Source: Chloroflexia bacterium SDU3-3
GTDB lineage: Bacteria; Chloroflexota; Chloroflexia; Chloroflexales; Roseiflexaceae
DNA length: 64,000 bases
Direction: 5' to 3'
Assembly (NCBI GenBank): GCA_009268125.1
Contig: WBOU01000003.1
Span: 1 to 64,000, forward strand
Made by a program: the position numbers and the translations under genes
Part shown: positions 1 through 64,000 of the stretch, piece after piece
Numbering within the stretch: the first letter of the stretch is position 1
How the letters are laid out: each line of letters starts with the position of its first letter
Notes under the pieces: model-generated
The model's database searches: none
What the model was told of the DNA's origin: nothing
Seen by the model: only the letters and a program-made list of their open reading frames with translations

Positions 1-1
1 C

Positions 2-100
2 CAATGGCAGTGCAGCTTGTTCACCCTGGCCATCGCGTGGCAAAACCGCCAGCACGCGTTCGGTCTATCCATGCCCGTTCGCTGGAAAGTGTACTTCTGA
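2..100 (+). CDS. C-terminal fragment of an unidentified protein, cut by the window edge
   Basis: An open frame enters from the left edge and ends at TGA 98-100, giving about 32 residues rich in aromatic and basic residues (ending PVRWKVYF). It is immediately followed by an R1 repeat. The size and position would suit the tail of a transposase, but no catalytic motif is inside the window, so this is only a guess. Confidence 0.3.
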   Translation, partial: QWQCSLFTLAIAWQNRQHAFGLSMPVRWKVYF

Positions 101-104
101 CACT

Positions 105-275
105 TCCCAAAAGTGACACCATGTGAGGGGCAACGCCCCCTCGTGGGGTTCCTAGGGGCTAGCCCCTAGGCGCCGCCCGCGCAGGGCATCCACCACCAAA
201 CACCTACCGCCGCCACCATCGCCCATAGGAAAAAAGCCCAGCGCCGATTGGAAAGCCAGCCCCCGTGGCACAAAA
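105..275 (+). repeat. R1 interspersed repeat, copy 1
   Basis: Contains the R1 modules in order: AAAGTGACACCATGTGAGG-like box, a GC-rich stem, the perfect 20 bp palindrome CCTAGGGGCTAGCCCCTAGG, the box GCCCGCGCAGGGCATCCACC, and a tail ending in AAAAAAGCCCAGCGCCGA. The same modules recur at 5.7-6.9, 31.3-32.6, 36.8-37.6, 48.6 and 60.8 kb. Confidence 0.85.
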
Positions 276-291
276 CCCCGTGGTCAGAATC

Positions 292-318
292 TTGCGGTAA
301 AACACCTCGCGGTATAAT
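292..318 (+). promoter_or_regulatory. Possible promoter of the antirepressor-like gene
   Basis: A perfect -10 TATAAT at 313-318 lies 28 bp before the ATG at 346. The best -35 match, TTGCGG at 292-297, is only 15 bp upstream, so the -10 is the main evidence. Confidence 0.4.
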
Positions 319-345
319 GAGGGCAAGACAAGTGATCGGAGCGAC

Positions 346-1098
346 ATGAAGTTCTTCTATACCGCCGACATCATCGCCGAGCTAGAGCTAGACCCGAACC
401 AGACCTACGCGCCCATCCGGCTGATGTGCGAGCGGCTCGACATCCCCGCCCCCGCCCAGGAGCGCCGGGTCAAGGCCCACCGCATCCTCGCCAGCGGCGC
501 GCGCCAGGTGCTGGCCGACGACGGATTCCGCGAGGTGCGCATGCTCGGCCTGCGCGTCGACCTCATCCCGCTGTGGCTCACCACCCTGGACGCCGAGGCC
601 GTGACGCCCGCCCTGCGCCCCAAGCTGGAGCTGTGGCAGGCCGAGGCCGCATCGCTGCTGTGGCAGGCCGCCAGGCCCCAGGGCTACGGCTCCGAGGATG
701 TGCTGCTGCCCGAGCGCCACCTGCAGACGCCCGCCGAGATCTCCTACGTCAGCGCCCAGGGCCTCGCCAACCTCTCGCGCCAGCAGATGCTGATCGAGCG
801 CCAGCTCGACGCCGACGCCCGCGAGCGCGGCAACGCCCAGCCCGGCGAGGACGCCCCGGAGGATATCGACGACCCCAACGCGGCCACGCTGGCCCGCACC
901 GTGCGCCGCGTGGCCCACGCCCTGGCCGAGCGCACCCGCCGCAACGAGTACGCCGGGGCCTACAGCGGCCTGTTCCGCCAGTTCGGCATCACATCCTACC
1001 GCCGCATGCCGCGCGGTCGCCTTCACGAGGCCATGGAGTGGCTGGAGCGCTGGCACGGCGACATCATGGGCGAGCCGGAGCCGCCGCCCGATATCTAG
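346..1098 (+). CDS. P22-type phage antirepressor-like protein
   Basis: A 250-residue protein. Residues about 20-105 resemble the phage P22 antirepressor N-terminal domain: an ICE-like helix (RLMCERLDIPAPAQ), then a basic stretch, then LIPLWLTTL. Residues about 190-240 resemble an ORF6C-type C-terminal region (YSGLFRQFGITSYRRMPRG followed by an EWLERW helix). In phages such proteins relieve lysogenic repression by binding the repressor or DNA. No other phage gene is visible nearby, so it may be a domesticated remnant or a regulator in the defence-like block that follows. The start is supported by GGAG at 338-341 and the TATAAT upstream. Family assignment is from motif memory only. Confidence 0.7.
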   Translation: MKFFYTADIIAELELDPNQTYAPIRLMCERLDIPAPAQERRVKAHRILASGARQVLADDGFREVRMLGLRVDLIPLWLTTLDAEAVTPALRPKLELWQAEAASLLWQAARPQGYGSEDVLLPERHLQTPAEISYVSAQGLANLSRQQMLIERQLDADARERGNAQPGEDAPEDIDDPNAATLARTVRRVAHALAERTRRNEYAGAYSGLFRQFGITSYRRMPRGRLHEAMEWLERWHGDIMGEPEPPPDI

Positions 1099-1592
1099 CG
1101 GCGGGCCGGGGCGCGCGGCGGGGTCGGCCCGCCGCCTGCCCCGGGGCGGTCTTCGCCCCAGCGTCGTAGCGCTGCGCCGGTAGGGTTTTCACCCCCTAAA
1201 TCCTGCAGCGGTTGCGCCATCTGGCGTTATAATAGGGGGCGACCTTATGTGAATCTCTCATATCGAGCTGCCACGTCGAGGCACCAAGCGCCCAGCCGCC
1301 ACCTTCAGGATGCGCTTCATCGGGATAGAGCGCGCCCGCCAGCCTGGGAGCACCCTGCCCGCGCCATGCCGCCAGACCCGCCCACGCAGCCGAGAGAGGG
1401 AGGATCAGCGAGGATCTTAGCCAGCCACAGGGCCGTGTCGGACAAACAGAGAAGCCAGATGACTATCGCGAGGCTCGATATCAGCGGGGGCGAGACGTCG
1501 GCGATGCGGGGTACGTGCGGCGCACATGCGCATCGCAACCCTCTGCGGGATGGTCCCCTAGCCATTATGAGGCCACGCACAAGGAGATGGGC
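1099..1592. other. Intergenic region without a convincing gene
   Basis: About 490 bp of GC-rich sequence. A TATAAT-like hexamer at 1228-1233 may be a -10 element but has no good -35. Open frames here show no motif, no ribosome site and no convincing codon pattern, so none is called. Confidence 0.5.
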
Positions 1593-1925
1593 ATGCGCAT
1601 TTTTCACGACCAGCAGCTGATCCAGTCCATGCTGGATGGCGGCATCCACCGCCACCTGATCTGCCAGTGGCTCCGCGCCAGCGGCCTGCCGCAGCTCGCC
1701 GATAGCCCGATCCGCGAGCGCGAGCGCGGCATCTACGAGCTAGAGCGCTTCCCCCACGTGGCCTTCCAGCTGCAGCGGGCCACCCCCGCCGTGCAGCCCG
1801 CCCTCCTGGCCGTGTGGGTCGGCGACACCTCGTGGTCGCCCAGCGCCCACGAGGCGGTGCGCGAGGCGGTGTGCGGGGCAGTCTACGGTGCGGTGCGCGA
1901 GGTCGCGCTCAGCGCCAGCGCCTAG
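1593..1925 (+). CDS. Hypothetical protein, 110 residues
   Basis: I do not recognise this protein. The ATG at 1593 is preferred because AAGGAG at 1581-1586 lies 6 bp before it; the in-frame ATG at 1587 abuts that site. The N-terminal half (MRIFHDQQLIQSMLDGG) is helical and charged. The C-terminus has a short Ala/Val-rich repeat (EAVREAVCGAVYGAVREV) that could form an amphipathic helix. It sits between the antirepressor-like gene and the restriction-modification gene on the same strand and may belong to that accessory block. Confidence 0.5.
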   Translation: MRIFHDQQLIQSMLDGGIHRHLICQWLRASGLPQLADSPIRERERGIYELERFPHVAFQLQRATPAVQPALLAVWVGDTSWSPSAHEAVREAVCGAVYGAVREVALSASA

Positions 1926-2302
1926 CCCCAGCCAGCCCCGCAGGCAAGCGGGATCGGGGATCGACGACGCCCCCCGATGCCCCCGCCTACATCGCACCCC
2001 CATCGCACCCGCCGCACCCCCATCGCACCCGCCGCCCTTCCCCCGCCAGCACGGCGCAGGGGTGGCCCCCGCGTGCGCCCGCCGCGCCGTAGGGGCGGCC
2101 CTCGTGGCCGCCCGCGCCGCAACACAATGCCCGCATCGCAAACCCGCACGATGCCCCACAATGCGGGCGGGCATAAAGCCCGCCCCTACGTCATCGTTTC
2201 ACACCGCGCCTTCGTGGTGGCCATTTCCCTCGGTTATGCTATACTTGCCCCCACGCCCAACGGGCAGCCCGCCGCGCCCCTCGCAGCGACGCCACAGCAC
2301 AG
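1926..2302. repeat. C-rich repeats and an R3 inverted repeat before the restriction gene
   Basis: Short tandem CATCGCACCC/CGCCGCACCCC units at 1990-2035 are followed by R3 modules: GTAGGGGCGG near 2090 and its inverse CCGCCCCTAC near 2180, which can pair across about 90 bp. A -10-like TATACT at 2240-2245 lies about 60 bp before the next gene, without a clear -35. No gene is seen. Confidence 0.65.
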
Positions 2303-5300
2303 ATGGAAGCCAGCATCATGCACCATGTCGAGCGCTACCTGACCGATCTTCGCGTGATCTACGCCGCCGGAGGCGTGGCCGAGACATCCGGCTACCCGCC
2401 GCTGCTGGCCCTGCTCTCCGCCGTGGGGGCCGCGCTGGCCCCGCGCGTGCTGGCCGTCGCCCACCCCGCCAGCGTGGGCGCGGGCATCCCCGACCTGGCG
2501 CTCTACACCGGCGAGCAGATCGCCCGCGATGGCCAGCCCAAATCCGGGCTGCTGCCCGCCCGTGGCGTGGTCGAGGTGAAGGGCGTCGCCGCCGACATCC
2601 GCGCGCTGGCCGCCAGCGCCCAGGTCAAGCGCTACCTCGATGCCTACGGCCTGGTGCTGGCCTGCACCTACCGCGCCTTCGCGGTGGTGACGGCGGATGC
2701 CAGCGGCGCTGCCGTGCTGGGCGAGGTCTTCGAGCTGGCCCCCACCGCCGATGCCTTCCGCGCCGCCGACCCGCACACCCTGGCCCAGCAGCGCGGCGAT
2801 GACCTGATCGGCTTCCTCACCCGCGTGCTGCTGCTCAAGGCCCCCCTGCGCACGCCCAAGGATCTGGCCGCCATCCTGGCCGCCTACGCCCGCGAGGCCG
2901 CCCTGCTGGTCGAGCGCCAGAGCTCGCTGGCGGCCTACGCGGGCCTGCGCAGCAGCCTAGAGGCCGCCCTGGGCATCACCTTCCAGGGCGAGCGCGGCGA
3001 CCACTTCTTCCGCTCGACCTTGGTGCAGACGCTGTTCTACGGCATCTTCTCCGGCTGGGTGCTCTGGCACGCCGATGAGCCAGACCGCACCGACCAGTTC
3101 TCGTGGCGGCTGGCCGCTTCCTACCTGCACCTGCCCGTGCTCCAGAGCCTGTTCGGCCAGATGGTGCAGCAGAACCGCCTGCGCACCCTGGGCCTGCTGG
3201 ATGTGCTGAGATGGGCCGATGAGGCGCTGGCCCGTGTGGAGCGGGCGGTGTTCTTCACGGCCTTCGCCGAGCGCGAGGCGGTGCAGTATTTCTACGAGCC
3301 GTTCCTGGCCGCCTTCGACCCCGAGCTGCGCCGCGAGCTGGGCGTGTGGTACACCCCGCCCGAGATCGTGCGCTACCAGGTGGAGCGCGTGGACCGCGCC
3401 CTGCGCGAGGAGCTGGGCGTGGCCGATGGCCTGGCCGACCCCAATGTGCTGGTGCTCGACCCCTGCTGCGGCACGGGGGCGTACCTGGTGGGGGTGATCG
3501 AGCGGATCGCGGCGACGCTGCGGGCCAGGGGCGATGATGATCTGCTGGCCAGCGACCTCAAGCAGGCGCTCACCAGCCGCGTGTTTGGCTTCGAGCTGCT
3601 GCCCGCGCCCTTTGTGGTGGCCCACCTTCAGCTTGGCCTGCTGCTGCAGCGCCACGGCGCGGCGCTGGAGGGCGAGGACCGCGCCGCTGTCTACCTGACC
3701 AATGCGCTCACCGGCTGGGAGCGCGGCGGCGAGCGCGCGCCGTTTATGTTCCCCGAGCTGGAGCAGGAGCGCGAGGCCGCCAGCCGCGTAAAGCACGAGT
3801 CGCGGGTGCTGGTGGTGCTGGGCAACCCGCCCTACTCCGGCTACGCCGGCATCGCCATGGGCGAGGAGCGCACGCTCTCCAACGCCTACCGCACCACCGC
3901 CCACGCGCCCGCGCCCCAGGGACAGGGCCTCAACGATCTGTATGTGCGCTTCTACCGCATGGCCGAGCGCCAGATCGTGGAGGGCAGCGGCTATGGCGTG
4001 GTCAGCTATATCTCCAACTACTCCTGGCTCGATGGCCTCTCGTTCACTGGCATGCGCGAGCGCTACATGGATGTGTTCGATTCGATCTGGGTCGACAACC
4101 TCCATGGGGATCGCATTATTTCCGAATATGCACCCGATGGCCGCACGAGCGAGACGGTTTTTGCCATCCAAGGTAATTCGGTGGGCATTAAGATCGGCAC
4201 CGCGATTGCCACGCTGGTGCGGCGGCGTCAGCATTCCGCGCCTGCGCAGGTGCTTTATAGAGATTGGCAGCAGGCCCGCGCCGAAGAGCGCCGCGCCGCA
4301 TTACTTGCAAGTATCAGCGAAGATGCGCCCGCGCAGAACTATACGAGAATTGAGCCACTCCTTCCTATCGGTCTGCCGCTGAAGCCGCGCGAAGTCTCAG
4401 CCGACTACCTCAAATGGCCGCTGCTGCCCGCGCTCTTCCCAATCTCGTTTCCTGGCGTGAAGACCAGCCGCGATGATGTGGTGGTGGACATCGACCGCGA
4501 GCGGCTGGAGCGGCGTATGCGGGCCTACTTCGACCCCGCGATCAGCCACGAGCAGATGGCCCGCATCGCCCCAGGCGCAATGGAGAGCACCGCGCGGTTT
4601 GCCGCCGAAGTGGTGCGCACCACGCTCCAGAAGCGCGGCTTCTTGCCAGAGAACATCATCCGCTACTGCTACCGCCCGTTTGATGTGCGCTGGCTTTACT
4701 GGGAGCCAGAGACCAAGCTGCTTGATGAGAAGCGCACAGACTACAAACCGCATGTGTTTGAAGGGAATATCTGGATAGAAGGGCGCCAGAAACAGCCCAT
4801 GGAACATTTTGATCGAGGATATGTGGTCAATGTTCTATCAGATAACTTTGGCAATGGTCTATCAAATTATTTTCCGCTCCTCCTAGCCCAAACCTCGACA
4901 TCCCCCCAAGCCGACATGTTCGGCGAGGACACGCCCGCCGAGCCGCAGGCCAACCTCACCCCCGAGGCCAGCGCCTACCTGGGCGCGGTCGGCGGCAGCG
5001 CCGAGGAGCTGTTCTACCACGCCATCGCCACGCTGCACGCCCCGGCCTACCGCAGCGAGAACGCCGGAGCGCTGCGGCAGGACTGGCCGCGCGTGCCGCT
5101 GCCCGCCACGGCGGACGCGCTGCAGGCCTCGGCGGCGCTGGGGCGGCAGGTCGCCGCCCTGCTCGACCCCGAGACCCCGGTGGCGGGCGTCACCAGCGGC
5201 ACCGTGCGCCCCGAGCTGCTGGCCATGGCGCGGCTGCGGCGGGCCGACGGCAGCCCCGTGCAGCCGCAGTCGGGCGATCTGGCGCTGACCGCAGGCTGGG

Positions 5301-5671
5301 GCTACCGAGGCCGGGGCGGCATCGTCATGCCCGCGCGCGGGCGCACCAGCGAGCGCCCGCCCAGCCCCGACGAGCTGGCCGCCCTAGGCCAGGCCGCCGC
5401 GCTGCTGGGCGGGGCCACCTGCGACATCTGGCTGAACGACACCGCCTGCTGGCGCAACGTGCCGCTGGCCGTGTGGGAATACACCATCGGCGGCTACCAG
5501 GTGCTCAAGAAATGGCTCTCCTACCGCGAGCGGCCCCTGCTAGAGCGCGACCTCAGCCCCGACGAGGCCCGCCACGTCACCGCCGTGGTGCGGCGGATCG
5601 CCGCCCTGCTGCTGCTCGGCCCCGCGCTGGATGCCAGCTACCGCGCCTGCGCCGCCACGCCCACCCCGTAG
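2303..5671 (+). CDS. Single-chain restriction-modification enzyme (Type IIG-like; N6-adenine methylase with fused nuclease)
   Basis: A 1122-residue protein that should methylate adenine and cleave DNA lacking the mark. Residues about 60-95 carry a PD-(D/E)xK-type nuclease core (IPDLALY, then VVEVKG). Residues about 382-395 hold methylase motif I (LDPCCGTGAYLVG) and about 507-512 hold motif IV (NPPYSG), which is NPPY and so adenine-type. The C-terminal third resembles the specificity region of Type ISP enzymes (YCYRPFDVRWLYWE; GYQVLKKWLSYRERPL). The ATP-dependent translocase of true Type ISP enzymes appears absent, so Type IIG-like fits better. Two internal patches (about 4080-4380 and 4740-4905) are visibly less GC-rich than the rest, within the presumed target-recognition part. 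An alternative start at 2318 has GGAAG upstream. No separate specificity or methylase gene flanks it. Confidence 0.85.
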   Translation: MEASIMHHVERYLTDLRVIYAAGGVAETSGYPPLLALLSAVGAALAPRVLAVAHPASVGAGIPDLALYTGEQIARDGQPKSGLLPARGVVEVKGVAADIRALAASAQVKRYLDAYGLVLACTYRAFAVVTADASGAAVLGEVFELAPTADAFRAADPHTLAQQRGDDLIGFLTRVLLLKAPLRTPKDLAAILAAYAREAALLVERQSSLAAYAGLRSSLEAALGITFQGERGDHFFRSTLVQTLFYGIFSGWVLWHADEPDRTDQFSWRLAASYLHLPVLQSLFGQMVQQNRLRTLGLLDVLRWADEALARVERAVFFTAFAEREAVQYFYEPFLAAFDPELRRELGVWYTPPEIVRYQVERVDRALREELGVADGLADPNVLVLDPCCGTGAYLVGVIERIAATLRARGDDDLLASDLKQALTSRVFGFELLPAPFVVAHLQLGLLLQRHGAALEGEDRAAVYLTNALTGWERGGERAPFMFPELEQEREAASRVKHESRVLVVLGNPPYSGYAGIAMGEERTLSNAYRTTAHAPAPQGQGLNDLYVRFYRMAERQIVEGSGYGVVSYISNYSWLDGLSFTGMRERYMDVFDSIWVDNLHGDRIISEYAPDGRTSETVFAIQGNSVGIKIGTAIATLVRRRQHSAPAQVLYRDWQQARAEERRAALLASISEDAPAQNYTRIEPLLPIGLPLKPREVSADYLKWPLLPALFPISFPGVKTSRDDVVVDIDRERLERRMRAYFDPAISHEQMARIAPGAMESTARFAAEVVRTTLQKRGFLPENIIRYCYRPFDVRWLYWEPETKLLDEKRTDYKPHVFEGNIWIEGRQKQPMEHFDRGYVVNVLSDNFGNGLSNYFPLLLAQTSTSPQADMFGEDTPAEPQANLTPEASAYLGAVGGSAEELFYHAIATLHAPAYRSENAGALRQDWPRVPLPATADALQASAALGRQVAALLDPETPVAGVTSGTVRPELLAMARLRRADGSPVQPQSGDLALTAGWGYRGRGGIVMPARGRTSERPPSPDELAALGQAAALLGGATCDIWLNDTACWRNVPLAVWEYTIGGYQVLKKWLSYRERPLLERDLSPDEARHVTAVVRRIAALLLLGPALDASYRACAATPTP

Positions 5672-6247
5672 GGGCGGCGCGTGGCCGCCCGCCCCGCATC
5701 CCATCGCAAACCCGCCCGCCGTGCCCCACCCACTCGGCCCATGCGGCGAAGGTGCCGCGACGGCAAACTGGCCATATGCACGACCACCAGCTGCCAGCGG
5801 CCAGCACAGGAATGCCCAACATTGGGGATTCCAAGGGGGCGATGCCCTCACATGGTGTCACTTTATCGGGTGTTCCGAGGCCGTTTTAGCGAAACGGTGC
5901 GTTGGTATTCGTTCGGCTTGGGTGCGCCTTCGTCGATAGTGGTCATTTTTGGATGGTGGTGCATGCCCTATGCGGGCGGCACCAAGGGCTCCGCGCCCTT
6001 GGATCCCCGCGAGGGGCGTTGCCCCTTCGAACCCCAATGTTGACCGTTCCTATGCCGTTTCCCGGTAGCTGGTGTTCGTGCATATGGCCATCAAAACACT
6101 ATCGGCACCTTCGCCGCATGGGCGGGGTGGGATGGCGCGGCGCGATCATGGGTTGAGGCGGATTGCTTGCTGGGAGCGCAACTGGTGGTGTGCATAGTCT
6201 GACACGCATGATTGCGGGTCTTGCCACATCCTGACGCCCTGACTAAG
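5672..6247. repeat. R3 fragment and R1 repeat, copy 2 (two opposing halves)
   Basis: After a short GTAGGGGCGG (R3) stretch, the R1 module CCCATGCGGCGAAGGTG (about 5738) and a CATATGCACGA box run forward. The same modules reappear inverted near 6070-6120 (GTTCGTGCATATGGCC, CACCTTCGCCGCATGGG), enclosing CATGGTGTCACTTTATCGGG near 5850. The result is a roughly 380 bp imperfect inverted repeat. No gene is seen; the short frames here are repeat translations. Confidence 0.8.
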
Positions 6248-6294
6248 AAAGTGACACCATGTGAGGGCCGATGCCCCTCACATGGTGTCACTTT
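6248..6294. repeat. Perfect 19 bp hairpin of the R1 family
   Basis: AAAGTGACACCATGTGAGG (6248-6266) is exactly complementary to 6276-6294, with a 9 nt centre. Similar hairpins occur near 31965-32003 and 32320-32360. Confidence 0.9.
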
Positions 6295-6299
6295 CTCTG

Positions 6300-6900
6300 G
6301 CGGAGCATTCGGATGCGGCACATGACGAGAGAACGCGTGCCAGGCCATGCGCCGCATGGAAGATTCTCGATCTCACCCACCCGGCCCATGCGGCGAAGGT
6401 GCCGCGACGGCAAACTGGCCATATGCACGAACACCAGCAGCCAGCGGCCAGCACAGGAACACCCAACATTGGGGGTTCCAAGGGGGCGATGCCCCCTGGC
6501 GGGGTTCCTAGGGGCTGGCCCCTAGGCGCTGCCCGCGCAGGGCATCCACCCACCCAACATCGACCAATGCCATCGCTGAAGGAAAAAACGCCCAGTGCCG
6601 ACGGGAAAAGTGACACCATATGAGGGCGATGCCCCCCTGGCGGGGTTCCGAGGGGCAGGCCCCGAGCCGCCGCCCGCGTAGGGCATCCACCCACCCAACA
6701 CCTACCACCGCCATCGCTGCAAACACCACACAAAAGCGGGGGTGCTCGGGGCTGGCCCCGAGCCGCTGCCCGCGTAGGGCACACCCTCACCGACCACGAA
6801 AACCCATCATCATCGAGGCCGCAGCAGGTCGGCACGACCGGGCAGCGCTCCAAACATTGCCGACGGTCGGCCCGACCACCGCACACCCATCGGCGCACCA
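6300..6900 (+). repeat. R1 repeat, copies 3 and 4 in tandem
   Basis: Two successive forward copies: CCCATGCGGCGAAGGTG near 6388, CCTAGGGGCTGGCCCCTAGG near 6507, the GAGGG-box near 6610, then GCCCGCGTAGGGCATCCACC near 6672 and a third partial GCCCGCGTAGGGC near 6768. 6900-7127 is an AT-richer stretch with no gene; TTGAAT 7013-7018 and TAAAAC 7035-7040 (16 bp apart) could be a weak promoter for the gene at 7286. Confidence 0.8.
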
Positions 6901-7127
6901 CGCCGCGCGCCCGCATTGCCACCCGTCGCTCCCCATCACACCCCGCGCAACGGCGTTTGTTTGCGCCTTAGACATTTTGGGCAGGCAATAATAAAAATAT
7001 GCGAGATATATCTTGAATAATTGGCAAACTGTGGTAAAACAAGATCATCTACATGGGATGTAGCCAAACCATAAACAACGTAGCACAAATAATATTCCCC
7101 TCAAACTATCAGCCACGCGAAGACACT

Positions 7128-7263
7128 ATCACCATCGCCGGAAGCTTAATCACCATCGCCGGAAGCTTAATCACCATCGCCGGAAGCTTAATCACCATCG
7201 CCGGAAGCTTAATCACCATCGCCGGAAGCTTAATCACCATCGCCGGAAGCTTAATCACCATCA
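7128..7263 (+). repeat. 21 bp tandem array A, six copies plus a partial
   Basis: Six identical 21 bp units (7128-7253) and a 10 bp partial. The unit contains the core CGCCGGAAGC. There are no spacers. The array ends 22 bp before the ATG at 7286, with AGAAAGGCAG between. Confidence 0.97.
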
Positions 7264-7285
7264 ACAAGGCAGAAAGGCAGCATCC

Positions 7286-7933
7286 ATGGCCAAAAAGATC
7301 CAAGACATCATCAAAAGCGCCCAGATCGCCATCCCCAATGCCATCAACATCGACGACATCCGCACCACCCTCGCCAGCTACGGCTACCCGCTGCCCAAGC
7401 TAGAGCAGGGCAACCTGCTGCTAGAGGCCCTGATCGCCGCCCAGACCAAGCAGCAGCTTGAGTACGGCGACCAGGACAAGGCCACCCAGACCTTCAACGA
7501 CCTGTGGGATCAGCTCGACCAGATCTACACCCGCCAGCTCAAGCTGGCCCGCGTGGCGCTCAAGGGCAACAGCGACGCCGCCCGCGACCTCGCGCTCGAC
7601 GGCCCGCGCCGCAAGAGCTTCGGCGGCTGGTCCATGCAGGCCCAGCAGTTCTACGCGGGGCTGGCCGCCAACCCCAGCTTCGCCGCCGCGCTGGCCAGCT
7701 TCGGCGCACCCCTGCCCGAGCAAGAAGCGGCCAGCGCCGCCCTGGCCGATGTGATCGCCGCCCTGCGCGCCCTAGAAAACGAGCGCGGCCAGGCCCAGAT
7801 CGCCACCCGCGAGCGCGACGCCGCCATCGACGCCCTGGACGACTGGCTGGGCGACTTTATGGCGGTGGCCCGCGTGGCCTTCGCCGACCAGCCCGAGCAC
7901 CTGGAGCGCCTGGGCGTCACCGTGCGCGCGTAG
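7286..7933 (+). CDS. Hypothetical helical protein, 215 residues
   Basis: Not recognised. The protein is predicted mostly helical, soluble and acidic, with no signal peptide or membrane segment. It has an N-terminal MAKKIQDIIKSAQIAIPN, a central conserved-looking GPRRKSFGGWSMQAQQFY stretch, and repeated Ala-rich helices ending in a DDWLGDFMAVARVAF segment. The start follows AGAAAGGCAG and sits directly downstream of 21 bp array A, so the array may lie in its 5' untranslated region. An R3 hairpin follows the stop. Confidence 0.55.
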   Translation: MAKKIQDIIKSAQIAIPNAINIDDIRTTLASYGYPLPKLEQGNLLLEALIAAQTKQQLEYGDQDKATQTFNDLWDQLDQIYTRQLKLARVALKGNSDAARDLALDGPRRKSFGGWSMQAQQFYAGLAANPSFAAALASFGAPLPEQEAASAALADVIAALRALENERGQAQIATRERDAAIDALDDWLGDFMAVARVAFADQPEHLERLGVTVRA

Positions 7934-7954
7934 CACCACGGCCCCGCCCATCGC

Positions 7955-8070
7955 ACCCATCGCACATGCGCCCGATGCCCCGCGATGCAAACAATGTGGG
8001 CGGACACCAGATCCGCCCCTACACCCGTTGTATCACATTGCAGAGCATCGGCTCGGCGCGATGCGCACAC
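7955..8070. repeat. R3 inverted repeat
   Basis: Contains GTGGGCGGACACCAGATCCG and the closing CGCCCCTACACCC; the GGGCGGA/TCCGCCC arms form a short hairpin. The same module with slight changes occurs at 25.85, 39.9 and 43.9 kb. Confidence 0.75.
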
Positions 8071-8074
8071 AAAA

Positions 8075-8095
8075 GGGCGGGCATCACGCCCGCCC
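8075..8095 (-). terminator. Intrinsic terminator of the glycosyltransferase operon
   Basis: GGGCGGGC (8075-8082) pairs with GCCCGCCC (8088-8095) around a 5 nt loop. On the minus strand the stem is followed by TTTT. It lies 53 bp beyond the stop of the gene at 8149. Confidence 0.65.
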
Positions 8096-8148
8096 TCATC
8101 TCCTGCATGCCCCTCGCGCCTTCGCGGCCTCGTGGTGAAACAGTTCCC

Positions 8149-9183
8149 CTACCCCAGCAGCGCGGCGGCCACCGCATCCCACGAGATCGCCGCCACGCTG
8201 GCCGGGCCGCTGGCCCCCAGCGAGGCCGCCAGCCCGGCGTCGGCCCACAGCGCATCCAGCCGCCCCGCGATCGCCTCGGGCGCATCCGGCGCGATGTAGC
8301 CATTCACCCCATCGCGCACGAACTCCAGCACGCCGCCCGCGTCCACCGTGGTGACGACCGGGCGGGCGGCAGCCAGCGCCTGCACGGTGGTGTAGCCGTA
8401 GTCCTCATCGAAGGGCGCGTAGTAGACCGCCCTGGCCCCGGCGTACAGCTCGATCAGCTCCTCGTCGCTCACGAAGCCCCGGAACTGCACGCGCTGGCCC
8501 AGGCCCAGGTCGGCGGCCAGCCGCTCCAGCGCCGCGCGCTCCGGCCCCGCGCTGGCGAAGATGCAGCGCACCGGCTGGCTGGTGCGGGCCAGCGCGTGCA
8601 GCAGGCGGTCCAGGCGCTTGGCCGCATCCAGCCGCGCGTCGGAGAGGATGTAGTCGCCGTAGGGGCCGGGGCGCAGCCGCCCGTGGTAGCGGCTGGGCGG
8701 GTAGAGCGGCTGGGCCGACAGGCCGGTGAAGCGGCGCAGGCGCTCGGCCACATTGCGCGAGATCGCGAAGCGCCGCCGGGCCTCGCCCAGGCAGGTGCGG
8801 TCGATCCGCAGCAGCGCATCGCGGTGGGCGCGATCCTCGGGCGTGTTGGCGAAGTCGGAAAAGGGCGTGCCGTACCAGTCGTAGGCCTGGCGGTGCTGGT
8901 GCACCAGCCAGACCACCTTGTTGGGGTGGCGCACCGCGTAGGATGGGAACTTGGTGCAGATCACCATATCCACCGGCTGCGCGTTCACCTCGGTGAGGTC
9001 GAGCATGCGCCAGGCCAGCGCCGAGCTAGCGATGCGGTCGTGGGGCTGCCAGGCGAAGGGCAGCGACACCACATCCACCGCGTGGCCCAGGCGGCGCAGC
9101 TCGTCGCGCAGGCCCTCGACCAGCAGCTCGGCCCCGCCGCGCACAAAGGGCACCTGGGTGGCGCAGATCAGGATGCGCTTCAT
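8149..9183 (-). CDS. Family-4 glycosyltransferase
   Basis: A 344-residue GT-B enzyme that would move a sugar from a nucleotide-sugar donor to a polysaccharide or lipid acceptor on the cytoplasmic face. The N-terminus has the acceptor-domain signature VPFVRGGAELLVEGL. The C-terminal half carries the donor domain, including AKRLDRLLHAL, VQFRGFVSDEELIELYAGA and an E-x7-E-like segment near DEDYGYTTVQALAAARPVV. Its ATG overlaps the stop of the upstream glycosyltransferase by 4 bp, indicating translational coupling. Substrate unknown. Confidence 0.85.
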   Translation of the reverse strand: MKRILICATQVPFVRGGAELLVEGLRDELRRLGHAVDVVSLPFAWQPHDRIASSALAWRMLDLTEVNAQPVDMVICTKFPSYAVRHPNKVVWLVHQHRQAYDWYGTPFSDFANTPEDRAHRDALLRIDRTCLGEARRRFAISRNVAERLRRFTGLSAQPLYPPSRYHGRLRPGPYGDYILSDARLDAAKRLDRLLHALARTSQPVRCIFASAGPERAALERLAADLGLGQRVQFRGFVSDEELIELYAGARAVYYAPFDEDYGYTTVQALAAARPVVTTVDAGGVLEFVRDGVNGYIAPDAPEAIAGRLDALWADAGLAASLGASGPASVAAISWDAVAAALLG

Positions 9184-10397
9184 AGCGGCGGCTCCTCGTA
9201 GGGGCGGAAGGCCACGTTGAAGCCCATGGCGGCGGCGGTGCGGCGGGCCACATCCTCCCAGCGGCAGGTGGCCAGCACAAAATCGCGCCCGCGCTGGCCC
9301 ATGGCCTGGCGGGCCTCGGGGGCGGCCAGCAGCACATCCAGCGCCGCCGCAAACTCGGCGAAGCTGGCGAAGGTCAGGCCACCGCCGCTGATGTGGGCGG
9401 CCTCGCTGGTCACGGCGCAGTCGGCGTGCACCAGGGCGCAGGTGCGCTGGAGCCAGGCCTCCATCAGCACGATCGAGAAGCTCTCGTAGGTGGAGGGCTG
9501 CACAAAGATATCGGCGGCGGCGTAGGCGTCGGCCTTCTCCTGCGGTGTCACGAAGCCCAGGTCGAGCACCAGCTCGCCCAGCGATGCGGGCAGATCCAGC
9601 GGGTCGCGCCCGCTCATCATCAGGCGGATGGGCGTGCCGCGCCTGGCCCAGTACTCGCGCAGGTACGAGATCAGCAGCGGGATGTTCTTGCTGCCGTCGC
9701 GGCGGCCCGCGTACATCAGCAGCGGGCCTTCCAGCCCGCGCCGCGCGCGGAAGGCCGCGCCATCGCCCACGGGCGTCAGGTCGATGCCCTCGCCCGCCGT
9801 CACCGCCTGCTCAGGCGGCAGGCCGTAGAGCTGGGCGGCCAGGCGGCGCTCGGCGGGGCTGTTGTGCAGCGAGCGGCGGGCGTGGCGGAACATCCAGGCG
9901 TAGGTGGTGTAGCGGGCGTACGGCTCGTCGTGCAGGCAGGGCAGCAGGTGGGCGCGGTCGCCCGCCAGCAGCGTGCCCCAGAAGCTGGTGGGGAAGGGGT
10001 AGAGCACGAACAAAAACTGCCGCCGCTCGCGCTCCTGCGCCACCGCCTCCAGCATGTCCTCGCTGGATGCGAGCGAGGCCAGCAGGCGCAGCTCGTGGTC
10101 GGGAAAGGCGGGCAGGCTGGCGTGCAGGCCGCGCCGCAGCACCGCCTGGGGCACATACGGCTCGGCGCGGGGCGGCGTGATGGCGAATCGGCGCAGCGGC
10201 ACGCCGTCCAGCGTGCCCGGCCCGGCGGGGTAGTGCGGCACCTGCGGCGCGAACGAGTCGCGGGCGTCGGTGGCCCAGACCTCCACGGGCAGGCCCAGGG
10301 CGTGCAGGGCGGCGGCGAGCTGGCGGGCCTGGGTCTCGGCCCCGCCCGCAGTCTCGGCCCCAAACCAGGGCGAGACGATGGTGAGAGTGTCGGCCAT
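9180..10397 (-). CDS. Family-4 glycosyltransferase
   Basis: A 405-residue GT-B protein. The N-terminus is typical (IVSPWFGAETAGGAETQARQ). The donor domain contains MYAGRRDGSKNIPLLISYL, LVLDLGFVTPQEKADAYAAA and the family motif FVQPSTYESFSIVLMEAW, in which two Glu residues are expected to bind the donor. It is first of a coupled pair with the gene at 8149 and is followed upstream by the motif-duplicated protein at 10443. Together they suggest an exopolysaccharide or glycan assembly locus. Confidence 0.87.
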   Translation of the reverse strand: MADTLTIVSPWFGAETAGGAETQARQLAAALHALGLPVEVWATDARDSFAPQVPHYPAGPGTLDGVPLRRFAITPPRAEPYVPQAVLRRGLHASLPAFPDHELRLLASLASSEDMLEAVAQERERRQFLFVLYPFPTSFWGTLLAGDRAHLLPCLHDEPYARYTTYAWMFRHARRSLHNSPAERRLAAQLYGLPPEQAVTAGEGIDLTPVGDGAAFRARRGLEGPLLMYAGRRDGSKNIPLLISYLREYWARRGTPIRLMMSGRDPLDLPASLGELVLDLGFVTPQEKADAYAAADIFVQPSTYESFSIVLMEAWLQRTCALVHADCAVTSEAAHISGGGLTFASFAEFAAALDVLLAAPEARQAMGQRGRDFVLATCRWEDVARRTAAAMGFNVAFRPYEEPPL

Positions 10398-10442
10398 GTG
10401 TCACGGGTGGCTATGCCCCGCGCGGCGGCGGGGCGGGCGGGG

Positions 10443-11216
10443 TCAAGGGGCGGGCCGTCGGCTGGCGGCGCGGGCCTGGGCGGCGCTGCCGCGCCGCTCG
10501 GCATCCAGCCGCACAAAGCTGGCCAGCCCCTGGGTGATCGCGGCGTTCGCGGCGTTCTGCTGCTCCACAATCGGGTTGATGTACCAGCGCAGGTACTGGC
10601 GCACCAGCTTGTTCAGCAGGGCCACGGCGCGCTGGGGCAGCGAGCTGGCGGGCAGCGGCCAGTGGGCCAGCACGCCCTGGCGCAGGCGCAGCTGGGGCAG
10701 CTGGGCGCGCAGCTCGATGTCGGGCAGCGGCGCGGGCGGCTCGGCGGCGGCGCGCTGGGCCACCAGCCGCTGGAGCTGGGCCGCATCCGGGGCGGGCGAG
10801 CCGCCGCCGGGGGGCGGGGGCGCGGCGGGCGCGGGCGGCGCGGGCTGGGCCACCTGCGCGGCCAGGTCGGCGTACGATTCGGCCAGCAGCCGCAGCGTGC
10901 GGGCCACCGTATCGTTATAGGCGTTCTGCTGCTCCACAATCGGGTTGATATACCAGCGCAGGTAGCGGCGCACCAGCTTGTTGATCACCGCCATGGCGCG
11001 CTGGGGCAGCGTGTGGCCGATCAGCGGCCAGTGGGCGCTGACCACGCGGTGCAGCTCGATCTCATCCAGGGCGCGCTGGATCTCCTGCTGGATGGCATCC
11101 TCGGCGGGCGAGGCGCTGGCCAGCCTGCGGGCGCGCACCTCGGCGCGCAGCGCGTCGAGGATGGGGCCGACCTCGATGGCGGGCTGGGGCGCAGGGTCGG
11201 GGGCAGTATCGTTCAT
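10443..11216 (-). CDS. Unknown protein with a duplicated RYLRWYINPIVEQQN motif
   Basis: A 257-residue protein with two copies of a roughly 55-residue unit (about residues 60-118 and 182-240). Each runs HWPL, LPQRA, NKLVR, YLRWYINPIVEQQN, and they are joined by a Pro/Ala/Gly-rich linker. Related sequences are, as I recall, found as N-terminal stretches of methyltransferases and other proteins in glycan gene clusters, but here no catalytic domain follows. No signal peptide. It lies upstream of, and co-oriented with, two glycosyltransferases (45 bp gap). A scaffold or partner role is inference. Confidence 0.6.
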   Translation of the reverse strand: MNDTAPDPAPQPAIEVGPILDALRAEVRARRLASASPAEDAIQQEIQRALDEIELHRVVSAHWPLIGHTLPQRAMAVINKLVRRYLRWYINPIVEQQNAYNDTVARTLRLLAESYADLAAQVAQPAPPAPAAPPPPGGGSPAPDAAQLQRLVAQRAAAEPPAPLPDIELRAQLPQLRLRQGVLAHWPLPASSLPQRAVALLNKLVRQYLRWYINPIVEQQNAANAAITQGLASFVRLDAERRGSAAQARAASRRPAP

Positions 11217-11303
11217 GGGAAGCTCTCTGCTTGTGCGTGCGGCGGGCGGCCCCGCCAGGGCTGCGGCGCATTATAGCACGGCGGCGGCGCGGCCTGAATC
11301 GCT

Positions 11304-11309
11304 TATAAT
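11304..11309 (+). promoter_or_regulatory. -10 element upstream of purD
   Basis: TATAAT 61 bp before the purD ATG; no recognisable -35 at the normal distance. Confidence 0.35.
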
Positions 11310-11369
11310 AGCGAGGCATTCGTTTTCATTCTGGCTCGTAGAGGCACACGCCACGATAAAAGGACAGCT

Positions 11370-12614
11370 ATGAACGTTCTCCTGGTGGGCGGCGGCGGGC
11401 GCGAGCACGCCCTCGCGTGGAAGATCGCCCAGTCGCCGCAGCTCGGCAAGCTCTACATCGCGCCGGGCAACCCCGGCACCGCGCAGCTGGGCGAGAACAT
11501 CCCGGTGGAGGCCACCGACGTGGCCAAGATCATGGATGTGGTGCGGGCGCGGCAGATCGACTTTGTGGTGGTGGGGCCAGAGGCCCCGCTGGCCGAGGGC
11601 ATGGCCGACGCCTGCCTGGCGGCGGGCGTGGCGGTGTTCGGCCCGGTGCAGGCGGCGGCGCGGCTGGAGAGCAGCAAGACCTTCTCGAAAGAGGTGATGG
11701 TGGCCGCAGGCGTGCCCACCGCCGAGGCCCACGCCTTCGACCGCGCCGAGGATGCCGCCGCCTTCGTGCGCCAGAGCGGCAAGCTGTGGGTGGTGAAGGC
11801 CGACGGCCTGGCCAGCGGCAAGGGCGTGATCGTGCCCGAGAGCGTGGACGAGACGCTGGAGGCGATCGCGCAGCTGGGCGGCACCAGCGCGGGCCAGCGG
11901 CTGCTGCTCGAAGAGCTGCTGGTCGGCCCCGAGGTCTCGGTGATCGCGCTGTGCGACGGCGAGCGGCTGGTGCCGCTGCTGCCCGCCCAGGACCACAAGC
12001 GCCTGCGCGACGGCGACCAGGGGCCGAACACCGGCGGCATGGGCGCGTTCGCCCCCTCGCCGCGCATCAGCGACGCCCTGATCGACAGCATCGTCGAGCG
12101 CTGCATGCTGCCGGTGGTGCGCGAGCTGGCCGCGCGCGGCCTCACCTTCCGGGGCGCGCTCTACGCGGGCCTCATCCTCACCAGCGACGGCCCCTACGTG
12201 CTGGAGTACAACGCCCGCTTCGGCGACCCCGAGACCCAGGCCATCCTGCCGCTGCTAGAGAGCGACCTGCTGGCCGCGCTGCACGCCTGCGCCACCGGCC
12301 AGATCCAGCCCGCCATGCTCACGTGGCGGCCCGGCAGCGCCGCCTGCGTGGTGCTGGCGGCGGCGGGCTACCCCGAGTCGCCGCGCAAGGGCGACCCGAT
12401 CAGCGGGCTGGAGTCGGTGGATGGCAGCGACACCATAGTGTTCCACGCCGGCACCGAGTGGGGCGAGGGCCAGGTGCGCACCAGCGGCGGGCGCGTGCTG
12501 GGCGTCACCAGCACCGGCCACACCCTGCGCGCCGCGCTCGACCGCGCCTACGAGGCGGTGGGGGGCATCAGCTTTGCGGGCATGCAGCACCGCAGCGACA
12601 TCGGGAAGATCTAG
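11370..12614 (+). CDS. purD: Phosphoribosylamine-glycine ligase (GAR synthetase)
   Basis: Joins glycine to 5-phosphoribosylamine with ATP, the second step of purine synthesis. It has 414 residues, a normal length. It contains the N-terminal VGGGGREHALAW motif (6-17), the ATP-grasp segment VVKADGLASGKGV (141-153), QDHKRLRDGDQGPNTGGMGA (207-226) and the metal-binding EYNARFGDPETQ (279-290). AAAGGA precedes the ATG. purN follows after 4 bp, so the two are surely co-transcribed. Confidence 0.97.
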   Translation: MNVLLVGGGGREHALAWKIAQSPQLGKLYIAPGNPGTAQLGENIPVEATDVAKIMDVVRARQIDFVVVGPEAPLAEGMADACLAAGVAVFGPVQAAARLESSKTFSKEVMVAAGVPTAEAHAFDRAEDAAAFVRQSGKLWVVKADGLASGKGVIVPESVDETLEAIAQLGGTSAGQRLLLEELLVGPEVSVIALCDGERLVPLLPAQDHKRLRDGDQGPNTGGMGAFAPSPRISDALIDSIVERCMLPVVRELAARGLTFRGALYAGLILTSDGPYVLEYNARFGDPETQAILPLLESDLLAALHACATGQIQPAMLTWRPGSAACVVLAAAGYPESPRKGDPISGLESVDGSDTIVFHAGTEWGEGQVRTSGGRVLGVTSTGHTLRAALDRAYEAVGGISFAGMQHRSDIGKI

Positions 12615-12618
12615 CGCC

Positions 12619-13263
12619 ATGGCAGCCTACACCATCGCCGTGCTGATCTCGGGCAGCGGCACCAACCTGCAGGCCCTGATCGACGCCGAGCGCGCGGGCG
12701 ACCTGGGCGCGACCATCGGCCTGGTGGTCAGCGACCGCGCCGACGCCTACGGGCTGCGGCGCGCGCTCGACGCGGGCATCCCGGCGGCCTTCGTGCCGCT
12801 GCCCAGCGCGCCCAAGGCCCAGCGCGCCGCCACCCGCGCCGCCTGGGAGCAGCGGCTGCTGGCCGTGGTCGCGGCCTACCAGCCCCACCTGATCGTCTCA
12901 TCGGGGTTCATGCGCATCCTCTCGGCCAGCTTCCTGGCCCAGTGCGGCGCGCTGGTGATCAACCAGCACCCCGCGCTGCTGCCCGACGGCGGCGGCGACA
13001 GCTTCACCACCGCCGGGGGCACCACCATCCCGGCCCTGCGCGGCGCGCACGTGGTGCCCGACGCGCTGCGGCTGGGGCTGCCGATCACCGGCTGCACGGT
13101 GCACCGCGTCACCCCGCTGGTGGATGACGGCCCCGTGCTGGCCCAGGCCGAGGTGCCCATCCGCCCCGACGACAGCGAGGACAGCCTGCACGACCGGATC
13201 AAGGCCGAGGAGCGCCGCCTGATCGTGCAGGTGGTGCGCCAGCTGGCCACGGGCGCTGCCTAG
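12619..13263 (+). CDS. purN: Phosphoribosylglycinamide formyltransferase
   Basis: Transfers a formyl group from 10-formyl-THF to GAR, the third purine step. It has 214 residues. Seen are the SGSGTNLQALIDA substrate loop (11-23), the catalytic N-x-H in INQHPALLP (Asn115, His117) and the catalytic Asp region VDDGPVLAQ. Between HPALLP and the usual GAH segment there is an extra stretch of about 17 Gly/Thr-rich residues (DGGGDSFTTAGGTTIPALR) compared with the E. coli enzyme as I recall it. The start at 12619 was chosen because it lies 4 bp after purD and begins the conserved fold. Confidence 0.95.
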   Translation: MAAYTIAVLISGSGTNLQALIDAERAGDLGATIGLVVSDRADAYGLRRALDAGIPAAFVPLPSAPKAQRAATRAAWEQRLLAVVAAYQPHLIVSSGFMRILSASFLAQCGALVINQHPALLPDGGGDSFTTAGGTTIPALRGAHVVPDALRLGLPITGCTVHRVTPLVDDGPVLAQAEVPIRPDDSEDSLHDRIKAEERRLIVQVVRQLATGAA

Positions 13264-13354
13264 CGGCCAGCCGCCCGCTGGCACGATCCTTGCGCTCTCT
13301 GTGGCGAGCCAACGTACATCCGTTTGGCACATATGAGGTCAAGAGGAGGAAGCT

Positions 13355-13585
13355 ATGGAGCACACCGCCTGGCCTGTGTGCAGGAAATGTGGGGAAGGCG
13401 ACCTCGTGCCGCTTTCAGACTACGGGACCGACGGCGCGTCGATCCTCTACAAGGCCTGGATCTGCACCAACCCGGCGTGCGGGTTCAACCTGAAGATACA
13501 CAAGGGGAACCTGTACGTGAACGAGCCGGTCAACGAGCGGACCGCGTTCCATCCCCAGCACCACCCGACCGTCCATCCCTCGTAG
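13355..13585 (+). CDS. Small zinc-ribbon protein
   Basis: A 76-residue protein with two cysteine pairs, CRKCG near the N-terminus and CTNPACG about 25 residues later, a classic zinc-ribbon layout (CxxC...CxxxxC). A strong ribosome site (AGAGGAGG) precedes ATG 13355. The C-terminus is His/Pro-rich. Function unknown; it could bind nucleic acid or a protein partner. It lies between purN and maf on the same strand. Confidence 0.75.
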   Translation: MEHTAWPVCRKCGEGDLVPLSDYGTDGASILYKAWICTNPACGFNLKIHKGNLYVNEPVNERTAFHPQHHPTVHPS

Positions 13586-13649
13586 CCGCACGGGGGACCG
13601 CACCGGCGGGCGCGGCAGCACAGCCGCGCCCGCCCCAACCGAAAGAGCC

Positions 13650-14348
13650 ATGGCCCACACCCAACCCAGCATCCTGCTCGCATCCGGCTCGCCCCGCCGC
13701 CGCGAGCTGCTCGGCTACCTCGGGGTCGCCTTCCAGCCCTACACCACCGACGCCGAGGACCAAGATATCACCCCGCCGCCCGAGGTCGCCGCGCACTTCC
13801 CGCCCGCCGACCTGCCCGCCCACAGCCACCCGACGCTACTAGCCTGGCGCAAAGCATCTGCCGCTTGCGAGATAGCCCCCCACAGTGTTATTATCGGTGC
13901 AGACACAATCGTGGTGCTAGATGGCGCGGTGCTGGGCAAGCCCACCAGCCCCGAGCACGCATGCGACATGCTGCGTCGGCTCGCGGGCCGCACCCACACC
14001 GTCTACACCGGCATGATCGTGTTCGATACTGAGCGAAGAATCCATGCTGCCCTTGAGCAAAGCCAGGTGGCGATCACCCCGCTCGACGAGGAAACCATAC
14101 GGGCCTACGTAGCCACCGGCGAGCCGATGGACAAGGCCGGCTCCTATGGCATCCAGGGGCTAGGGGGGCGGCTCGTGCGCGAAGTCCACGGGAGCTACAC
14201 CAACGTGGTGGGGCTGCCGCTCGCCCGCACCCACGCGCTGCTGGCCGCCTGCGGCCTGAGCGCGCTGGTCGACCCAGCCGAAGCATACCGCCGCTGGCTT
14301 GCTGCCCAGGGAAAGGAGCCAATGCCGTGCCCCCCAACGTTTCCGTAA
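13650..14348 (+). CDS. maf: Maf-family nucleoside triphosphate pyrophosphatase
   Basis: Hydrolyses non-canonical or dTTP/UTP-type nucleotides to monophosphates (house-cleaning). It has 232 residues. Family motifs are clear: LLASGSPRRRELL (9-21), the catalytic-Asp segment GADTIVVLDG (83-92) with LGKP, and the TGEPMDKAGSYGIQG loop (156-170). It is slightly longer than typical Maf proteins (about 190-200) because of an extra loop after residue 35 and a C-terminal tail. That tail overlaps the next gene by 22 bp. Confidence 0.93.
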   Translation: MAHTQPSILLASGSPRRRELLGYLGVAFQPYTTDAEDQDITPPPEVAAHFPPADLPAHSHPTLLAWRKASAACEIAPHSVIIGADTIVVLDGAVLGKPTSPEHACDMLRRLAGRTHTVYTGMIVFDTERRIHAALEQSQVAITPLDEETIRAYVATGEPMDKAGSYGIQGLGGRLVREVHGSYTNVVGLPLARTHALLAACGLSALVDPAEAYRRWLAAQGKEPMPCPPTFP

Positions 14349-15076
14349 GGCTGCTGATTGTGGATGACCACCCGCTGTTCCGCCAAGGCGTGCGCTTCGC
14401 CCTCTCGGTGTACGACGACATCAACATCGTCTTCGAGGCCGGCTCGGGCGAGGACGCCCTGACCTGGATAGAGGGCACCACGCCCAACCAGGAGCCAAAC
14501 GTGGTGCTGTGCGACCTGAACCTGCCCGGCGTCAGCGGTCTGGATGTCACCCGACAGATGCGCCAGCACTACCCCAACCTGGGCGTGGTCATCCTCAGCA
14601 TCCACGAAAGCGACGAGCAGGCATTCAACGCGCTCCAGGCCGGTGCCGCCGCCTACCGCTCGAAGGACATCAACCCCAAGGATCTGGCCGAGGTGCTGCG
14701 GCGCGTGGCCCGCGGCGAGTACGTGATCAACGACGTGGTGCTGGAGGAGCCGAAGGTGGCCAGCCGCCTGCTCTCGCAGTTCCGCAACCTGCCGCAGGAT
14801 GTCACCACCGCGCCCGACGCCGACTTCCCGCTGTTCACCCCGCTCAGCGACCGCGAGATCGAGGTGCTGGAGCGGATCGCCCAGGGCGGCAGCAACAAAG
14901 AGATCGCCGACCATCTGGGGATCAGCACCCAGACGGTCAAAAACCACATCTCGTCCATCCTGCGCAAGCTCTCGCTGAACGACCGCACCCAGGCCGTGCT
15001 CTACGCCCTGCGGCGCGGCTGGATCGAGGCCCCCGAGAGCATCAACCGCGAGCCGCGCGGCACGCCCGAGGACTAG
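14327..15076 (+). CDS. NarL/FixJ-family response regulator
   Basis: A 249-residue DNA-binding regulator. The receiver domain has the acidic pair DD (13-14), phospho-acceptor Asp63 (LCDLNLPG) and Lys113 (YRSKD). A LuxR-type helix-turn-helix occupies about 171-235 (LSDREIEVLERIAQGGSNKE). Translation probably starts at GTG 14327, 8 bp after AAGGAG, inside the end of maf, which suggests coupled expression. No histidine kinase is adjacent, so the signal is unknown. Confidence 0.92.
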   Translation: MPPNVSVRLLIVDDHPLFRQGVRFALSVYDDINIVFEAGSGEDALTWIEGTTPNQEPNVVLCDLNLPGVSGLDVTRQMRQHYPNLGVVILSIHESDEQAFNALQAGAAAYRSKDINPKDLAEVLRRVARGEYVINDVVLEEPKVASRLLSQFRNLPQDVTTAPDADFPLFTPLSDREIEVLERIAQGGSNKEIADHLGISTQTVKNHISSILRKLSLNDRTQAVLYALRRGWIEAPESINREPRGTPED

Positions 15077-15277
15077 CGACCATGGCGCGGGGGCCTGCCC
15101 CCCGCGCCGCCCTGTAGGGATGCCCAAGCGCCCACCTGGAAGTGAGCAACAGCCCATGGCTGCCAACAACGACGTTCCCCACATCCCCGCCAATCGCACA
15201 ACCGCCACCACGAATCACGCTTCACCTTTTTGGCACCCAAGCATATTGATGGTAGAGAGCTGTCGGCGCATCGAACG
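15077..15277. other. Intergenic stretch before tandem array B
   Basis: About 200 bp without a supported gene. Together with array B and its R1 fragment it makes a 690 bp gap up to 15769; 15450-15768 shows no gene or clear promoter. Confidence 0.5.
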
Positions 15278-15403
15278 CACGCCGGAAGCCGATTGCAGCA
15301 CGCCGGAAGCCGATTGCGTCACGCCGGAAGCCGATTGCGTCACGCCGGAAGCCGATTGCGTCACGCCGGAAGCCGATTGCGTCACGCCGGAAGCCGATTG
15401 CGT
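15278..15403 (+). repeat. 21 bp tandem array B, six copies
   Basis: Six head-to-tail 21 bp units; the first differs by two bases and the rest are identical. The unit contains CGCCGGAAGC, the same 10 bp core as array A, in otherwise different sequence. No spacers. Confidence 0.97.
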
Positions 15404-15450
15404 CGCGCGGCCTCGCCCATGCGGCGAAGGTGCACGCATATGCCTGCTGG
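15404..15450 (+). repeat. R1 fragment abutting array B
   Basis: GCCCATGCGGCGAAGGTG begins 12 bp after the last 21 bp unit and is followed by a CATATG/GGCCATATG box. This is the same module that abuts array D at 60.8 kb. Confidence 0.85.
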
Positions 15451-15768
15451 CCATATGCCCCACCGCAGCGGGAAGGCTGCGCCCAGCGCTGGCAGGCTCA
15501 TTTTTCCGACCGTTTTCCCCTGCGCGGCGTGGCGATCTGGCTTTCTTGCCCCTGAGGGCCTGGAATCTTGGTGATGTAGTACCTCGATACCTATAGCGCT
15601 TTGGCGACCTTCATAGTATCATACGGCTGCCAGCGCCAGCAGCACGATTCAAGATTCCAAGCCGCTGCGGCGATATAAACCAGGGCTAGCTCGGCGAAAA
15701 AGAGTAAACGATATATTTGCAGCTCCCGCGCCATCCTTCGCACCCCACACAATGAAAGGGTAAGACCC

Positions 15769-16944
15769 ATGCGGATACTTGTCGCGCTCGACTACTACTA
15801 CCCACACTGGACGGGCCTGACCGCCTACGCCAAACGCATCGCCGAGGGCCTGGCCCAGCGCGGCCACTCGGTCACGGTCCTGGCATCCCAGCACGAGTCC
15901 TACCTGCCCATCCAGGAGACGATCAACAACGTGCGCGTGGTGCGCGTGCCGATCGCCGGGCGCTTCAGCCGGGGCGTGATCATGCCGCTCTTCCCGATCA
16001 TCGCCGCCCAGCTGGTGCGCGAGACCGACGTCATCCACATCCACACCCCCATGCCCGAGACGATCATCCTCACCGCGCTGGGGCGGCTGTTCAGCAAGCC
16101 CTCGCTTGTCACCCACCAGGGCGATGTGGTGATGCCCAAGGGCTTCAAGAACCAGATCATCCAGCAGGGCGTGCGCGTGCTCTCGCTGGGCCTGCATGTC
16201 TCCAACTATGTGGTGGTGCACAACGCCGACTATGGCCGCCACTCGACCTTCCTGCAGCAGTTCAAGCACAAGCTGGGCGCGATCTACCCGCCTGTCATCC
16301 TGCCCGAGCCAGATCTTGAGGCGATCGTGCAGAAGAAGCGCGATCTAGGGATCGAGGACAAGAAGATCATCGGCTTCGCGGGCCGCTTCGTCGAGGAGAA
16401 GGGCTTCGACATCCTGCTCCAGGCCATGCCGCTGGTCAAGCAGGCCGTGCCCGATGTGCACTTCGTGTTCGCGGGCGAGATCAACGTGGTGTACGAGAAG
16501 TTCTACGAGTCCTGCCACCCCATGATCGAGGCCAACAAGGACATCCTCACCCCACTGGGGCTGCTGCACAGCCCGCAGGATCTGGCCAACTTCTACGCCA
16601 TGTGCGACATCTTCGCGCTGCCCTCGCGCACCGACTGCTTCCCGAGCGTGCAGATCGAGGCCATGGTCTGCGGCACGCCCAGCGTCACCACCGACATCCC
16701 CGGCGCACGCGAGGCCGTGCAGGTGACCGGGATGGGCAAGCTGGTGCCGCCGCTCGACCCGCAGGCCCTGGCCGAGGGCCTGATCCACATGGTCTCCGAC
16801 CCGACCGTCTACAAGACCCGCTGGGAGAAGGCCCGCCAGGTGTTCGACCCCGCCGCGTCGATCGAGGCCTACGAGCACATCCTGCAGCAGCTCGACCAGC
16901 GCGTGCCGATCATGCCGCTGGCCGAGGTCGAGTCGGCGCACTAG
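15769..16944 (+). CDS. Family-4 glycosyltransferase
   Basis: A 391-residue GT-B enzyme. Features: N-terminal DYYYPHWTGLTAYAKRIAEG, then DVIHIHTPMPE in the acceptor domain, then the donor domain with GFAGRFVEEKGFDILLQA and the E-x7-E-type motif PSRTDCFPSVQIEAMVCGTP. It resembles mannosyltransferase-like GT4 enzymes, but the acceptor cannot be read from sequence. GAAAGGG precedes the ATG. The next gene starts 30 bp downstream. Confidence 0.9.
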   Translation: MRILVALDYYYPHWTGLTAYAKRIAEGLAQRGHSVTVLASQHESYLPIQETINNVRVVRVPIAGRFSRGVIMPLFPIIAAQLVRETDVIHIHTPMPETIILTALGRLFSKPSLVTHQGDVVMPKGFKNQIIQQGVRVLSLGLHVSNYVVVHNADYGRHSTFLQQFKHKLGAIYPPVILPEPDLEAIVQKKRDLGIEDKKIIGFAGRFVEEKGFDILLQAMPLVKQAVPDVHFVFAGEINVVYEKFYESCHPMIEANKDILTPLGLLHSPQDLANFYAMCDIFALPSRTDCFPSVQIEAMVCGTPSVTTDIPGAREAVQVTGMGKLVPPLDPQALAEGLIHMVSDPTVYKTRWEKARQVFDPAASIEAYEHILQQLDQRVPIMPLAEVESAH

Positions 16945-16974
16945 GCTAGCATCTACAGCGGAGAAAGCGCTACC

Positions 16975-19107
16975 GTGAGCGAGCAGAGCACCCTGACCCA
17001 GGCATTCAGCACCTACGGCGACGAGCTCTACCAGGCCGCGCTGCTGCTCGCCCCCAGCCCCCGGCGGGCCGAGGCGCTGCTGCTGCGCGCCGCGCGCTCG
17101 CTGGCCGCCGCGCCGCCCGCCCAGCTCGATCTGCCAGGGGCGCTCGCGGCGCTGCTGGCCGCCCTGCCCGAGGCCGAGGCCAGCGCCGCACCCGGCGGCC
17201 CCTGGGCCGCCAGCCCGGCCCCGCCGCTGGCCGCGCTGGCGGCGCTGCCCGCCGCCCAGCGGCTGGCGCTCGACATGGCGCTGCGCTACGACTACCAGCC
17301 CGCCCAGGTGGCCGCGCTGTTCGGGGGCGACCGGCAGCGCGCCGAGCAGGCGCTCGCCAGCGCGCTGCTGGCCGTCGCCCCGGCGGCGCTGCCCGATCTG
17401 CCCGAGCCGCTGCGCCAGCTGGATGCCGCCCCCGAGACATGCCAGCTGGTGCGCCGCACCCTGGCCGCCCGCACCGACACCTCGTTCAACGCCCACATAC
17501 GCGGCCACCTGGCCAGCTGCGCCAGCTGCCGCGCCGCCGAGCAGGCCATCGGCCAGGTGCGCGCGCTGGCCGAGCAGGCCATGCGCCGAGCCATGCGCGG
17601 CACGCCCATGCCCGCCCGCCTGGCCGAGCAGATCCAGGCGATCATCGCGCCCGCGCCGCGCGCGGCCAGGGCCGCCCAGCTGCTGCGCCAGCCGATCGTG
17701 ATGCAGGGCCTGCTGCTGCTGGCCGTGCTGGGCCTGATGGCCGCGCTCATCCTGCCCAGGCCGCAGCAGCAGGCCATGGGCAGCACCAGCATCACCCCGC
17801 GCCAGCTGATCGAGCAGGCCCGCGCCACGCTCTACACCGCGCCCGAGGGCCAGCCCACGTGGCATAGCCGCTACGAGATGCGCTGGGATTTCAGCGACAA
17901 GCTCTACGCCAATCTGGTCGGCGATCTCTGGCTCGACCAGGGCGAGCAGCGCTACCGCGCCCAGCTGACCCACGCGGCTGGCGGCGCGCCCTACGAGCTG
18001 CTGCTGGCGCGCGGCGAGGACACCTGGTACAGCGCCACGCCCACCTACGGGCAGTCGATCTACGGCCTGCTCTACCCCGCCGACACGCCCAACATTCAGT
18101 TCAAGCTGCCCGAGGCCCAGCGCGGCCCGTTCCTGCAGGCCCGGCTGGCCGATGGCGCGTGGGGCTTGGCCCAGCGCTACCTTGAGCTGGGGCTGCAAGC
18201 CAAGTCGCTGCGCAGCTGGGGCCGCCAGCGCGGCGCCGACGGCAGCGAGCAGATCATCATCGGCTTCGAGGCGGCCTGCCCCACCAGCCTGAGCATGCCC
18301 CAGGAGCACCCGCCCACCGTCACCATCCTGCTGGCTATCGACGAGGCCAGCGGGCGGCTGCGCGAGATCCGCGAGCTGACGCCGCAGGGCGACGGCCAGC
18401 TGGCCAGCCGCACCATGTGGCGGCTCACCGCCGGGGAGCCGATCCCCGAAGAGCAGACCGCCACGCTGTTCAGCATCCAGCTGGCCTACAATGGCACCGG
18501 GTCGTTTGCCCGCGCCGAAAACATAGCGGATCTATACGTGCCGACCATCCCCTTCCTGATCGACTGGGTGGAGATGCGGGCGCAGATGCTGGTGCGAGAG
18601 GATGACCAGCGGGGCTGGATGCTGCCCGCCAGCCCCCCGGCAGGCGTCGACCGCGCCATGATGGTGGAGCAGGTCGATGGCAAGCGTGCGGCGATCTATC
18701 TTGGCCCCCAGAAGCGGCTGGTGATCTACAGCCCCACCTTCAACCCTGGCCGCACCATCGCCTGGCTGGCGGCGGCGCTCTCCTCGCAGTACGATCCATC
18801 CACGCCCATGCTGCCCGGCATCCCAGCGCCCGTAGACGACGACGCGGCCATGATCTTCTCCAACCTCTCATCTCAGCCCATGGAGTTCCGCCACAGCGAC
18901 AGCGCGCTGATCGCGATCAAGCCCGGCCTGCACCAACACTATGGCACGCAGGTGGTGTGGAACACCGGCCAGCGGTCGCAGCAGCACGTCACCATCATCG
19001 AGTCGTTTGGCTTCAGCTACGAGGAGCTGCAGCAGGTGGTGGATAGCCTGGCCCCCTTCAACCAGCAGACCTACCGAGGCACCGCCGACCTCTTCACCAC
19101 GCCATAA
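16975..19107 (+). CDS. Sigma-like / anti-sigma zinc-finger / membrane fusion protein
   Basis: A 710-residue protein starting at GTG. Residues about 8-135 look like a degenerate ECF sigma factor: a region-2-like helix, then a region-4-like stretch with LAALPAAQRLALDMALRYDY and QPAQVAALFGG. Residues 170-190 hold an anti-sigma zinc finger (His178, Cys182, Cys185 in HLASCASC). One membrane helix (241-260) follows, then a roughly 440-residue, probably extracytoplasmic domain that may be lipoprotein-carrier-like. Such a chain could couple envelope sensing to transcription, but the sigma part may be non-functional. It lies 30 bp after a glycosyltransferase and ends at a strong terminator. Confidence 0.7.
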   Translation: MSEQSTLTQAFSTYGDELYQAALLLAPSPRRAEALLLRAARSLAAAPPAQLDLPGALAALLAALPEAEASAAPGGPWAASPAPPLAALAALPAAQRLALDMALRYDYQPAQVAALFGGDRQRAEQALASALLAVAPAALPDLPEPLRQLDAAPETCQLVRRTLAARTDTSFNAHIRGHLASCASCRAAEQAIGQVRALAEQAMRRAMRGTPMPARLAEQIQAIIAPAPRAARAAQLLRQPIVMQGLLLLAVLGLMAALILPRPQQQAMGSTSITPRQLIEQARATLYTAPEGQPTWHSRYEMRWDFSDKLYANLVGDLWLDQGEQRYRAQLTHAAGGAPYELLLARGEDTWYSATPTYGQSIYGLLYPADTPNIQFKLPEAQRGPFLQARLADGAWGLAQRYLELGLQAKSLRSWGRQRGADGSEQIIIGFEAACPTSLSMPQEHPPTVTILLAIDEASGRLREIRELTPQGDGQLASRTMWRLTAGEPIPEEQTATLFSIQLAYNGTGSFARAENIADLYVPTIPFLIDWVEMRAQMLVREDDQRGWMLPASPPAGVDRAMMVEQVDGKRAAIYLGPQKRLVIYSPTFNPGRTIAWLAAALSSQYDPSTPMLPGIPAPVDDDAAMIFSNLSSQPMEFRHSDSALIAIKPGLHQHYGTQVVWNTGQRSQQHVTIIESFGFSYEELQQVVDSLAPFNQQTYRGTADLFTTP

Positions 19108-19147
19108 ACCGAGCGGCCACACGCCCGTAGGCATGTGGCCGCTCGGT
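19108..19147. terminator. Bidirectional hairpin terminator
   Basis: ACCGAGCGGCCACA at 19108-19121 pairs perfectly with 19134-19147. It lies between two converging genes, directly after the stop of the fusion protein and 21 bp beyond the stop of the receiver gene. Confidence 0.75.
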
Positions 19148-19168
19148 CCCCCCGGCAGAAAGATTCGC

Positions 19169-19558
19169 TTATGTGCAGCTGCGCGCCCAGATCTCGCGGA
19201 TGTTGGCGGGCAGCCGCATGGGGTCGAATGGCTTGCTGATCACATCCAGCGCGCCCATCGCCTGATACTGGGCGATCTCGTGCGACTGGACCTTGGCGGT
19301 CATAAAGATCACCGGGATGCCCGCCGTCGCCGGGTTGGCGCGCAGCTCGCTGAGCGTGGTCGGGCCATCCATCATCGGCATCATCACATCCAGCAGGATG
19401 ATGTCGGGGTGGAAGATCGGTGCCTTCGCCAGGGCCTCTGGCCCCGAGCTGCAGATCTCGACAGTGAACTGGCCAAGCACCTCAAGCGCCATCTGCGCGA
19501 TGGTCTGGATATCTGGCTCATCTTCAACCATCATCACACGTTGGAGTGGTGCGCTCAT
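19169..19558 (-). CDS. CheY-like single-domain response regulator
   Basis: A 129-residue stand-alone receiver. Acidic residues sit in VEDEPD (11-16), phospho-acceptor Asp57 in LLDVMMPMMDG, Thr87 in FMTAK and Lys109 in ISKPFD. There is no output domain, so it would act by binding a partner or within a phosphorelay. The gene converges on the fusion protein at 16975 and is separated from uxaC by 137 bp. Confidence 0.93.
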   Translation of the reverse strand: MSAPLQRVMMVEDEPDIQTIAQMALEVLGQFTVEICSSGPEALAKAPIFHPDIILLDVMMPMMDGPTTLSELRANPATAGIPVIFMTAKVQSHEIAQYQAMGALDVISKPFDPMRLPANIREIWARSCT

Positions 19559-19695
19559 CAGCTGGTTCCTTTTGGGGCTGGCGCATTGGCAAGCGCCAAA
19601 CCTTCAGCCTGCCATACAGACATCTCACCCCAAAATTATACCGAGCGGATGTGCGCACTCCTTTGCAAAAGTGTGACAAGAGTCGCTCAGAATTG

Positions 19696-21117
19696 TCACG
19701 CATCGAGCCGATAGGCGCGCCTGGCCAGATCCACCGCCATCAGCCGAGCCATGGCGTGGGCGTCGTCCTCGTCGATCTGGCCCTCCAGCGCCAGCCCGGC
19801 CAGCCAGTCGCAGCTGACGCGCCGCCAGACATCGTGGCGGGCGGGGATGGATGCGAAGGCCCGCGTGTCGTCGTTGAAGCCAGCGGTGTTGAACAGGCCC
19901 GCCGTCTCCAGCACGCTGTCGAAGTAGCGCCGCATGCCGTTCACGCTGTCGAAGAACCACCAGGGCGGGCCGAGCAGCACGGCGGGGTAGTGCCCGGCGA
20001 TCGGCGCGAGCTCGCGGCTGTAGCTGCTCTCATCCAGGGTGAAGAGGATGAGGCGCAGGCGCGGGTCGTTGCCGTAGGCGTTCAGCAGGGGCTGGAGCGC
20101 GCGAGTCCACTCGGTGGCCAGCGGGATGTCCGCGCCCTTGTCCAGCCCGAAGCGCTCGAACACCGCCGCGTTGTGGTTGCGCGCGCTGCCCACGTGCAGC
20201 TGCATCACCAGGCCATCCTCGGCGCTCATGCGGGCCAGCTCGATCAGCATGTGGCCGGTGAAGCGGGCCGCGTCGTCGGCCTGGGGCTGGCCGCGCAGGG
20301 CGCGCGCGAAGATCGCCTCGGCCTCCACATCGGTTAGGCGCTGGGTATAGGCGGTCAGCGCGGCGTGGTCGGTGGCCTTGGCCCCCAGCTCGCGGAAGAA
20401 GGCCCGCCGCTGCTCTAGCGCCTGGATGAAGCTGGCGTAGCTGGCCACATCCACGCCCGACACCTGGCTCAGCCGGTCGATATTGCCGCGCCAGCCGGGG
20501 GCGTCCAGGTTCACCACGCCGTCGGGGCGGAAGGTCGGGCGCACCTGCTGCCAGCCCTCGGTGTGCAGGCGGCGATGGTGGTCGAGCGTGTCGGTGGCGG
20601 CGTCGGTGGTGCAGAGCACCTCGATGCCGAAGCGCTTGAACAGGGCGCGCGGCTGGAACTCGGGCCGGGCCAGCTTGGCGGCGATCTGGTCGTACAGGCG
20701 CTGGGCGTTCTCGCCGCTGGGCTTCTCCTCAATGCCAAACACCTCGGTCAGCTCGGCGGCGAGCCACAGGCCGGTGGGCGTGCCGCGAAACAGCGCGAAG
20801 TTCTCGGCGAAGTGCTGCCAGATCTGGCGGTGATCGGCCTGGCTGGGCGTGCCATCGGCGCGGGGCACGCCCAGCGCATCCAGCGCGATGCCCTGGCTGT
20901 AGAGCATGCGGAACACGTAGTGGTCGGGGATGATAAACAGGTCGGCTGGCGAGCCGAACCCGGCGCTGGCGCTGGAGAGCAGGGCCGGGTCGACATGGCC
21001 GTGCGGGCTGACGATCGGCAGGTCGCGCACCTGGGCGTACAGCTCGCGGGCCAGGGCGCGGCGCGACGGCTCGGGGCTGAAGCAGCGGTCGGGGGAGAGG
21101 CTCCATCGTTGGGACAT
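19696..21117 (-). CDS. uxaC: Uronate isomerase
   Basis: Interconverts D-glucuronate/D-fructuronate and D-galacturonate/D-tagaturonate. About 473 residues, the normal size. It is an amidohydrolase-fold enzyme: the metal-binding HxH is in IVSPHGHVDP near the N-terminus, with the conserved FVF/NPLF-type regions replaced by LPWW-like GPPWWFFDSVNGMRRY and TAGFNDDTRAF near the C-terminus. AAGGAGG lies 6 bp before the ATG at 21117; the ATG at 21120 is an alternative. It lies 43 bp after the AEC transporter gene on the same strand. The LacI-type operator at 21151-21164 precedes it. Confidence 0.93.
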   Translation of the reverse strand: MSQRWSLSPDRCFSPEPSRRALARELYAQVRDLPIVSPHGHVDPALLSSASAGFGSPADLFIIPDHYVFRMLYSQGIALDALGVPRADGTPSQADHRQIWQHFAENFALFRGTPTGLWLAAELTEVFGIEEKPSGENAQRLYDQIAAKLARPEFQPRALFKRFGIEVLCTTDAATDTLDHHRRLHTEGWQQVRPTFRPDGVVNLDAPGWRGNIDRLSQVSGVDVASYASFIQALEQRRAFFRELGAKATDHAALTAYTQRLTDVEAEAIFARALRGQPQADDAARFTGHMLIELARMSAEDGLVMQLHVGSARNHNAAVFERFGLDKGADIPLATEWTRALQPLLNAYGNDPRLRLILFTLDESSYSRELAPIAGHYPAVLLGPPWWFFDSVNGMRRYFDSVLETAGLFNTAGFNDDTRAFASIPARHDVWRRVSCDWLAGLALEGQIDEDDAHAMARLMAVDLARRAYRLDA

Positions 21118-21150
21118 CATAAACCTCCTTGTTCTTGCGCCAACGTTCTG

Positions 21151-21164
21151 GTGAAACGTTCTAC
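21151..21164 (-). promoter_or_regulatory. Operator-like palindrome before uxaC
   Basis: GTGAAACGTTCTAC, with a central CG, matches the other two sites of this locus (GTRAA-CG-TT-type). It overlaps the very end of the transporter gene; no promoter is evident next to it. Confidence 0.45.
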
Positions 21165-22102
21165 TGCATCATCGTGATGATCACGGCCAGCGTCAGCAGG
21201 CTGCCCAGCGACGAGGCAACCACCGCGCTAACCACAAATGGCGGGTGGATGTTGAACTCCAGGGCGATCAAGGTCATATTCACGGCGGTGGGCATGGCGG
21301 CCTGAAGCACGCCTACGCGCATGTCGAGGCCCTGCATGCCCAGCGCCAGCGCCAGCCCCGCTGCCACCAGCGGCGAGACCACCAGGCGCATCGCCACGGC
21401 CAGGGCGGTGAGGCGGGGCTGCTCGAACGAGGCGGCGCGCTGGGCCAACTGCATGCCCAGCACCAGCAGCATCAGCGGCAGCGCAGCATCGGCCATCAGG
21501 TCGACGCCATGGTAGAGGCCGCCGAGCGCGCCGCCCGCCTGGGCCATGCGCAGCCCGCTGGCCCGCACCAGCAGCGCCAGGGCCACCGCGTAGATCTGCG
21601 GCATGCGCAGCACGCGCAGCACCACGGTGCGCGCGTGGTCGCGGGCGCTGGCCGCCGCGCTCGCGCCCGCCGCCGCCACGCCGATGCCGATGGTCTGCGA
21701 CAGAATGCTCTGCGGCAGGAAGAACAGCACGGCCCGCTCGAAGCCAGCCTCGCCAAACGCGAAGTGGGCCAGCGGCAGGCCGAAGTTGCCGGTATTCATG
21801 AACAGGCAGGCCAGCAGCAGCGCGCTCAGCTGCCCGCCGCGCAGGCCCAGGCCACGCCCGCAGGCCATGGTGATCAGGCCCAGGCACACCATCAGCGCGC
21901 ACGAGAGCGCCACCATGCGCAGCGCGTCGCCCCCGCTCACCTGCGCATCCACCAGCGAGGTGAACACCAGCGCGGGGTTCAGCACATACATGGTGATGCG
22001 GTTGAGCGTGAGCAGGTCGATCGGCATCTGCTGGCGCAGCAGGTACCCGGCGGCGACCACCACGATGATCGGCAGCAGCACGGTGGCCAGGACGCCCAGC
22101 AT
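21161..22102 (-). CDS. AEC-family (auxin efflux carrier-like) transporter
   Basis: A roughly 313-residue membrane protein with about 8-10 hydrophobic segments and the family's two half-repeats. Conserved signatures include LNPALVFTSLV in the first half, CLFMNTGNFGLPLA, and ALPLMLLVLGMQLAQ in the second. The start is placed at ATG 22102 because GGAG lies 6 bp before it. AEC proteins move organic anions or sugar acids. Its position upstream of uxaC, under a shared operator-bearing promoter, makes a uronate-related substrate plausible but unproven. Confidence 0.85.
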   Translation of the reverse strand: MLGVLATVLLPIIVVVAAGYLLRQQMPIDLLTLNRITMYVLNPALVFTSLVDAQVSGGDALRMVALSCALMVCLGLITMACGRGLGLRGGQLSALLLACLFMNTGNFGLPLAHFAFGEAGFERAVLFFLPQSILSQTIGIGVAAAGASAAASARDHARTVVLRVLRMPQIYAVALALLVRASGLRMAQAGGALGGLYHGVDLMADAALPLMLLVLGMQLAQRAASFEQPRLTALAVAMRLVVSPLVAAGLALALGMQGLDMRVGVLQAAMPTAVNMTLIALEFNIHPPFVVSAVVASSLGSLLTLAVIITMMQ

Positions 22103-22113
22103 GGTCATCTCCA

Positions 22114-22127
22114 GTAAATCGTTTTAC
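22114..22127 (-). promoter_or_regulatory. LacI-type operator at the transporter promoter
   Basis: GTAAATCGTTTTAC is a near-perfect palindrome around CG. It lies 6 bp downstream of the -10 hexamer, where a bound repressor would block initiation. Confidence 0.7.
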
Positions 22128-22133
22128 CAGGGT

Positions 22134-22162
22134 AGCATACGCAAAAAGCTAGGCCATGTCAA
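22134..22162 (-). promoter_or_regulatory. Sigma70-type promoter of the AEC-uxaC operon
   Basis: On the minus strand, TTGACA (22157-22162), a 17 bp spacer, then TATGCT (22134-22139), followed at once by the operator. Confidence 0.65.
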
Positions 22163-22234
22163 TCGAACCCGCCGTGATTTTTACGCGCTGCTGGCCATGT
22201 CGGAAAAGTCCACATCGCGGGAACTGTTTACCAC

Positions 22235-22535
22235 AAAGTTTCTAACCACCAAGACTCCAAGACTCCAAGGTTTGGAAGGGAATAGGATTCGCATTATTTT
22301 GCTTGTTTTCTGATCCCTGATCCCTTTTTCCCCATCCTTCGTGTCTTGGTGGTAGAAATCCTCTTTCGTCCCCTTGGTGTCTTGGCGTCTTGGTAGTAAA
22401 ACGGTTCTCTCTACCCCGATCTCCGATCCCTTCGTGGTATTCGTCCGCTGTTGTCCCCTTGGTGTCTTGGAGTCTTGGTGGTAAACCGGTTCTCTTCTCA
22501 CTTCGCGTCTTCGTGTCTTCGTGGTAAATCGTCCC
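22235..22535. repeat. R2 repeats, both orientations, five units
   Basis: ACCACCAAGACTCCAAG-type units on one side and inverted units (CTTGGTGTCTTGG..., CTTCGTGTCTTCGTGG) on the other fill the gap between the divergent transporter and LacI genes. Each inverted unit ends GGTAGTAAAACGG or similar. Confidence 0.85.
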
Positions 22536-22540
22536 CCATG

Positions 22541-22569
22541 TTGACAAATCAGGCCATGGTCGCTAGTAT
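22541..22569 (+). promoter_or_regulatory. Sigma70-type promoter of the LacI regulator gene
   Basis: TTGACA (22541-22546), 17 bp, TAGTAT (22564-22569). Confidence 0.65.
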
Positions 22570-22571
22570 TG

Positions 22572-22585
22572 GTAAAACGCTTCAC
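22572..22585 (+). promoter_or_regulatory. LacI-type operator at the regulator's own promoter
   Basis: GTAAAACGCTTCAC, within GGTAAAACGCTTCACC, begins 3 bp after the -10. It has the same layout as the transporter promoter, implying autoregulation. Confidence 0.65.
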
Positions 22586-22604
22586 CTAGCGGAGAGCAGC
22601 CACG

Positions 22605-23645
22605 ATGAGCAAGCGCGCCACCATCACCGACATCGCCAAAGCCGCCAAGGTCTCGGTCGGCACCGTCTCGCATGTGCTGAACGGCAACACCCAGCGCGTG
22701 GGGGCCGAAACCCGCGAGCGCGTGCTGGCCGTGATGCGCGCGCTCGACTACCGCCCCAGCGCCATCGCCCGCAGCATGGCGCGGCGGCGCACCGCCACCA
22801 TCGGCCTGGTGGTCAGCGACATCGTGAACTCGGTGCACGCCGAGGTGATGCAGGGCGTGGAGGAGGCGGCCAGCGCCGCCGGGTTCCAGATCATCCTCAC
22901 CAGCGCGCCCACCATCGAGGCCGAGCAGCAGGCCATCCAGACCATGCGCGCCCAGCAGGTGGCCGGCTGCATCTTCCTGCTCTACTCGCAGCCCCACCCC
23001 AGCCCGCACCTCAGCCAGCTGCGCGAGGACGGCATGCCCCTGGTGGTGATCAACCGCCACCTGCGCGACCGCGCGATCAGCCAGGTGCTGCTAGATGACC
23101 ACGGCGCAGGCGTGACCGCCACCGAGCACCTGCTGGGCCTGGGCCACACCCGCATCGCCACGCTGGCCGGGCCGCTGGGCGGCCCCGAGGCCCCGCGCAG
23201 CGCCACCGAGCGCCACGCGGGCTGGCTCCAGGCCCTGGCCGAGCGCGGCATCCGCCCGCCGCCCGAGTGGGTGATCGACGGCGGCTACAGCGCGGCCCAG
23301 AGCTACCAGGCCGTGCGCCAGTTCCTGGCCCGCCCCTGGGCCGAGGGCCAGCGCCCCACCGCGCTGTTCGCCAGCAACTTCACCATGGCCACCGCCGCGC
23401 TCAAGGCCCTGCACGAGGCGGGCGCGCGCATCCCCGCCGATCTGGCGATCGTGAGCGTGGACGACCCGCCCCAGGCCGCCTACACCTACCCCGCGCTCAC
23501 CAGCCTCTCGCTGCCGGTGGCCGAGGCGGGCCGCATCGCCGCCCGCACGCTGCTGGGCTGGGTGGCGGGCGGCGAGCAGCCCTGCGCCCAGCACATCACG
23601 CTGGGCTTCACCCTGCACGTGCGCGAGTCGTGCGGCGGTGCCTAG
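22605..23645 (+). CDS. LacI-family transcriptional regulator
   Basis: A 346-residue repressor. The N-terminal helix-turn-helix (TITDIAKAAKVSVGTVSHVLN) and hinge (YRPSAIARSMARRRT) are followed by a periplasmic-binding-protein-like effector domain starting IGLVVSDIVNSVHAEVMQGVEEAA and ending with the usual LTSLSLPVAEAGRIAARTLL. It probably represses the divergent AEC-uxaC operon and itself, and perhaps the downstream dehydrogenase and isomerase genes, with a sugar-acid as inducer. The palindromes at 22572, 22114 and 21151 are the proposed sites. Confidence 0.93.
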   Translation: MSKRATITDIAKAAKVSVGTVSHVLNGNTQRVGAETRERVLAVMRALDYRPSAIARSMARRRTATIGLVVSDIVNSVHAEVMQGVEEAASAAGFQIILTSAPTIEAEQQAIQTMRAQQVAGCIFLLYSQPHPSPHLSQLREDGMPLVVINRHLRDRAISQVLLDDHGAGVTATEHLLGLGHTRIATLAGPLGGPEAPRSATERHAGWLQALAERGIRPPPEWVIDGGYSAAQSYQAVRQFLARPWAEGQRPTALFASNFTMATAALKALHEAGARIPADLAIVSVDDPPQAAYTYPALTSLSLPVAEAGRIAARTLLGWVAGGEQPCAQHITLGFTLHVRESCGGA

Positions 23646-23712
23646 CAAAAAACTGTCGGTATCGCGCACACACACGTGTTGAAATACGGAATTGCAAAGG
23701 AGCAAAGAGCCT

Positions 23713-24843
23713 ATGACCACCGACTACGGAGAGCTACTTCGCTATGTGATCGTCGGCGGGGCGGGCGGCATCGCCCAGACCCACATCCAGGCCCTGGCGC
23801 AGACCCCCGGCGCGCAGATCGTGGCGATCAGCGACCTAGACGAGCAGAAGGGCAGCGAGCGGGCCGCCCAGCTCGGCTGCGCCTTCTTCCGCGACCACCA
23901 GCCTATGCTGGCCGAGTTCCGCCCCGACGTGGCCGTGATCTGCACGCCCCACCCCTCGCACGCGGCCATCGCCATCGACTGCCTGCGGGCGGGCGCGCAC
24001 GTGCTGGCCGAGAAGCCCATGGCGGTGGAGCCAGCCGAGGGCGACGCGATGGTGGCCGCCGCCCGCGCGGCGGGCAAGATCCTGGCGGTCAACTTCCAGC
24101 AGCGCTTCCGGCCCCAGATCGAGTTCATGAAGCGATTCATCGAGGGCGGCGAGCTGGGCGAGCTGGTGCGCGTGCTGATGGTCGCACCGTGGTTCCGCAC
24201 GGCCACCTACTACCGCTCGGCGGGCTGGCGCGGCACCTGGAAGGGCGAGGGCGGCGGCGTGCTGCTGAACCAAGCCCCCCACAACCTCGACCTGCTGTGC
24301 CACCTGGCGGGCATGCCTACCAAGGTCTGGGGCATCGCCAGCACCCGCGCCCACGCCATCGAGTGCGAGGACACCGCCCAGGCTATGCTGGAATTTGCCA
24401 ACGGCGCGCCCGGCTACCTCTACGGCAGCACGGTGGAGACCGGCAAAGAGATCCTGCAGATCTTCGGCGACAAGGCCAGCCTAGAGCTGAGCGGCGACGG
24501 CGTGAGCGTGACGCGCTACGAGCAGCCGCAGAGCGTGTTCCGCGCCAGCTCGCCCGAGCTGTGGGCCGCGCCTCAGGCCACCACCGAGCACTTCAGCCTC
24601 AGCCCAGGGCAGGGCGCGCAGGCCATCCCGGCGGGCGGCCATGGCGACCATGTGGCTGTGCACCACGACCTGCGCCGCGCCATCCTCACCGGCAGCGCGC
24701 CGCGCGCCGATGGCCAGCAGGCCATGATGTCGCTGGAGCTGGCCAACGCCATCATCCTCTCTAGCCACACCGAGCGCGCCATCCGCCTGCCGGTCGACCG
24801 CGACGAGTACCACCAGCTGCTCACGCAGCTTCGCAGCGCCTAG
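23713..24843 (+). CDS. Gfo/Idh/MocA-family NAD(P)-dependent oxidoreductase
   Basis: A roughly 376-residue dehydrogenase acting on a sugar, sugar acid or inositol-like substrate. The Rossmann motif is VIVGGAGGIAQTHIQAL. The conserved lysine is in VLAEKPMAV. The substrate helix GVLLNQAPHNLDLLCHLAG carries the catalytic-type Asp/His. The start at 23713 follows AAAGGAG by 10 bp; an in-frame ATG at 23692 precedes the site and is less likely. It sits 67 bp after the LacI gene and 26 bp before the isomerase at 24870, so probably in one operon. Confidence 0.9.
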   Translation: MTTDYGELLRYVIVGGAGGIAQTHIQALAQTPGAQIVAISDLDEQKGSERAAQLGCAFFRDHQPMLAEFRPDVAVICTPHPSHAAIAIDCLRAGAHVLAEKPMAVEPAEGDAMVAAARAAGKILAVNFQQRFRPQIEFMKRFIEGGELGELVRVLMVAPWFRTATYYRSAGWRGTWKGEGGGVLLNQAPHNLDLLCHLAGMPTKVWGIASTRAHAIECEDTAQAMLEFANGAPGYLYGSTVETGKEILQIFGDKASLELSGDGVSVTRYEQPQSVFRASSPELWAAPQATTEHFSLSPGQGAQAIPAGGHGDHVAVHHDLRRAILTGSAPRADGQQAMMSLELANAIILSSHTERAIRLPVDRDEYHQLLTQLRSA

Positions 24844-24869
24844 CGAACCGCATAGAAAGGAAGGGCACC

Positions 24870-25688
24870 ATGGCAGATCATCGGTTCACCATCAGCGCCT
24901 TTGGCGATGAGATCGACGCCGACCTAGAGACCCAGCTGCGCGTGCTGGCCTCGGAGGACATCCGGGCCATCGAGCTGCGCAGCGCCTGGGGCATCAACGT
25001 GCTGGACCTGACCGCCGACCAGCTGCGGGAGTCGCGCGCGCTGCTCGACCGCCACGGCTTCGCGGTCTCGGCGGTGGGCAGCCCGATCGGCAAGTCGCCG
25101 ATCGCGCAGGATGCGGCCTTCGAGCTGGGGCGGCTGGAGCAGGCCATCCGCGCCTGCGACGCGCTAGGCACGCGCAACATCCGCGTGTTCTCGTACTATG
25201 TGGATGAGGCCGACCCCGCCGCCAGCCGCGACGAGGTGGTGGCGCGCATGGGCGCGCTGGCCGCCCGCGCCGCCGCCGAGGGCGTGACGCTGTTCCACGA
25301 GAACGAGAAGGGCATCTTCGGCGACATCCCCGCGCGCTGCCGCGACATCCTGGCCAGCGTGGGGTCGCCCGCGCTGCGGATGGCCTTCGACCCGGCCAAC
25401 TTCGTGCAGTGCGGCGTGCGCCCCATGACCGAGGGCTGGGACGCGCTGGCCGAGTTCACCACCCACATCCACATCAAAGATGCCAAGCTCGACACGGGCT
25501 ACGTGACCCCGGCGGGCGAGGGCGACGGCGAGCTGCCCCAGCTGCTGGCCACCCTGCGCGAGCGCGGCTACCAGGGCTACCTGACGCTGGAGCCGCACCT
25601 GCAGTTCGCTGGCCCCTCCGGCGGCTTCAGCGGCGAGGAGGGCATGCGCGTGGCGGCGCGGGCGCTGCGCGGGCTGCTGGCACGTTAA
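24870..25688 (+). CDS. Sugar phosphate isomerase/epimerase (xylose isomerase-like TIM barrel)
   Basis: A 272-residue TIM-barrel protein. Metal-ligand positions of the family are visible: FHENEKGIFGD with Glu, MAFDPANFVQCG with Asp, HIHIKDAKLDTG with His and Asp, and LTLEPHLQF with Glu. This completes a Glu-Asp-His-Glu site, suggesting an active isomerase or epimerase. AAAGGAAGG precedes the ATG. Together with the neighbouring dehydrogenase it would convert a sugar-derived keto intermediate; the exact substrate is unknown. Confidence 0.88.
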   Translation: MADHRFTISAFGDEIDADLETQLRVLASEDIRAIELRSAWGINVLDLTADQLRESRALLDRHGFAVSAVGSPIGKSPIAQDAAFELGRLEQAIRACDALGTRNIRVFSYYVDEADPAASRDEVVARMGALAARAAAEGVTLFHENEKGIFGDIPARCRDILASVGSPALRMAFDPANFVQCGVRPMTEGWDALAEFTTHIHIKDAKLDTGYVTPAGEGDGELPQLLATLRERGYQGYLTLEPHLQFAGPSGGFSGEEGMRVAARALRGLLAR

Positions 25689-25691
25689 ACG

Positions 25692-25920
25692 TTCACCACG
25701 AAGACGCGAAGGCGTGAAGGGGAACCGTTTTACCACCAAGACTCCAAGGCTCCAAGATTTGGAGAGACAGGGCATTGGTGTGTTCAGCGGGCGGTGGGCG
25801 GGCATTATGTCCGGCCAACAGCGAACCCAATGATCGCAGCGCCAATCAACGATGTAGGGGCGGATCTTGTGTCCGCCCACATCGCCCGCATCGCATGCTG
25901 CGATGTGGGCGATGTGCCAA
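25692..25920. repeat. R2 unit followed by R3 inverted repeat
   Basis: ACCACGAAGACGCGAAGG and ACCACCAAGACTCCAAGG (R2) at 25697-25760 are followed by GTAGGGGCGGATCTTGTGTC and CGCCCACATCGC (R3) near 25855-25890, with a mirrored GATGTGGGCGATGTG just before array C. Confidence 0.8.
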
Positions 25921-26130
25921 CAACGAGCGCAAGCCTTCATCCAACGTGCGCAAGCCTTCATCCAACGTGCGCAAGCCTTCATCCAACGTGCGCAAGCCTT
26001 CATCCAACGTGCGCAAGCCTTCATCCAACGTGCGCAAGCCTTCATCCAACGTGCACAAGCCTTCATCCAACGTGCACAAGCCTTCATCCAACGTGCACAA
26101 GCCTTCATCCAACGCCCGCACGTCTTCATC
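25921..26130 (+). repeat. 21 bp tandem array C, ten copies
   Basis: Ten 21 bp units with common parts CAACGTGC and AAGCCTTCATC. Units 2-6 are identical; units 7-9 share one G-to-A change, showing local unit copying; the first and last diverge. No spacers. It ends 70 bp before the gene at 26201. Confidence 0.97.
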
Positions 26131-26200
26131 CAACACTTTATAACGAGCAATCGAGGGTAGGCGCGATATCTCGCCTGCCGAATAGAACCGAGGCACACCT

Positions 26201-27061
26201 ATGAGATACGCCATCTTCACCGTGAGCCTGCCGGACTACACGCCCGAGCAGGGGGCCACCGCCCTAGCCGAGGCCGGGTACGACGGCATCGAGTGGCGCG
26301 TGATCGACCAGGCCCCGGCGGAGCAGCCGGGCTTCTGGGCGGGCAACCGCTGCACCTGGCCGCTGGCCACGCTGGTGGAGGATGCGCCGCGCATCCGCCA
26401 GATCGCCGAGGGCGCGGGGCTGGCCATGCCCAGCCTGGGCACCTACGCCTCGTGCGCCCAGCCCGAGGCGGTGGACCTGGCCATGCGCGGCGCGGCGGCG
26501 CTGGGGGTCGGGCAGCTGCGCATCAACGTGCCCGCCTTCGACCCGAAGGAGAGCTACGTCAAACAGCGCGACCGCGCCCAGGCCCAGTACCGCGAGGTGG
26601 CCGCCATGGCGCGGCGCTACGGGCTGCGCGCCCTGATCGAGATCCACATGGGCAACCTGGTGCCCAGCGCCAGCGCCGCCGCCCTGTTCCTGGCCCCCTT
26701 CGACCCGCGAGAGGTCGGCGTCATCCACGACGCGGGCAACATGGTCTACGAGGGCTACGAGCACTACCGGCTGGGGCTGGAGCAGCTGGGGCCGCACCTG
26801 GCCCACGTCCACCTGAAGAATGCGGCGTGGCGGCAGGTGGGTCGGCGCGCCGACGGCAGCGCCGAGTGGCAGCCGGGCTGGGCGGGCATCACCAGCGGCG
26901 CGGTGGATTTCGCGGCGCTGCTGCGGGCGCTGCGGCAGGTGGGCTACGACGGCTGGCTCTCGTTCGAGGACTTCTCGACCGAGCAGCCGCTGGCCGAGCG
27001 CGTGCGCGGCAACCTGGCCTACATCCGCGCCCTGGCCGAGCGCGTGGCGGCAGAGGGGTAG
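26201..27061 (+). CDS. Sugar phosphate isomerase/epimerase (TIM barrel)
   Basis: A 286-residue protein of the same fold family as the one at 24870, but only distantly similar. Metal-site candidates: LIEIHMGN (Glu/His), IHDAGNMVYEG (Asp), HVHLKNAAW (His) and WLSFEDFST (Glu). GAGG lies 7 bp before the ATG. It is separated from the rest of the sugar locus by repeats and array C, so it may be expressed on its own. Substrate unknown. Confidence 0.87.
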   Translation: MRYAIFTVSLPDYTPEQGATALAEAGYDGIEWRVIDQAPAEQPGFWAGNRCTWPLATLVEDAPRIRQIAEGAGLAMPSLGTYASCAQPEAVDLAMRGAAALGVGQLRINVPAFDPKESYVKQRDRAQAQYREVAAMARRYGLRALIEIHMGNLVPSASAAALFLAPFDPREVGVIHDAGNMVYEGYEHYRLGLEQLGPHLAHVHLKNAAWRQVGRRADGSAEWQPGWAGITSGAVDFAALLRALRQVGYDGWLSFEDFSTEQPLAERVRGNLAYIRALAERVAAEG

Positions 27062-27064
27062 CGA

Positions 27065-27190
27065 TTCTTCACCGCGAAGACGCGAAGACACGAAGGCCGG
27101 AGAGAGAACAATAGACCACCAAGGCTCCAAGGTGGGGAACGTTCACCACAAAGGCGCGAGGACGCGAAGGGGGAGCAGAGGAAAAAAGAA
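27065..27190. repeat. R2 repeats, three units
   Basis: Mixed CGAAGACGCGAAGACACGAAGG, ACCACCAAGGCTCCAAGG and ACCACAAAGGCGCGAGG units in the gap between converging genes. Confidence 0.8.
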
Positions 27191-27271
27191 TGATTCGCGC
27201 CCTACCACAAAAGGTGTTCGAATGCCGCACTTTCTAGGGTAGAGCGCATAGGCTCAAGGGATAGGTAGAGC

Positions 27272-27790
27272 CTAGCGCTCCGCCACAAACCGCTGCGCGG
27301 TGTCTCTATCGAACGCGCGGCCCGCGCTGGCGGGGAACTGGAGCAGCCGCTGCTCCTCCTCGCCCAGCGGGCGGCCCACCCACACATGGGCGCTGCGCGC
27401 GCCCGCGCTCTGGGCCAGATCGATGTACGACAGCAGATCCAGATCCGTCAGGTCATCCAGCGCGGCGCGCAGCGGGTGGATGATGATATGCGGCTTCAGC
27501 AGCTGCAGCCTGGGCCGCTGGAGGTGCGCGATACAGTAGCGCAGCAAAGCAGCAGCGGCGGGGGTATTGCTCACCGGCATGCGCGGGTGGGCGAAGGGCG
27601 TGCATATGCGCAGCGATGGGCTGAGCGCCACAGCCTGCGCCGCAGACTCGCCCACGGCCACCACGGTGTTCTCGGCGCTCAGGGCCAGCGCAGCCCGCTC
27701 GGTGTGCACCTGCCCGCTGTGCGACGCGCGCACCGAGATAGTATCGGCGTCGAACCACACGTAGAGGATATTTCGTTTAAAAAGGATCAT
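27272..27790 (-). CDS. Hypothetical protein with faint MreB/actin-like N-terminal similarity
   Basis: About 172 residues from the ATG at 27790 (an in-frame ATG at 27805 is possible). The order of short motifs (ILYVWFDADTISVR, then VVAVGESAAQAV, then PFAHPRMPVSNTPAAAALLRYCI) is reminiscent of the first subdomain of MreB-type actins. However, the nucleotide-binding DxG motif is not intact and the protein is about half the usual length. It may be a degenerate or specialised family; a firm function cannot be given. Confidence 0.5.
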   Translation of the reverse strand: MILFKRNILYVWFDADTISVRASHSGQVHTERAALALSAENTVVAVGESAAQAVALSPSLRICTPFAHPRMPVSNTPAAAALLRYCIAHLQRPRLQLLKPHIIIHPLRAALDDLTDLDLLSYIDLAQSAGARSAHVWVGRPLGEEEQRLLQFPASAGRAFDRDTAQRFVAER

Positions 27791-27844
27791 CGCAGCCCCC
27801 AGCAAGCGAGCACCGCCGCTATTCTACCACCCGCCGCGCCCCAC

Positions 27845-27877
27845 AAAAAAGGGGCGAGAGGCTCGAACCTCCCGCCC
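27845..27877 (-). terminator. Intrinsic terminator after the PAS-STAS gene
   Basis: On the minus strand GGGCGGGAGG pairs with CCTCTCGCCC (one G-T pair) and is followed by six T. It lies 17 bp beyond the stop at 27894. Confidence 0.8.
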
Positions 27878-27893
27878 AAGAATAATCGCCAGA

Positions 27894-29570
27894 CTACCTC
27901 AGGCCGCCGCGCCCCAGCGCCATGGCAATACCGCTCTGCAGCGAGCTGTGGGTGACAATCCCGCCCAGGTTCACGCCGAGGCCGATCAGAGTCTGGGCCA
28001 CCTCGGGGCGGATGCCGGTGAGCAACACCTGCGCGCCCAGCAGCTTCACCGCCTGCGCCGCGCTGATAAACACGTTGGCCACCTGGGTATCCACCACGCT
28101 CACGCCGGTGATGTCCAGGATGGCGGTGCGTGCGCGGGTCTCAGAGATGCCGTGCAGCAGCGTGTCCATCACCTGCTGGGCGCGCTTGCTGTCCACCGTG
28201 CCGATCAGCGGCATCACCACCACGTGCTCGCTCAGCGGGATGAGCGGGGTCGACAGCTCGGCCAGCGCCGCCGCCTGGGCGCGGATGATCTCCTCCTGCA
28301 CGGTGGCCTGGCGCAGCGCCTCCTCGGCATACTTGCGCTCGGTGATGTCCTCGAACGAGATGCACACGCGCTGCCCGGCCAGCGCAAACACCCGCAGCGA
28401 GAAGAACGACGCGCCATAGGGCACATCGCCCAGGTCGCACATGCCGCCGTTGATCGCGATGTCGGCGTAGGTGGCCAGCAGGCTGGGGGTGGCCAGCGCG
28501 GGGAACATGTCGGCGATGCGCTCGCCCAGGCGGGCCGGGGCATCCACGCCAGTGTACATGCGCGCGGCGGCGTTGGCGGCGATCAGGCGCAGCGAGGCCG
28601 GGCTGGCCGGCTCATCCAGCTGGCACACCAGCATGGCCACCAGCATATTCGAGACCGTCTGCTCGTAGATCTGCGCGGCGTCCTCGGCCAGCTTGCGCTG
28701 GGTCACATCGCGGCACAGCACCACGCCGCCGCGCGGCACGCCCTTCTCCAGCAGCGGTCGCCCGCTCATGGCCAGCCAGCGGCCCTGGGGGGCCAGCTGG
28801 TTGCGCAGGATCAGCTCCACATTGTCGGTCGGCTCGCCGCGGATGGCGCGGGCCAGCGGCATGGCATCGGGGGGGCATGGGGTTAGGCCATCGGGCAGCA
28901 GCAGGCCCGCATCCTCGGATGTGCGGGCCACGAACAGGCCGCCCTGATCGCCAAACATGGCCGCCGCCGCCGGGTTGATCAGCAGGATGTGGCCCTCGTC
29001 GTCGGCCACCACGGCGGCGTCGCTCATACTGTCGAGGATGAGCTGCAGCAGGCTGGCGTGGCGCTGGGTGGCCTCCTCGGCCAGGTGCTGCACGGTGATG
29101 TCCTCGGCGTTGGCGTAGATCGCCTGCACGGCGGGGTCGAACGAGGCGTGCCAGCGCAGCATCTTGTAGCTGCCGTTGGCGCAGCGGCAGCGGTTCACCA
29201 GCTGCACCTGGGGCAGCTCGCCTTCTAGCAGCTGCTGGAAGCCCGCCATGGCGGGCGCGAGATCGTCGGGGTGCAGCAGGTCGGCCAGCGACATGGCGCG
29301 GATGGCATCCAGCGGGTAGCCGAGCGTGTCCTGCCAGCGCGGGTTCAGGTGCTTGAACACGCCCTCGGTGTTCACCACGCACAGCAGCGCCAGCGAGTGG
29401 GTGAAGAAGGGCGCGAAATAGTCGCCTATGGCCTTCAGATCGGCGAGCTGCTGCTCAAGGTCGATAATATGCGAACGCAGCGCCTCGCCATATGCCGAGT
29501 CAAAAGGGATGCGCTGATCTTCTTGATCGTCACCACGCGGTGCCTCAGGATCTTCGCTACGCAGTGTCAT
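27894..29570 (-). CDS. PAS-STAS regulator (RsbR/stressosome-like)
   Basis: About 558 residues from the ATG at 29570; an upstream ATG at 29672 adds an unconserved leader. The order is a coiled N-terminus, about three PAS-type sensor modules (for example HLNPRWQDTLGYPLDAI, LILDSMSDAAVVADDEG and a third ending CISFEDITERKYAEEAL), then a C-terminal STAS domain. That domain carries ILDITGVSVVDTQVAN, the segment in which stressosome proteins are phosphorylated on Ser/Thr. It probably senses a small-molecule or redox signal and works through a partner kinase. It is a paralogue of the gene at 38326, close in the STAS half. Confidence 0.85.
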   Translation of the reverse strand: MTLRSEDPEAPRGDDQEDQRIPFDSAYGEALRSHIIDLEQQLADLKAIGDYFAPFFTHSLALLCVVNTEGVFKHLNPRWQDTLGYPLDAIRAMSLADLLHPDDLAPAMAGFQQLLEGELPQVQLVNRCRCANGSYKMLRWHASFDPAVQAIYANAEDITVQHLAEEATQRHASLLQLILDSMSDAAVVADDEGHILLINPAAAAMFGDQGGLFVARTSEDAGLLLPDGLTPCPPDAMPLARAIRGEPTDNVELILRNQLAPQGRWLAMSGRPLLEKGVPRGGVVLCRDVTQRKLAEDAAQIYEQTVSNMLVAMLVCQLDEPASPASLRLIAANAAARMYTGVDAPARLGERIADMFPALATPSLLATYADIAINGGMCDLGDVPYGASFFSLRVFALAGQRVCISFEDITERKYAEEALRQATVQEEIIRAQAAALAELSTPLIPLSEHVVVMPLIGTVDSKRAQQVMDTLLHGISETRARTAILDITGVSVVDTQVANVFISAAQAVKLLGAQVLLTGIRPEVAQTLIGLGVNLGGIVTHSSLQSGIAMALGRGGLR

Positions 29571-29728
29571 GGTCGTTCCCGTCGCCGTAGGGCGCTTGCA
29601 TATGCTCTTGGAATACGACCATTGTAGCGATACGACGCCCCCTACTACCACCGTGCAACGTTGAAACAACATGACAATTTCAACACAGCCTGCGGCGCGC
29701 TACTACCGCCGGGCATAGTCTCGCTGGC

Positions 29729-31075
29729 TCAGGGGTAGTCGGCCAGCACCCACTGGTCGCGCCCGCGCTGCTTGGCGGCGTAGAGCGCCGCGTCGGCGCT
29801 GGCCAGCACGGCGGTGGTGGTGTCGCCGTGCTGGGGGTAGAGCGCGATGCCCACCGAGGCCGTGATGCTGCGGATGGGCAGCTCGCCGCACTCGGCCACC
29901 TGGGCGATGGCGGTGCGCAGCTGCTCGGCGCGGGCGGCCAGCACCGGCGCGCTCACGTCGGGCAGGATGACCACAAACTCCTCGCCGCCGTAGCGGCAGA
30001 CCACGTCGCTCCGGCGGCTCGAATCCTTGAGGGCGCGGGCCACCAGCCGCAGCGCGTCATCGCCGACCAGATGCCCGTAGGTATCATTGATGCGCTTGAA
30101 GTAGTCGATGTCGATCAGCAGCACGCCCACCGAGCTATGCTGCTGCGCGGCGTGGCCGATCTCGCTAGAGAAGAACAGCTCCATCGAGCGCCGGTTGCAC
30201 AGGCCGGTCAGCGGATCGTGCATCGCCTGCTCGCGCAGCGAGGTGCGCATGGCCAGGTTGGCCACGGCGAAGGCCGCCTGATCGGCCAGGGCCTGCACCA
30301 GCCAGGCGGTGGCCTGCTCCAGCGGGTCGTCGGGGGCGGCGGGCGTGGCCTCGGGCAGGTGCAGCACCAGCGCGCCCCACACGTCGGCCTGCGAGCGCAG
30401 CGGCACGCGCAGCCAGCCCTTGGGCTGCGGCGGGGCCAGCGCCGTCGGCGCGCTGGTGTAGGCCAGCGCGCCGCGCAGCCCGCCCGGCGCGGCGTGCATG
30501 CCCCAGGCCACCAGCAGCTGCGGCTCGGCCCCTGGCGTGTCGGCCACATAGATCGCGCCCGCATCCACTGGCAGCAGGTCGCAGGCCATGCGCCGCGTGA
30601 TCGCGCCGATCTCCTCCAGCGTCTGAGCCGCCTGGAACAGCTCGCTCAGCTCGTTCATCGAGCGCATCTGCTCGGTGCGCAGCTCCAGGGCGCGCACGGT
30701 GGCGGCCAGCTGCGCGTTCTCCTGCTGGAGCTTCGCCTCGGCCTGCCGCCAGTGGCTCAGGCTCAGGCCCAGGGTGGCGGCGCGGGGAACTAGGCGCGAG
30801 GAGAACAGGATGTAGGCCATCGGCGGCAGGAGCATCATGGTATCCCAGAGCAGGCGCGCGGCGGCTGAACCATCATCCGATAGACAGAGCATCATACCCG
30901 ACAGCGCATCGGCCAGCTGCCGAAAGGCATAGGCGACAATCAGGGTGCCTGCGATCATACACTGCCAGTATGTCTGGTGCGCCCGATCGCGCCACACGGC
31001 GGCGATCAGGCCCATCCCCAACGCACCGGTCAAGATCGCCGTCAGGCAATCCATTGTGGTGAGAATAGCCTCCAT
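29729..31075 (-). CDS. Membrane-linked diguanylate cyclase (GAF-GGDEF)
   Basis: Makes cyclic di-GMP from two GTP. From the ATG at 31075 it has 448 residues; GAGGAG lies 9 bp upstream, so this start is preferred over the GTG at 31096. Three or so membrane helices fill the first 95 residues, followed by a coiled coil, a GAF-like domain and a GGDEF domain. The active site GGEEF (in CRYGGEEFVVIL) is intact. RRSD five residues before it is a complete product-inhibition I-site. It is upstream of, and co-oriented with, the PAS-STAS gene. Confidence 0.93.
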   Translation of the reverse strand: MEAILTTMDCLTAILTGALGMGLIAAVWRDRAHQTYWQCMIAGTLIVAYAFRQLADALSGMMLCLSDDGSAAARLLWDTMMLLPPMAYILFSSRLVPRAATLGLSLSHWRQAEAKLQQENAQLAATVRALELRTEQMRSMNELSELFQAAQTLEEIGAITRRMACDLLPVDAGAIYVADTPGAEPQLLVAWGMHAAPGGLRGALAYTSAPTALAPPQPKGWLRVPLRSQADVWGALVLHLPEATPAAPDDPLEQATAWLVQALADQAAFAVANLAMRTSLREQAMHDPLTGLCNRRSMELFFSSEIGHAAQQHSSVGVLLIDIDYFKRINDTYGHLVGDDALRLVARALKDSSRRSDVVCRYGGEEFVVILPDVSAPVLAARAEQLRTAIAQVAECGELPIRSITASVGIALYPQHGDTTTAVLASADAALYAAKQRGRDQWVLADYP

Positions 31076-31289
31076 GAATTGGTGCTCCTCGCGCACAGCA
31101 GTTGCGACAGTATTGTATCTAGGATTGTAGGTAGTAGCGCCAGAAAGATACGTGCGAAAACGATGCAGGAGGCGTACAGAATGGCAACAAGTGGATATAA
31201 TCGGGGGCGTCTGTTAGGTAAACCTGTTCAGGAGCAGGGCGGCGCGTGGTGCTAGACCGACCGGCCCAGCGTAGTCAGTGGCGGTAGTT

Positions 31290-32640
31290 CTGGCATGGTG
31301 GGTGGATGCCCTGCGTGGGCGGCACCTGGGGCATGCTCCTGTGAACCCCACGAGGGGGCTTCGCCCTCACATGGTGTCGCTTTTGGGGATATTTCCGCGT
31401 TATTTGGGGTCATCCCGACCGTAGGCAATGCTTGCAGCATTGCCTACGGTCGGGATGACCCGGCTGCGGCTTCGATACGGATGGTGGTTCTTCATCGGTG
31501 GTGCATGCCCTGTGCGCTCCGCGCCCTAGAAACCCCGCCGGGGGCGTAGCCCCTCAATAGGTGTCACTTTATCGGGTGTTCCGAGGCCGTTTTAGCGAAA
31601 CGGCCGTTTGGCTTGGGTGGGCGTTCGTGGAATAGTGGGTATTCTTGGATGGTGGTGGATGCCCTGTGCGGGCGGCACCACGGGCTCCGCGCCCTTGGAA
31701 CCCCACCACGGGCTCCGCGCCCTTGGAACCCCAATTTGTAGTATTCCTCTGCCGAAATCAAGCAGCTCATGTTCGTGCATAGGGCCAGCAAAACATCACC
31801 GGCACCTTCGCCGCATGGGAAAGGAGGGCTGGTATGCCGCGATCATGGGTTAGCGCGAATGAGGTGTAGGGAGCGCTTTTAGAAGATGTGATCCTTTGTG
31901 TATGGTCTGGCACGCCAGCTTGTTCGCTTTGTCGCATTCAGAAGCCTCGCCTACAAAAGTGACACCATGTGAGGGGCATCGCCCTCACATGGTGTCATTT
32001 TCTCGCATAGGGCATTCGGATGCGGCAAATGACAAAAGATGGAGTACCAAGCCATGCACGGCACGCCAGATTGGGAAACCTTACCCACCCGGCCCATGCG
32101 GCGAAGGTGCCGCTCACGCAAACTGGCCATATGCACGAACACCAGCCGCCAGGAAAACAGCATAGGAACGACTCAAATTGGAGGTTTCGAAGGGGGTGAC
32201 ACCCCCTCGCGGGATTCCTAGGGGCTGGCCCCTAGGCGCTGCCCGCGCAGGGCATCCACCCACTGAACACATACGGCTGCCATCGCTTATAGAAAAAAGC
32301 CCAGCGCCGATGGAAAAAGAGACACCATGTGGGGTTGTAATCCTCACATGGTGTCTCTTTATTCAGGTGTTCCAAGGCATGTTCGATGAAGTGGCCCGCT
32401 ACCGTTAATTCGGTCAGGGTGCACCTTCGTCGCTAGCAGTTATTTTTGGCTGGTGGTGCATGCCCTGTGCGGGCGGCACCACGGGCTCCGCGCCCTTGGA
32501 TCCCCGCGAGGGTCAATACCCCCCGGCACCCCAATTTGGAGCACTCCTATACTGAAATCAGGCATCTGATGTTAGCGCATAGGGCCATCAAAACATCGGC
32601 AGCACCTTCGCCGCATGGGATGGGGGGGATAGTGACTCTT
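31290..32640. repeat. Field of R1 repeats, at least four copies in both orientations
   Basis: The 1.7 kb gap 31097-32790 is almost all R1. Inverted-orientation copies lie at about 31295-31400, 31500-31580, 31650-31830 and 32455-32620. A forward copy lies at about 32085-32320, with the CCTAGGGGCTGGCCCCTAGG palindrome near 32217. GTGACACC/GGTGTCAC hairpins lie at about 31965-32003 and 32320-32360. No gene is supported; apparent frames are translated repeats. Confidence 0.85.
31408..31460. repeat. Perfect 25 bp inverted repeat with a 3 nt loop
   Basis: The arms 31408-31432 and 31436-31460 are exactly complementary (they begin GGTCATCCCGACC and end GGTCGGGATGACC). Neither side has a T-tract, so a terminator role is doubtful. 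Confidence 0.95.
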
Positions 32641-32649
32641 GATCCCCAT

Positions 32650-32775
32650 TCCCATTCCCCTACACCCTTCGCGTCCTCGCGTCCTCATAGTTCTTCGCCC
32701 ACTTTTGTTCCTTAGGCCCTTGGTGGTACACGGCTCTCGGATCTAATCTCGCGCCGTCGTGCCTTGGTGGTAAAA
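32650..32775. repeat. R2 repeats upstream of pcrA
   Basis: CTTCGCGTCCTCGCGTCCTC and CCCTTGGTGGTACACGG, then CGTGCCTTGGTGGTAAA, immediately before the pcrA promoter. Confidence 0.75.
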
Positions 32776-32790
32776 AATGCAGCCCTGTGC

Positions 32791-32819
32791 TTGACACAGC
32801 CCTAGGTGGCCGCTACTAT
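32791..32819 (+). promoter_or_regulatory. Sigma70-type promoter of pcrA
   Basis: TTGACA (32791-32796), 17 bp, TACTAT (32814-32819), 35 bp before the ATG. Confidence 0.65.
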
Positions 32820-32854
32820 ACACACAGTTGTTCGACATGATAAAGGAAACACCC

Positions 32855-35146
32855 ATGAGCTCAGCGTTGCTGCACGGCCTGAACCCCGCCCAGCGCACCG
32901 CGGTGGAGGCGACCGATGGGCCAGTGCTGGTGCTCGCAGGGCCGGGCAGCGGCAAGACTCGCGTCCTCACCCACCGCATCGCCTACCTGATCGAAGCGTG
33001 CGGCATCGACCCGCTCAACCTCCTCTCCGTCACCTTCACCAACAAGGCCGCCCGCGAGATGCGCGAGCGGCTCGACGCGCTGCTGGGCGGTGGCCGCGCC
33101 GCCGACCTGACGGTGGGCACCTTCCACAGCATCTGCGTGCGCTTCCTGCGCCGCGACATCGGCCACCTGGGCCGCGCGCGCGACTTCGCGATCTACGACA
33201 GCGACGACCAGCAGCGCCTGATGAAGCAGGTGCTGCGCGAGCTGAATATCGACGAGAAAAAGTTCTCGCCGCGCGCCATCCTCTCGGCCATCTCGGGCGC
33301 GAAGAACGAGTATATCGACGAGCAGGCCTTCGCGGCCAGCGCCCGCAGCTACAACGAGCAGATCGCGGCGCGCTGCTTCACCCAGTACCAGCGCAAGCTG
33401 CTGGAGGCCAACGCCTTCGACTTCGACGACCTGCTGGTGCAGACCGTTCGCCTGTTCGAGGAGCACCCCGACGTGCTGGCCAAGTACCACCAGCGCTACA
33501 GCCACATCCTGGCCGACGAGTACCAGGACACCAACAAGGTGCAGTACATGCTGCTCAAGCAGCTCTCGGCGCTGCGCCACAACCTGTTCGTGGTGGGCGA
33601 CGAGGACCAGAGCATCTACGCCTTCCGCGGGGCCGACATCCGTAACATCCAGTCGTTTGAGGACGACTACCCCAGCGCCCAGGTGGTGCTGCTGGAGCAG
33701 AACTACCGCAGCACCCAGGCCATTCTGGATGTGGCCCAGGCCGTGATCAACCGCAGCCCCAAGCGCCTGCGCGACAAGCACCTGTGGACCCAGAACGGCG
33801 AGGGCACGGTGGTCTCCATCCAAGAGGGCTACGACCAGGATGAGGAGGCCCAGCTGGTGGGCAGCGAGGCCGCACGCCTGGTGGCCAGCGGCACCTACGC
33901 GCCCGGCAGCATGGCGGTGCTCTACCGCACCAACGCCCAGTCGCGCGCGGTCGAGGAGGCACTGATCGCCCAGGGGCTGCGCTATGTGATCGTGGGCGGC
34001 ACGCGGTTCTACGAGCGCAAGGAGGTGAAGGACGCACTGGCCTACCTGCGCGTGTCCTACAACCCCTTCGACAGCGTGAGCCTGGCCCGCATCATCAACT
34101 GGCCCGCGCGCGGCATCGGCCAGCGCTCCGAGGACGACCTGGTGCGCTGGGCGGCCCAGCTGGGCGTGCCGCTCTACGAGGCGCTGCGCTATCTGGCCGA
34201 GCTGGAGCAGCCCGGCCACATGCCCGACCCGAGCGTGGCCCCTGCGCCCTTCGCCGCCCGCATCAAGGGCCTGCTGCTCGACTTCCTGGGCCTGATCGAG
34301 GAGCTGATCGCCGCCCGCCACCAGCAGAGCCTGCCCGACATGCTGGCCTTCATGCTGCAGCGCGTGGGCTTCGAGCAGGCGCTGCTGCGCGAGTATGGCG
34401 AGGAGGAGGGCGCAGACCGCTGGAACAACGTGCTTGAGCTGCAGAGCGTGGCCAAGAACTACGAGAACATGCCGATCGAGGCCCAGCTGGCCACCTTCCT
34501 AGAGGAGGTCGCGCTGGTCTCCGATATCGACGACGTGAAGGAGGACCGCGACGCGATCACCTGCATCACGCTGCACCAGGCCAAGGGCCTGGAGTTCCCC
34601 GTGGTGTTCCTGATAGGCCTGGAAGAGGGGCTGCTGCCCCACTCGCGCTCGCTGGATGACCGCAGCGCGCTCGAGGAGGAGCGCCGCCTGTTCTACGTGG
34701 GCGCGACGCGGGCCAAGCAGCATCTCTACCTCTACTACGCCTTCAAGCGCACCACCTACGGGCGCACCAACATCGCCCAGCCCTCGCGCTTTTTGGCCGA
34801 CATCCCCAAGGACAAGGTGCGCCAGCTGCCCAAGCGCAGCTTCGCCGAGGCCCAGCAGTCGTCCATGTTCACCCAGCGCAGCGGCCTGGGCGCGGGCAGC
34901 ACCGCGCGGGCGGCGCGCACCCGCCTGACGGCGGCCAGCCAGCAGCGCCAGCCCCCGCCCAAGCCGCAGGGGCCGACCGTGGCGGCGTTCTTCGCCGGGC
35001 AGAAGGTGCGCCACGCCACCTTTGGCGATGGCGTGGTGGTTAGCTCGAAGCTGGTGGAGGGCGATGAGGAGGTGACGGTGGCCTTCGACGGCAAGGGCGT
35101 GAAGCGGCTGCTGGCCAGCTTCGCCCGCCTAGAATCGATGGGGTAG
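32855..35146 (+). CDS. pcrA: UvrD/PcrA-type superfamily 1 DNA helicase
   Basis: A 3'-5' ATP-dependent helicase of repair and replication. It has 763 residues from ATG 32855, where AAAGGA lies 7 bp upstream. Helicase motifs in order: NPAQRTAV (Q motif), LAGPGSGKTRVL (Walker A), VTFTNKAAREM, TFHSICVRFLR, ILADEYQDTN (Walker B), VVGDEDQSIYAFRGA, QNYRSTQ, LHQAKGLEFPVVFL and RRLFYVGATRA. The C-terminus has a basic linker and a Tudor-like end (GQKVRHATFGDGVVVS...VTVAFDGKGVKRLL), typical of PcrA, which contacts RNA polymerase. Confidence 0.96.
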   Translation: MSSALLHGLNPAQRTAVEATDGPVLVLAGPGSGKTRVLTHRIAYLIEACGIDPLNLLSVTFTNKAAREMRERLDALLGGGRAADLTVGTFHSICVRFLRRDIGHLGRARDFAIYDSDDQQRLMKQVLRELNIDEKKFSPRAILSAISGAKNEYIDEQAFAASARSYNEQIAARCFTQYQRKLLEANAFDFDDLLVQTVRLFEEHPDVLAKYHQRYSHILADEYQDTNKVQYMLLKQLSALRHNLFVVGDEDQSIYAFRGADIRNIQSFEDDYPSAQVVLLEQNYRSTQAILDVAQAVINRSPKRLRDKHLWTQNGEGTVVSIQEGYDQDEEAQLVGSEAARLVASGTYAPGSMAVLYRTNAQSRAVEEALIAQGLRYVIVGGTRFYERKEVKDALAYLRVSYNPFDSVSLARIINWPARGIGQRSEDDLVRWAAQLGVPLYEALRYLAELEQPGHMPDPSVAPAPFAARIKGLLLDFLGLIEELIAARHQQSLPDMLAFMLQRVGFEQALLREYGEEEGADRWNNVLELQSVAKNYENMPIEAQLATFLEEVALVSDIDDVKEDRDAITCITLHQAKGLEFPVVFLIGLEEGLLPHSRSLDDRSALEEERRLFYVGATRAKQHLYLYYAFKRTTYGRTNIAQPSRFLADIPKDKVRQLPKRSFAEAQQSSMFTQRSGLGAGSTARAARTRLTAASQQRQPPPKPQGPTVAAFFAGQKVRHATFGDGVVVSSKLVEGDEEVTVAFDGKGVKRLLASFARLESMG

Positions 35147-35213
35147 CGGCGGTGTAGCTCTCGTATGCGGTTTCCATACTAGCCCAACGATCCGCACAAG
35201 GAGGCCAGGGACG

Positions 35214-35705
35214 ATGACCGCCATCGCAAAGGTCGCGCTGATCACAGGAGCGAACAGGGGCATCGGCTTCGAGATCGCCCGCCAGCTGGCCATCGACACC
35301 CTGCGCCGCACCTACGAGACCAATGGGTTTGACCTGGCAGCCGTGACACAGGCCATGCTGCCGCTGCTGCGCCGCGCCCCGGCGGCGTAGCTCGTCAACA
35401 TGTCCGCAGGCGCTGGCTCGCTGACGCTGACCAGCCAGCCCGACTGGCGGCCCGAGTGGAACACCCTGGCCTACAACTCATCCAAGTCGGCGGTGAACGC
35501 CATCACCGTCCACTTCGACACCGAGCTGCGCGGCACCAGCATCAAGGTCAATGCCGTGAACCCCGGCTATGTGCTCGCCGACATGTCGCCCGGCGGCGTC
35601 CGCACGGTCGAGCAGGGCGCGGCCATACCCGCGCGGCTCGCGACCCTAGCAGCCGATGGGCCATCCGGCGGCTTCTTTGACGAGCACGGCCAGCTGCCCT
35701 GGTAG
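35214..35705 (+). pseudogene. Decayed short-chain dehydrogenase/reductase gene
   Basis: AAGGAGG precedes ATG 35214 and the frame begins VALITGANRGIGFEIARQLA, the NAD(P)-binding glycine motif. The sequence then jumps directly to the family's later DTLRRTYETN segment, so about 60 internal residues are missing, including the NNAG region. A TAG at 35388-35390 stops the frame just before VNMSAGAGSL. The frame after the stop is otherwise open and keeps the catalytic YNSSKSAVNA motif. With both an internal deletion and a nonsense codon, it is unlikely to be functional. Confidence 0.88.
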
Positions 35706-35917
35706 CTGGCCGATCAGCACGCCGACGCGGCGCGTAGCAGCGAGGGCGGCTGATCGTTTGGCAAAAGCTCAGCGGTGGTGTCGTTATGGTAATCACCCCG
35801 CCAATATGCTGCTCGTAGCGCACAAAAAGCCGCCCGGCTGATCGTTTATGCTGTTTGGTAGCGAAAGACAGCATACGCCAAAAAATACTCCTCTACGCAC
35901 AACCAAGGAGGAACACA

Positions 35918-36541
35918 ATGCAGGACATCCCGATCATCCCGCTGGCCGCCATCGTCATCGTGGCAGTTGTGATCGCGTCGATCATGATCCGCCGCCGCTA
36001 CAGCGCCGACGCCGGGGTGCACGAGCTGCCCCCAGCGCCCAGCGCCAACATGGCCGAGGTCGAGCAGGCGGTGCGGCCACTGTTGGCCCAGGGCAACAAG
36101 ATCCAGGCGATCAAAGTGGCGCGCGAGGCCACCGGCTGGGGCCTCAAAGAGGCCAAGGACTATGTCGAGGGGCTAGAGCGCGGCAGGCCCGCCGCCATGG
36201 CCGTCGCGCCGCGCCCCACGGCAGCGCGCGGCGGCTTCGAGGCCGCCCAGGATGCGCTGGCCCAGGGCAACAAGATCCAGGCGATCAAGCATGTGCGCGA
36301 CACCACCGGCTGGGGCCTCAAAGAGGCCAAGGACTATGTGGACGAGTGGGAGCGCAGCGGCCAGCGCCCCGCCGCGCCCGCCAGCGCAGCCCCGCCCACG
36401 CCGCCCGCCCCCGGCGACATCGAGCAGGCGGCGCGCGCGCTGATCGCCCAAGGCAACATTATCGGCGCGATCAAGGCGGTGCGCGAGGCCACCGGCTGGG
36501 GCCTCAAAGAGGCCAAGGACTATGTCGAAGGTCTTCGTTAG
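35918..36541 (+). CDS. Membrane-anchored protein with three L7/L12 C-terminal-type motifs
   Basis: A 207-residue protein. AAGGAGG lies 7 bp before ATG 35918. One N-terminal membrane helix (about 6-24) is followed by basic RRR, suggesting the rest is cytoplasmic. Three units follow (about 47-86, 106-144, 167-206), each with a short helix, QGN, and then a stretch like IKAVREATGWGLKEAKDYVE. That stretch closely resembles the C-terminal domain of ribosomal protein L7/L12, the part that recruits translation factor GTPases. Linkers are Pro/Ala-rich. Function is unknown; tethering of translation GTPases or of another partner is conjecture. Confidence 0.8.
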   Translation: MQDIPIIPLAAIVIVAVVIASIMIRRRYSADAGVHELPPAPSANMAEVEQAVRPLLAQGNKIQAIKVAREATGWGLKEAKDYVEGLERGRPAAMAVAPRPTAARGGFEAAQDALAQGNKIQAIKHVRDTTGWGLKEAKDYVDEWERSGQRPAAPASAAPPTPPAPGDIEQAARALIAQGNIIGAIKAVREATGWGLKEAKDYVEGLR

Positions 36542-36830
36542 GAAAGGTGGGCGGAGTATCTACCTTCACCATTCGACCCAATCAAGGCTTATTAGTTAGG
36601 CGGAAATTTTGTGAAATTGACTGGCCTTTACAAAAAAGCTATACGCGTGACTAATATACAGCCCAACGATAATGTGCGCGCCGTTTAATAGTTAGGTTGT
36701 AATCTATCATCTCTCAGCTGCTTCGATAGAAAACCAACGACACATATTGATACGCTTCAGCCCAACGATAAGATAACAATATCTAGTTAGGTATCTAATC
36801 GACTATACCACTAGGAGCGATTGCCTTGCT
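36542..36830. other. AT-rich patch with attC-like boxes
   Basis: Base composition falls sharply here. GTTAGG occurs at 36595, 36691 and 36786 (about 95 bp apart), and GCCCAACGATAA at 36661 and 36760. GCCCAAC and GTTAGGY fit the integron RYYYAAC and GTTRRRY consensus, but the paired boxes are only 33-37 bp apart, shorter than known attC sites. No gene is seen. Confidence 0.4.
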
Positions 36831-36989
36831 GGCCTCACCCTCAGAAGATGCCACTGCTCTGGCAGGCCGTCGGGAAGCAGGGGCGTACCTCATCCAGCGT
36901 GCCAGGGCATGCACCTCCGTTATCCTCTTCAGCCGCTGCGTACGCGAGCACCAGACCACGAGGCCCACCCGCGCCGCGTCATGCGGGTA

Positions 36990-37560
36990 GGATTGCGATA
37001 CGGGCGGCACAGGCAACGGGGCGGGCACAAGGCCTGCCCATACGGCGAAGGTGCCGCTCGTGTTTTGATGGCCATATACACCAACAGCAACCGCCAGCGA
37101 GTAGCATTGGAACGCCCTAAATTGGGGGGTCAAAGGGGCGATGCCCCTCACATGGTGTCACTTTCTCTGGCGGAGCATTCGGATGCGGCACATGACGAGA
37201 GAACGCGTGCCAGGCCATGCACCGCATGGAAGATTCTCGATCTCACCCACCCGGCCCATGCGGCGAAGGTGCCACTCAGGCCAACTGGCCATATGCACGA
37301 ACACCAGATGCCCGATTCCGGCATAGGAATGCTCCAAATTGGGGGTTTCGAAGGGGGCAACGCCCCCTCGCGGGGTTCCTAGGGGCTGGCCCCGAGGCGC
37401 TGCCCGCGCAGGGCACACACCCACCAAACACCTACCACCGCCATCGCTGAAGGAAAAAACGCCCAGTGCCGACGGGAAAAGTGACACCATGTGAGGGCGA
37501 TGCCCCCTCGCAGGGTTCCTAGGGGCAGGCCTTATCGCCGGAGGGGCAGTCATACAACCC
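36990..37560 (+). repeat. R1 repeats, two to three copies
   Basis: Modules GCCCATACGGCGAAGGTGCC (about 37037), CATGGTGTCACTTTCTCTGG (37150), CCCATGCGGCGAAGGTGCC (37255), a GAGG-box stem, CCTAGGGGCTGGCCCC (about 37378) and AAAAGTGACACCATGTGAGG (37478). The 37140-37270 part is nearly identical to 6275-6405. Confidence 0.85.
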
Positions 37561-37614
37561 GCCCCCGAGCCGATGCCCGCAATATGGTTTATGGAATCAC
37601 GAAGGAGAATAGCT

Positions 37615-38175
37615 ATGCGTATTGAAGACCTACAGCCCAACGATAACGTAGCTATCGAGCAGGCCGCCGCCGCGCTGTTCGATGGCTTCCGCGAGCACTG
37701 GCCCACCGCGTGGCCCACCCTGGCCGAGGCCCGCGCCGAGGTGCTTGAGGCGCTCGAACCCGAGAAGATCTGCCGCGCCGCCTTCGGCGACGACGGCGGG
37801 CTGCTCGGCTGGGTCGGCGGCTACCACTCCTACGCCGCCGTGTGGGAGCTGCACCCGCTGGTGGTGCACCCCAGCGCCCAGGAGCGCGGCGTGGGGCGCG
37901 CGCTGCTGGCCGACTTCGAGACGCAGGTGCGGCAGCGCGGCGGCCTAACTATTTTGCTCGGCAGCGACGACGACGACAACATGACCTCGCTCAGCGGCAG
38001 CGATCTGTACGCCGACCTCTGGGGCCAGATCGGGCGCATCAGAAACCTGCGCCGCCACCCCTACGAGTTCTACCAGAAGTGCGGCTTCACGATCATCGGC
38101 GTGGTGCCCGATGCCAATGGCCCAGGCAAGCCCGACATCCTGCTGGCCAAGCGCGTGGCGGGCAGCCAACCCTAG
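37615..38175 (+). CDS. AAC(6')-Ia-like aminoglycoside 6'-N-acetyltransferase (GNAT)
   Basis: A 186-residue acetyl-CoA-dependent acetyltransferase. GAAGGAG precedes ATG 37615. The central and C-terminal sequence follows the AAC(6')-Ia/-Ij type as I remember it: WELHPLVV, the acetyl-CoA loop QERGVGRALL, LGSDDDDNMTSLS, then HPYEFYQKCGF and VVPDANGPGKPDI. Length also matches (about 185). If active it would acetylate the 6'-amino group of aminoglycosides; environmental relatives may have other substrates. It lies beside the attC-like patch, and its own codons contain GCCCAACGATAA. Confidence 0.82.
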   Translation: MRIEDLQPNDNVAIEQAAAALFDGFREHWPTAWPTLAEARAEVLEALEPEKICRAAFGDDGGLLGWVGGYHSYAAVWELHPLVVHPSAQERGVGRALLADFETQVRQRGGLTILLGSDDDDNMTSLSGSDLYADLWGQIGRIRNLRRHPYEFYQKCGFTIIGVVPDANGPGKPDILLAKRVAGSQP

Positions 38176-38264
38176 CCGAAAAAGAGCTAGCTCCCTGCCG
38201 ATCATCGCACCCGGCCGACGTTCCTGCACCGCATCGATCGCGCCGAGTCGTAGCGCCGCACGCA

Positions 38265-38297
38265 CAAAAAACAGGGCGTGATGCAGATCACGCCCTG
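38265..38297 (-). terminator. Intrinsic terminator after the second PAS-STAS gene
   Basis: CAGGGCGTGAT (38272-38282) pairs perfectly with 38287-38297 and is followed on the minus strand by a run of six T. It lies 29 bp beyond the stop at 38326; GGCCCAACGATAACG lies just between. Confidence 0.88.
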
Positions 38298-38325
38298 CCT
38301 GCCACATTCGTTATCGTTGGGCCGA

Positions 38326-39567
38326 TCATTGCTTCAGCGCAAAGGCGATGCCAGCCTGCAGCGTGCCCCATGTGACGATCGTGCGCAGCTCCACGCCCAG
38401 CTGAACCAGGGTCTGCGCCACCTCGGGGCGGATGCCCGTGAGCACCACCCGCGCGCCCAGGAGCTGGACGGCCTGCGCGGCGCGGATCAGGCCATTCGCG
38501 ACGCCCGTATCCACCACCGGCACGCCCGTGATGTCGACAATGGCGACTTTGGTGTGATTCGCAGCAACCCCTTCCAGCAGGGCATCCATCACGGCCTGCG
38601 CGCGCGCCGAGTCGATCGAGCCAACCAGCGGCATCACCACAATCGTATCGCTGATCGCCAGCAGCGGCGTCGACAGCTCCTCCAGCGCGGCCTGCTGCGC
38701 GCGGATCACCTCTTCCTGCAGAATGTTATTGCGCAGCGCCTGCTCGGCGTGCTTGTGCTCGGTGATATCCTCGTACATCACGCACACCTGGTTCCCCGAG
38801 ATCGGCAGAGCGTAGATGGCGTAGGTGCCATCGCTCAGCTCATCCGAGTCATAGGCGTGCTCGCCCAGGCGGCTGGCCTGCTGGGTGTGGATGACCTCGG
38901 CATAGCGCTGCAGAAGCGCCCGATCTTCGCCGGTGACGAAGATGCTGCGGGCCGATCGGCCTACCTGCGACTGCAGATCGATGCCGGTGAAGCGGCTCGC
39001 GCTGGCGTTGGCCATGATCAGGCGGGATGACGAGGCGGCAGCATCCTCATCCATCTCAAGCACCATCACGCCGATCGGGAAATTCTTAACAACCGTCTCG
39101 TAGATATGGATGCGCGACTCGACCTCGCGGCGCGAGGTGATGTCTTCGGAGATGCCGAGCGTGTGCGTGATCTGGCCCTGTGGGTCGCGGAGGGCGAATT
39201 TCGCCGTGTGGAACAGGTGGACATCGCCATCGTGATGTTTCACCGGCTCCTCGATGATCAGCGTCTCACCAGTCGTAAATACATAGGTGTCGTCTTTGAT
39301 ATACTGCTGCGTGTGGTCCGGCTCGGCGAACGGCGCGTCGATCAGGCCCTGCATCTGCTGCTGATCCATGCCGTAGAACTCGCGGAAGGCGCGATTGGCA
39401 TAGACGATGTGTGAGTGCGGACCTTTACACAGCACAAGATTCGGCACGTGGTCGAGAATGTCGGTGATAAGTGCGTATTCTTGCTGCAGCGCCGCGAGCT
39501 GCTGCTCAAGCTCGGCGACGCGCTGAGCGAGGGACGTGGTGGATGAAGGATTCTGGTCAACAGTCAC
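38326..39567 (-). CDS. PAS-STAS regulator (RsbR/stressosome-like)
   Basis: 413 residues from a GTG start at 39567, chosen because AAAGGA lies 7 bp upstream; an ATG at 39603 lies before that site. A coiled N-terminus (LAQRVAELEQQLAALQQEY) precedes two PAS modules (LVLCKGPHSHIVYANRAFRE; FPIGVMVLEM...). The STAS domain contains AIVDITGVPVVDTGVAN and LTGIRPEVAQTLVQLGVEL. The STAS half is closely similar to that of the protein at 27894, while the sensors differ, as expected for stressosome paralogues with different inputs. Confidence 0.86.
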   Translation of the reverse strand: MTVDQNPSSTTSLAQRVAELEQQLAALQQEYALITDILDHVPNLVLCKGPHSHIVYANRAFREFYGMDQQQMQGLIDAPFAEPDHTQQYIKDDTYVFTTGETLIIEEPVKHHDGDVHLFHTAKFALRDPQGQITHTLGISEDITSRREVESRIHIYETVVKNFPIGVMVLEMDEDAAASSSRLIMANASASRFTGIDLQSQVGRSARSIFVTGEDRALLQRYAEVIHTQQASRLGEHAYDSDELSDGTYAIYALPISGNQVCVMYEDITEHKHAEQALRNNILQEEVIRAQQAALEELSTPLLAISDTIVVMPLVGSIDSARAQAVMDALLEGVAANHTKVAIVDITGVPVVDTGVANGLIRAAQAVQLLGARVVLTGIRPEVAQTLVQLGVELRTIVTWGTLQAGIAFALKQ

Positions 39568-39603
39568 GGTTGTATCCTTTGCCCATGCATGCTTCAGGTA
39601 CAT

Positions 39604-39997
39604 CTGCTCTCATCTATACCTATCATCAGTATAATAAAGATACGTTCAAATTGGTAGCGAAAAGAGAAGAAATCGACACAAAAGCATGCTCGTGCGTGAT
39701 AAATACTATCATCGCCATGAAGTCTCATCACAACGTGCGATGTTGCCAGGTCGGGGCGGCGCGTATATTCCATCAGCAATCTCTGTTCAGCGTCGTAGCG
39801 ACGGCCCTGGTGACCGCTCGCACCGCGCTCATCGCCCACATGGCCCGCATCGCGCTTCCACCCGATGCCCACGATGCGCGACCATGGGTGTAGGGGCGGA
39901 TCTGGTGTCCGCCCGCACTGCCATCACCGCAGGCATCGCCCCCATCGAGGCCCCGCGCGATGGGGGCGATGCCTGCGGTGAATCACAATAGGCACAT
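39604..39997. repeat. AT-rich upstream region, then an R3 inverted repeat
   Basis: 39600-39760 is AT-rich and probably holds the promoter of the PAS-STAS gene, though I see no clear hexamer pair. GTAGGGGCGGATCTGGTGTC (39890) and the long palindrome CACCGCAGGCATCGCCCCCATCG / GATGGGGGCGATGCCTGCGGTG (about 39925-39981) follow. No gene is seen. Confidence 0.7.
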
Positions 39998-40075
39998 CGT
40001 GGCCCATGGCTCTGCACCGAGCTACCAACCGCCGTGCCCACGCCCACCGTGTATGTCTCGGATCGTTCGCGGTAG
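39998..40075 (+). pseudogene. 3' remnant of a third lipoprotein paralogue
   Basis: 26 codons ending in TAG 40073-40075 encode the same tail as the gene at 40236 (RGPWLCTELPTAVPTPTVYV, then DRS). No start or upstream part remains; an R3 palindrome joins directly. Confidence 0.85.
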
Positions 40076-40111
40076 CTGATTGCCCCGCCCCACGCGCCGC
40101 CTAACCCCGCG

Positions 40112-40140
40112 TTGACACCACGCCGCACCTCGGCTATACT
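40112..40140 (+). promoter_or_regulatory. Sigma70-type promoter, lipoprotein copy 1
   Basis: TTGACA (40112-40117), 17 bp, TATACT (40135-40140). Confidence 0.7.
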
Positions 40141-40235
40141 TGCCCCGCCTGAATAGATCGCCCAACGAAATAGCCCACGGCACCCACGCCGGTGCGGCCC
40201 GCCGCCGACCCTGGTGCCGCCCAAGGAGAACGCCC

Positions 40236-40877
40236 ATGCCTGACGTACCACCCACCCGCCGCTGGCCCCTGCTGGCCAGCCGCTGCATGCTGCTCTGCCT
40301 GCTGCCCCTGGCGAACCTACGCGCCTGCGGCCCGCAGGACAATACCCCCCCCACGCGCGGGCCGATAACGACGAGACAATGGATAGAACCAACCATGATG
40401 AACTTTGTGCTCTCATCCAGCACCAACTGTGCCGATGTGGGTCAAGTCATCACCTTCACGGTACGCCTAGAAAATAACTATCGTGAGCCAGTCACCTTTG
40501 ATGGCAACCCACCAGTTGATATGGTTATCTCGCCAGTTCAAGACAATCCCGACGCCCCCATTGGATTAGTGCGCTGGTCGGAAAGCCCCACCTATCCGGC
40601 GCAGATGATCACCCAGATCGGACCAGGAGAGAGCCACTCCTACCAATGGCAGTGGCGTGCCGATGAAGCATATGAGAATGATCACTGGTCGAGTGATGGC
40701 ATAGCTGTACATATAGAAACTAATGCCCAATTTGCAAATAGACCCCTTATGGTTGAGGAGTTGCTTTATGTTGGCATACAAAGATTGTATGCAACCCGTC
40801 GCGGCCCATGGCTCTGCACCGAACTACCAACCGCCGTGCCCACGCCCACCGTATATGTCTTGGATCGTTCGCAGTAG
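40236..40877 (+). CDS. Secreted lipoprotein-like protein, tandem copy 1
   Basis: 213 residues, start at ATG 40236 after AAGGAG. A basic N-terminus and hydrophobic core (CMLLCLLPLANL) end in a lipobox-like LRAC, with Cys27 as the possible lipid anchor; Arg before Ala is atypical. The rest is beta-rich: FTVRLENNYREPVTFDGNPP, then IRW/VRWSESPTYPAQ and GESHSYQWQW. This resembles intracellular-proteinase-inhibitor or Ig-like domains involved in binding. The next copy starts 798 bp later with its promoter also copied. Function unknown. Confidence 0.72.
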   Translation: MPDVPPTRRWPLLASRCMLLCLLPLANLRACGPQDNTPPTRGPITTRQWIEPTMMNFVLSSSTNCADVGQVITFTVRLENNYREPVTFDGNPPVDMVISPVQDNPDAPIGLVRWSESPTYPAQMITQIGPGESHSYQWQWRADEAYENDHWSSDGIAVHIETNAQFANRPLMVEELLYVGIQRLYATRRGPWLCTELPTAVPTPTVYVLDRSQ

Positions 40878-40913
40878 CGGATTGCCCCACCCCACGCGCC
40901 GCCTGACCGCGCG

Positions 40914-40942
40914 TTGACACCACGCCGCACCTCGGCTATACT
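40914..40942 (+). promoter_or_regulatory. Sigma70-type promoter, lipoprotein copy 2
   Basis: TTGACA (40914-40919), 17 bp, TATACT (40937-40942); the surrounding 150 bp duplicate the region before copy 1. Confidence 0.7.
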
Positions 40943-41033
40943 TGCCCCGCCTGAATAGATCACCCAACGAAATAGCCCACGGCACCCCGCCGGTGCGGCC
41001 CGCCGCCCCTGGTGCCGCCCAAGGAGAACGCCC

Positions 41034-41675
41034 ATGCCTGATGCACCACCCACCCGCCACTGGCCCCTGCTGGCCAGCCGCTGCATGCTGCTCTGCCTGC
41101 TGCCCCTGGCGAACCTACGCGCCTGCGGCCCGCAGGACAATACCCCCCCGACGCGCGGGCCGATAACAACAAGACAACGGATTAACCCTAGCATGATGAA
41201 TTTTGTGCTCTCATCCACTACCAACTGTGCCGATATCGGACAGGTCATCACCTTCACGGTACGCCTAGAAAATAACTATCGTGAGCCAATCAATCTTGAT
41301 AGCAACCCACCAGTTGATATTGTCATCACTCCTGCGACGGATGATCCCACACAACCAATCGCACCAATACGCTGGTCAGAGAGCCCTACTTATCCGGCGC
41401 AGATGATTACCAAGATCGAACCAGGAGAAAGCCATTCCTACCAATGGCAGTGGCATGCCGATGCCGCATATGGTCAATATGGTTCAATTAATAATGGGAT
41501 TATTGCGCGTATTGCGACAAATGCGCAATTTGCAGGACGTCCGCTCATGGTTGATGAGTCGCTTTATGTAGGTGTCAAGTCAGGAGGGTTATTACCAGGC
41601 CCTTCATGGCTTTGTTCAGAGATGCCAACTGCCGTGCCCACGCCAACCATCTCAATCTCGGATCTTTCCAGATAA
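41034..41675 (+). CDS. Secreted lipoprotein-like protein, tandem copy 2
   Basis: 213 residues, the same length as copy 1 and nearly identical for the first 45 residues (signal and LRAC lipobox). Then it diverges (for example INLDSNPPVDIVITPATDDP against the copy 1 equivalent) while keeping IRWSESPTYPAQMIT and GESHSYQWQW. The 3' half is clearly less GC-rich than copy 1, so the copies may have diverged by recombination rather than only point mutation. Start at ATG 41034 after AAGGAG. Confidence 0.72.
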   Translation: MPDAPPTRHWPLLASRCMLLCLLPLANLRACGPQDNTPPTRGPITTRQRINPSMMNFVLSSTTNCADIGQVITFTVRLENNYREPINLDSNPPVDIVITPATDDPTQPIAPIRWSESPTYPAQMITKIEPGESHSYQWQWHADAAYGQYGSINNGIIARIATNAQFAGRPLMVDESLYVGVKSGGLLPGPSWLCSEMPTAVPTPTISISDLSR

Positions 41676-41885
41676 CTACTGATCAATAGAGGGCTATGAT
41701 GCAAAAGGCTTTATTCAACATTATCCTGATGCTCACGCTGGTTTTATCCATGGTAGTGCCGTTCAACACATCGGTTGCAACAGCGGCACATGCAGATCAG
41801 CCGCGTCGAGCTACTTCTGATCTCCCCCATTGTACTGACGATGACCCCGCGCTCAAAGCAGACTACAAAGTCACAGACATATTTA

Positions 41886-42793
41886 ACCATTGTTGCTAGT
41901 TTTTAGATGACAAATTCCGTAAGAGAGCGCGATTTCGATGTGAGTTCAAGTAAACAATTGATAAGTGCAGTCACATATCCAAGCCGCGCATCAATATATC
42001 TTGACTTGCGATGATATATCTTCTTGATGGTAAAGCTGAGACAGGCCCAACTAAAGTTTGTTTCGATCATGAATCGTTCGTTCCACGTCCCCTTTGCCCA
42101 AAACAGCATGTTTTCATGTACAGCAGCATGCTGACGAAATCCACCATCACAGAGGGTAATGGTTTGGCCGTTGTAGGCCAACGCCATATCGCGAAACTCA
42201 CGGTCGCTCACGTTTGCCGTATCCCATTGCCATGTCACCACTTTCCCCGCATTGTTGATCAGCCAACCCAGTTTGACACCAATCATCCAACGACCATTTG
42301 ATAGACCCTTTTTCCCAACCTGCTGCGCGCTGCGGCCTTCCCGCCGTGGGTGGCAGCGTTCGATGCCATAGGTATCGGCAACCGTAAAAAACGTCGCTTC
42401 CGCTAAAAATGCATCGGTATATTGGGCACAACGTTTGAATACGCGCAGCAAGCGTGACAGACTTGGGAGATTGGGAAACAAGAAGCGATAGTTGTGATTC
42501 AACCAACGATAGAAGCGCCGATAGAGACCGCCACGTAAGCTAAATACCAGTGCAATGGTCACAATCTCGCTATCATGCAACTTGGCATCTGAGCGTTTTT
42601 CGACAGGACCAATGGTATCGTCTACCATACAGAACAGACGGATGATAATCTCTTCCGTTAACATGTGGTTGCTCCTTCGGTATGTGGTTGGTTTGGTCAC
42701 CGCACATCATACCAGGAACAACGACATGTTTTTTTGCCTACCAACACGCTGACGATTCGAACAAATGTTCAAGCTAAAACTAGCAACAATGGT
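41886..42793 (-). mobile_element. Insertion sequence, 908 bp, DDE transposase (IS982-like)
   Basis: The ends carry matching 18 bp inverted repeats, ACCATTGTTGCTAGTTTT at 41886-41903 and its complement at 42776-42793. One transposase gene fills the inside. A target-site duplication is not evident: the 7 bp on each side (ATATTTA and TATGATA) do not match. The base composition is much lower in GC than the host genes, pointing to recent arrival. Confidence 0.9.
41903..42664 (-). CDS. DDE transposase (IS982-like)
   Basis: 253 residues from ATG 42664, where GAAGGAG lies 7 bp upstream. Candidate catalytic acids are Asp in FTVADTYGIERC, Asp in ITLCDGGFRQH and Glu in NERFMIETNFSW, matching the order and rough spacing of IS4/IS5/IS982-type enzymes. 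The N-terminal part (LHDSEIVTIALVFSLRGGLYRRFYRWL) resembles the IS982 family. The stop codon abuts the inverted repeat. The frame is intact, so the element may be active. The family is from motif memory. Confidence 0.85.
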   Translation of the reverse strand: MLTEEIIIRLFCMVDDTIGPVEKRSDAKLHDSEIVTIALVFSLRGGLYRRFYRWLNHNYRFLFPNLPSLSRLLRVFKRCAQYTDAFLAEATFFTVADTYGIERCHPRREGRSAQQVGKKGLSNGRWMIGVKLGWLINNAGKVVTWQWDTANVSDREFRDMALAYNGQTITLCDGGFRQHAAVHENMLFWAKGTWNERFMIETNFSWACLSFTIKKIYHRKSRYIDARLGYVTALINCLLELTSKSRSLTEFVI

Positions 42794-43028
42794 TATGATA
42801 GCACTGGCATGAATCTGCTTATGTCTATCGACGACGCCTATTTTCTTCTCAGTCCACCTGTAGACTTCACGGCGCTAGAAGATGGTGTCTATTTCATCAA
42901 GATCAAACATAGCAGCTCAACATGGGGTGATCCTAGTTTCCGATACCGGACCGAATTTATATCGTGGTTTTGGTGACCCAGCCAATGAACCTTGGAGTTA
43001 GTACCAAGGCACAGACCTAAAACTATGA

Positions 43029-43069
43029 CAACACAGCGCTCAGGATGTTGTATCCTGAGCGCTGTGTTG
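43029..43069. terminator. Perfect 18 bp stem-loop between converging genes
   Basis: CAACACAGCGCTCAGGAT (43029-43046) pairs with 43052-43069 around GTTGT. It lies between the end of the split gene and the acetyltransferase stop; no strong T-tract. Confidence 0.65.
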
Positions 43070-43093
43070 ACCATACATACCAGCGCAGAATGA

Positions 43094-43717
43094 TCACCCC
43101 TGCGGGCGGCGCAGCATGCACCAGTGCGGCGCGCCGGTGCCGGGCAGGCGGCCCACCTCGGCCACCTGGTAGCCATACTTCTGGTAGAACGTGATGTTGC
43201 GCTCGCTGTGTGTCTCAAGGTAGCTGTGCTGCCCATGCCGATCGAGGAAGGCCATGGCCGGGCGCAGCAGCCTGCCCGAGAGGCCCTGGCCCTGGTGGTC
43301 GCGGGCGACGCCGATGGTGAACAGGTACCAGTGCGGGAAGGGCGCGTGCCGGGCGTGCATGCGCGCGGCGTAGCCCTCGTAGCGCAGCAGGCGGGCGTAG
43401 ATGCCCAGGTCGACATCCAGCCCCAGCCGCACCCCCCCGGCGCGCAGGAACATCCACGCGCTCACATCCACATGCTCGGGCGGCAGCCAGGCGCACACAC
43501 CCTGGGCGCGGTCGCCCGCCGCAAACACATGGCCGTGGCGCAACGCCACCCGCATGGTGAAGCGGTAGAAGGCGCGCACCCTCGCGAGGCTGGGGCGCTG
43601 GGCGTTGAGCAGGAGCTGGGTGGAAGGGTCAACCTGAAAGGCGGTAGTGAGGCTATCAACCGCTGCATCGAGCTGGTGCTCTGTCAGCCGCTGGAGGCCG
43701 GGTAGTTCCATGCGCAT
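43094..43717 (-). CDS. GNAT-family N-acetyltransferase
   Basis: A 207-residue acetyl-CoA-dependent acetyltransferase. The acetyl-CoA-binding loop is in IGVARDHQGQGLSGRLLRPA and the C-terminal signature is ERNITFYQKYGYQVAEV. The start at 43717 was chosen because AAAGAG lies upstream and the fold begins there; the longer frame upstream reads through repeat DNA. The substrate is unknown; relatives include puromycin-acetyltransferase-like and small-molecule enzymes. Confidence 0.82.
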   Translation of the reverse strand: MRMELPGLQRLTEHQLDAAVDSLTTAFQVDPSTQLLLNAQRPSLARVRAFYRFTMRVALRHGHVFAAGDRAQGVCAWLPPEHVDVSAWMFLRAGGVRLGLDVDLGIYARLLRYEGYAARMHARHAPFPHWYLFTIGVARDHQGQGLSGRLLRPAMAFLDRHGQHSYLETHSERNITFYQKYGYQVAEVGRLPGTGAPHWCMLRRPQG

Positions 43718-43839
43718 GGCGCTCTTTCCCCTTGTCTGTCGGGCAATGATGGGTGATCGTATCGCTGGTGGGTTGGCTGCGCCTAGTGTAGCCGACGATG
43801 ATTCTGCCAGCAACTTTCGCGCGGTTCTGCGTTTTCGGC

Positions 43840-44188
43840 AGGCCGTGAAAGGGCGGGCTGTATGCCCTTCCACGGCGCGATACGATGCGCCCTGCGACGA
43901 CCTCCGCGATATGGGCATCGCTATCACCCGCCCGCGATGTGCGCGATGCCCACAGCGCAATACGATGCGCCCCGCAACGTGCCCCGCGATGCGGGCACGA
44001 AGCCCGCCCCTACGGCAATGATGGCATCGCGGGCGCGGCAGGGTCGCAACCGTATGGGGCCGCAATTTCCCACATCTTTTCACCCCTTCGTGTCTTGGTG
44101 TCTTGGTGGTAAACGGTTCTCCCCTTCGCGCCTTCGTGTCTTCGTGGTGAATCGGTTCCCTTTCGCATCTTCGTGGTGAATCTGCCCC

Positions 44189-44190
<2 letters not shown>
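43840..44190. repeat. R3 modules followed by R2 repeats
   Basis: 43840-44035 holds GGGCGGGCTGTATGCCCTTCC, two GCGATACGATGCGCCCxGC units and GCGGGCACGAAGCCCGCCCC (R3). 44085-44185 holds inverted R2 units (CTTCGTGTCTTGGTGTCTTG, CTTCGTGTCTTCGTGG, CATCTTCGTGG). No gene is seen. Confidence 0.75.
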
Positions 44191-46237
<2,047 letters not shown>

Positions 46238-46320
46238 ACTGTTGTGCCCTCGCTTGCTGAGAGTGGCGAATATCTTGCTGTCATTATACGACGAATCAGC
46301 GCTGTGTTGTCAATAAGACA

Positions 46321-46953
46321 CTAAGCATTCGCAGTGTCAGATTCGCCCGCATCCCCGCCCGCCAGCCCGGCCAGATCGAGCGAGGCCGACGGCCCGACCC
46401 ATGCCCGCAGCACCTGCCGCATATAGCCCAGCGCGGCCTCATTTCGCTCGGCGGTGTTGGAGGCCACGCAGTCGCGCGGGATGAAGAGGTCGAAGTCGCG
46501 CATATAGGCGTCGCCCACCGTAAACTGCACGCACATATCCCCGGCGATGCCGGTGACGATCAGCGCCCTGGCCTGCAGGTACTGCAGCAGCGTATCGAGC
46601 GTGGTGGCGAAGAAGCCCGACTGCTTGGGCTTCAGCACCACATAGTCATCCTCCTCGGGCCGCAGCAGCTCCACGATCGGCCTGCCGCGCACATCGTCCT
46701 CCAGACAGTGCTGCACCAGCTTGCCCATGTCGGACTGCCAGCGGCCAAAGTTGTCGTTCACGTACACCGTGGGGATGCCGTGCTGGCGACAGCGCCGCTT
46801 GAGCGCCGCGATGGCGTGCGCCGCCGCGAGCGCGTGGGGGAAGATCAGGTCGGCATCCACAAACTCCAGATCGTTGATCATATCGATCACCAGCAGCGCC
46901 GCCGGAGCGGTGTCCGGAGCCTGGCCGTGCAGCGTCTCGTTTTTGCTCGCCAT
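46321..46953 (-). CDS. Isochorismatase-family cysteine hydrolase
   Basis: A 210-residue hydrolase. The triad candidates are Asp24 (VIDMINDL), a Lys in VLKPKQSGF (about 108-110) and Cys141 (GIAGDMCVQFT), with the preceding cis-peptide-type turn VTGIAGD. AAAGGA lies 9 bp before the ATG. The family includes nicotinamidase and related amidases. Being next to nadE suggests an NAD-salvage role, but the metal-binding triplet of nicotinamidases is not evident, so the substrate is left open. Confidence 0.83.
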   Translation of the reverse strand: MASKNETLHGQAPDTAPAALLVIDMINDLEFVDADLIFPHALAAAHAIAALKRRCRQHGIPTVYVNDNFGRWQSDMGKLVQHCLEDDVRGRPIVELLRPEEDDYVVLKPKQSGFFATTLDTLLQYLQARALIVTGIAGDMCVQFTVGDAYMRDFDLFIPRDCVASNTAERNEAALGYMRQVLRAWVGPSASLDLAGLAGGDAGESDTANA

Positions 46954-47057
46954 AGAGCTTCATCCTTTTGCCGGTTGACAGCAGCTACAGGTAGGTCAAA
47001 AATAGGCGCTACACGCACTGCAATCGGCGTACCAGCGCCCGATAGGAAAGGCGGCCT

Positions 47058-47801
47058 ATGCCACCAATTGCGATCATCAGCGACATCCACGGCAATCTGC
47101 TGGCGCTCCAGGCCGTGATCGAGGACATCGCGCGGCGCGGTGCCGCCGAGGTAATCAACCTGGGCGACCACGCATCCGGCCCGCTGTGGCCCGCCGAGAC
47201 CGTCGATCTGCTCATGCGGCAGGGCTGGCAGAGCATCGCGGGCAACCACGAGCGCCAGCTGCTCAGCACCCCGCCCGCGCAGATGGGCGCTTCAGACCGC
47301 TACGCCCACGAGCGGCTGGGCGAGGCCCAGCTGGGCTGGCTGCGCGCCCTGCCCGCCACGGCGACGCTGGCCGACGGCACGCTGCTGTGCCACGGCACGC
47401 CGCACAGCGACGCGCAGTACCTGCTGGAGACGGTGGCGGGCCAGCGGCTACGCCCAGCCACCCGCGCCGAGGTGCGCCAGCGGCTGGGCCAGGTGCGCGC
47501 GCCGCTCATCCTGTGCGGGCACACCCACCAGCAGCGCCTCTTCCAGCTCGACGCCGAGACCGCCATCCTGAACCCCGGCAGCGTGGGCCTGCCCGCCTAC
47601 GAGGACGACGACCCCCAGCACGCCAGCGAGGCGGGGTCGCCGCTGGCCCGCTACGCCCTGATCGAGCGCGGCGAGCGCGGCTGGGCCTTCGAGCTGCGGG
47701 CGGTGCCCTACGACCACCACGCTGCAGCGGGCCAAGCCGCGCGCAGCGGCAGGCCCGACTGGGAGATCGCGCTGCGCACTGGGTTTATGGGGCGGGAATG
47801 A
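47058..47801 (+). CDS. Calcineurin-like metallophosphoesterase
   Basis: 247 residues. Two-metal phosphoesterase motifs in order: DIHGN (9-13), LGDHASG, GNHER, CHGTPHS and CGHTHQQ. It is close to YfcE/predicted phosphodiesterase proteins. The GDH variant (His in place of the usual GDxxD-type Asp neighbourhood) is worth noting. Its TGA overlaps the ATG of the next gene by 4 bp, so the two are translationally coupled. Confidence 0.87.
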   Translation: MPPIAIISDIHGNLLALQAVIEDIARRGAAEVINLGDHASGPLWPAETVDLLMRQGWQSIAGNHERQLLSTPPAQMGASDRYAHERLGEAQLGWLRALPATATLADGTLLCHGTPHSDAQYLLETVAGQRLRPATRAEVRQRLGQVRAPLILCGHTHQQRLFQLDAETAILNPGSVGLPAYEDDDPQHASEAGSPLARYALIERGERGWAFELRAVPYDHHAAAGQAARSGRPDWEIALRTGFMGRE

Positions 47802-48403
47802 GCAGAGAGCAGACAAGCGCTATCGTGGTGGCGGGCGGAGGAAGCACGCGGCTGGGGCGCGACAAGCGCGCGCTGCGGCTGTGGGGCGATGCGGGGCCGA
47901 CGCTGCTTGAGCACACAGTGGGCATGGCTGCGCAGGCCTGCGCCGAGGTGATCGTGGTGCTGAACGACCCCGAGCGCTGGGGCCACCTGCCCGCGCGGCT
48001 GGTGGGCGACGCCTACCCCGGCGCGGGGCCGCTGGGCGGGCTGGCCAGCGGGCTAGCCCACGCAGCACACCCCTACGCCCTGGCCCTGGCCTGCGACATG
48101 CCCTGGCTCGACCAGAGCGCGCTAGCGGCCATGGTGGCCTGGCCGCGCCCCTACGACGCGCTGGCCCCGCAGCTGGCGGGCGGCCCGCGCAACCGCCTGC
48201 GCGCCGAGCCGCTGCACGCCATCTACCGCGCCGCGCTGCTGCCGCGCGCCCAGGCGCTGCTGGCCAGCGGCGAGCGGGCCATGCACGCCCTGCTGCGGGG
48301 CCCGGGCACCATCCTGGTGTCGCCGCAGCAGCTGGGCCTCGCCGATGGCTCGCGGGCCTTCCGCAGCATCAACACGCCCGAGGATCTGGGGATCGGGGAA
48401 TAG
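47798..48403 (+). CDS. mobA: Molybdenum cofactor guanylyltransferase-like nucleotidyltransferase
   Basis: 201 residues from ATG 47798. The N-terminal nucleotide-binding loop is VVAGGGSTRLGRDKRALRL, followed by GAGPLGGLASGL and the metal-binding ACDMPWLD. This is the MobA layout: GTP plus molybdopterin gives the guanine dinucleotide cofactor. No other molybdenum-cofactor gene is in the window, so the symbol rests on sequence alone; a related NTP-transferase is possible. It is coupled to the phosphoesterase by ATGA. Confidence 0.82.
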   Translation: MSREQTSAIVVAGGGSTRLGRDKRALRLWGDAGPTLLEHTVGMAAQACAEVIVVLNDPERWGHLPARLVGDAYPGAGPLGGLASGLAHAAHPYALALACDMPWLDQSALAAMVAWPRPYDALAPQLAGGPRNRLRAEPLHAIYRAALLPRAQALLASGERAMHALLRGPGTILVSPQQLGLADGSRAFRSINTPEDLGIGE

Positions 48404-48419
48404 GGATTGGGGATTGGTA

Positions 48420-48890
48420 TTCGCCCCTCAAAACTTTGGTGTCTTGGTGGTAGATCGGTCCCCCGCCTCACGCCTTCGCGTCCTCGTGGTATGTGCCCTC
48501 AGGTCGGCCCAACGAGAGTTTGCAGTGCACCTTTTGGTGAACATGTGCGTAGCCGTCGGGTCGACTCGGGTGCGCTTTCGTTGACAGCGGTGGTTATTGA
48601 TTGCTTGGTGGATGCCCTGCGCGGGGTTCCTAGGGGCCTGCCCCTCGGAACCCCGCGAGGGGGTGTACCCCCTTCGATCCCCCAATGTTGAGCGTTCCTA
48701 TGCCGACCCCTGGCAGCTGATGTTCGTGCATATGGCCATCAAAACACGAGCGGCACCTTCGCCGCATGGGCCATGCGGAAAGAGTTAGCCCTTTGCTGTT
48801 TCCGAGCTCTTTTCTCGCCCTTGGTGTCTTGGTGGTAGATCGATCCCCCGCCTCGCGCCTTCGTGATAAAGAATCTTGGTGGTAAAGCAA
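48420..48890. repeat. R2, R1, R2 repeats between mobA and the nucleotidase gene
   Basis: R2 units (CTTTGGTGTCTTGGTGGTAG, CTTCGCGTCCTCGTGG) at 48430-48490. An inverted R1 copy at about 48595-48775 (GTGGATGCCCTGCGCGGG, CCTAGGGGCCTGCCCCTCGG, CACCTTCGCCGCATGGGCC). R2 again at 48820-48888. No gene is seen. Confidence 0.85.
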
Positions 48891-48897
48891 CAAACAA

Positions 48898-48933
48898 GCG
48901 CCGCCCCGCCAGCCGAGGCTGACGGGGCGGCGC
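48898..48933 (-). terminator. Hairpin terminator of the nucleotidase gene
   Basis: GCGCCGCCCCG pairs with its complement, with an extended stem (one mismatch) around TCG; minus-strand sequence after it is TTGTTTGTT. It lies 22 bp beyond the stop. Confidence 0.75.
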
Positions 48934-48954
48934 TGCGCGCGCGGGCCTAGGCGG

Positions 48955-50610
48955 CTAGGCAAACTCGGGGTAGCTGATGCTCTGCACCGAGGCGGTGGCC
49001 GACACGTTGGTGATGCGGCCCTCGACCTGCGGGTTGACCGGCGAGTGCTTGGCGATGTACTCGGCCAGCACATCCGAGTCCACGAAGCCCGCGTTAGCGA
49101 TGTTCTTGCCCTCGACCATCACCGCGTAGCCATCGCCGCCGGTGGCGACGAAGTTGTTCACCACGATGCGGTAGGTGGCCGCCGGGTCGATCGGCGCGTA
49201 CTCCTTGCCGCTGCCGATCTCGATCTTCACGATGCGGCTGCCCTCGGCCTTGCTGGGGTCGAACGAGAAGCGCAGCCCGGCCACCTGCGGGAAGCGGCCC
49301 TCGGCGGCGGGGAAGCGGCTCACGCCGTTCTCCAGCGCGCGCTTGACCTGAGCGCCCGTGAGGTCGAGCACCACCAGGGTGTTGCCAAACGGCATCACCT
49401 CAAGCACGTTGCCCAGCGTCACCTCGCCGGCGGCGATGCTGGTGCGGATGCCGCCGCCGTTTACCAGCGAGATCTGCGCGCCGTTGGGCCGCGTCTTCTC
49501 CAGCTGTGCGTCGGCGATCAGGTTGCCCAGGTTGGTCTCCTTGCCACGCACATCGGTGCGCGCGCCGTTCAGCAGCACGCTGGAAGAGCCGATCACCTTG
49601 GTGCGTAGCGCATCCAGCGGCTTGCGCAGCGCCAGCACGCGATCCTCAAAGCCCTCGTGCGGCTCGATGGTGTCGGCCACCTGCTGGGTATGGCCAGCGA
49701 TCACGCGGGTCACGTGGCCATCGGCGTCGAAGCCCACCTCCACGTCGCCCAGCCAGCGGCCCCACTCCCAGTCGGTGGCGACCACCACCGGGTGGCCGGA
49801 TGGCGAGGCCACCACCTGCGGGTAGGGCAGCGCGGGGCCTTTGGGGTCGGCCTGGGGACCAAGCGGGGTGTGGCTGTGGCCGCCGATGATCAGCGAGATA
49901 CCCTCGACCTTGCGGGCCAGGTCGAGGTCCGCATCGTTGCCGATGTGGGTCAGCGCGATGATCTTCTTGATGCCCTTGGCGTGCAGCTCGGCCACCACCC
50001 AGCGGGCCGTGGCCACCGGGTCGGCGAACGAGACGCCCGCGCCGGGGTTCGAGAGCGTGGACGTCTCCTCGGTGGTGAGGCCGAAGATGCCGACCTGCTC
50101 GCTGCCGTAGCTCTTCACGATGTAGGGCTTCACAAGGCCATACAGCGGCGACTTCGGCTCGACCACCAGGTTGGCGCTCAGCACCGGGAAGTTGACCGAC
50201 TTGATGTAGTTGGCCAGCGGCTGCTGCCCAAGGTCGAACTCGTGGTTGCCGATCGTCATGGCCTCGTAGCCCAGGCCGTTGTAGAACTCGGCGTCGGCCA
50301 GGCCCTGGTACTGGGTGAACCACAGGGTGCCCTGGAACACATCGCCGGCGTCGATCAGCAGCTGGTTGCCGCCCTCGCTGCGGATGGCGTCGATCAGGGT
50401 CTTGCGGCGCGAGACGCCACCGTGGACAGGGTGGGTACCGTTGTACACCGGCTCGATCCGAGCGTGATGATCGTTTGTGTGGATGATGCGGAGGTCGAAG
50501 GTCTCCGCCCCGGCTGCGTGCGCGAACTCGATACCCGTGCAAAGCCACGACACTGTTGCGCCACCAACAACAACTCGCTTCAGGAACGTGCGTCGCGTAA
50601 CTTCTTTCAT
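48955..50610 (-). CDS. Tat-exported 5'-nucleotidase / UDP-sugar hydrolase-like phosphoesterase
   Basis: 551 residues from ATG 50610, with GAGGAGG just upstream. The N-terminus TRRTFLKRVVVGGATVSWL is a twin-arginine signal, so the enzyme folds before export. Catalytic-domain metal motifs: IIHTNDHHARIEP, DAGDVFQG, GNHEFD, THIGND and GGHSHTP. The C-terminal substrate domain has LVNGGGIRTSI and NNFVATGGDGY. It should release phosphate from extracellular nucleotides. The N-terminal start at 50658 would put residues before the Tat signal and is rejected. Confidence 0.93.
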   Translation of the reverse strand: MKEVTRRTFLKRVVVGGATVSWLCTGIEFAHAAGAETFDLRIIHTNDHHARIEPVYNGTHPVHGGVSRRKTLIDAIRSEGGNQLLIDAGDVFQGTLWFTQYQGLADAEFYNGLGYEAMTIGNHEFDLGQQPLANYIKSVNFPVLSANLVVEPKSPLYGLVKPYIVKSYGSEQVGIFGLTTEETSTLSNPGAGVSFADPVATARWVVAELHAKGIKKIIALTHIGNDADLDLARKVEGISLIIGGHSHTPLGPQADPKGPALPYPQVVASPSGHPVVVATDWEWGRWLGDVEVGFDADGHVTRVIAGHTQQVADTIEPHEGFEDRVLALRKPLDALRTKVIGSSSVLLNGARTDVRGKETNLGNLIADAQLEKTRPNGAQISLVNGGGIRTSIAAGEVTLGNVLEVMPFGNTLVVLDLTGAQVKRALENGVSRFPAAEGRFPQVAGLRFSFDPSKAEGSRIVKIEIGSGKEYAPIDPAATYRIVVNNFVATGGDGYAVMVEGKNIANAGFVDSDVLAEYIAKHSPVNPQVEGRITNVSATASVQSISYPEFA

Positions 50611-50845
50611 AGCCTCCTCACAGCAGAACGATCCACAAGGAAACATAGCATCAGACATGGATGAACGTATTCACTTTTCGATGCGCTGTTTTCCACGCAT
50701 CAGCATACCACATCCGCCAGCAGAGTCTGTCAAAAAAACCGCCATTTGGCCAGATTCGCCCAAAATTGGCAACAGATAGGCGGGTACGGCCCACCGCTAG
50801 GCCGCGTACTACCAGCGCCTGCAATCGAACTGTAAGAATTTTTGA

Positions 50846-50874
50846 TTGATCGGCGCTGGCCCAGATCATACAAT
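50846..50874 (+). promoter_or_regulatory. Possible promoter of the bactofilin gene
   Basis: TTGATC (50846-50851), 17 bp, TACAAT (50869-50874). The 50611-50934 divergent gap is AT-richer than its surroundings and holds no gene. Confidence 0.45.
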
Positions 50875-50934
50875 CTGGATCAGAAAGAGATGTATGCGAC
50901 CGCCAGCCCTACCTGTTTGTGAAGGAGCACCGCA

Positions 50935-51627
50935 ATGTTTGGACGACGCACCACCGACTCCCCGCTGCCCGCCGCGCCCGCCAGCCCCACCGAGGACGAC
51001 AGCGTGGATCTTGACATACTGCCCGACCTGCCCGACATGCTGCTGGCCAGCAAGCCCGCCGAGCGCGCGCCCCAGGGCGAGCCAGCATCGTTCCAGCCCA
51101 ACATCCCTACGCCCAGCGTCTTCGTACCTACTATGCCGAGCGGCCCAGCGCCCTTCAGCCTGAGCGGCACGGCGTCGGTCGCCCAGCCCAGCCCAGCGCC
51201 CGCGCCTGCGCCCACGTCGACGTTCAGCACGTCGGTGCCCACCAGCTTCGCGGCCGCGCCTGCGCCCACACCCGCGCCTGCGGCGATGCGGCCCAAGTCG
51301 GGGGTCGAGAGCGTGATCGGGCCAGAGGACTTCTTCGATGGCAACTACCGATCCGAGCGCGGTGTGCGACTGCAGGGAACTGCGCGCGGCTCGATCGAGT
51401 CGCGGCAGTACATCTTCGTCGAGGCCGGGGCCAACGTCGAGGCCAGCCTGTCGGCGGAGGAGATCACCATCGCGGGCGAGTTCCACGGCACCATCGAGTG
51501 CCGCAAGCGGCTGGAGATCATGGGCACGGGCCGCGTACACGGCCAGGTGACAACCGCCATGCTGGTGGTGCAGGAGGGCGGCGTGCTGGATGGCGAGCTG
51601 CACATGCGCAGCGAGCAGAGCGCCTAG
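50935..51627 (+). CDS. Bactofilin-family polymer-forming cytoskeletal protein
   Basis: 230 residues. A long Pro/Ala-rich, probably disordered N-terminal arm (about 10-120) precedes a compact right-handed beta-helix domain (about 125-225) with the bactofilin rhythm: GVRLQGTARGSIESRQYIFV, ASLSAEEITIAGEFHGTIEC, RLEIMGTGRVHGQVTTAMLV and EGGVLDGELHM. Such proteins self-assemble into filaments at the membrane and organise shape or polarity. The N-terminal arm is unusually long. Confidence 0.88.
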   Translation: MFGRRTTDSPLPAAPASPTEDDSVDLDILPDLPDMLLASKPAERAPQGEPASFQPNIPTPSVFVPTMPSGPAPFSLSGTASVAQPSPAPAPAPTSTFSTSVPTSFAAAPAPTPAPAAMRPKSGVESVIGPEDFFDGNYRSERGVRLQGTARGSIESRQYIFVEAGANVEASLSAEEITIAGEFHGTIECRKRLEIMGTGRVHGQVTTAMLVVQEGGVLDGELHMRSEQSA

Positions 51628-51763
51628 CGGCCACCCACCCCGCTTTCTCGGCAGGCTGGCGGCCCCGCGCCAGCCTGCTTTCGCTGTGCCCCCAGACCCA
51701 TGGCACAGCCCGTGCCAGATAGCACCTCAGCATACGCGCAGATAGGCGCAAAGGAGGGGAACC

Positions 51764-52807
<1,044 letters not shown>

Positions 52808-52819
52808 GCGGCGCAGCAA

Positions 52820-52846
52820 GGCCCCGCAGGCTACACCTGCGGGGCC
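52820..52846 (+). terminator. Intrinsic terminator of the sigma factor gene
   Basis: GGCCCCGCAGG pairs perfectly with CCTGCGGGGCC, then TTTGCT; 13 bp after the stop. Confidence 0.85.
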
Positions 52847-52866
52847 TTTGCTATGCTGCGCGGGCG

Positions 52867-53460
52867 CTACTCCTCGGCGGCGGGCTCCTCGGCGGCGGGC
52901 TCCTCGGCGGCGGGCGGCGGGGGCATAGGCACAGGCGCGGCGGGCTTCGGCTCGGCGATCGGGTAGAGCGCCACCACCTTCTCGCGGGCCAGCGCGCCAA
53001 AGTCGCGCGAGATCGGGGCGCTGCCGCCCAGCAGCGGGAAGACCTGCACGTGGCTGAGCGGGATGAAGTCGTCGGTGATGCGCTCCAGCATCTCGGGCAG
53101 CGTCAGGTCGGGCCGCTTGTGGAAGGTGCCGCGCACCACGAAGGCCTCGGTGAAGAACATGGCGGCCACCGGCACGACGCCGCGCAGCTGCTCCTCGCGA
53201 GGGTAGTCAGGCGGAGGCAGCGCCTCCTCGACGGTGGCCACCAGGATGGTATCCTGGCGGTCTACCAGCAGGTTGGGCACGCGCTGGGCCTGCGAGAGGC
53301 GCTCCAGCGGGGCGATCGACGAGTCGCGCAGCGGGATGTAGCGGCGCTGCTCGCCGTTGATAGCGTCGCTCATGCGGCGGTAGATGGCCAGATCGTACGA
53401 CCCTGCGATCACCAGGCTCTGTGTGAAGATCTCGACGCGGTGGGTAAACATGTCTGTCAT
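52867..53460 (-). CDS. Hypothetical protein with acidic Pro/Ala tail
   Basis: 197 residues, not recognised. The N-terminal two-thirds looks like a compact alpha/beta domain (HRVEIFTQSLVIAGSYDLAI; DTILVATVEEALPPPDYPRE; TEAFVVRGTFHKRPDLTLPE). The end is a low-complexity tail of PAAEE units. Its ATG overlaps the aroA stop by 4 bp, so it is translated right after aroA. No membrane or signal segment. Confidence 0.7.
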   Translation of the reverse strand: MTDMFTHRVEIFTQSLVIAGSYDLAIYRRMSDAINGEQRRYIPLRDSSIAPLERLSQAQRVPNLLVDRQDTILVATVEEALPPPDYPREEQLRGVVPVAAMFFTEAFVVRGTFHKRPDLTLPEMLERITDDFIPLSHVQVFPLLGGSAPISRDFGALAREKVVALYPIAEPKPAAPVPMPPPPAAEEPAAEEPAAEE

Positions 53461-54755
53461 TGTGTGATCTGCTCCAGTGTTTGCCAGAACGCCGGGTAAG
53501 AAACGGACACAGCCTCGGCACCCTCGATATGGGTCTCGCCCTCAGCCACCAGGCTGGCCACCGCCCAGGCCATCGCCAGCCGGTGGTCGTGGTGGCTCTG
53601 CAGCGTCGCGCCGCGCAGCCGCGAGCCGCCGACGCCCATGCCATCGGCGGTCGGCTCGACCGTGGCGCCCAGCGCTTCCAGGCCCGCCGCCACCGTCTCG
53701 ATTCGGTCGGTCTCCTTGGCGCGCAGCTCGGCGGCGTCGCGCACCAGGGTCTCGCCCTGGGCGCAGGCGGCGGCCACCGCCAGCACGGGGATCTCGTCGA
53801 TCAGGCGGGGGATGAGCGCGCCACCAATGGTGGTGCCGCGCAGCCGCGACGAGCGCACGGTGATGTCGGCCACCGGCTCGCTGCCCTCGGTGCGCTGGTT
53901 GGCGATCGTGATGTCGGCCCCCATGGCCAGCAGCGCGTCGAGCGCGCCGCTGCGGGTGGGGTTCATGCACACGCCCAGGGTGGTCAGCTCGGCGTCGGGG
54001 TGGATGGCGGCGGCCACCCACCAGAACGCGGCGGAGGAGGGATCGCCCGGCACGCGCAGCGAGAGCGGCTGGAGCTGGGCATCGCGGGCGGGCGGCGTGA
54101 AGGTGATGGTGCCACCATCGTTGCGGATGTCGAGGCCCATGGCGGCAAACATGCGCTCGGTGTGGTCGCGCCCGTCGGTGCGCCCGCTGAGCGTGAGCGG
54201 GCCAGCGCCGCCCAGCGCGGCCAGCAGCAGCGCGCTCTTCACCTGGGCCGAGGCCACGGGCAGCTCGTACGAGCCGCCGCGCAGGGCCGCGCCGCGCACC
54301 ATCAGCGGGGCGCGGTCGCCGCCCATGCGGCCATCCAGGGTTGCGCCCATGGCCCGCAGCGGCCCGACGATGCGCTTCTGCGGGCGCGAGCGCAGCGAGG
54401 CGTCGCCGGTGAGCAGCGAGAACATGCCATCCTGCCCGGCCAGCAGCCCGGCCAGCAGCCGCAGCGTGGTGCCCGAGTTGCCGCAGTCCAGCACGTCGGC
54501 GGCCTCGCGCAGGCCGCGCAGGCCCACCCCATGCACCACCACGCGGTCGCCATCGCGCTCGACCGGCACGCCCAGGGCCTGCATGCAGCCGATGGTGGAG
54601 AGGCAGTCGGCCCCGGTGAGAAAATGGGTGATCTCGGCGGTGCCGCTGGCCAGCGCGTTGAACATCACGGCGCGGTGCGAGATCGACTTGTCGCCGGGCA
54701 CCTCGATGGTGCCGCGCAGGCGGCGCGGCGGCGAGAGCGTCACAGTCTGTGGCAT
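53457..54755 (-). CDS. aroA: 3-phosphoshikimate 1-carboxyvinyltransferase (EPSP synthase)
   Basis: Transfers enolpyruvyl from PEP to shikimate-3-phosphate. From ATG 54755 (GAGGGA 8 bp upstream) it has 432 residues, the usual length. Seen: VPGDKSISHRAVMFNALASG (Lys and Ser of the substrate site), LDCGNSGTTLRLLAG, the RPQKRIVGPL region, VASAQVKSALLLA, GDPSSAAFWWVAAA, LIDEIPVLAVAAA with the catalytic Asp, and RAKETDRI. AroA is coupled to the downstream unknown gene. Confidence 0.96.
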   Translation of the reverse strand: MPQTVTLSPPRRLRGTIEVPGDKSISHRAVMFNALASGTAEITHFLTGADCLSTIGCMQALGVPVERDGDRVVVHGVGLRGLREAADVLDCGNSGTTLRLLAGLLAGQDGMFSLLTGDASLRSRPQKRIVGPLRAMGATLDGRMGGDRAPLMVRGAALRGGSYELPVASAQVKSALLLAALGGAGPLTLSGRTDGRDHTERMFAAMGLDIRNDGGTITFTPPARDAQLQPLSLRVPGDPSSAAFWWVAAAIHPDAELTTLGVCMNPTRSGALDALLAMGADITIANQRTEGSEPVADITVRSSRLRGTTIGGALIPRLIDEIPVLAVAAACAQGETLVRDAAELRAKETDRIETVAAGLEALGATVEPTADGMGVGGSRLRGATLQSHHDHRLAMAWAVASLVAEGETHIEGAEAVSVSYPAFWQTLEQITQ

Positions 54756-54868
54756 GAGGAGCATCCCTCTATACAGCGGCGCTGGCCGCATCTTCTGCAC
54801 GCCAGCGCCCTCTTCCTTCGCCAGCAGCCACATCGGCCGGGCACCCAAGATCCAGACGCCGAAGCCCG

Positions 54869-55528
54869 CTAGCTCGGCAGCACCAGCTTATAGCCAAAGC
54901 CGCGCACCGTCACGATGAACTTGGGCAGGCCAGAGTCGATCTCGATCCGCTGGCGCAGCCGGTAGATCAGGGCGTCGATCGCGTTGTAGTCGTACACCTC
55001 GTAGTCCCACACGCTCTTGGCGATCTCCTCTTTGCTGATCACCTCGCCGATGTGGCTGTAGAGCAGCTCAAGCAGCTGGAACTCTTTCACCGTCAGCGGC
55101 GGGTCGAGCTGCACGCCGGAGATATACACCTCCTTCGCGCGGCTATCGATCCGCAGCGGCGACTCGACCGCCGACTGAACCTGCTTCAGTATCTCTATGG
55201 GCAGCGGCCCCTTCTGGGTCGCCTCGGGGTCATTGAAGATAATCTCTGTGTCCGCCACCCAGATCCGATCTTGGTTATGAAGCATCCGTGCGCCATCGAC
55301 CTTGTCGCCATTCACGAAGGTGCCGTTGGTGCTGCCCAGATCGCGCACGGTGTAGCCGTCGCCATCGTACTCAAGGCGGGCGTGGCGGCGCGAGGCCAGC
55401 GGATGATCAATAATAATATCGTTCGCCGTATCGCGACCGATGGAGAGCGCGGTCTGCGCCCACTCGATCTGGGTAGGGCTGGAGTTTTGACGACGTATGA
55501 CCAGCAGCGGTGAGGGAGATGGCACCAT
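54869..55528 (-). CDS. FHA domain - winged-helix transcriptional regulator
   Basis: 219 residues. The FHA domain (about 25-100) has the phosphothreonine-binding pattern IGRDTANDIIIDHPLASRRH and DLGSTNGTFVNG. An OmpR-type winged helix (about 125-217) follows, ending in FIVTVRGFGYKLV. FHA binding to a phosphorylated partner would modulate DNA binding. It is divergent from a Ser/Thr kinase gene that starts 253 bp away, so the pair is a natural kinase-reader candidate. Confidence 0.9.
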   Translation of the reverse strand: MVPSPSPLLVIRRQNSSPTQIEWAQTALSIGRDTANDIIIDHPLASRRHARLEYDGDGYTVRDLGSTNGTFVNGDKVDGARMLHNQDRIWVADTEIIFNDPEATQKGPLPIEILKQVQSAVESPLRIDSRAKEVYISGVQLDPPLTVKEFQLLELLYSHIGEVISKEEIAKSVWDYEVYDYNAIDALIYRLRQRIEIDSGLPKFIVTVRGFGYKLVLPS

Positions 55529-55780
55529 GTTGCAAACCTCCAGAAACCTTCGCCAGCGCAGCAGCTTTAAATCCGACGCGCAATATGGTACAATCGCGCT
55601 AGCTGTAAGGGATTATACCATAGGGCGTGCGGCACCGTTCTCGGTTCTAGGATCGAGATTCGCAGCAAACGACACGGCAGTTTACAGCGCCAAGCCCACA
55701 TGCGCAGGCCCTGGAATGCCGCCACGCCCCCGCCCGCCCGCACTTCGCCAGGCCGAACGCTTGACACCGACGCATCAACT

Positions 55781-57400
55781 ATGACCTACCTCGTTGGCCG
55801 ACGGATCGGCCGCTACCAGATAGAGGCCGAGATCGGGCGCGGCGGCATGGCGCGGGTCTACCGCGCCACCGACACGCTGCTCCAGCGCCCCGTGGCGCTG
55901 AAGGTGCTCGCGCCCCAGCTCGCCGCCGACCCCGAGTTCGCCCAGCGCTTCGCGCTGGAGGCGGTGACGGCCGCCAACTTCCGCCACCCCAACATCGTCG
56001 CGATCTTCGACGTGGGCGAGCAGGATGAGGTGCGCTATATCGCCATGGAGTTCGTGGAGGGCCGCACGCTCCACACGATCATCCAGGAGCGCGGCGCGCT
56101 GGGGCTGGCCGCCGCCACCGCTATTGCAGCACGGGTGGGCGCGGCGCTCGACTACGCCCACCGCCAGGGGGCCATCCACCGCGACGTGAAGCCGCATAAC
56201 GTGATGGTCGATCTTGAGGGGCGCGTGCTGCTCACCGACTTCGGCATCGCCCAGGCCACCGAGCACGAGGGCGGCGAGCGCCTGACCCGCACCGGCGTGT
56301 TCATGGGCACACCCGAGTATATCTCGCCCGAGCAGGCCTCGGCCCAGCCGCTGGATGGTCGCAGCGACATCTACTCGCTGGGGGTGACGACCTTCGAGAT
56401 GCTGACCGGCAAGGTGCCCTTCGCGGGCGCGACGCCGCAGCTGATCGTGGCCCACGTGCAGAAGCCTCCGCCCGCGCCATCCTCGCTGAGCGCGGGGCTG
56501 CCGCCCGAGCTGGATGCGGTGATGGCCCGCGTGATGGCCAAAAGCCCCGGACAGCGCTACCCCAGCGCCGCCGCCTTCGCCGCCGCCCTGAACAGCGTGG
56601 CCCAGCGTCACGGCACCCGCCCGCTGGCCCAGGCCCAGCTGGCCGAGCTGGCCACGCCGCGCGCCCAGCCCACCCCCGAGCCGATGCTGGCCGAGCTGCT
56701 CACCGAGCCGCTGCGCAGCGCGCAGGAGCCGACCCAGCGCGCCGAGGACATGCAGCCGCCCCGCCCGCCCGAGCGCAGGCCGCCGCCCCGCAGCGCCGCC
56801 GAGCGCCACGGCATGGCGCGGCTGCCCGCCGAGCTTTCCGGCAGCATGGCGTGGCGCATCGGCGTGGCGGGCGGCCTGGTGCTGCTGGTGCTGGTGTTCG
56901 TGGCCATGTTCCAGGGCGTCAACACCGGCGGGCTGTTCCGCCCCACCGCCGCGCCCGCCGCCGTGCCCAGTATCCGCCCCACCATCACGGCCACGCGCTC
57001 GCCCACACCCAGCGCCACGCCCAGCGCCACGGCCACACCTACGGCCACCGCCACGGCCACGCCCGAGCCGTCGGCCACCGCCGCGCCGATCATCCCGACG
57101 CCCGAGCCGGTCTGGCCCACCTGGACGCCCGAGCCGGTCTGGCCCACCTGGACGCCCGAGCCGCCCACGCCCGAGCCGACCGCCGACCTGCCCACCGCCG
57201 CGCCAACAGGCGAGCCGCCGAGCGCCACGCCCGAGCCGCCCACGCCCGAGCCGACCGCCGACCTGCCCACCGCCACGCCCGCAGGCGAGCCGCCGAGCGC
57301 CACGCCCGAGCCGCCCACGCCCGAGCCGACCGCCGACCTGCCCACGCCCGAGCCGCCCACGCCCGAGCCGACCGCCGACCTGCCCACCGCACAGCCATAG
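55781..57400 (+). CDS. PknB-type Ser/Thr protein kinase with Pro/Thr-rich outer tail
   Basis: 539 residues from ATG 55781. The kinase domain has the glycine loop IGRGGMARVYRAT, Lys41 (VALKVL), HRDVKPHNVMVD (Asp135), DFG (153-155) and GTPEYISPEQ. A juxtamembrane Pro-rich stretch leads to one membrane helix (about 358-377). The tail lacks PASTA domains and is instead low-complexity TATPT/TPEP repeats (WPTWTPEP twice, PPTPEPTADLPT four times). The DNA underneath is a near-perfect repeat, so its length may vary between strains. It is likely to phosphorylate the FHA regulator next door or other partners. Confidence 0.93.
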   Translation: MTYLVGRRIGRYQIEAEIGRGGMARVYRATDTLLQRPVALKVLAPQLAADPEFAQRFALEAVTAANFRHPNIVAIFDVGEQDEVRYIAMEFVEGRTLHTIIQERGALGLAAATAIAARVGAALDYAHRQGAIHRDVKPHNVMVDLEGRVLLTDFGIAQATEHEGGERLTRTGVFMGTPEYISPEQASAQPLDGRSDIYSLGVTTFEMLTGKVPFAGATPQLIVAHVQKPPPAPSSLSAGLPPELDAVMARVMAKSPGQRYPSAAAFAAALNSVAQRHGTRPLAQAQLAELATPRAQPTPEPMLAELLTEPLRSAQEPTQRAEDMQPPRPPERRPPPRSAAERHGMARLPAELSGSMAWRIGVAGGLVLLVLVFVAMFQGVNTGGLFRPTAAPAAVPSIRPTITATRSPTPSATPSATATPTATATATPEPSATAAPIIPTPEPVWPTWTPEPVWPTWTPEPPTPEPTADLPTAAPTGEPPSATPEPPTPEPTADLPTATPAGEPPSATPEPPTPEPTADLPTPEPPTPEPTADLPTAQP

Positions 57401-57410
57401 GAGCGCGCCC

Positions 57411-58403
57411 ATGCTCACGCTTCCCGACGACCTGGCCCAGGCCATCCGCCGCCAGCTAGACGAGCAGCCCGAGGCCCGCTGGGTGCGCGAGGCCCAGGCG
57501 CTCAGCGAGCGCTACCGCGGCGACCGCAGGCAGCAGGCCCCGCTGGCCAGCGGCGAGGCCCAGGCGCTGGGCTACATGGCCATGATCATGCCCGCCACCT
57601 ACGCCCAGCTGCGCGGGGCCATGGCCGCCGCCGCCGCCCGCGCACCCGGCTGGCAGCCCCACACCGCGCTCGACCTGGGCAGCGGGCCGGGCACCGCGCT
57701 GTGGGCCGCCACCGCCCAGTGGCCCTCGCTGGCCCGGCTGGAGGCCTGGGAGCGCGAGGGCGCGTTCATCCGCGCGGGCCGCCAGCTGGCCTCGCAGGCC
57801 GCAGCCCCCGCCCTGCAGAGCGCCGCCTGGCACCAGCGCGATCTGCGCAGCGCCCAGGCCCAGGGCAGCTACGACCTCGTCATCCTTGGCCATGTGCTGA
57901 ACGAGCTGACGCCCGAGGCCCAGGCCGCCACCGTGGCCGCCGCATGGACCATGACAGCCGGCCTGCTGCTGATCGTCGAGCCGGGCACCTCGGCGGCCTT
58001 CCCGGTGGTGCGCGCCGCCCGCGACGCCCTGCTGGGCCAGGGCGCGCACACCCTGGCCCCCTGCGCCCACGACATGCCCTGCCCGCTGGCGGACGACTGG
58101 TGCCACTTCCCGCAGCGCATCGCCCGCCCCGAGTTCCAGCGCCGGGCGCGCGGCGCGCCCTCGCCCTGGGAGGACAGCAAGTTCAGCTACGCCGCCATGG
58201 CCCGTTTCCCCGCCGAGGGCGCGATCTGGGGCCGCGTCATCCGCGAGGTCGCGTGGAATAAGGCCTACGCCGAGACCACGATCTCCAGCAGAGATGGTAT
58301 CATTGCGCATCGAGCGCTCAAGCGCCACAGGGCCGCGTTCAAGCAGACCAAGGAGCTGGGCTGGGGCCAGGCGCTTGACGAGCCGCCGCATACCGAGGAC
58401 TAG
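57411..58403 (+). CDS. Rsm22-family methyltransferase-like protein
   Basis: 330 residues. The SAM-binding motif LDLGSGPGTALWAA lies near residue 85 and is preceded by the family's MPATYAQLRGAM. The C-terminal cysteine cluster (CAHDMPCPLADDWCHFPQR) and EDSKFSYAAMARF match Rsm22/mitochondrial mS-type proteins that bind an iron-sulfur cluster and help small-subunit assembly. It starts 10 bp after the kinase stop, with GGAG. The kinase, this gene and the next oxidoreductase may be one transcript. Confidence 0.87.
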   Translation: MLTLPDDLAQAIRRQLDEQPEARWVREAQALSERYRGDRRQQAPLASGEAQALGYMAMIMPATYAQLRGAMAAAAARAPGWQPHTALDLGSGPGTALWAATAQWPSLARLEAWEREGAFIRAGRQLASQAAAPALQSAAWHQRDLRSAQAQGSYDLVILGHVLNELTPEAQAATVAAAWTMTAGLLLIVEPGTSAAFPVVRAARDALLGQGAHTLAPCAHDMPCPLADDWCHFPQRIARPEFQRRARGAPSPWEDSKFSYAAMARFPAEGAIWGRVIREVAWNKAYAETTISSRDGIIAHRALKRHRAAFKQTKELGWGQALDEPPHTED

Positions 58404-58431
58404 CGGCGGCCAGCAACAGAGGAGGAGATCC

Positions 58432-59403
58432 ATGCACGCCATCCACATCCTTTCGCCCGGCGGCCCCGAGGTGCTAGGCTGGGGCCGCGCCCCCGACCCC
58501 ACGCCCGCCCCCGGCGAGCTGCTGGTGCGCGTCCACGCCACCGCCATCAACCGCGCCGACCTGCTGCAGCGCCGCGGCAGCTACCCGCCGCCCGCCGGGG
58601 CCTCGCCCATCCTGGGGCTGGAGCTAGCGGGCGAGGTGGTGCAGGCCGCAGGCGACTTCGCCGTGGGCGACCGCGTGATGGCCCTGGTGACCGGCGGCGG
58701 CTACGCCGAGCTGGCCACCGTGCCCGCCACCGCCGCCATGCCCATCCCCGCCGAGCTCTCCTACGCCCAGGCCGCCGCCATCCCCGAGGCCTTCCTGACC
58801 GCCCACCTGAACCTGTTCACGCTCTGCGGCCTCAGGGCGGGCGAGGTCGCGCTCATCCACGCCGGTGCCAGCGGCGTCGGCTCTGCCGCCATCCAGCTGG
58901 CCCGCGCCGCCGGGGCCACCGTCATCACCACCGCTGGCTCCGCCGAAAAGCTGGCCGCCACCCGCCAGCTCGGCGCAGACATCGCCATCAACTACCGCGA
59001 CGAGGACTTCGGCGCGCGCGTGCTGGAGGCCACCAGCGGGCGCGGGGCCGATGTCATCCTCGACTTCGTGGGCGCGCCCTACTGGGGGGCCAACATGGCC
59101 GCCGCCGCCCAGGGCGGGCGCATGGCCCTGATCGGCTTCCTGGGCGGCTCGCGCGGCCAGATCGACCTTGGCGCTATTCTTGCCAAAAGCCTGACCGTGA
59201 CGGGCACCACCCTGCGCCGCACGCCCATGCCGCAGAAGGCCGCCCTGGTGCGCGACTTCAGCACGTTCGCGCTGGGCAGGTTCGCCAGCGGCGAGCTGCG
59301 CCCCGTGATCGACCGCGAGCTGCCCATCCAGTCGGCAGCCGAGGCCCACGCCTACGTCGAGCGCAACCAGAACATCGGCAAGGTGGTGCTGACGATCGCC
59401 TAG
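58432..59403 (+). CDS. NAD(P)H:quinone oxidoreductase (zinc-free MDR family)
   Basis: 323 residues from ATG 58432 (GAGGAGGAG upstream). The catalytic domain has TAINRADLLQRRGSYPPPAG and GLELAGEV. The Rossmann part is IHAGASGVGSAAIQLARAAG, then DVILDFVGAPYWGAN. The zinc ligands of alcohol dehydrogenases are absent. The sequence is closest to PIG3/TP53I3-like quinone reductases. It starts 28 bp after the Rsm22-like gene. Confidence 0.92.
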   Translation: MHAIHILSPGGPEVLGWGRAPDPTPAPGELLVRVHATAINRADLLQRRGSYPPPAGASPILGLELAGEVVQAAGDFAVGDRVMALVTGGGYAELATVPATAAMPIPAELSYAQAAAIPEAFLTAHLNLFTLCGLRAGEVALIHAGASGVGSAAIQLARAAGATVITTAGSAEKLAATRQLGADIAINYRDEDFGARVLEATSGRGADVILDFVGAPYWGANMAAAAQGGRMALIGFLGGSRGQIDLGAILAKSLTVTGTTLRRTPMPQKAALVRDFSTFALGRFASGELRPVIDRELPIQSAAEAHAYVERNQNIGKVVLTIA

Positions 59404-59442
59404 TGCGCCACGGATTCGCCAACCAGAGCGGAGCTACCGGTC

Positions 59443-60567
59443 ATGAACCTACCATCCCAGAGCCACATCCTCGCCCGCTGGGCGCTGCCAGCCCTGCTGC
59501 TGCCAGCCCTCGCCGCATGCTCGGCCCAGGGCGCGCAGCAGGCCGCCGCGCCGACCGCCGCGCCGACCGCCCCCGCCCCCGCCGCCCAGCAGCGCAGCGC
59601 CGCCGCGCCCGACGCCGCGCCAGGCCCGATCAGCATCAGCCAGCCCCAGCAGGGCGCGGCGATCACCAGCCCGCAGCCGCTGAGCGGCCAGCTAGCCCAG
59701 GTGCCGCCGCAGGGCGGCCTGATCTACCGCCTCTACGACGCCGAGAGCATCCTGCTGGCCACCGGCACCGTGCAGGCCAGCGGCCAGGTGGGCCAGCCCG
59801 GCACCTTCGAGGCCCAGGTGGTCTACACCGCACTAGAGGGCGGGCCGGGCGTGCTCCAGGTGGTGCAGCGCAACGATCTGGCGGGGCCCGCCGTGGCGCT
59901 GGCCTCGCAGGTGGTGCAGATCTCCCCGAACATCACCACACCGCCCACCGCAGGCGCGATCGTGGGCGGCGTGCAGAACCTCGTGCCGCCCGCCGCACCA
60001 AGCGCCATCCCAAGTGCAGCGCCGAGCATTGTGCCCAGCGCTGTGCCCACTGCAGCACCCGCAGCGCCCAGCGCCGTGCCGACCACAGCGCCCGCAGCAC
60101 CAACAGCAGCGCCCAGCGCCGTACCGACCGCTATGCCCAGCGCCGTACCCAGCGCCTACCCAGCGCCCCAGAGCACCAGCGCCTACCCAGCGCCCCAGGG
60201 CACCAGCGCCTACCCAGCGCCGCGCCGCACCGACCCCAGCGCCATCCAGATCATCACGCTCGATGCGCCCAGCAGCGGCGCGAGCGTGGGATCGCCGCTG
60301 GCCATCAGCGGCTCTACTAGCGCCATCCCGCTCGACGGCAACCTGCACTTCCGTATCCTCGACGCGCAGGAGCAGGAGCTTGGCTCGGGCACTTTCAACC
60401 CGCAGCTGCTAGAGAGCAGCAGCACCTTCAGCGCCCAGCTGGCCTACCGCGCGCCCGCCGAAGGCAGCAGCATCACCCTCATCCTGATCGACCGGGCCGA
60501 CTTCGCCGCAGGAGCGCCCCGCGCCACCATGAGCGCCACCTTCACCTACCGCGCCAGCGGTTCGTAG
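59443..60567 (+). CDS. Lipoprotein with two Gmad2-like/Ig-type domains
   Basis: 374 residues. A signal peptide ends in the lipobox LPALAAC. Two beta-sandwich units (about 60-155 and 265-372) share the pattern ISQP/LDAP...GA-(I/V)-x-SP-LxI/LSG...LIYRLYDAE or LHFRILDAQ...SGxF. Each resembles the Gmad2 (immunoglobulin-like) domain of spore and envelope proteins. They are joined by a long Ala/Pro/Ser linker with three SAYPAPQ repeats. The whole is exported and anchored. A perfect hairpin follows the stop. Confidence 0.83.
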   Translation: MNLPSQSHILARWALPALLLPALAACSAQGAQQAAAPTAAPTAPAPAAQQRSAAAPDAAPGPISISQPQQGAAITSPQPLSGQLAQVPPQGGLIYRLYDAESILLATGTVQASGQVGQPGTFEAQVVYTALEGGPGVLQVVQRNDLAGPAVALASQVVQISPNITTPPTAGAIVGGVQNLVPPAAPSAIPSAAPSIVPSAVPTAAPAAPSAVPTTAPAAPTAAPSAVPTAMPSAVPSAYPAPQSTSAYPAPQGTSAYPAPRRTDPSAIQIITLDAPSSGASVGSPLAISGSTSAIPLDGNLHFRILDAQEQELGSGTFNPQLLESSSTFSAQLAYRAPAEGSSITLILIDRADFAAGAPRATMSATFTYRASGS

Positions 60568-60573
60568 AAAAAA

Positions 60574-60609
60574 CGGCCCGACATCCACCCTTCGTTGGAT
60601 GTCGGGCCG
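60574..60609. terminator. Terminator hairpin after the lipoprotein gene
   Basis: CGGCCCGACATCCA pairs perfectly with 60596-60609. It is preceded by AAAAAA, so it has a T-tract in the minus direction and may work both ways. Confidence 0.8.
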
Positions 60610-60641
60610 TGCTGTTCGCTCCGCAGGGGGAAGCATAATCA

Positions 60642-60822
60642 CAGCTCCCCCAACCTACACAGAGCTTCCCCCAACCTACACAGAGCTTCCCCCAACCTAC
60701 ATAGAGCTTCCCCCAACCTACACAGAGCTTCCCCCAACCTACACAGAGCTTCCCCCAACCTACACAGAGCTTCCCCCAACCCACACAGAGCTTCCCCCAA
60801 CCTACACAGAGCTTCCCCCAAC
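60642..60822 (+). repeat. 21 bp tandem array D, eight copies plus partials
   Basis: Eight full 21 bp units from 60651 to 60818 (parts: CAACCTACACAGAG, CTTCCCC) with two single-base variants, and partial units at both ends. No spacers. Aligned with array C, 13 of 21 positions match. It runs into an R1 module. Confidence 0.97.
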
Positions 60823-61090
60823 TCACCCGGCCCATGCGGCGAAGGTGCCGCTCGTGCAAACTGGCCATATGCACAAACATCAGCCGCCAGGAAACGGCAC
60901 GGGAACACCCAAAATTGGGGGTTTCGAAGGGGGTGACACCCCCTCGCGGGGTTCCTAGGGGCTGGCCCCTAGGCGCCGCCCGCGCAGGGCATCCACCCAC
61001 CACCCAAACACCACCGCCATCAACGAAGGCGCACCCTGGCCGACCCGACAGCAACGCTCATTCCCACCCCCACTGATACGGCGAAAGTGC
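60823..61090 (+). repeat. R1 repeat abutting array D
   Basis: Begins CACCCGGCCCATGCGGCGAA within the last partial 21 bp unit and holds all R1 modules in order: CATATGCAC box, CCCAAAATTGGGGG, GGGGGTGACACCCCC, CCTAGGGGCTGGCCCCTAGG and GCCCGCGCAGGGCATCCACC. No gene in the gap. Confidence 0.85.
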
Positions 61091-61096
61091 CCCCGC

Positions 61097-62119
61097 CTAG
61101 CTGCGCAGCGCCGCCAGCAGCTCGCGCCACAGGGCATCGCCCGCGCCGGGCGCGTAGGGGATGTAGGGCGTCACCCGATCCAGCACCCCCGCGTAGCGCT
61201 CGCGCAGCGCCGCCCCCACCTGGCCCAGCGGCGCGACCACCGCCAGCTCATCCAGCATCGCATCGCCGATCAGGCCGCCCATCTCGCCCCACTGGCGGGC
61301 CGAGGCCAGTCGCCCCAGCCGCTCGCCCACATCCTCCCAGCCGTGCAGCGCCAGCACCGGCTGGTAGCTGGGCGTGGATGCGTAGAACGCGATCTGCTCG
61401 CGCACCTGCTGCGCCGCAGCCTCCATCGCCGCGTCATCCGCACCCGTCACCACAAACGCCGCGCTCATCAGCTCTATCGCGGCGGGCGCGCGCCCGGCCC
61501 GCGCCGCGCCCGCCGCGATCTGCGGGCGGATCACCTGGTCGAGGTAGGCGCGGGTGTGGAAGGGGTGTGCGTGGAAGCCATCGCACAGCTCGCCCGCCAG
61601 CTGGGCCAGGCCCTCGTTCACGCCCGCGATAGCGATCGGGATACGCGGGTGCGCGATCGGGCCGGGGCTAAAGAACGGCGTCATCAGCGTGTGGTTGTAG
61701 AACTCGCCCGCGAAGCGCAGCGGACTGCCATCCTGCCAGTTGGCCCAGATCGCCCGCAGCGCCAGGATGTACTCGCGCAGGCGCGCCACCGGTCGGCCCC
61801 AGGGCATCCCAAAGCGCCGCTCGATGTGCGCCTTCACCTGGGTGCCCAAGCCCAGCGCGAAGCGCCCGCCCGAGAGCGCCTGCAGATCCCAGGCCTCCTG
61901 CGCCACCACCATGGGGCTGCGGGCAAACGCGATGGCCACCGAGGTGCCCAGCTGGATGCGCCCGGTGGCCTGCGCCGCCAGGCCCAGGGCTAGAAACGGG
62001 CTATGCTGCGTCTCCGAGGCCCACACCCCATCCAGCCCCAGCGCCTCGGCGGCGCGCGCCGTGGCCGCCACATCGCCCAGGCGGGCCGTCTCCATCGCCA
62101 GCGTCGTATCGAGCCGCAT
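61097..62119 (-). CDS. LLM-class (luciferase-like) F420-dependent oxidoreductase
   Basis: 340 residues with the bacterial-luciferase-like TIM barrel. Motifs are WASETQHSPFLALGLAAQAT near the N-terminus, LGTSVAIAFARSPMVVAQEAW, GRFALGLGTQVKAHIERRFG and IAGVNEGLAQLAGELCDGFH. It resembles the TIGR03617-type F420-dependent enzymes as I recall. AAAGGA lies 7 bp before the ATG. Substrate unknown. Confidence 0.9.
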   Translation of the reverse strand: MRLDTTLAMETARLGDVAATARAAEALGLDGVWASETQHSPFLALGLAAQATGRIQLGTSVAIAFARSPMVVAQEAWDLQALSGGRFALGLGTQVKAHIERRFGMPWGRPVARLREYILALRAIWANWQDGSPLRFAGEFYNHTLMTPFFSPGPIAHPRIPIAIAGVNEGLAQLAGELCDGFHAHPFHTRAYLDQVIRPQIAAGAARAGRAPAAIELMSAAFVVTGADDAAMEAAAQQVREQIAFYASTPSYQPVLALHGWEDVGERLGRLASARQWGEMGGLIGDAMLDELAVVAPLGQVGAALRERYAGVLDRVTPYIPYAPGAGDALWRELLAALRS

Positions 62120-62144
62120 CGCACGATCCTTTCTGCTAGGGATC

Positions 62145-62300
62145 TACCACCAAGACTCCAAGGCTCCAAGTTTTTTCCTGTAGGGTATGTTGTACCATCA
62201 AGACCCCAGGTTGTCGCATGATAGGGCATCGACAAAAAAAGACACCAAGGCACCAAGAAATAGAAACCTTGGTGCCTTGGTGTCTTGGTGGTAAAAAACG
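62145..62300 (-). terminator. R2 repeat pair forming the terminator of the Gfo/Idh gene
   Basis: GACACCAAGGCACCAAG (62241-62257) pairs perfectly with 62268-62284. On the minus strand the stem is followed by seven T, making a full intrinsic terminator 17 bp beyond the stop at 62302. Single R2 units also lie at 62150-62175. Confidence 0.85.
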
Positions 62301-62301
62301 G

Positions 62302-63378
62302 CTACGAGATAGTGATCTCGCGGCCCTCGGCGGCGGACTGGTAGGCGGCGTCGAGCACCAGGTTGCGGCGCAGGCCGTCGTCGGCGCTGGGGATGGCCGG
62401 GGTGCCATGCACCACCGCCGAAACAAAGCGGCTGATCACCTCCAGGTGACCGTCGCTCTTGGGGATCTTGGGGGCCATGTCGGTGGCCACCCCGCCGATA
62501 TCGGTGAACACGCGCACCGTGTCCACCGTGGTGTAGTTACGCACCATCAGCTCCACGCCGCCCTCGGTGCCGTAGAGCGTCACACCGAAGTCGTCGCCCG
62601 CCGAGCTGTGGGTGGCCCAGCTGGCCTCCAGCAGCAGGGTCGCGCCGCCGCCCAGGCGCACGAAGGCCGTGGCCAGATCCTCCACCTCGTAGGGCAGGCG
62701 CTCGTCGCTGAACTGCTCGCGGCCCTGCCAGCCCTTCAGGCCGCGCGGCCCGAACTCGGCGTAGGCGCTGGCGCTCACCGCCAGCGGCGCAGGCTCGCCC
62801 ATCAGGTACATGGCGATATCCAGCACGTGCACGCCCAGGTCCACCAGCGGGCCGCCGCCCGCCTGCTCCTTGCTCACGAACCAGCTGCCCAGGCGCGGGA
62901 TGCCCGCGCGGCGCATCCAGTGGGCCTTGGCGTAGTAGATCTGGCCAAGCGCGCCCGAGTCGATGTAGCGCTTGATCCACTGCACATCGGCGCGGTGGCG
63001 CTTGTCGAAGCTGACCATCAGCACCTTGCTCTGGGCCTGGGCCGCATCCAGGATGGCGCGGGCCTCCTGGGCGTTGCGGGCCAGCGGCTTCTCGACCAGC
63101 ACATGCTTGCCAGCCTGCAGCGCGGCCAGGGCCACGGGGGCGTGCAGGGCATTAGGAAGGCAGACGCTCACCGCATCCACGTTGGGTGCGGCCAGCATCT
63201 GCTCGTACTCGCGGTAGGTCTGGGGCACGTGGTGCTCGGCGGCCACGCGGCGCACGCGGTCGTCGTCGAGTCCGGCCAGCGCCACCACCTCGGCATCGGG
63301 GATCTGGTTGTAGGCGGCCAGGTGCAGCGCGCCGATTCCCGCGCCGATCACACCAACCCGCAGCTTCTGGGTGCTCAT
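62302..63378 (-). CDS. Gfo/Idh/MocA-family oxidoreductase
   Basis: 358 residues from ATG 63378, with GGAG 5 bp upstream. Rossmann motif VGVIGAGIGALHLAAY, the conserved lysine in HVLVEKPLARN, a helix with GGGPLVDLGVHVLDIAMYLMG that carries the catalytic-type Asp and His, and a beta-sheet substrate domain. It is a paralogue of the gene at 23713 but clearly different. It likely oxidises a sugar or cyclitol. No isomerase lies next to it, so the pathway is unknown. Confidence 0.92.
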   Translation of the reverse strand: MSTQKLRVGVIGAGIGALHLAAYNQIPDAEVVALAGLDDDRVRRVAAEHHVPQTYREYEQMLAAPNVDAVSVCLPNALHAPVALAALQAGKHVLVEKPLARNAQEARAILDAAQAQSKVLMVSFDKRHRADVQWIKRYIDSGALGQIYYAKAHWMRRAGIPRLGSWFVSKEQAGGGPLVDLGVHVLDIAMYLMGEPAPLAVSASAYAEFGPRGLKGWQGREQFSDERLPYEVEDLATAFVRLGGGATLLLEASWATHSSAGDDFGVTLYGTEGGVELMVRNYTTVDTVRVFTDIGGVATDMAPKIPKSDGHLEVISRFVSAVVHGTPAIPSADDGLRRNLVLDAAYQSAAEGREITIS

Positions 63379-63491
63379 GGGTACTCCGTTGTAGTTGGAA
63401 GAGAACAGCGGCCCGCAAGCGTGGCGGGCCAGCACCATCATACAGCGGCGGTGCGGGGCGGGCATCGGCTGAAGGGCGGGGCAAACAAAAA

Positions 63492-63516
63492 GGCACCAGG
63501 GGTGGCCCCTGGTGCC
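63492..63516 (-). terminator. Intrinsic terminator of def
   Basis: GGCACCAGGGG pairs perfectly with CCCCTGGTGCC around 3 nt; the minus strand continues TTTTTG. It lies 14 bp beyond the def stop. Confidence 0.88.
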
Positions 63517-63530
63517 TGGCGTGCGGCGCG

Positions 63531-64000
63531 CTACGCCTCGGTCGGCTCGGCCTCCTGCGGGCGGTGCGAGGGCGCGTCGGCCTTGTCCTTGCTGTAGTCC
63601 TTCAGCGTGGAGAGATCGCGCATGCGCTCGGTGAACATCACGCCATCCAAGTGGTCGATCTCGTGCTGCAGGGCGCGGCCCAGCAGGCCGTCGGCCTTGC
63701 GCAGGCGGTAGCGCTTGCCATCCAGCCCCGAGAACTCGACCGTGACCCAGGCGGGCCGGGGAACCTCGCCGTACCAGCCGGGCATGCTCAGGCAGCCCTC
63801 GTGGTCGGTCTCCTCCTGCTCGCTGCGCTTGATGATCTGGGGGTTGATCAGCGCGTACTCCTCGGCGGGGGCCACCTCGACCTGGCTGCCGTCCTCGCGC
63901 TCCTCGACCTCGGGCGGGATGTAGATCACGGCCAGCCGCTGCGAGATGCCGATCTGGGGCGCGGCCAGGCCCACGCCGTTGGCGGCGTGCATGGTCTCGA
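63531..64000 (-). CDS. def: Peptide deformylase, 5' end outside the window
   Basis: Removes the formyl group from nascent proteins. The frame runs off the right edge; residues before MHAANGVGLAAPQIG continue in frame (E-T-M), so the start is beyond 64000. The three metal/catalytic motifs are present: GVGLAAPQIG, EGCLSMPG and QHEIDHLDG. An insertion of charged residues (EVEEREDGSQVEVAPAEE) lies between motifs I and II. The C-terminal tail is long and charged (DYSKDKADAPSHRPQE). Confidence 0.95.
   Translation of the reverse strand, partial: ETMHAANGVGLAAPQIGISQRLAVIYIPPEVEEREDGSQVEVAPAEEYALINPQIIKRSEQEETDHEGCLSMPGWYGEVPRPAWVTVEFSGLDGKRYRLRKADGLLGRALQHEIDHLDGVMFTERMRDLSTLKDYSKDKADAPSHRPQEAEPTEA

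Follow-up and report, generated by a model that had tools for sequence, protein, structure and literature searches.

Sigma and anti-sigma factors are textbook partner-release switches, and a gene that joins both in one polypeptide raises the question of what its sigma-like part does. Such a gene lies in a 64,000-nucleotide stretch of Chloroflexia bacterium SDU3-3 DNA (contig WBOU01000003.1, positions 1 to 64,000), here called the window. The original prediction placed a sigma-like region, an anti-sigma domain, a membrane helix and an outer domain in a single 710-residue chain, an architecture that our analysis confirmed, and offered two readings of it: a self-inhibited sigma factor needing proteolysis, or a sigma mimic that sequesters core polymerase. 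Our results argue against both and point, tentatively, to a gated anti-sigma factor carrying a disarmed sigma domain in cis. The features of the gene are listed below.

16975..19107, + strand: whole gene, 710 aa, stop included; GTG start; one open frame in relatives as well
16960..16967, + strand: ribosome-binding-site-like GGAGAAAG before the GTG start, from the sequence
16975..17184, + strand: degenerate sigma region 2, residues 1–70 (model pLDDT ~90; 5uxx, 5wuq and PhyR matches; alignment to 18 ECFs)
17221..17388, + strand: degenerate sigma region 4, residues 83–138, with the invariant R96 (Pfam, PDB profile, alignment and model)
17395..17610, + strand: class I anti-sigma domain, residues 141–212 (weak RsrA hit at 166–204; zf-HC2 in 9 of 25 N-termini; invariant ligands)
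17440..17442, + strand: zinc ligand C156
17506..17529, + strand: zinc motif H178-x3-C182-x2-C185
17695..17751, + strand: single membrane helix, residues 241–259, with an arginine-rich flank on its N side (hydropathy; helix in the model)
17785..18519, + strand: LolA-like or RseB N-domain-like outer domain, residues 271–515 (predicted model and fold searches)
18607..19074, + strand: RseB C-domain-like outer domain, residues 545–700 (the RseB fold match spans 270–696)

A single-sequence Pfam scan of the whole 710-residue protein returned no family, and Pfam and NCBIfam searches with its parts gave only weak matches (Sigma70_r4_2, E 0.04). The sigma70-ECF model scored 12.1 bits over residues 1–142, below its curated cut-off of 42.9. 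When a profile built from 25 N-termini of the family was compared with the PDB sequences, 22 matches were obtained at E ≤ 10 (best E 1.4e-4): 21 to sigma factors or to the sigma-like PhyR proteins, and the last to PDS5B. These matches strongly support homology between residues 1–140 and ECF sigma factors, in agreement with the earlier description of this region as degenerate and ECF-like.

In the predicted structure (mean pLDDT 81 and pTM 0.61 at full length; pLDDT 91 and pTM 0.84 for residues 1–236 alone), sigma 2 and sigma 4 folds are joined by a linker, as the PDB profile also indicates. Residues 1–142 superposed on RpoE-NepR with a VIA Z of 12.4 over 141 residues at 2.7 Å, a score to be read against chance values of up to ~13 that are possible for helical models. 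The rows after RpoE-NepR were PhyR, SigG1 and SigW-RsiW, and the first 38 were all sigma or PhyR; a Foldseek search with the N-terminal model gave no match at E ≤ 0.001 (best 0.13). The model differed from RNAP-bound SigH by ~27 Å rmsd, indicating that the two sigma domains are placed differently there. The fold predicted for residues 1–142 resembles that of a closed ECF sigma, as seen when an anti-sigma is bound; this closed arrangement may be an AlphaFold default. The original prediction had staked its case on residues 1–140 folding as sigma regions 2 and 4, and this is the fold that the model predicts.

To what extent the domain keeps the contact residues of a working sigma factor was assessed against 18 true Chloroflexota ECFs, 12 from this genome and six from other Chloroflexota, in an alignment with 25 family rows that was anchored on the LPxxQR motif, A32 and the helix pattern and that, given such divergent proteins, carries some error. 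The region 2.2 glutamine (Gln-37) is present in 16 of the 18 ECFs versus one of the 25 family rows, and the acidic residue at position 34 in 17/18 versus 2/25. An aromatic residue at position 40 occurs in 15/18 ECFs, and the region 2.3/2.4 aromatic residue (Trp/Phe-59) in all 18; neither is found in any family row. The mean charge of the recognition-helix segment is +2.61 in the ECFs versus −0.64 in the family, with Lys plus Arg counts of 3.78 versus 1.52 (p 1.5e-7, kinship between rows being ignored), and the sigma2-sigma4 span is 33–49 residues in the ECFs versus 46–70 in the family. In sigma70 proteins, contacts to core polymerase and to promoter DNA are made by the positions lost here. A Roseiflexus-type branch (L031:10007-12151, L032, L033 and L034) has, in addition, insertions that disrupt the region 4 helix-turn-helix, so that the usual pattern is gone; region 4 decay is stronger here than in the rest of the family. 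Together, the alignments strongly support a family-wide loss of core- and promoter-contact residues.

These losses bear directly on the proposed sigma mimic, which would sequester core RNA polymerase at the membrane. A predicted sigma fold and a membrane anchor are what such a trap would need, but so are the region 2.2 core-binding residues, and the core-contact helix 2.2 lacks the conserved Gln and acidic residues across the family. The model, moreover, is in the closed, not the RNAP-bound, form. We consider this reading very improbable.

The adjoining anti-sigma domain has, by comparison with its own family, an intact metal site. Conservation was counted in alignment A1 (25 rows) and in alignment A2 (26 rows; of the 31 loci of the contig scan, L039, L040, L049, L051, L060 and L061 were left out as masked, truncated or broken in frame), which are not independent because the species sampled are largely the same; alignment A5 excludes L044 too. 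The divergent relatives L027, L028, L029 and L030 and the paralog L072 do not enter the counts. The original prediction named a zinc finger of His178, Cys182 and Cys185, all of which proved invariant (25/25 in A1, 26/26 in A2). The equally invariant C156, which it did not list, completes a set of four ligands, giving the Hx3Cx2C motif plus upstream ligand of a class I ZAS domain. R96, in sigma region 4, and R176 are invariant in 26/26 rows of A2. The protein contains one hydrophobic segment, at ~241–259 (Kyte-Doolittle mean 2.57 over 19 residues).

We next consider selection along the chain. The dN/dS ratio was below 1 for both sigma 2 (0.08–0.65) and sigma 4 (0–0.56) in 18/18 pairs; it was 0.08–0.26 in the anti-sigma domain and 0.05–0.38 in the LolA-like domain, where it was lowest in most pairs. 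Within the same genera, residues 1–140 gave 0.092–0.195 (4 pairs) versus 0.029–0.074 for active ECFs (6 comparisons), about two to three times as high. These ratios strongly support purifying selection on the sigma domain, looser than on a working sigma factor but without free decay. Mean pairwise identity was 49.7% in the LolA-like domain, 49.4% in the membrane helix, 43.3% in the anti-sigma domain, 39.8% in sigma 4 and 37.6% in sigma 2, and by this measure the LolA-like domain together with the membrane helix is the most conserved part.

Purifying selection on the sigma domain would also suit the self-inhibited sigma factor of the original prediction, that is, an active, membrane-tethered sigma of the ECF52 or IutY type from which cleavage near the membrane would free residues 1–140 to join core RNAP and activate a regulon. 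The domain order is that of ECF52 and IutY (PMC8999054, PMC5411451), and there is an RseP-family gene (192.3 bits, scored with its neighbors; cut-off 147.55). Such a protein would, however, require the core-binding and promoter-reading residues, and the region 2.2 Gln and acidic residues, the region 2.3/2.4 aromatic residues and the recognition-helix charge are gone family-wide; the region 4 helix-turn-helix is broken by insertions in the Roseiflexus-type branch, and dN/dS exceeds that of active ECFs two- to threefold. The residue comparison with the 18 Chloroflexota ECFs and the dN/dS comparison with ECFs of the same genera lowered our estimate of this reading, and we regard an active tethered sigma as distinctly unlikely.

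On the far side of the membrane lies an outer part of ~440 residues. LolA-type folds are common. In a Foldseek search with the outer part, the nine best rows were RseB/MucB structures (E 5.5e-8 to 1.7e-5). The RseB structure 2v42 covers both outer domains (270–696) with a Z of 12.5 over 261 residues at 5.3 Å, other rows lying within 1 Z, and the model shows the LolA-like N-domain followed by a small C-domain fold that characterizes RseB/MucB. The predicted structure thus strongly supports an RseB/MucB-like fold for residues 270–696. An hhalign comparison of the outer domain with E. coli RseB revealed no sequence similarity (probability 0.4% versus 0.2 for the LepA control), Pfam scans gave no RseB match in the window protein and, for 26 outer domains, nothing but a single chance hit to Wzi (E 0.084), and the outer-domain profile retrieved only UNC5A, at E 0.45, from the PDB sequences. 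We therefore use "RseB-like" as a statement about fold, because sequence comparison gives no support for descent shared with E. coli RseB. Pfam detected no carbohydrate module in the outer domain, and the fold search gives RseB/LolA; a module from a family outside Pfam is possible. MucB/RseB is described as binding lipid through its N-domain and shielding the anti-sigma factor from cleavage (PMC7400510). The enzyme shielded against is the site-1 protease.

Matches to the protein at E ≤ 1e-3 were found in 30/60 related genomes, most of them near full length, with partial and divergent ones included. A profile of the outer domain matched 28 of 400 Chloroflexota genomes, all from the window's own order, and in all 28 the match lay in an open frame of at least 642 aa, so the fusion is old, the outer domain never being seen alone. 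Judged from these searches, the family is restricted to Chloroflexales. A scan of genome contigs gave 31 loci, all but one on contigs whose titles name Chloroflexota or one of its orders or genera; the remaining one (L049) is on a contig titled Candidatus Gracilibacteria and is probably a misbinned Chloroflexales contig. The full-protein profile also matched free-standing ECFs (~180–200 aa) over positions 5–140 in many Chloroflexota. In the genome G408, the N-terminal profile aligned colinearly with two adjacent genes, a free-standing ECF gene and the anti-sigma gene that follows it, which one in-frame TGA separates; a fusion of this kind could arise from a gene pair so arranged. SDU3-3 itself encodes a paralog of 655 aa (L072:4709-6673, G000:C10) with a sigma-like, a membrane and an outer domain and without any Hx3Cx2C motif; its relatives (families f1 and f2) occur in 11/60 related genomes, SDU3-3 included. 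The zinc ligands are absent from both paralogs, L072 and L074, and L072 indicates that the wider group can do without zinc.

The loss of the zinc ligands in these paralogs would suit a reading in which the function resides in the outer domain, perhaps as a membrane-anchored carrier of lipids or lipoproteins, and the cytoplasmic sigma/anti-sigma module survives as a structural leftover. The superior conservation of the LolA-like domain and membrane helix, and the lowest dN/dS of the former in most pairs, agree with this. A leftover would nevertheless be hard to reconcile with zinc ligands, R96 and R176 that are invariant in 26/26 rows of A2, with sigma dN/dS below 1 in every pair, or with an outer domain that is preceded by a long N-terminal part in each of the 28 genomes. 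The dN/dS values and the invariant zinc ligands lowered our estimate of a dead relic, which is unlikely but still a serious contender.

A conserved operon partner was sought in the surroundings of the gene: among recurring clusters in 27/31 related loci and the window, annotated through the proteins of seven relatives, there was no common ECF neighbor. Upstream of the gene, 17 loci have an AAA MoxR ATPase cluster and 4 have a PKD/peptidase-like ORF, while the window has a glycosyltransferase. Antisense to the gene runs an open frame of 654 codons (16345-18309, −), likely a high-GC shadow. At 15278-15408 of the window, a 21-base unit is repeated in tandem, with 6.2 copies at 97% matches; the array lies within short ORFs in which TPEADCV recurs.

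In content, the chain unites what E. coli encodes in the three genes rpoE, rseA and rseB, namely a sigma fold, a zinc anti-sigma domain, a membrane helix and an RseB/LolA-like outer domain, and both the domain order and the intact zinc ligands are strongly supported. Since promoter reading is lost, the zinc site is intact and the model is in the anti-sigma-bound form, the sigma part is most simply read as a ligand of the anti-sigma domain: a pseudo-sigma, we infer, kept as a built-in ligand rather than a releasable sigma. The protein could then be a single-chain envelope sensor with a pseudo-sigma in cis, in effect not a sigma factor but a gated anti-sigma factor; we hold this reading tentatively and rate it a little short of even. 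In such a sensor, the pseudo-sigma would occupy the anti-sigma domain in cis; the outer domain would bind its ligand, probably lipophilic, or sense an envelope signal; ligand binding would loosen the contact between the two cytoplasmic domains, or the chain would be cut near the membrane, an RseP-family gene being present; and the freed anti-sigma domain would presumably bind or let go of a genuine ECF sigma from elsewhere. No candidate sigma partner in trans was seen beside the gene. More doubtful, though possible, is the fuller account in which an rpoE-rseA-rseB-like gene fusion, with its sigma disarmed, left a dead ECF sigma attached to its former anti-sigma as a cis-acting gate that an RseB-like lipid sensor controls from outside.

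The original prediction took sigma and anti-sigma factors to be normally separate. This holds with known exceptions, as ECF48, ECF52, ECF53 and IutY are described as fusions (PMC8999054, PMC5411451), and the architecture is therefore not new in kind. ECF52 (SCO4117), ECF48 and ECF53 of Actinobacteria share with the window protein sigma 2 and 4, a zinc anti-sigma domain, a membrane helix and an outer domain in the same order (PMC8999054, PMC5826349); the ECF52-type combination of sigma fold, zinc anti-sigma domain and membrane helix in one chain is present here. The sigma domain of these proteins is reported to match TIGR02937 and SCO4117 is a genetic activator (PMC5826349), whereas the domain here scores far below that model and has lost its contact residues; the ECF52-type outer domain is proline-rich and carbohydrate-binding, unlike the RseB/LolA-like one here. 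IutY (ECF243, Pseudomonas putida) likewise combines sigma and anti-sigma in a single membrane-bound polypeptide, but it is released by Prc/RseP and active, and its outer part is a cell-surface-signaling anti-sigma domain without RseB likeness (PMC5411451). An RseB-like domain fused to sigma/anti-sigma, or any such fusion in Chloroflexales, was not found in the open-licence PMC literature searched, which includes PMC7406223 and PMC8103513; nor did this literature yield the disarmed sigma or the Chloroflexales family.

RpoE-RseA-RseB and AlgU-MucA-MucB offer the same elements, a sigma fold, a class I anti-sigma, a membrane helix and a two-domain RseB-type sensor, but as three proteins, the sigma being active and the anti-sigma free of zinc, where the window protein has one chain, zinc ligands and a pseudo-sigma. 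If the gated anti-sigma reading is true, it would give a one-protein system for studying transmembrane signaling by an RseB-like outer domain in bacteria that, to our knowledge, make no LPS. A chain whose disarmed sigma stays under selection beside an intact anti-sigma domain would be a case of a sigma turned from effector into regulator. PhyR, which ranks near the top in both the fold and the sequence comparisons, has a sigma fold that acts as an anti-anti-sigma by binding an anti-sigma factor; its partner NepR is a separate protein and its gate a receiver domain, whereas here the partner domain lies within the same chain. If the sigma part is indeed a cis-acting gate, the protein would carry out within one molecule what PhyR and NepR do by partner switching.
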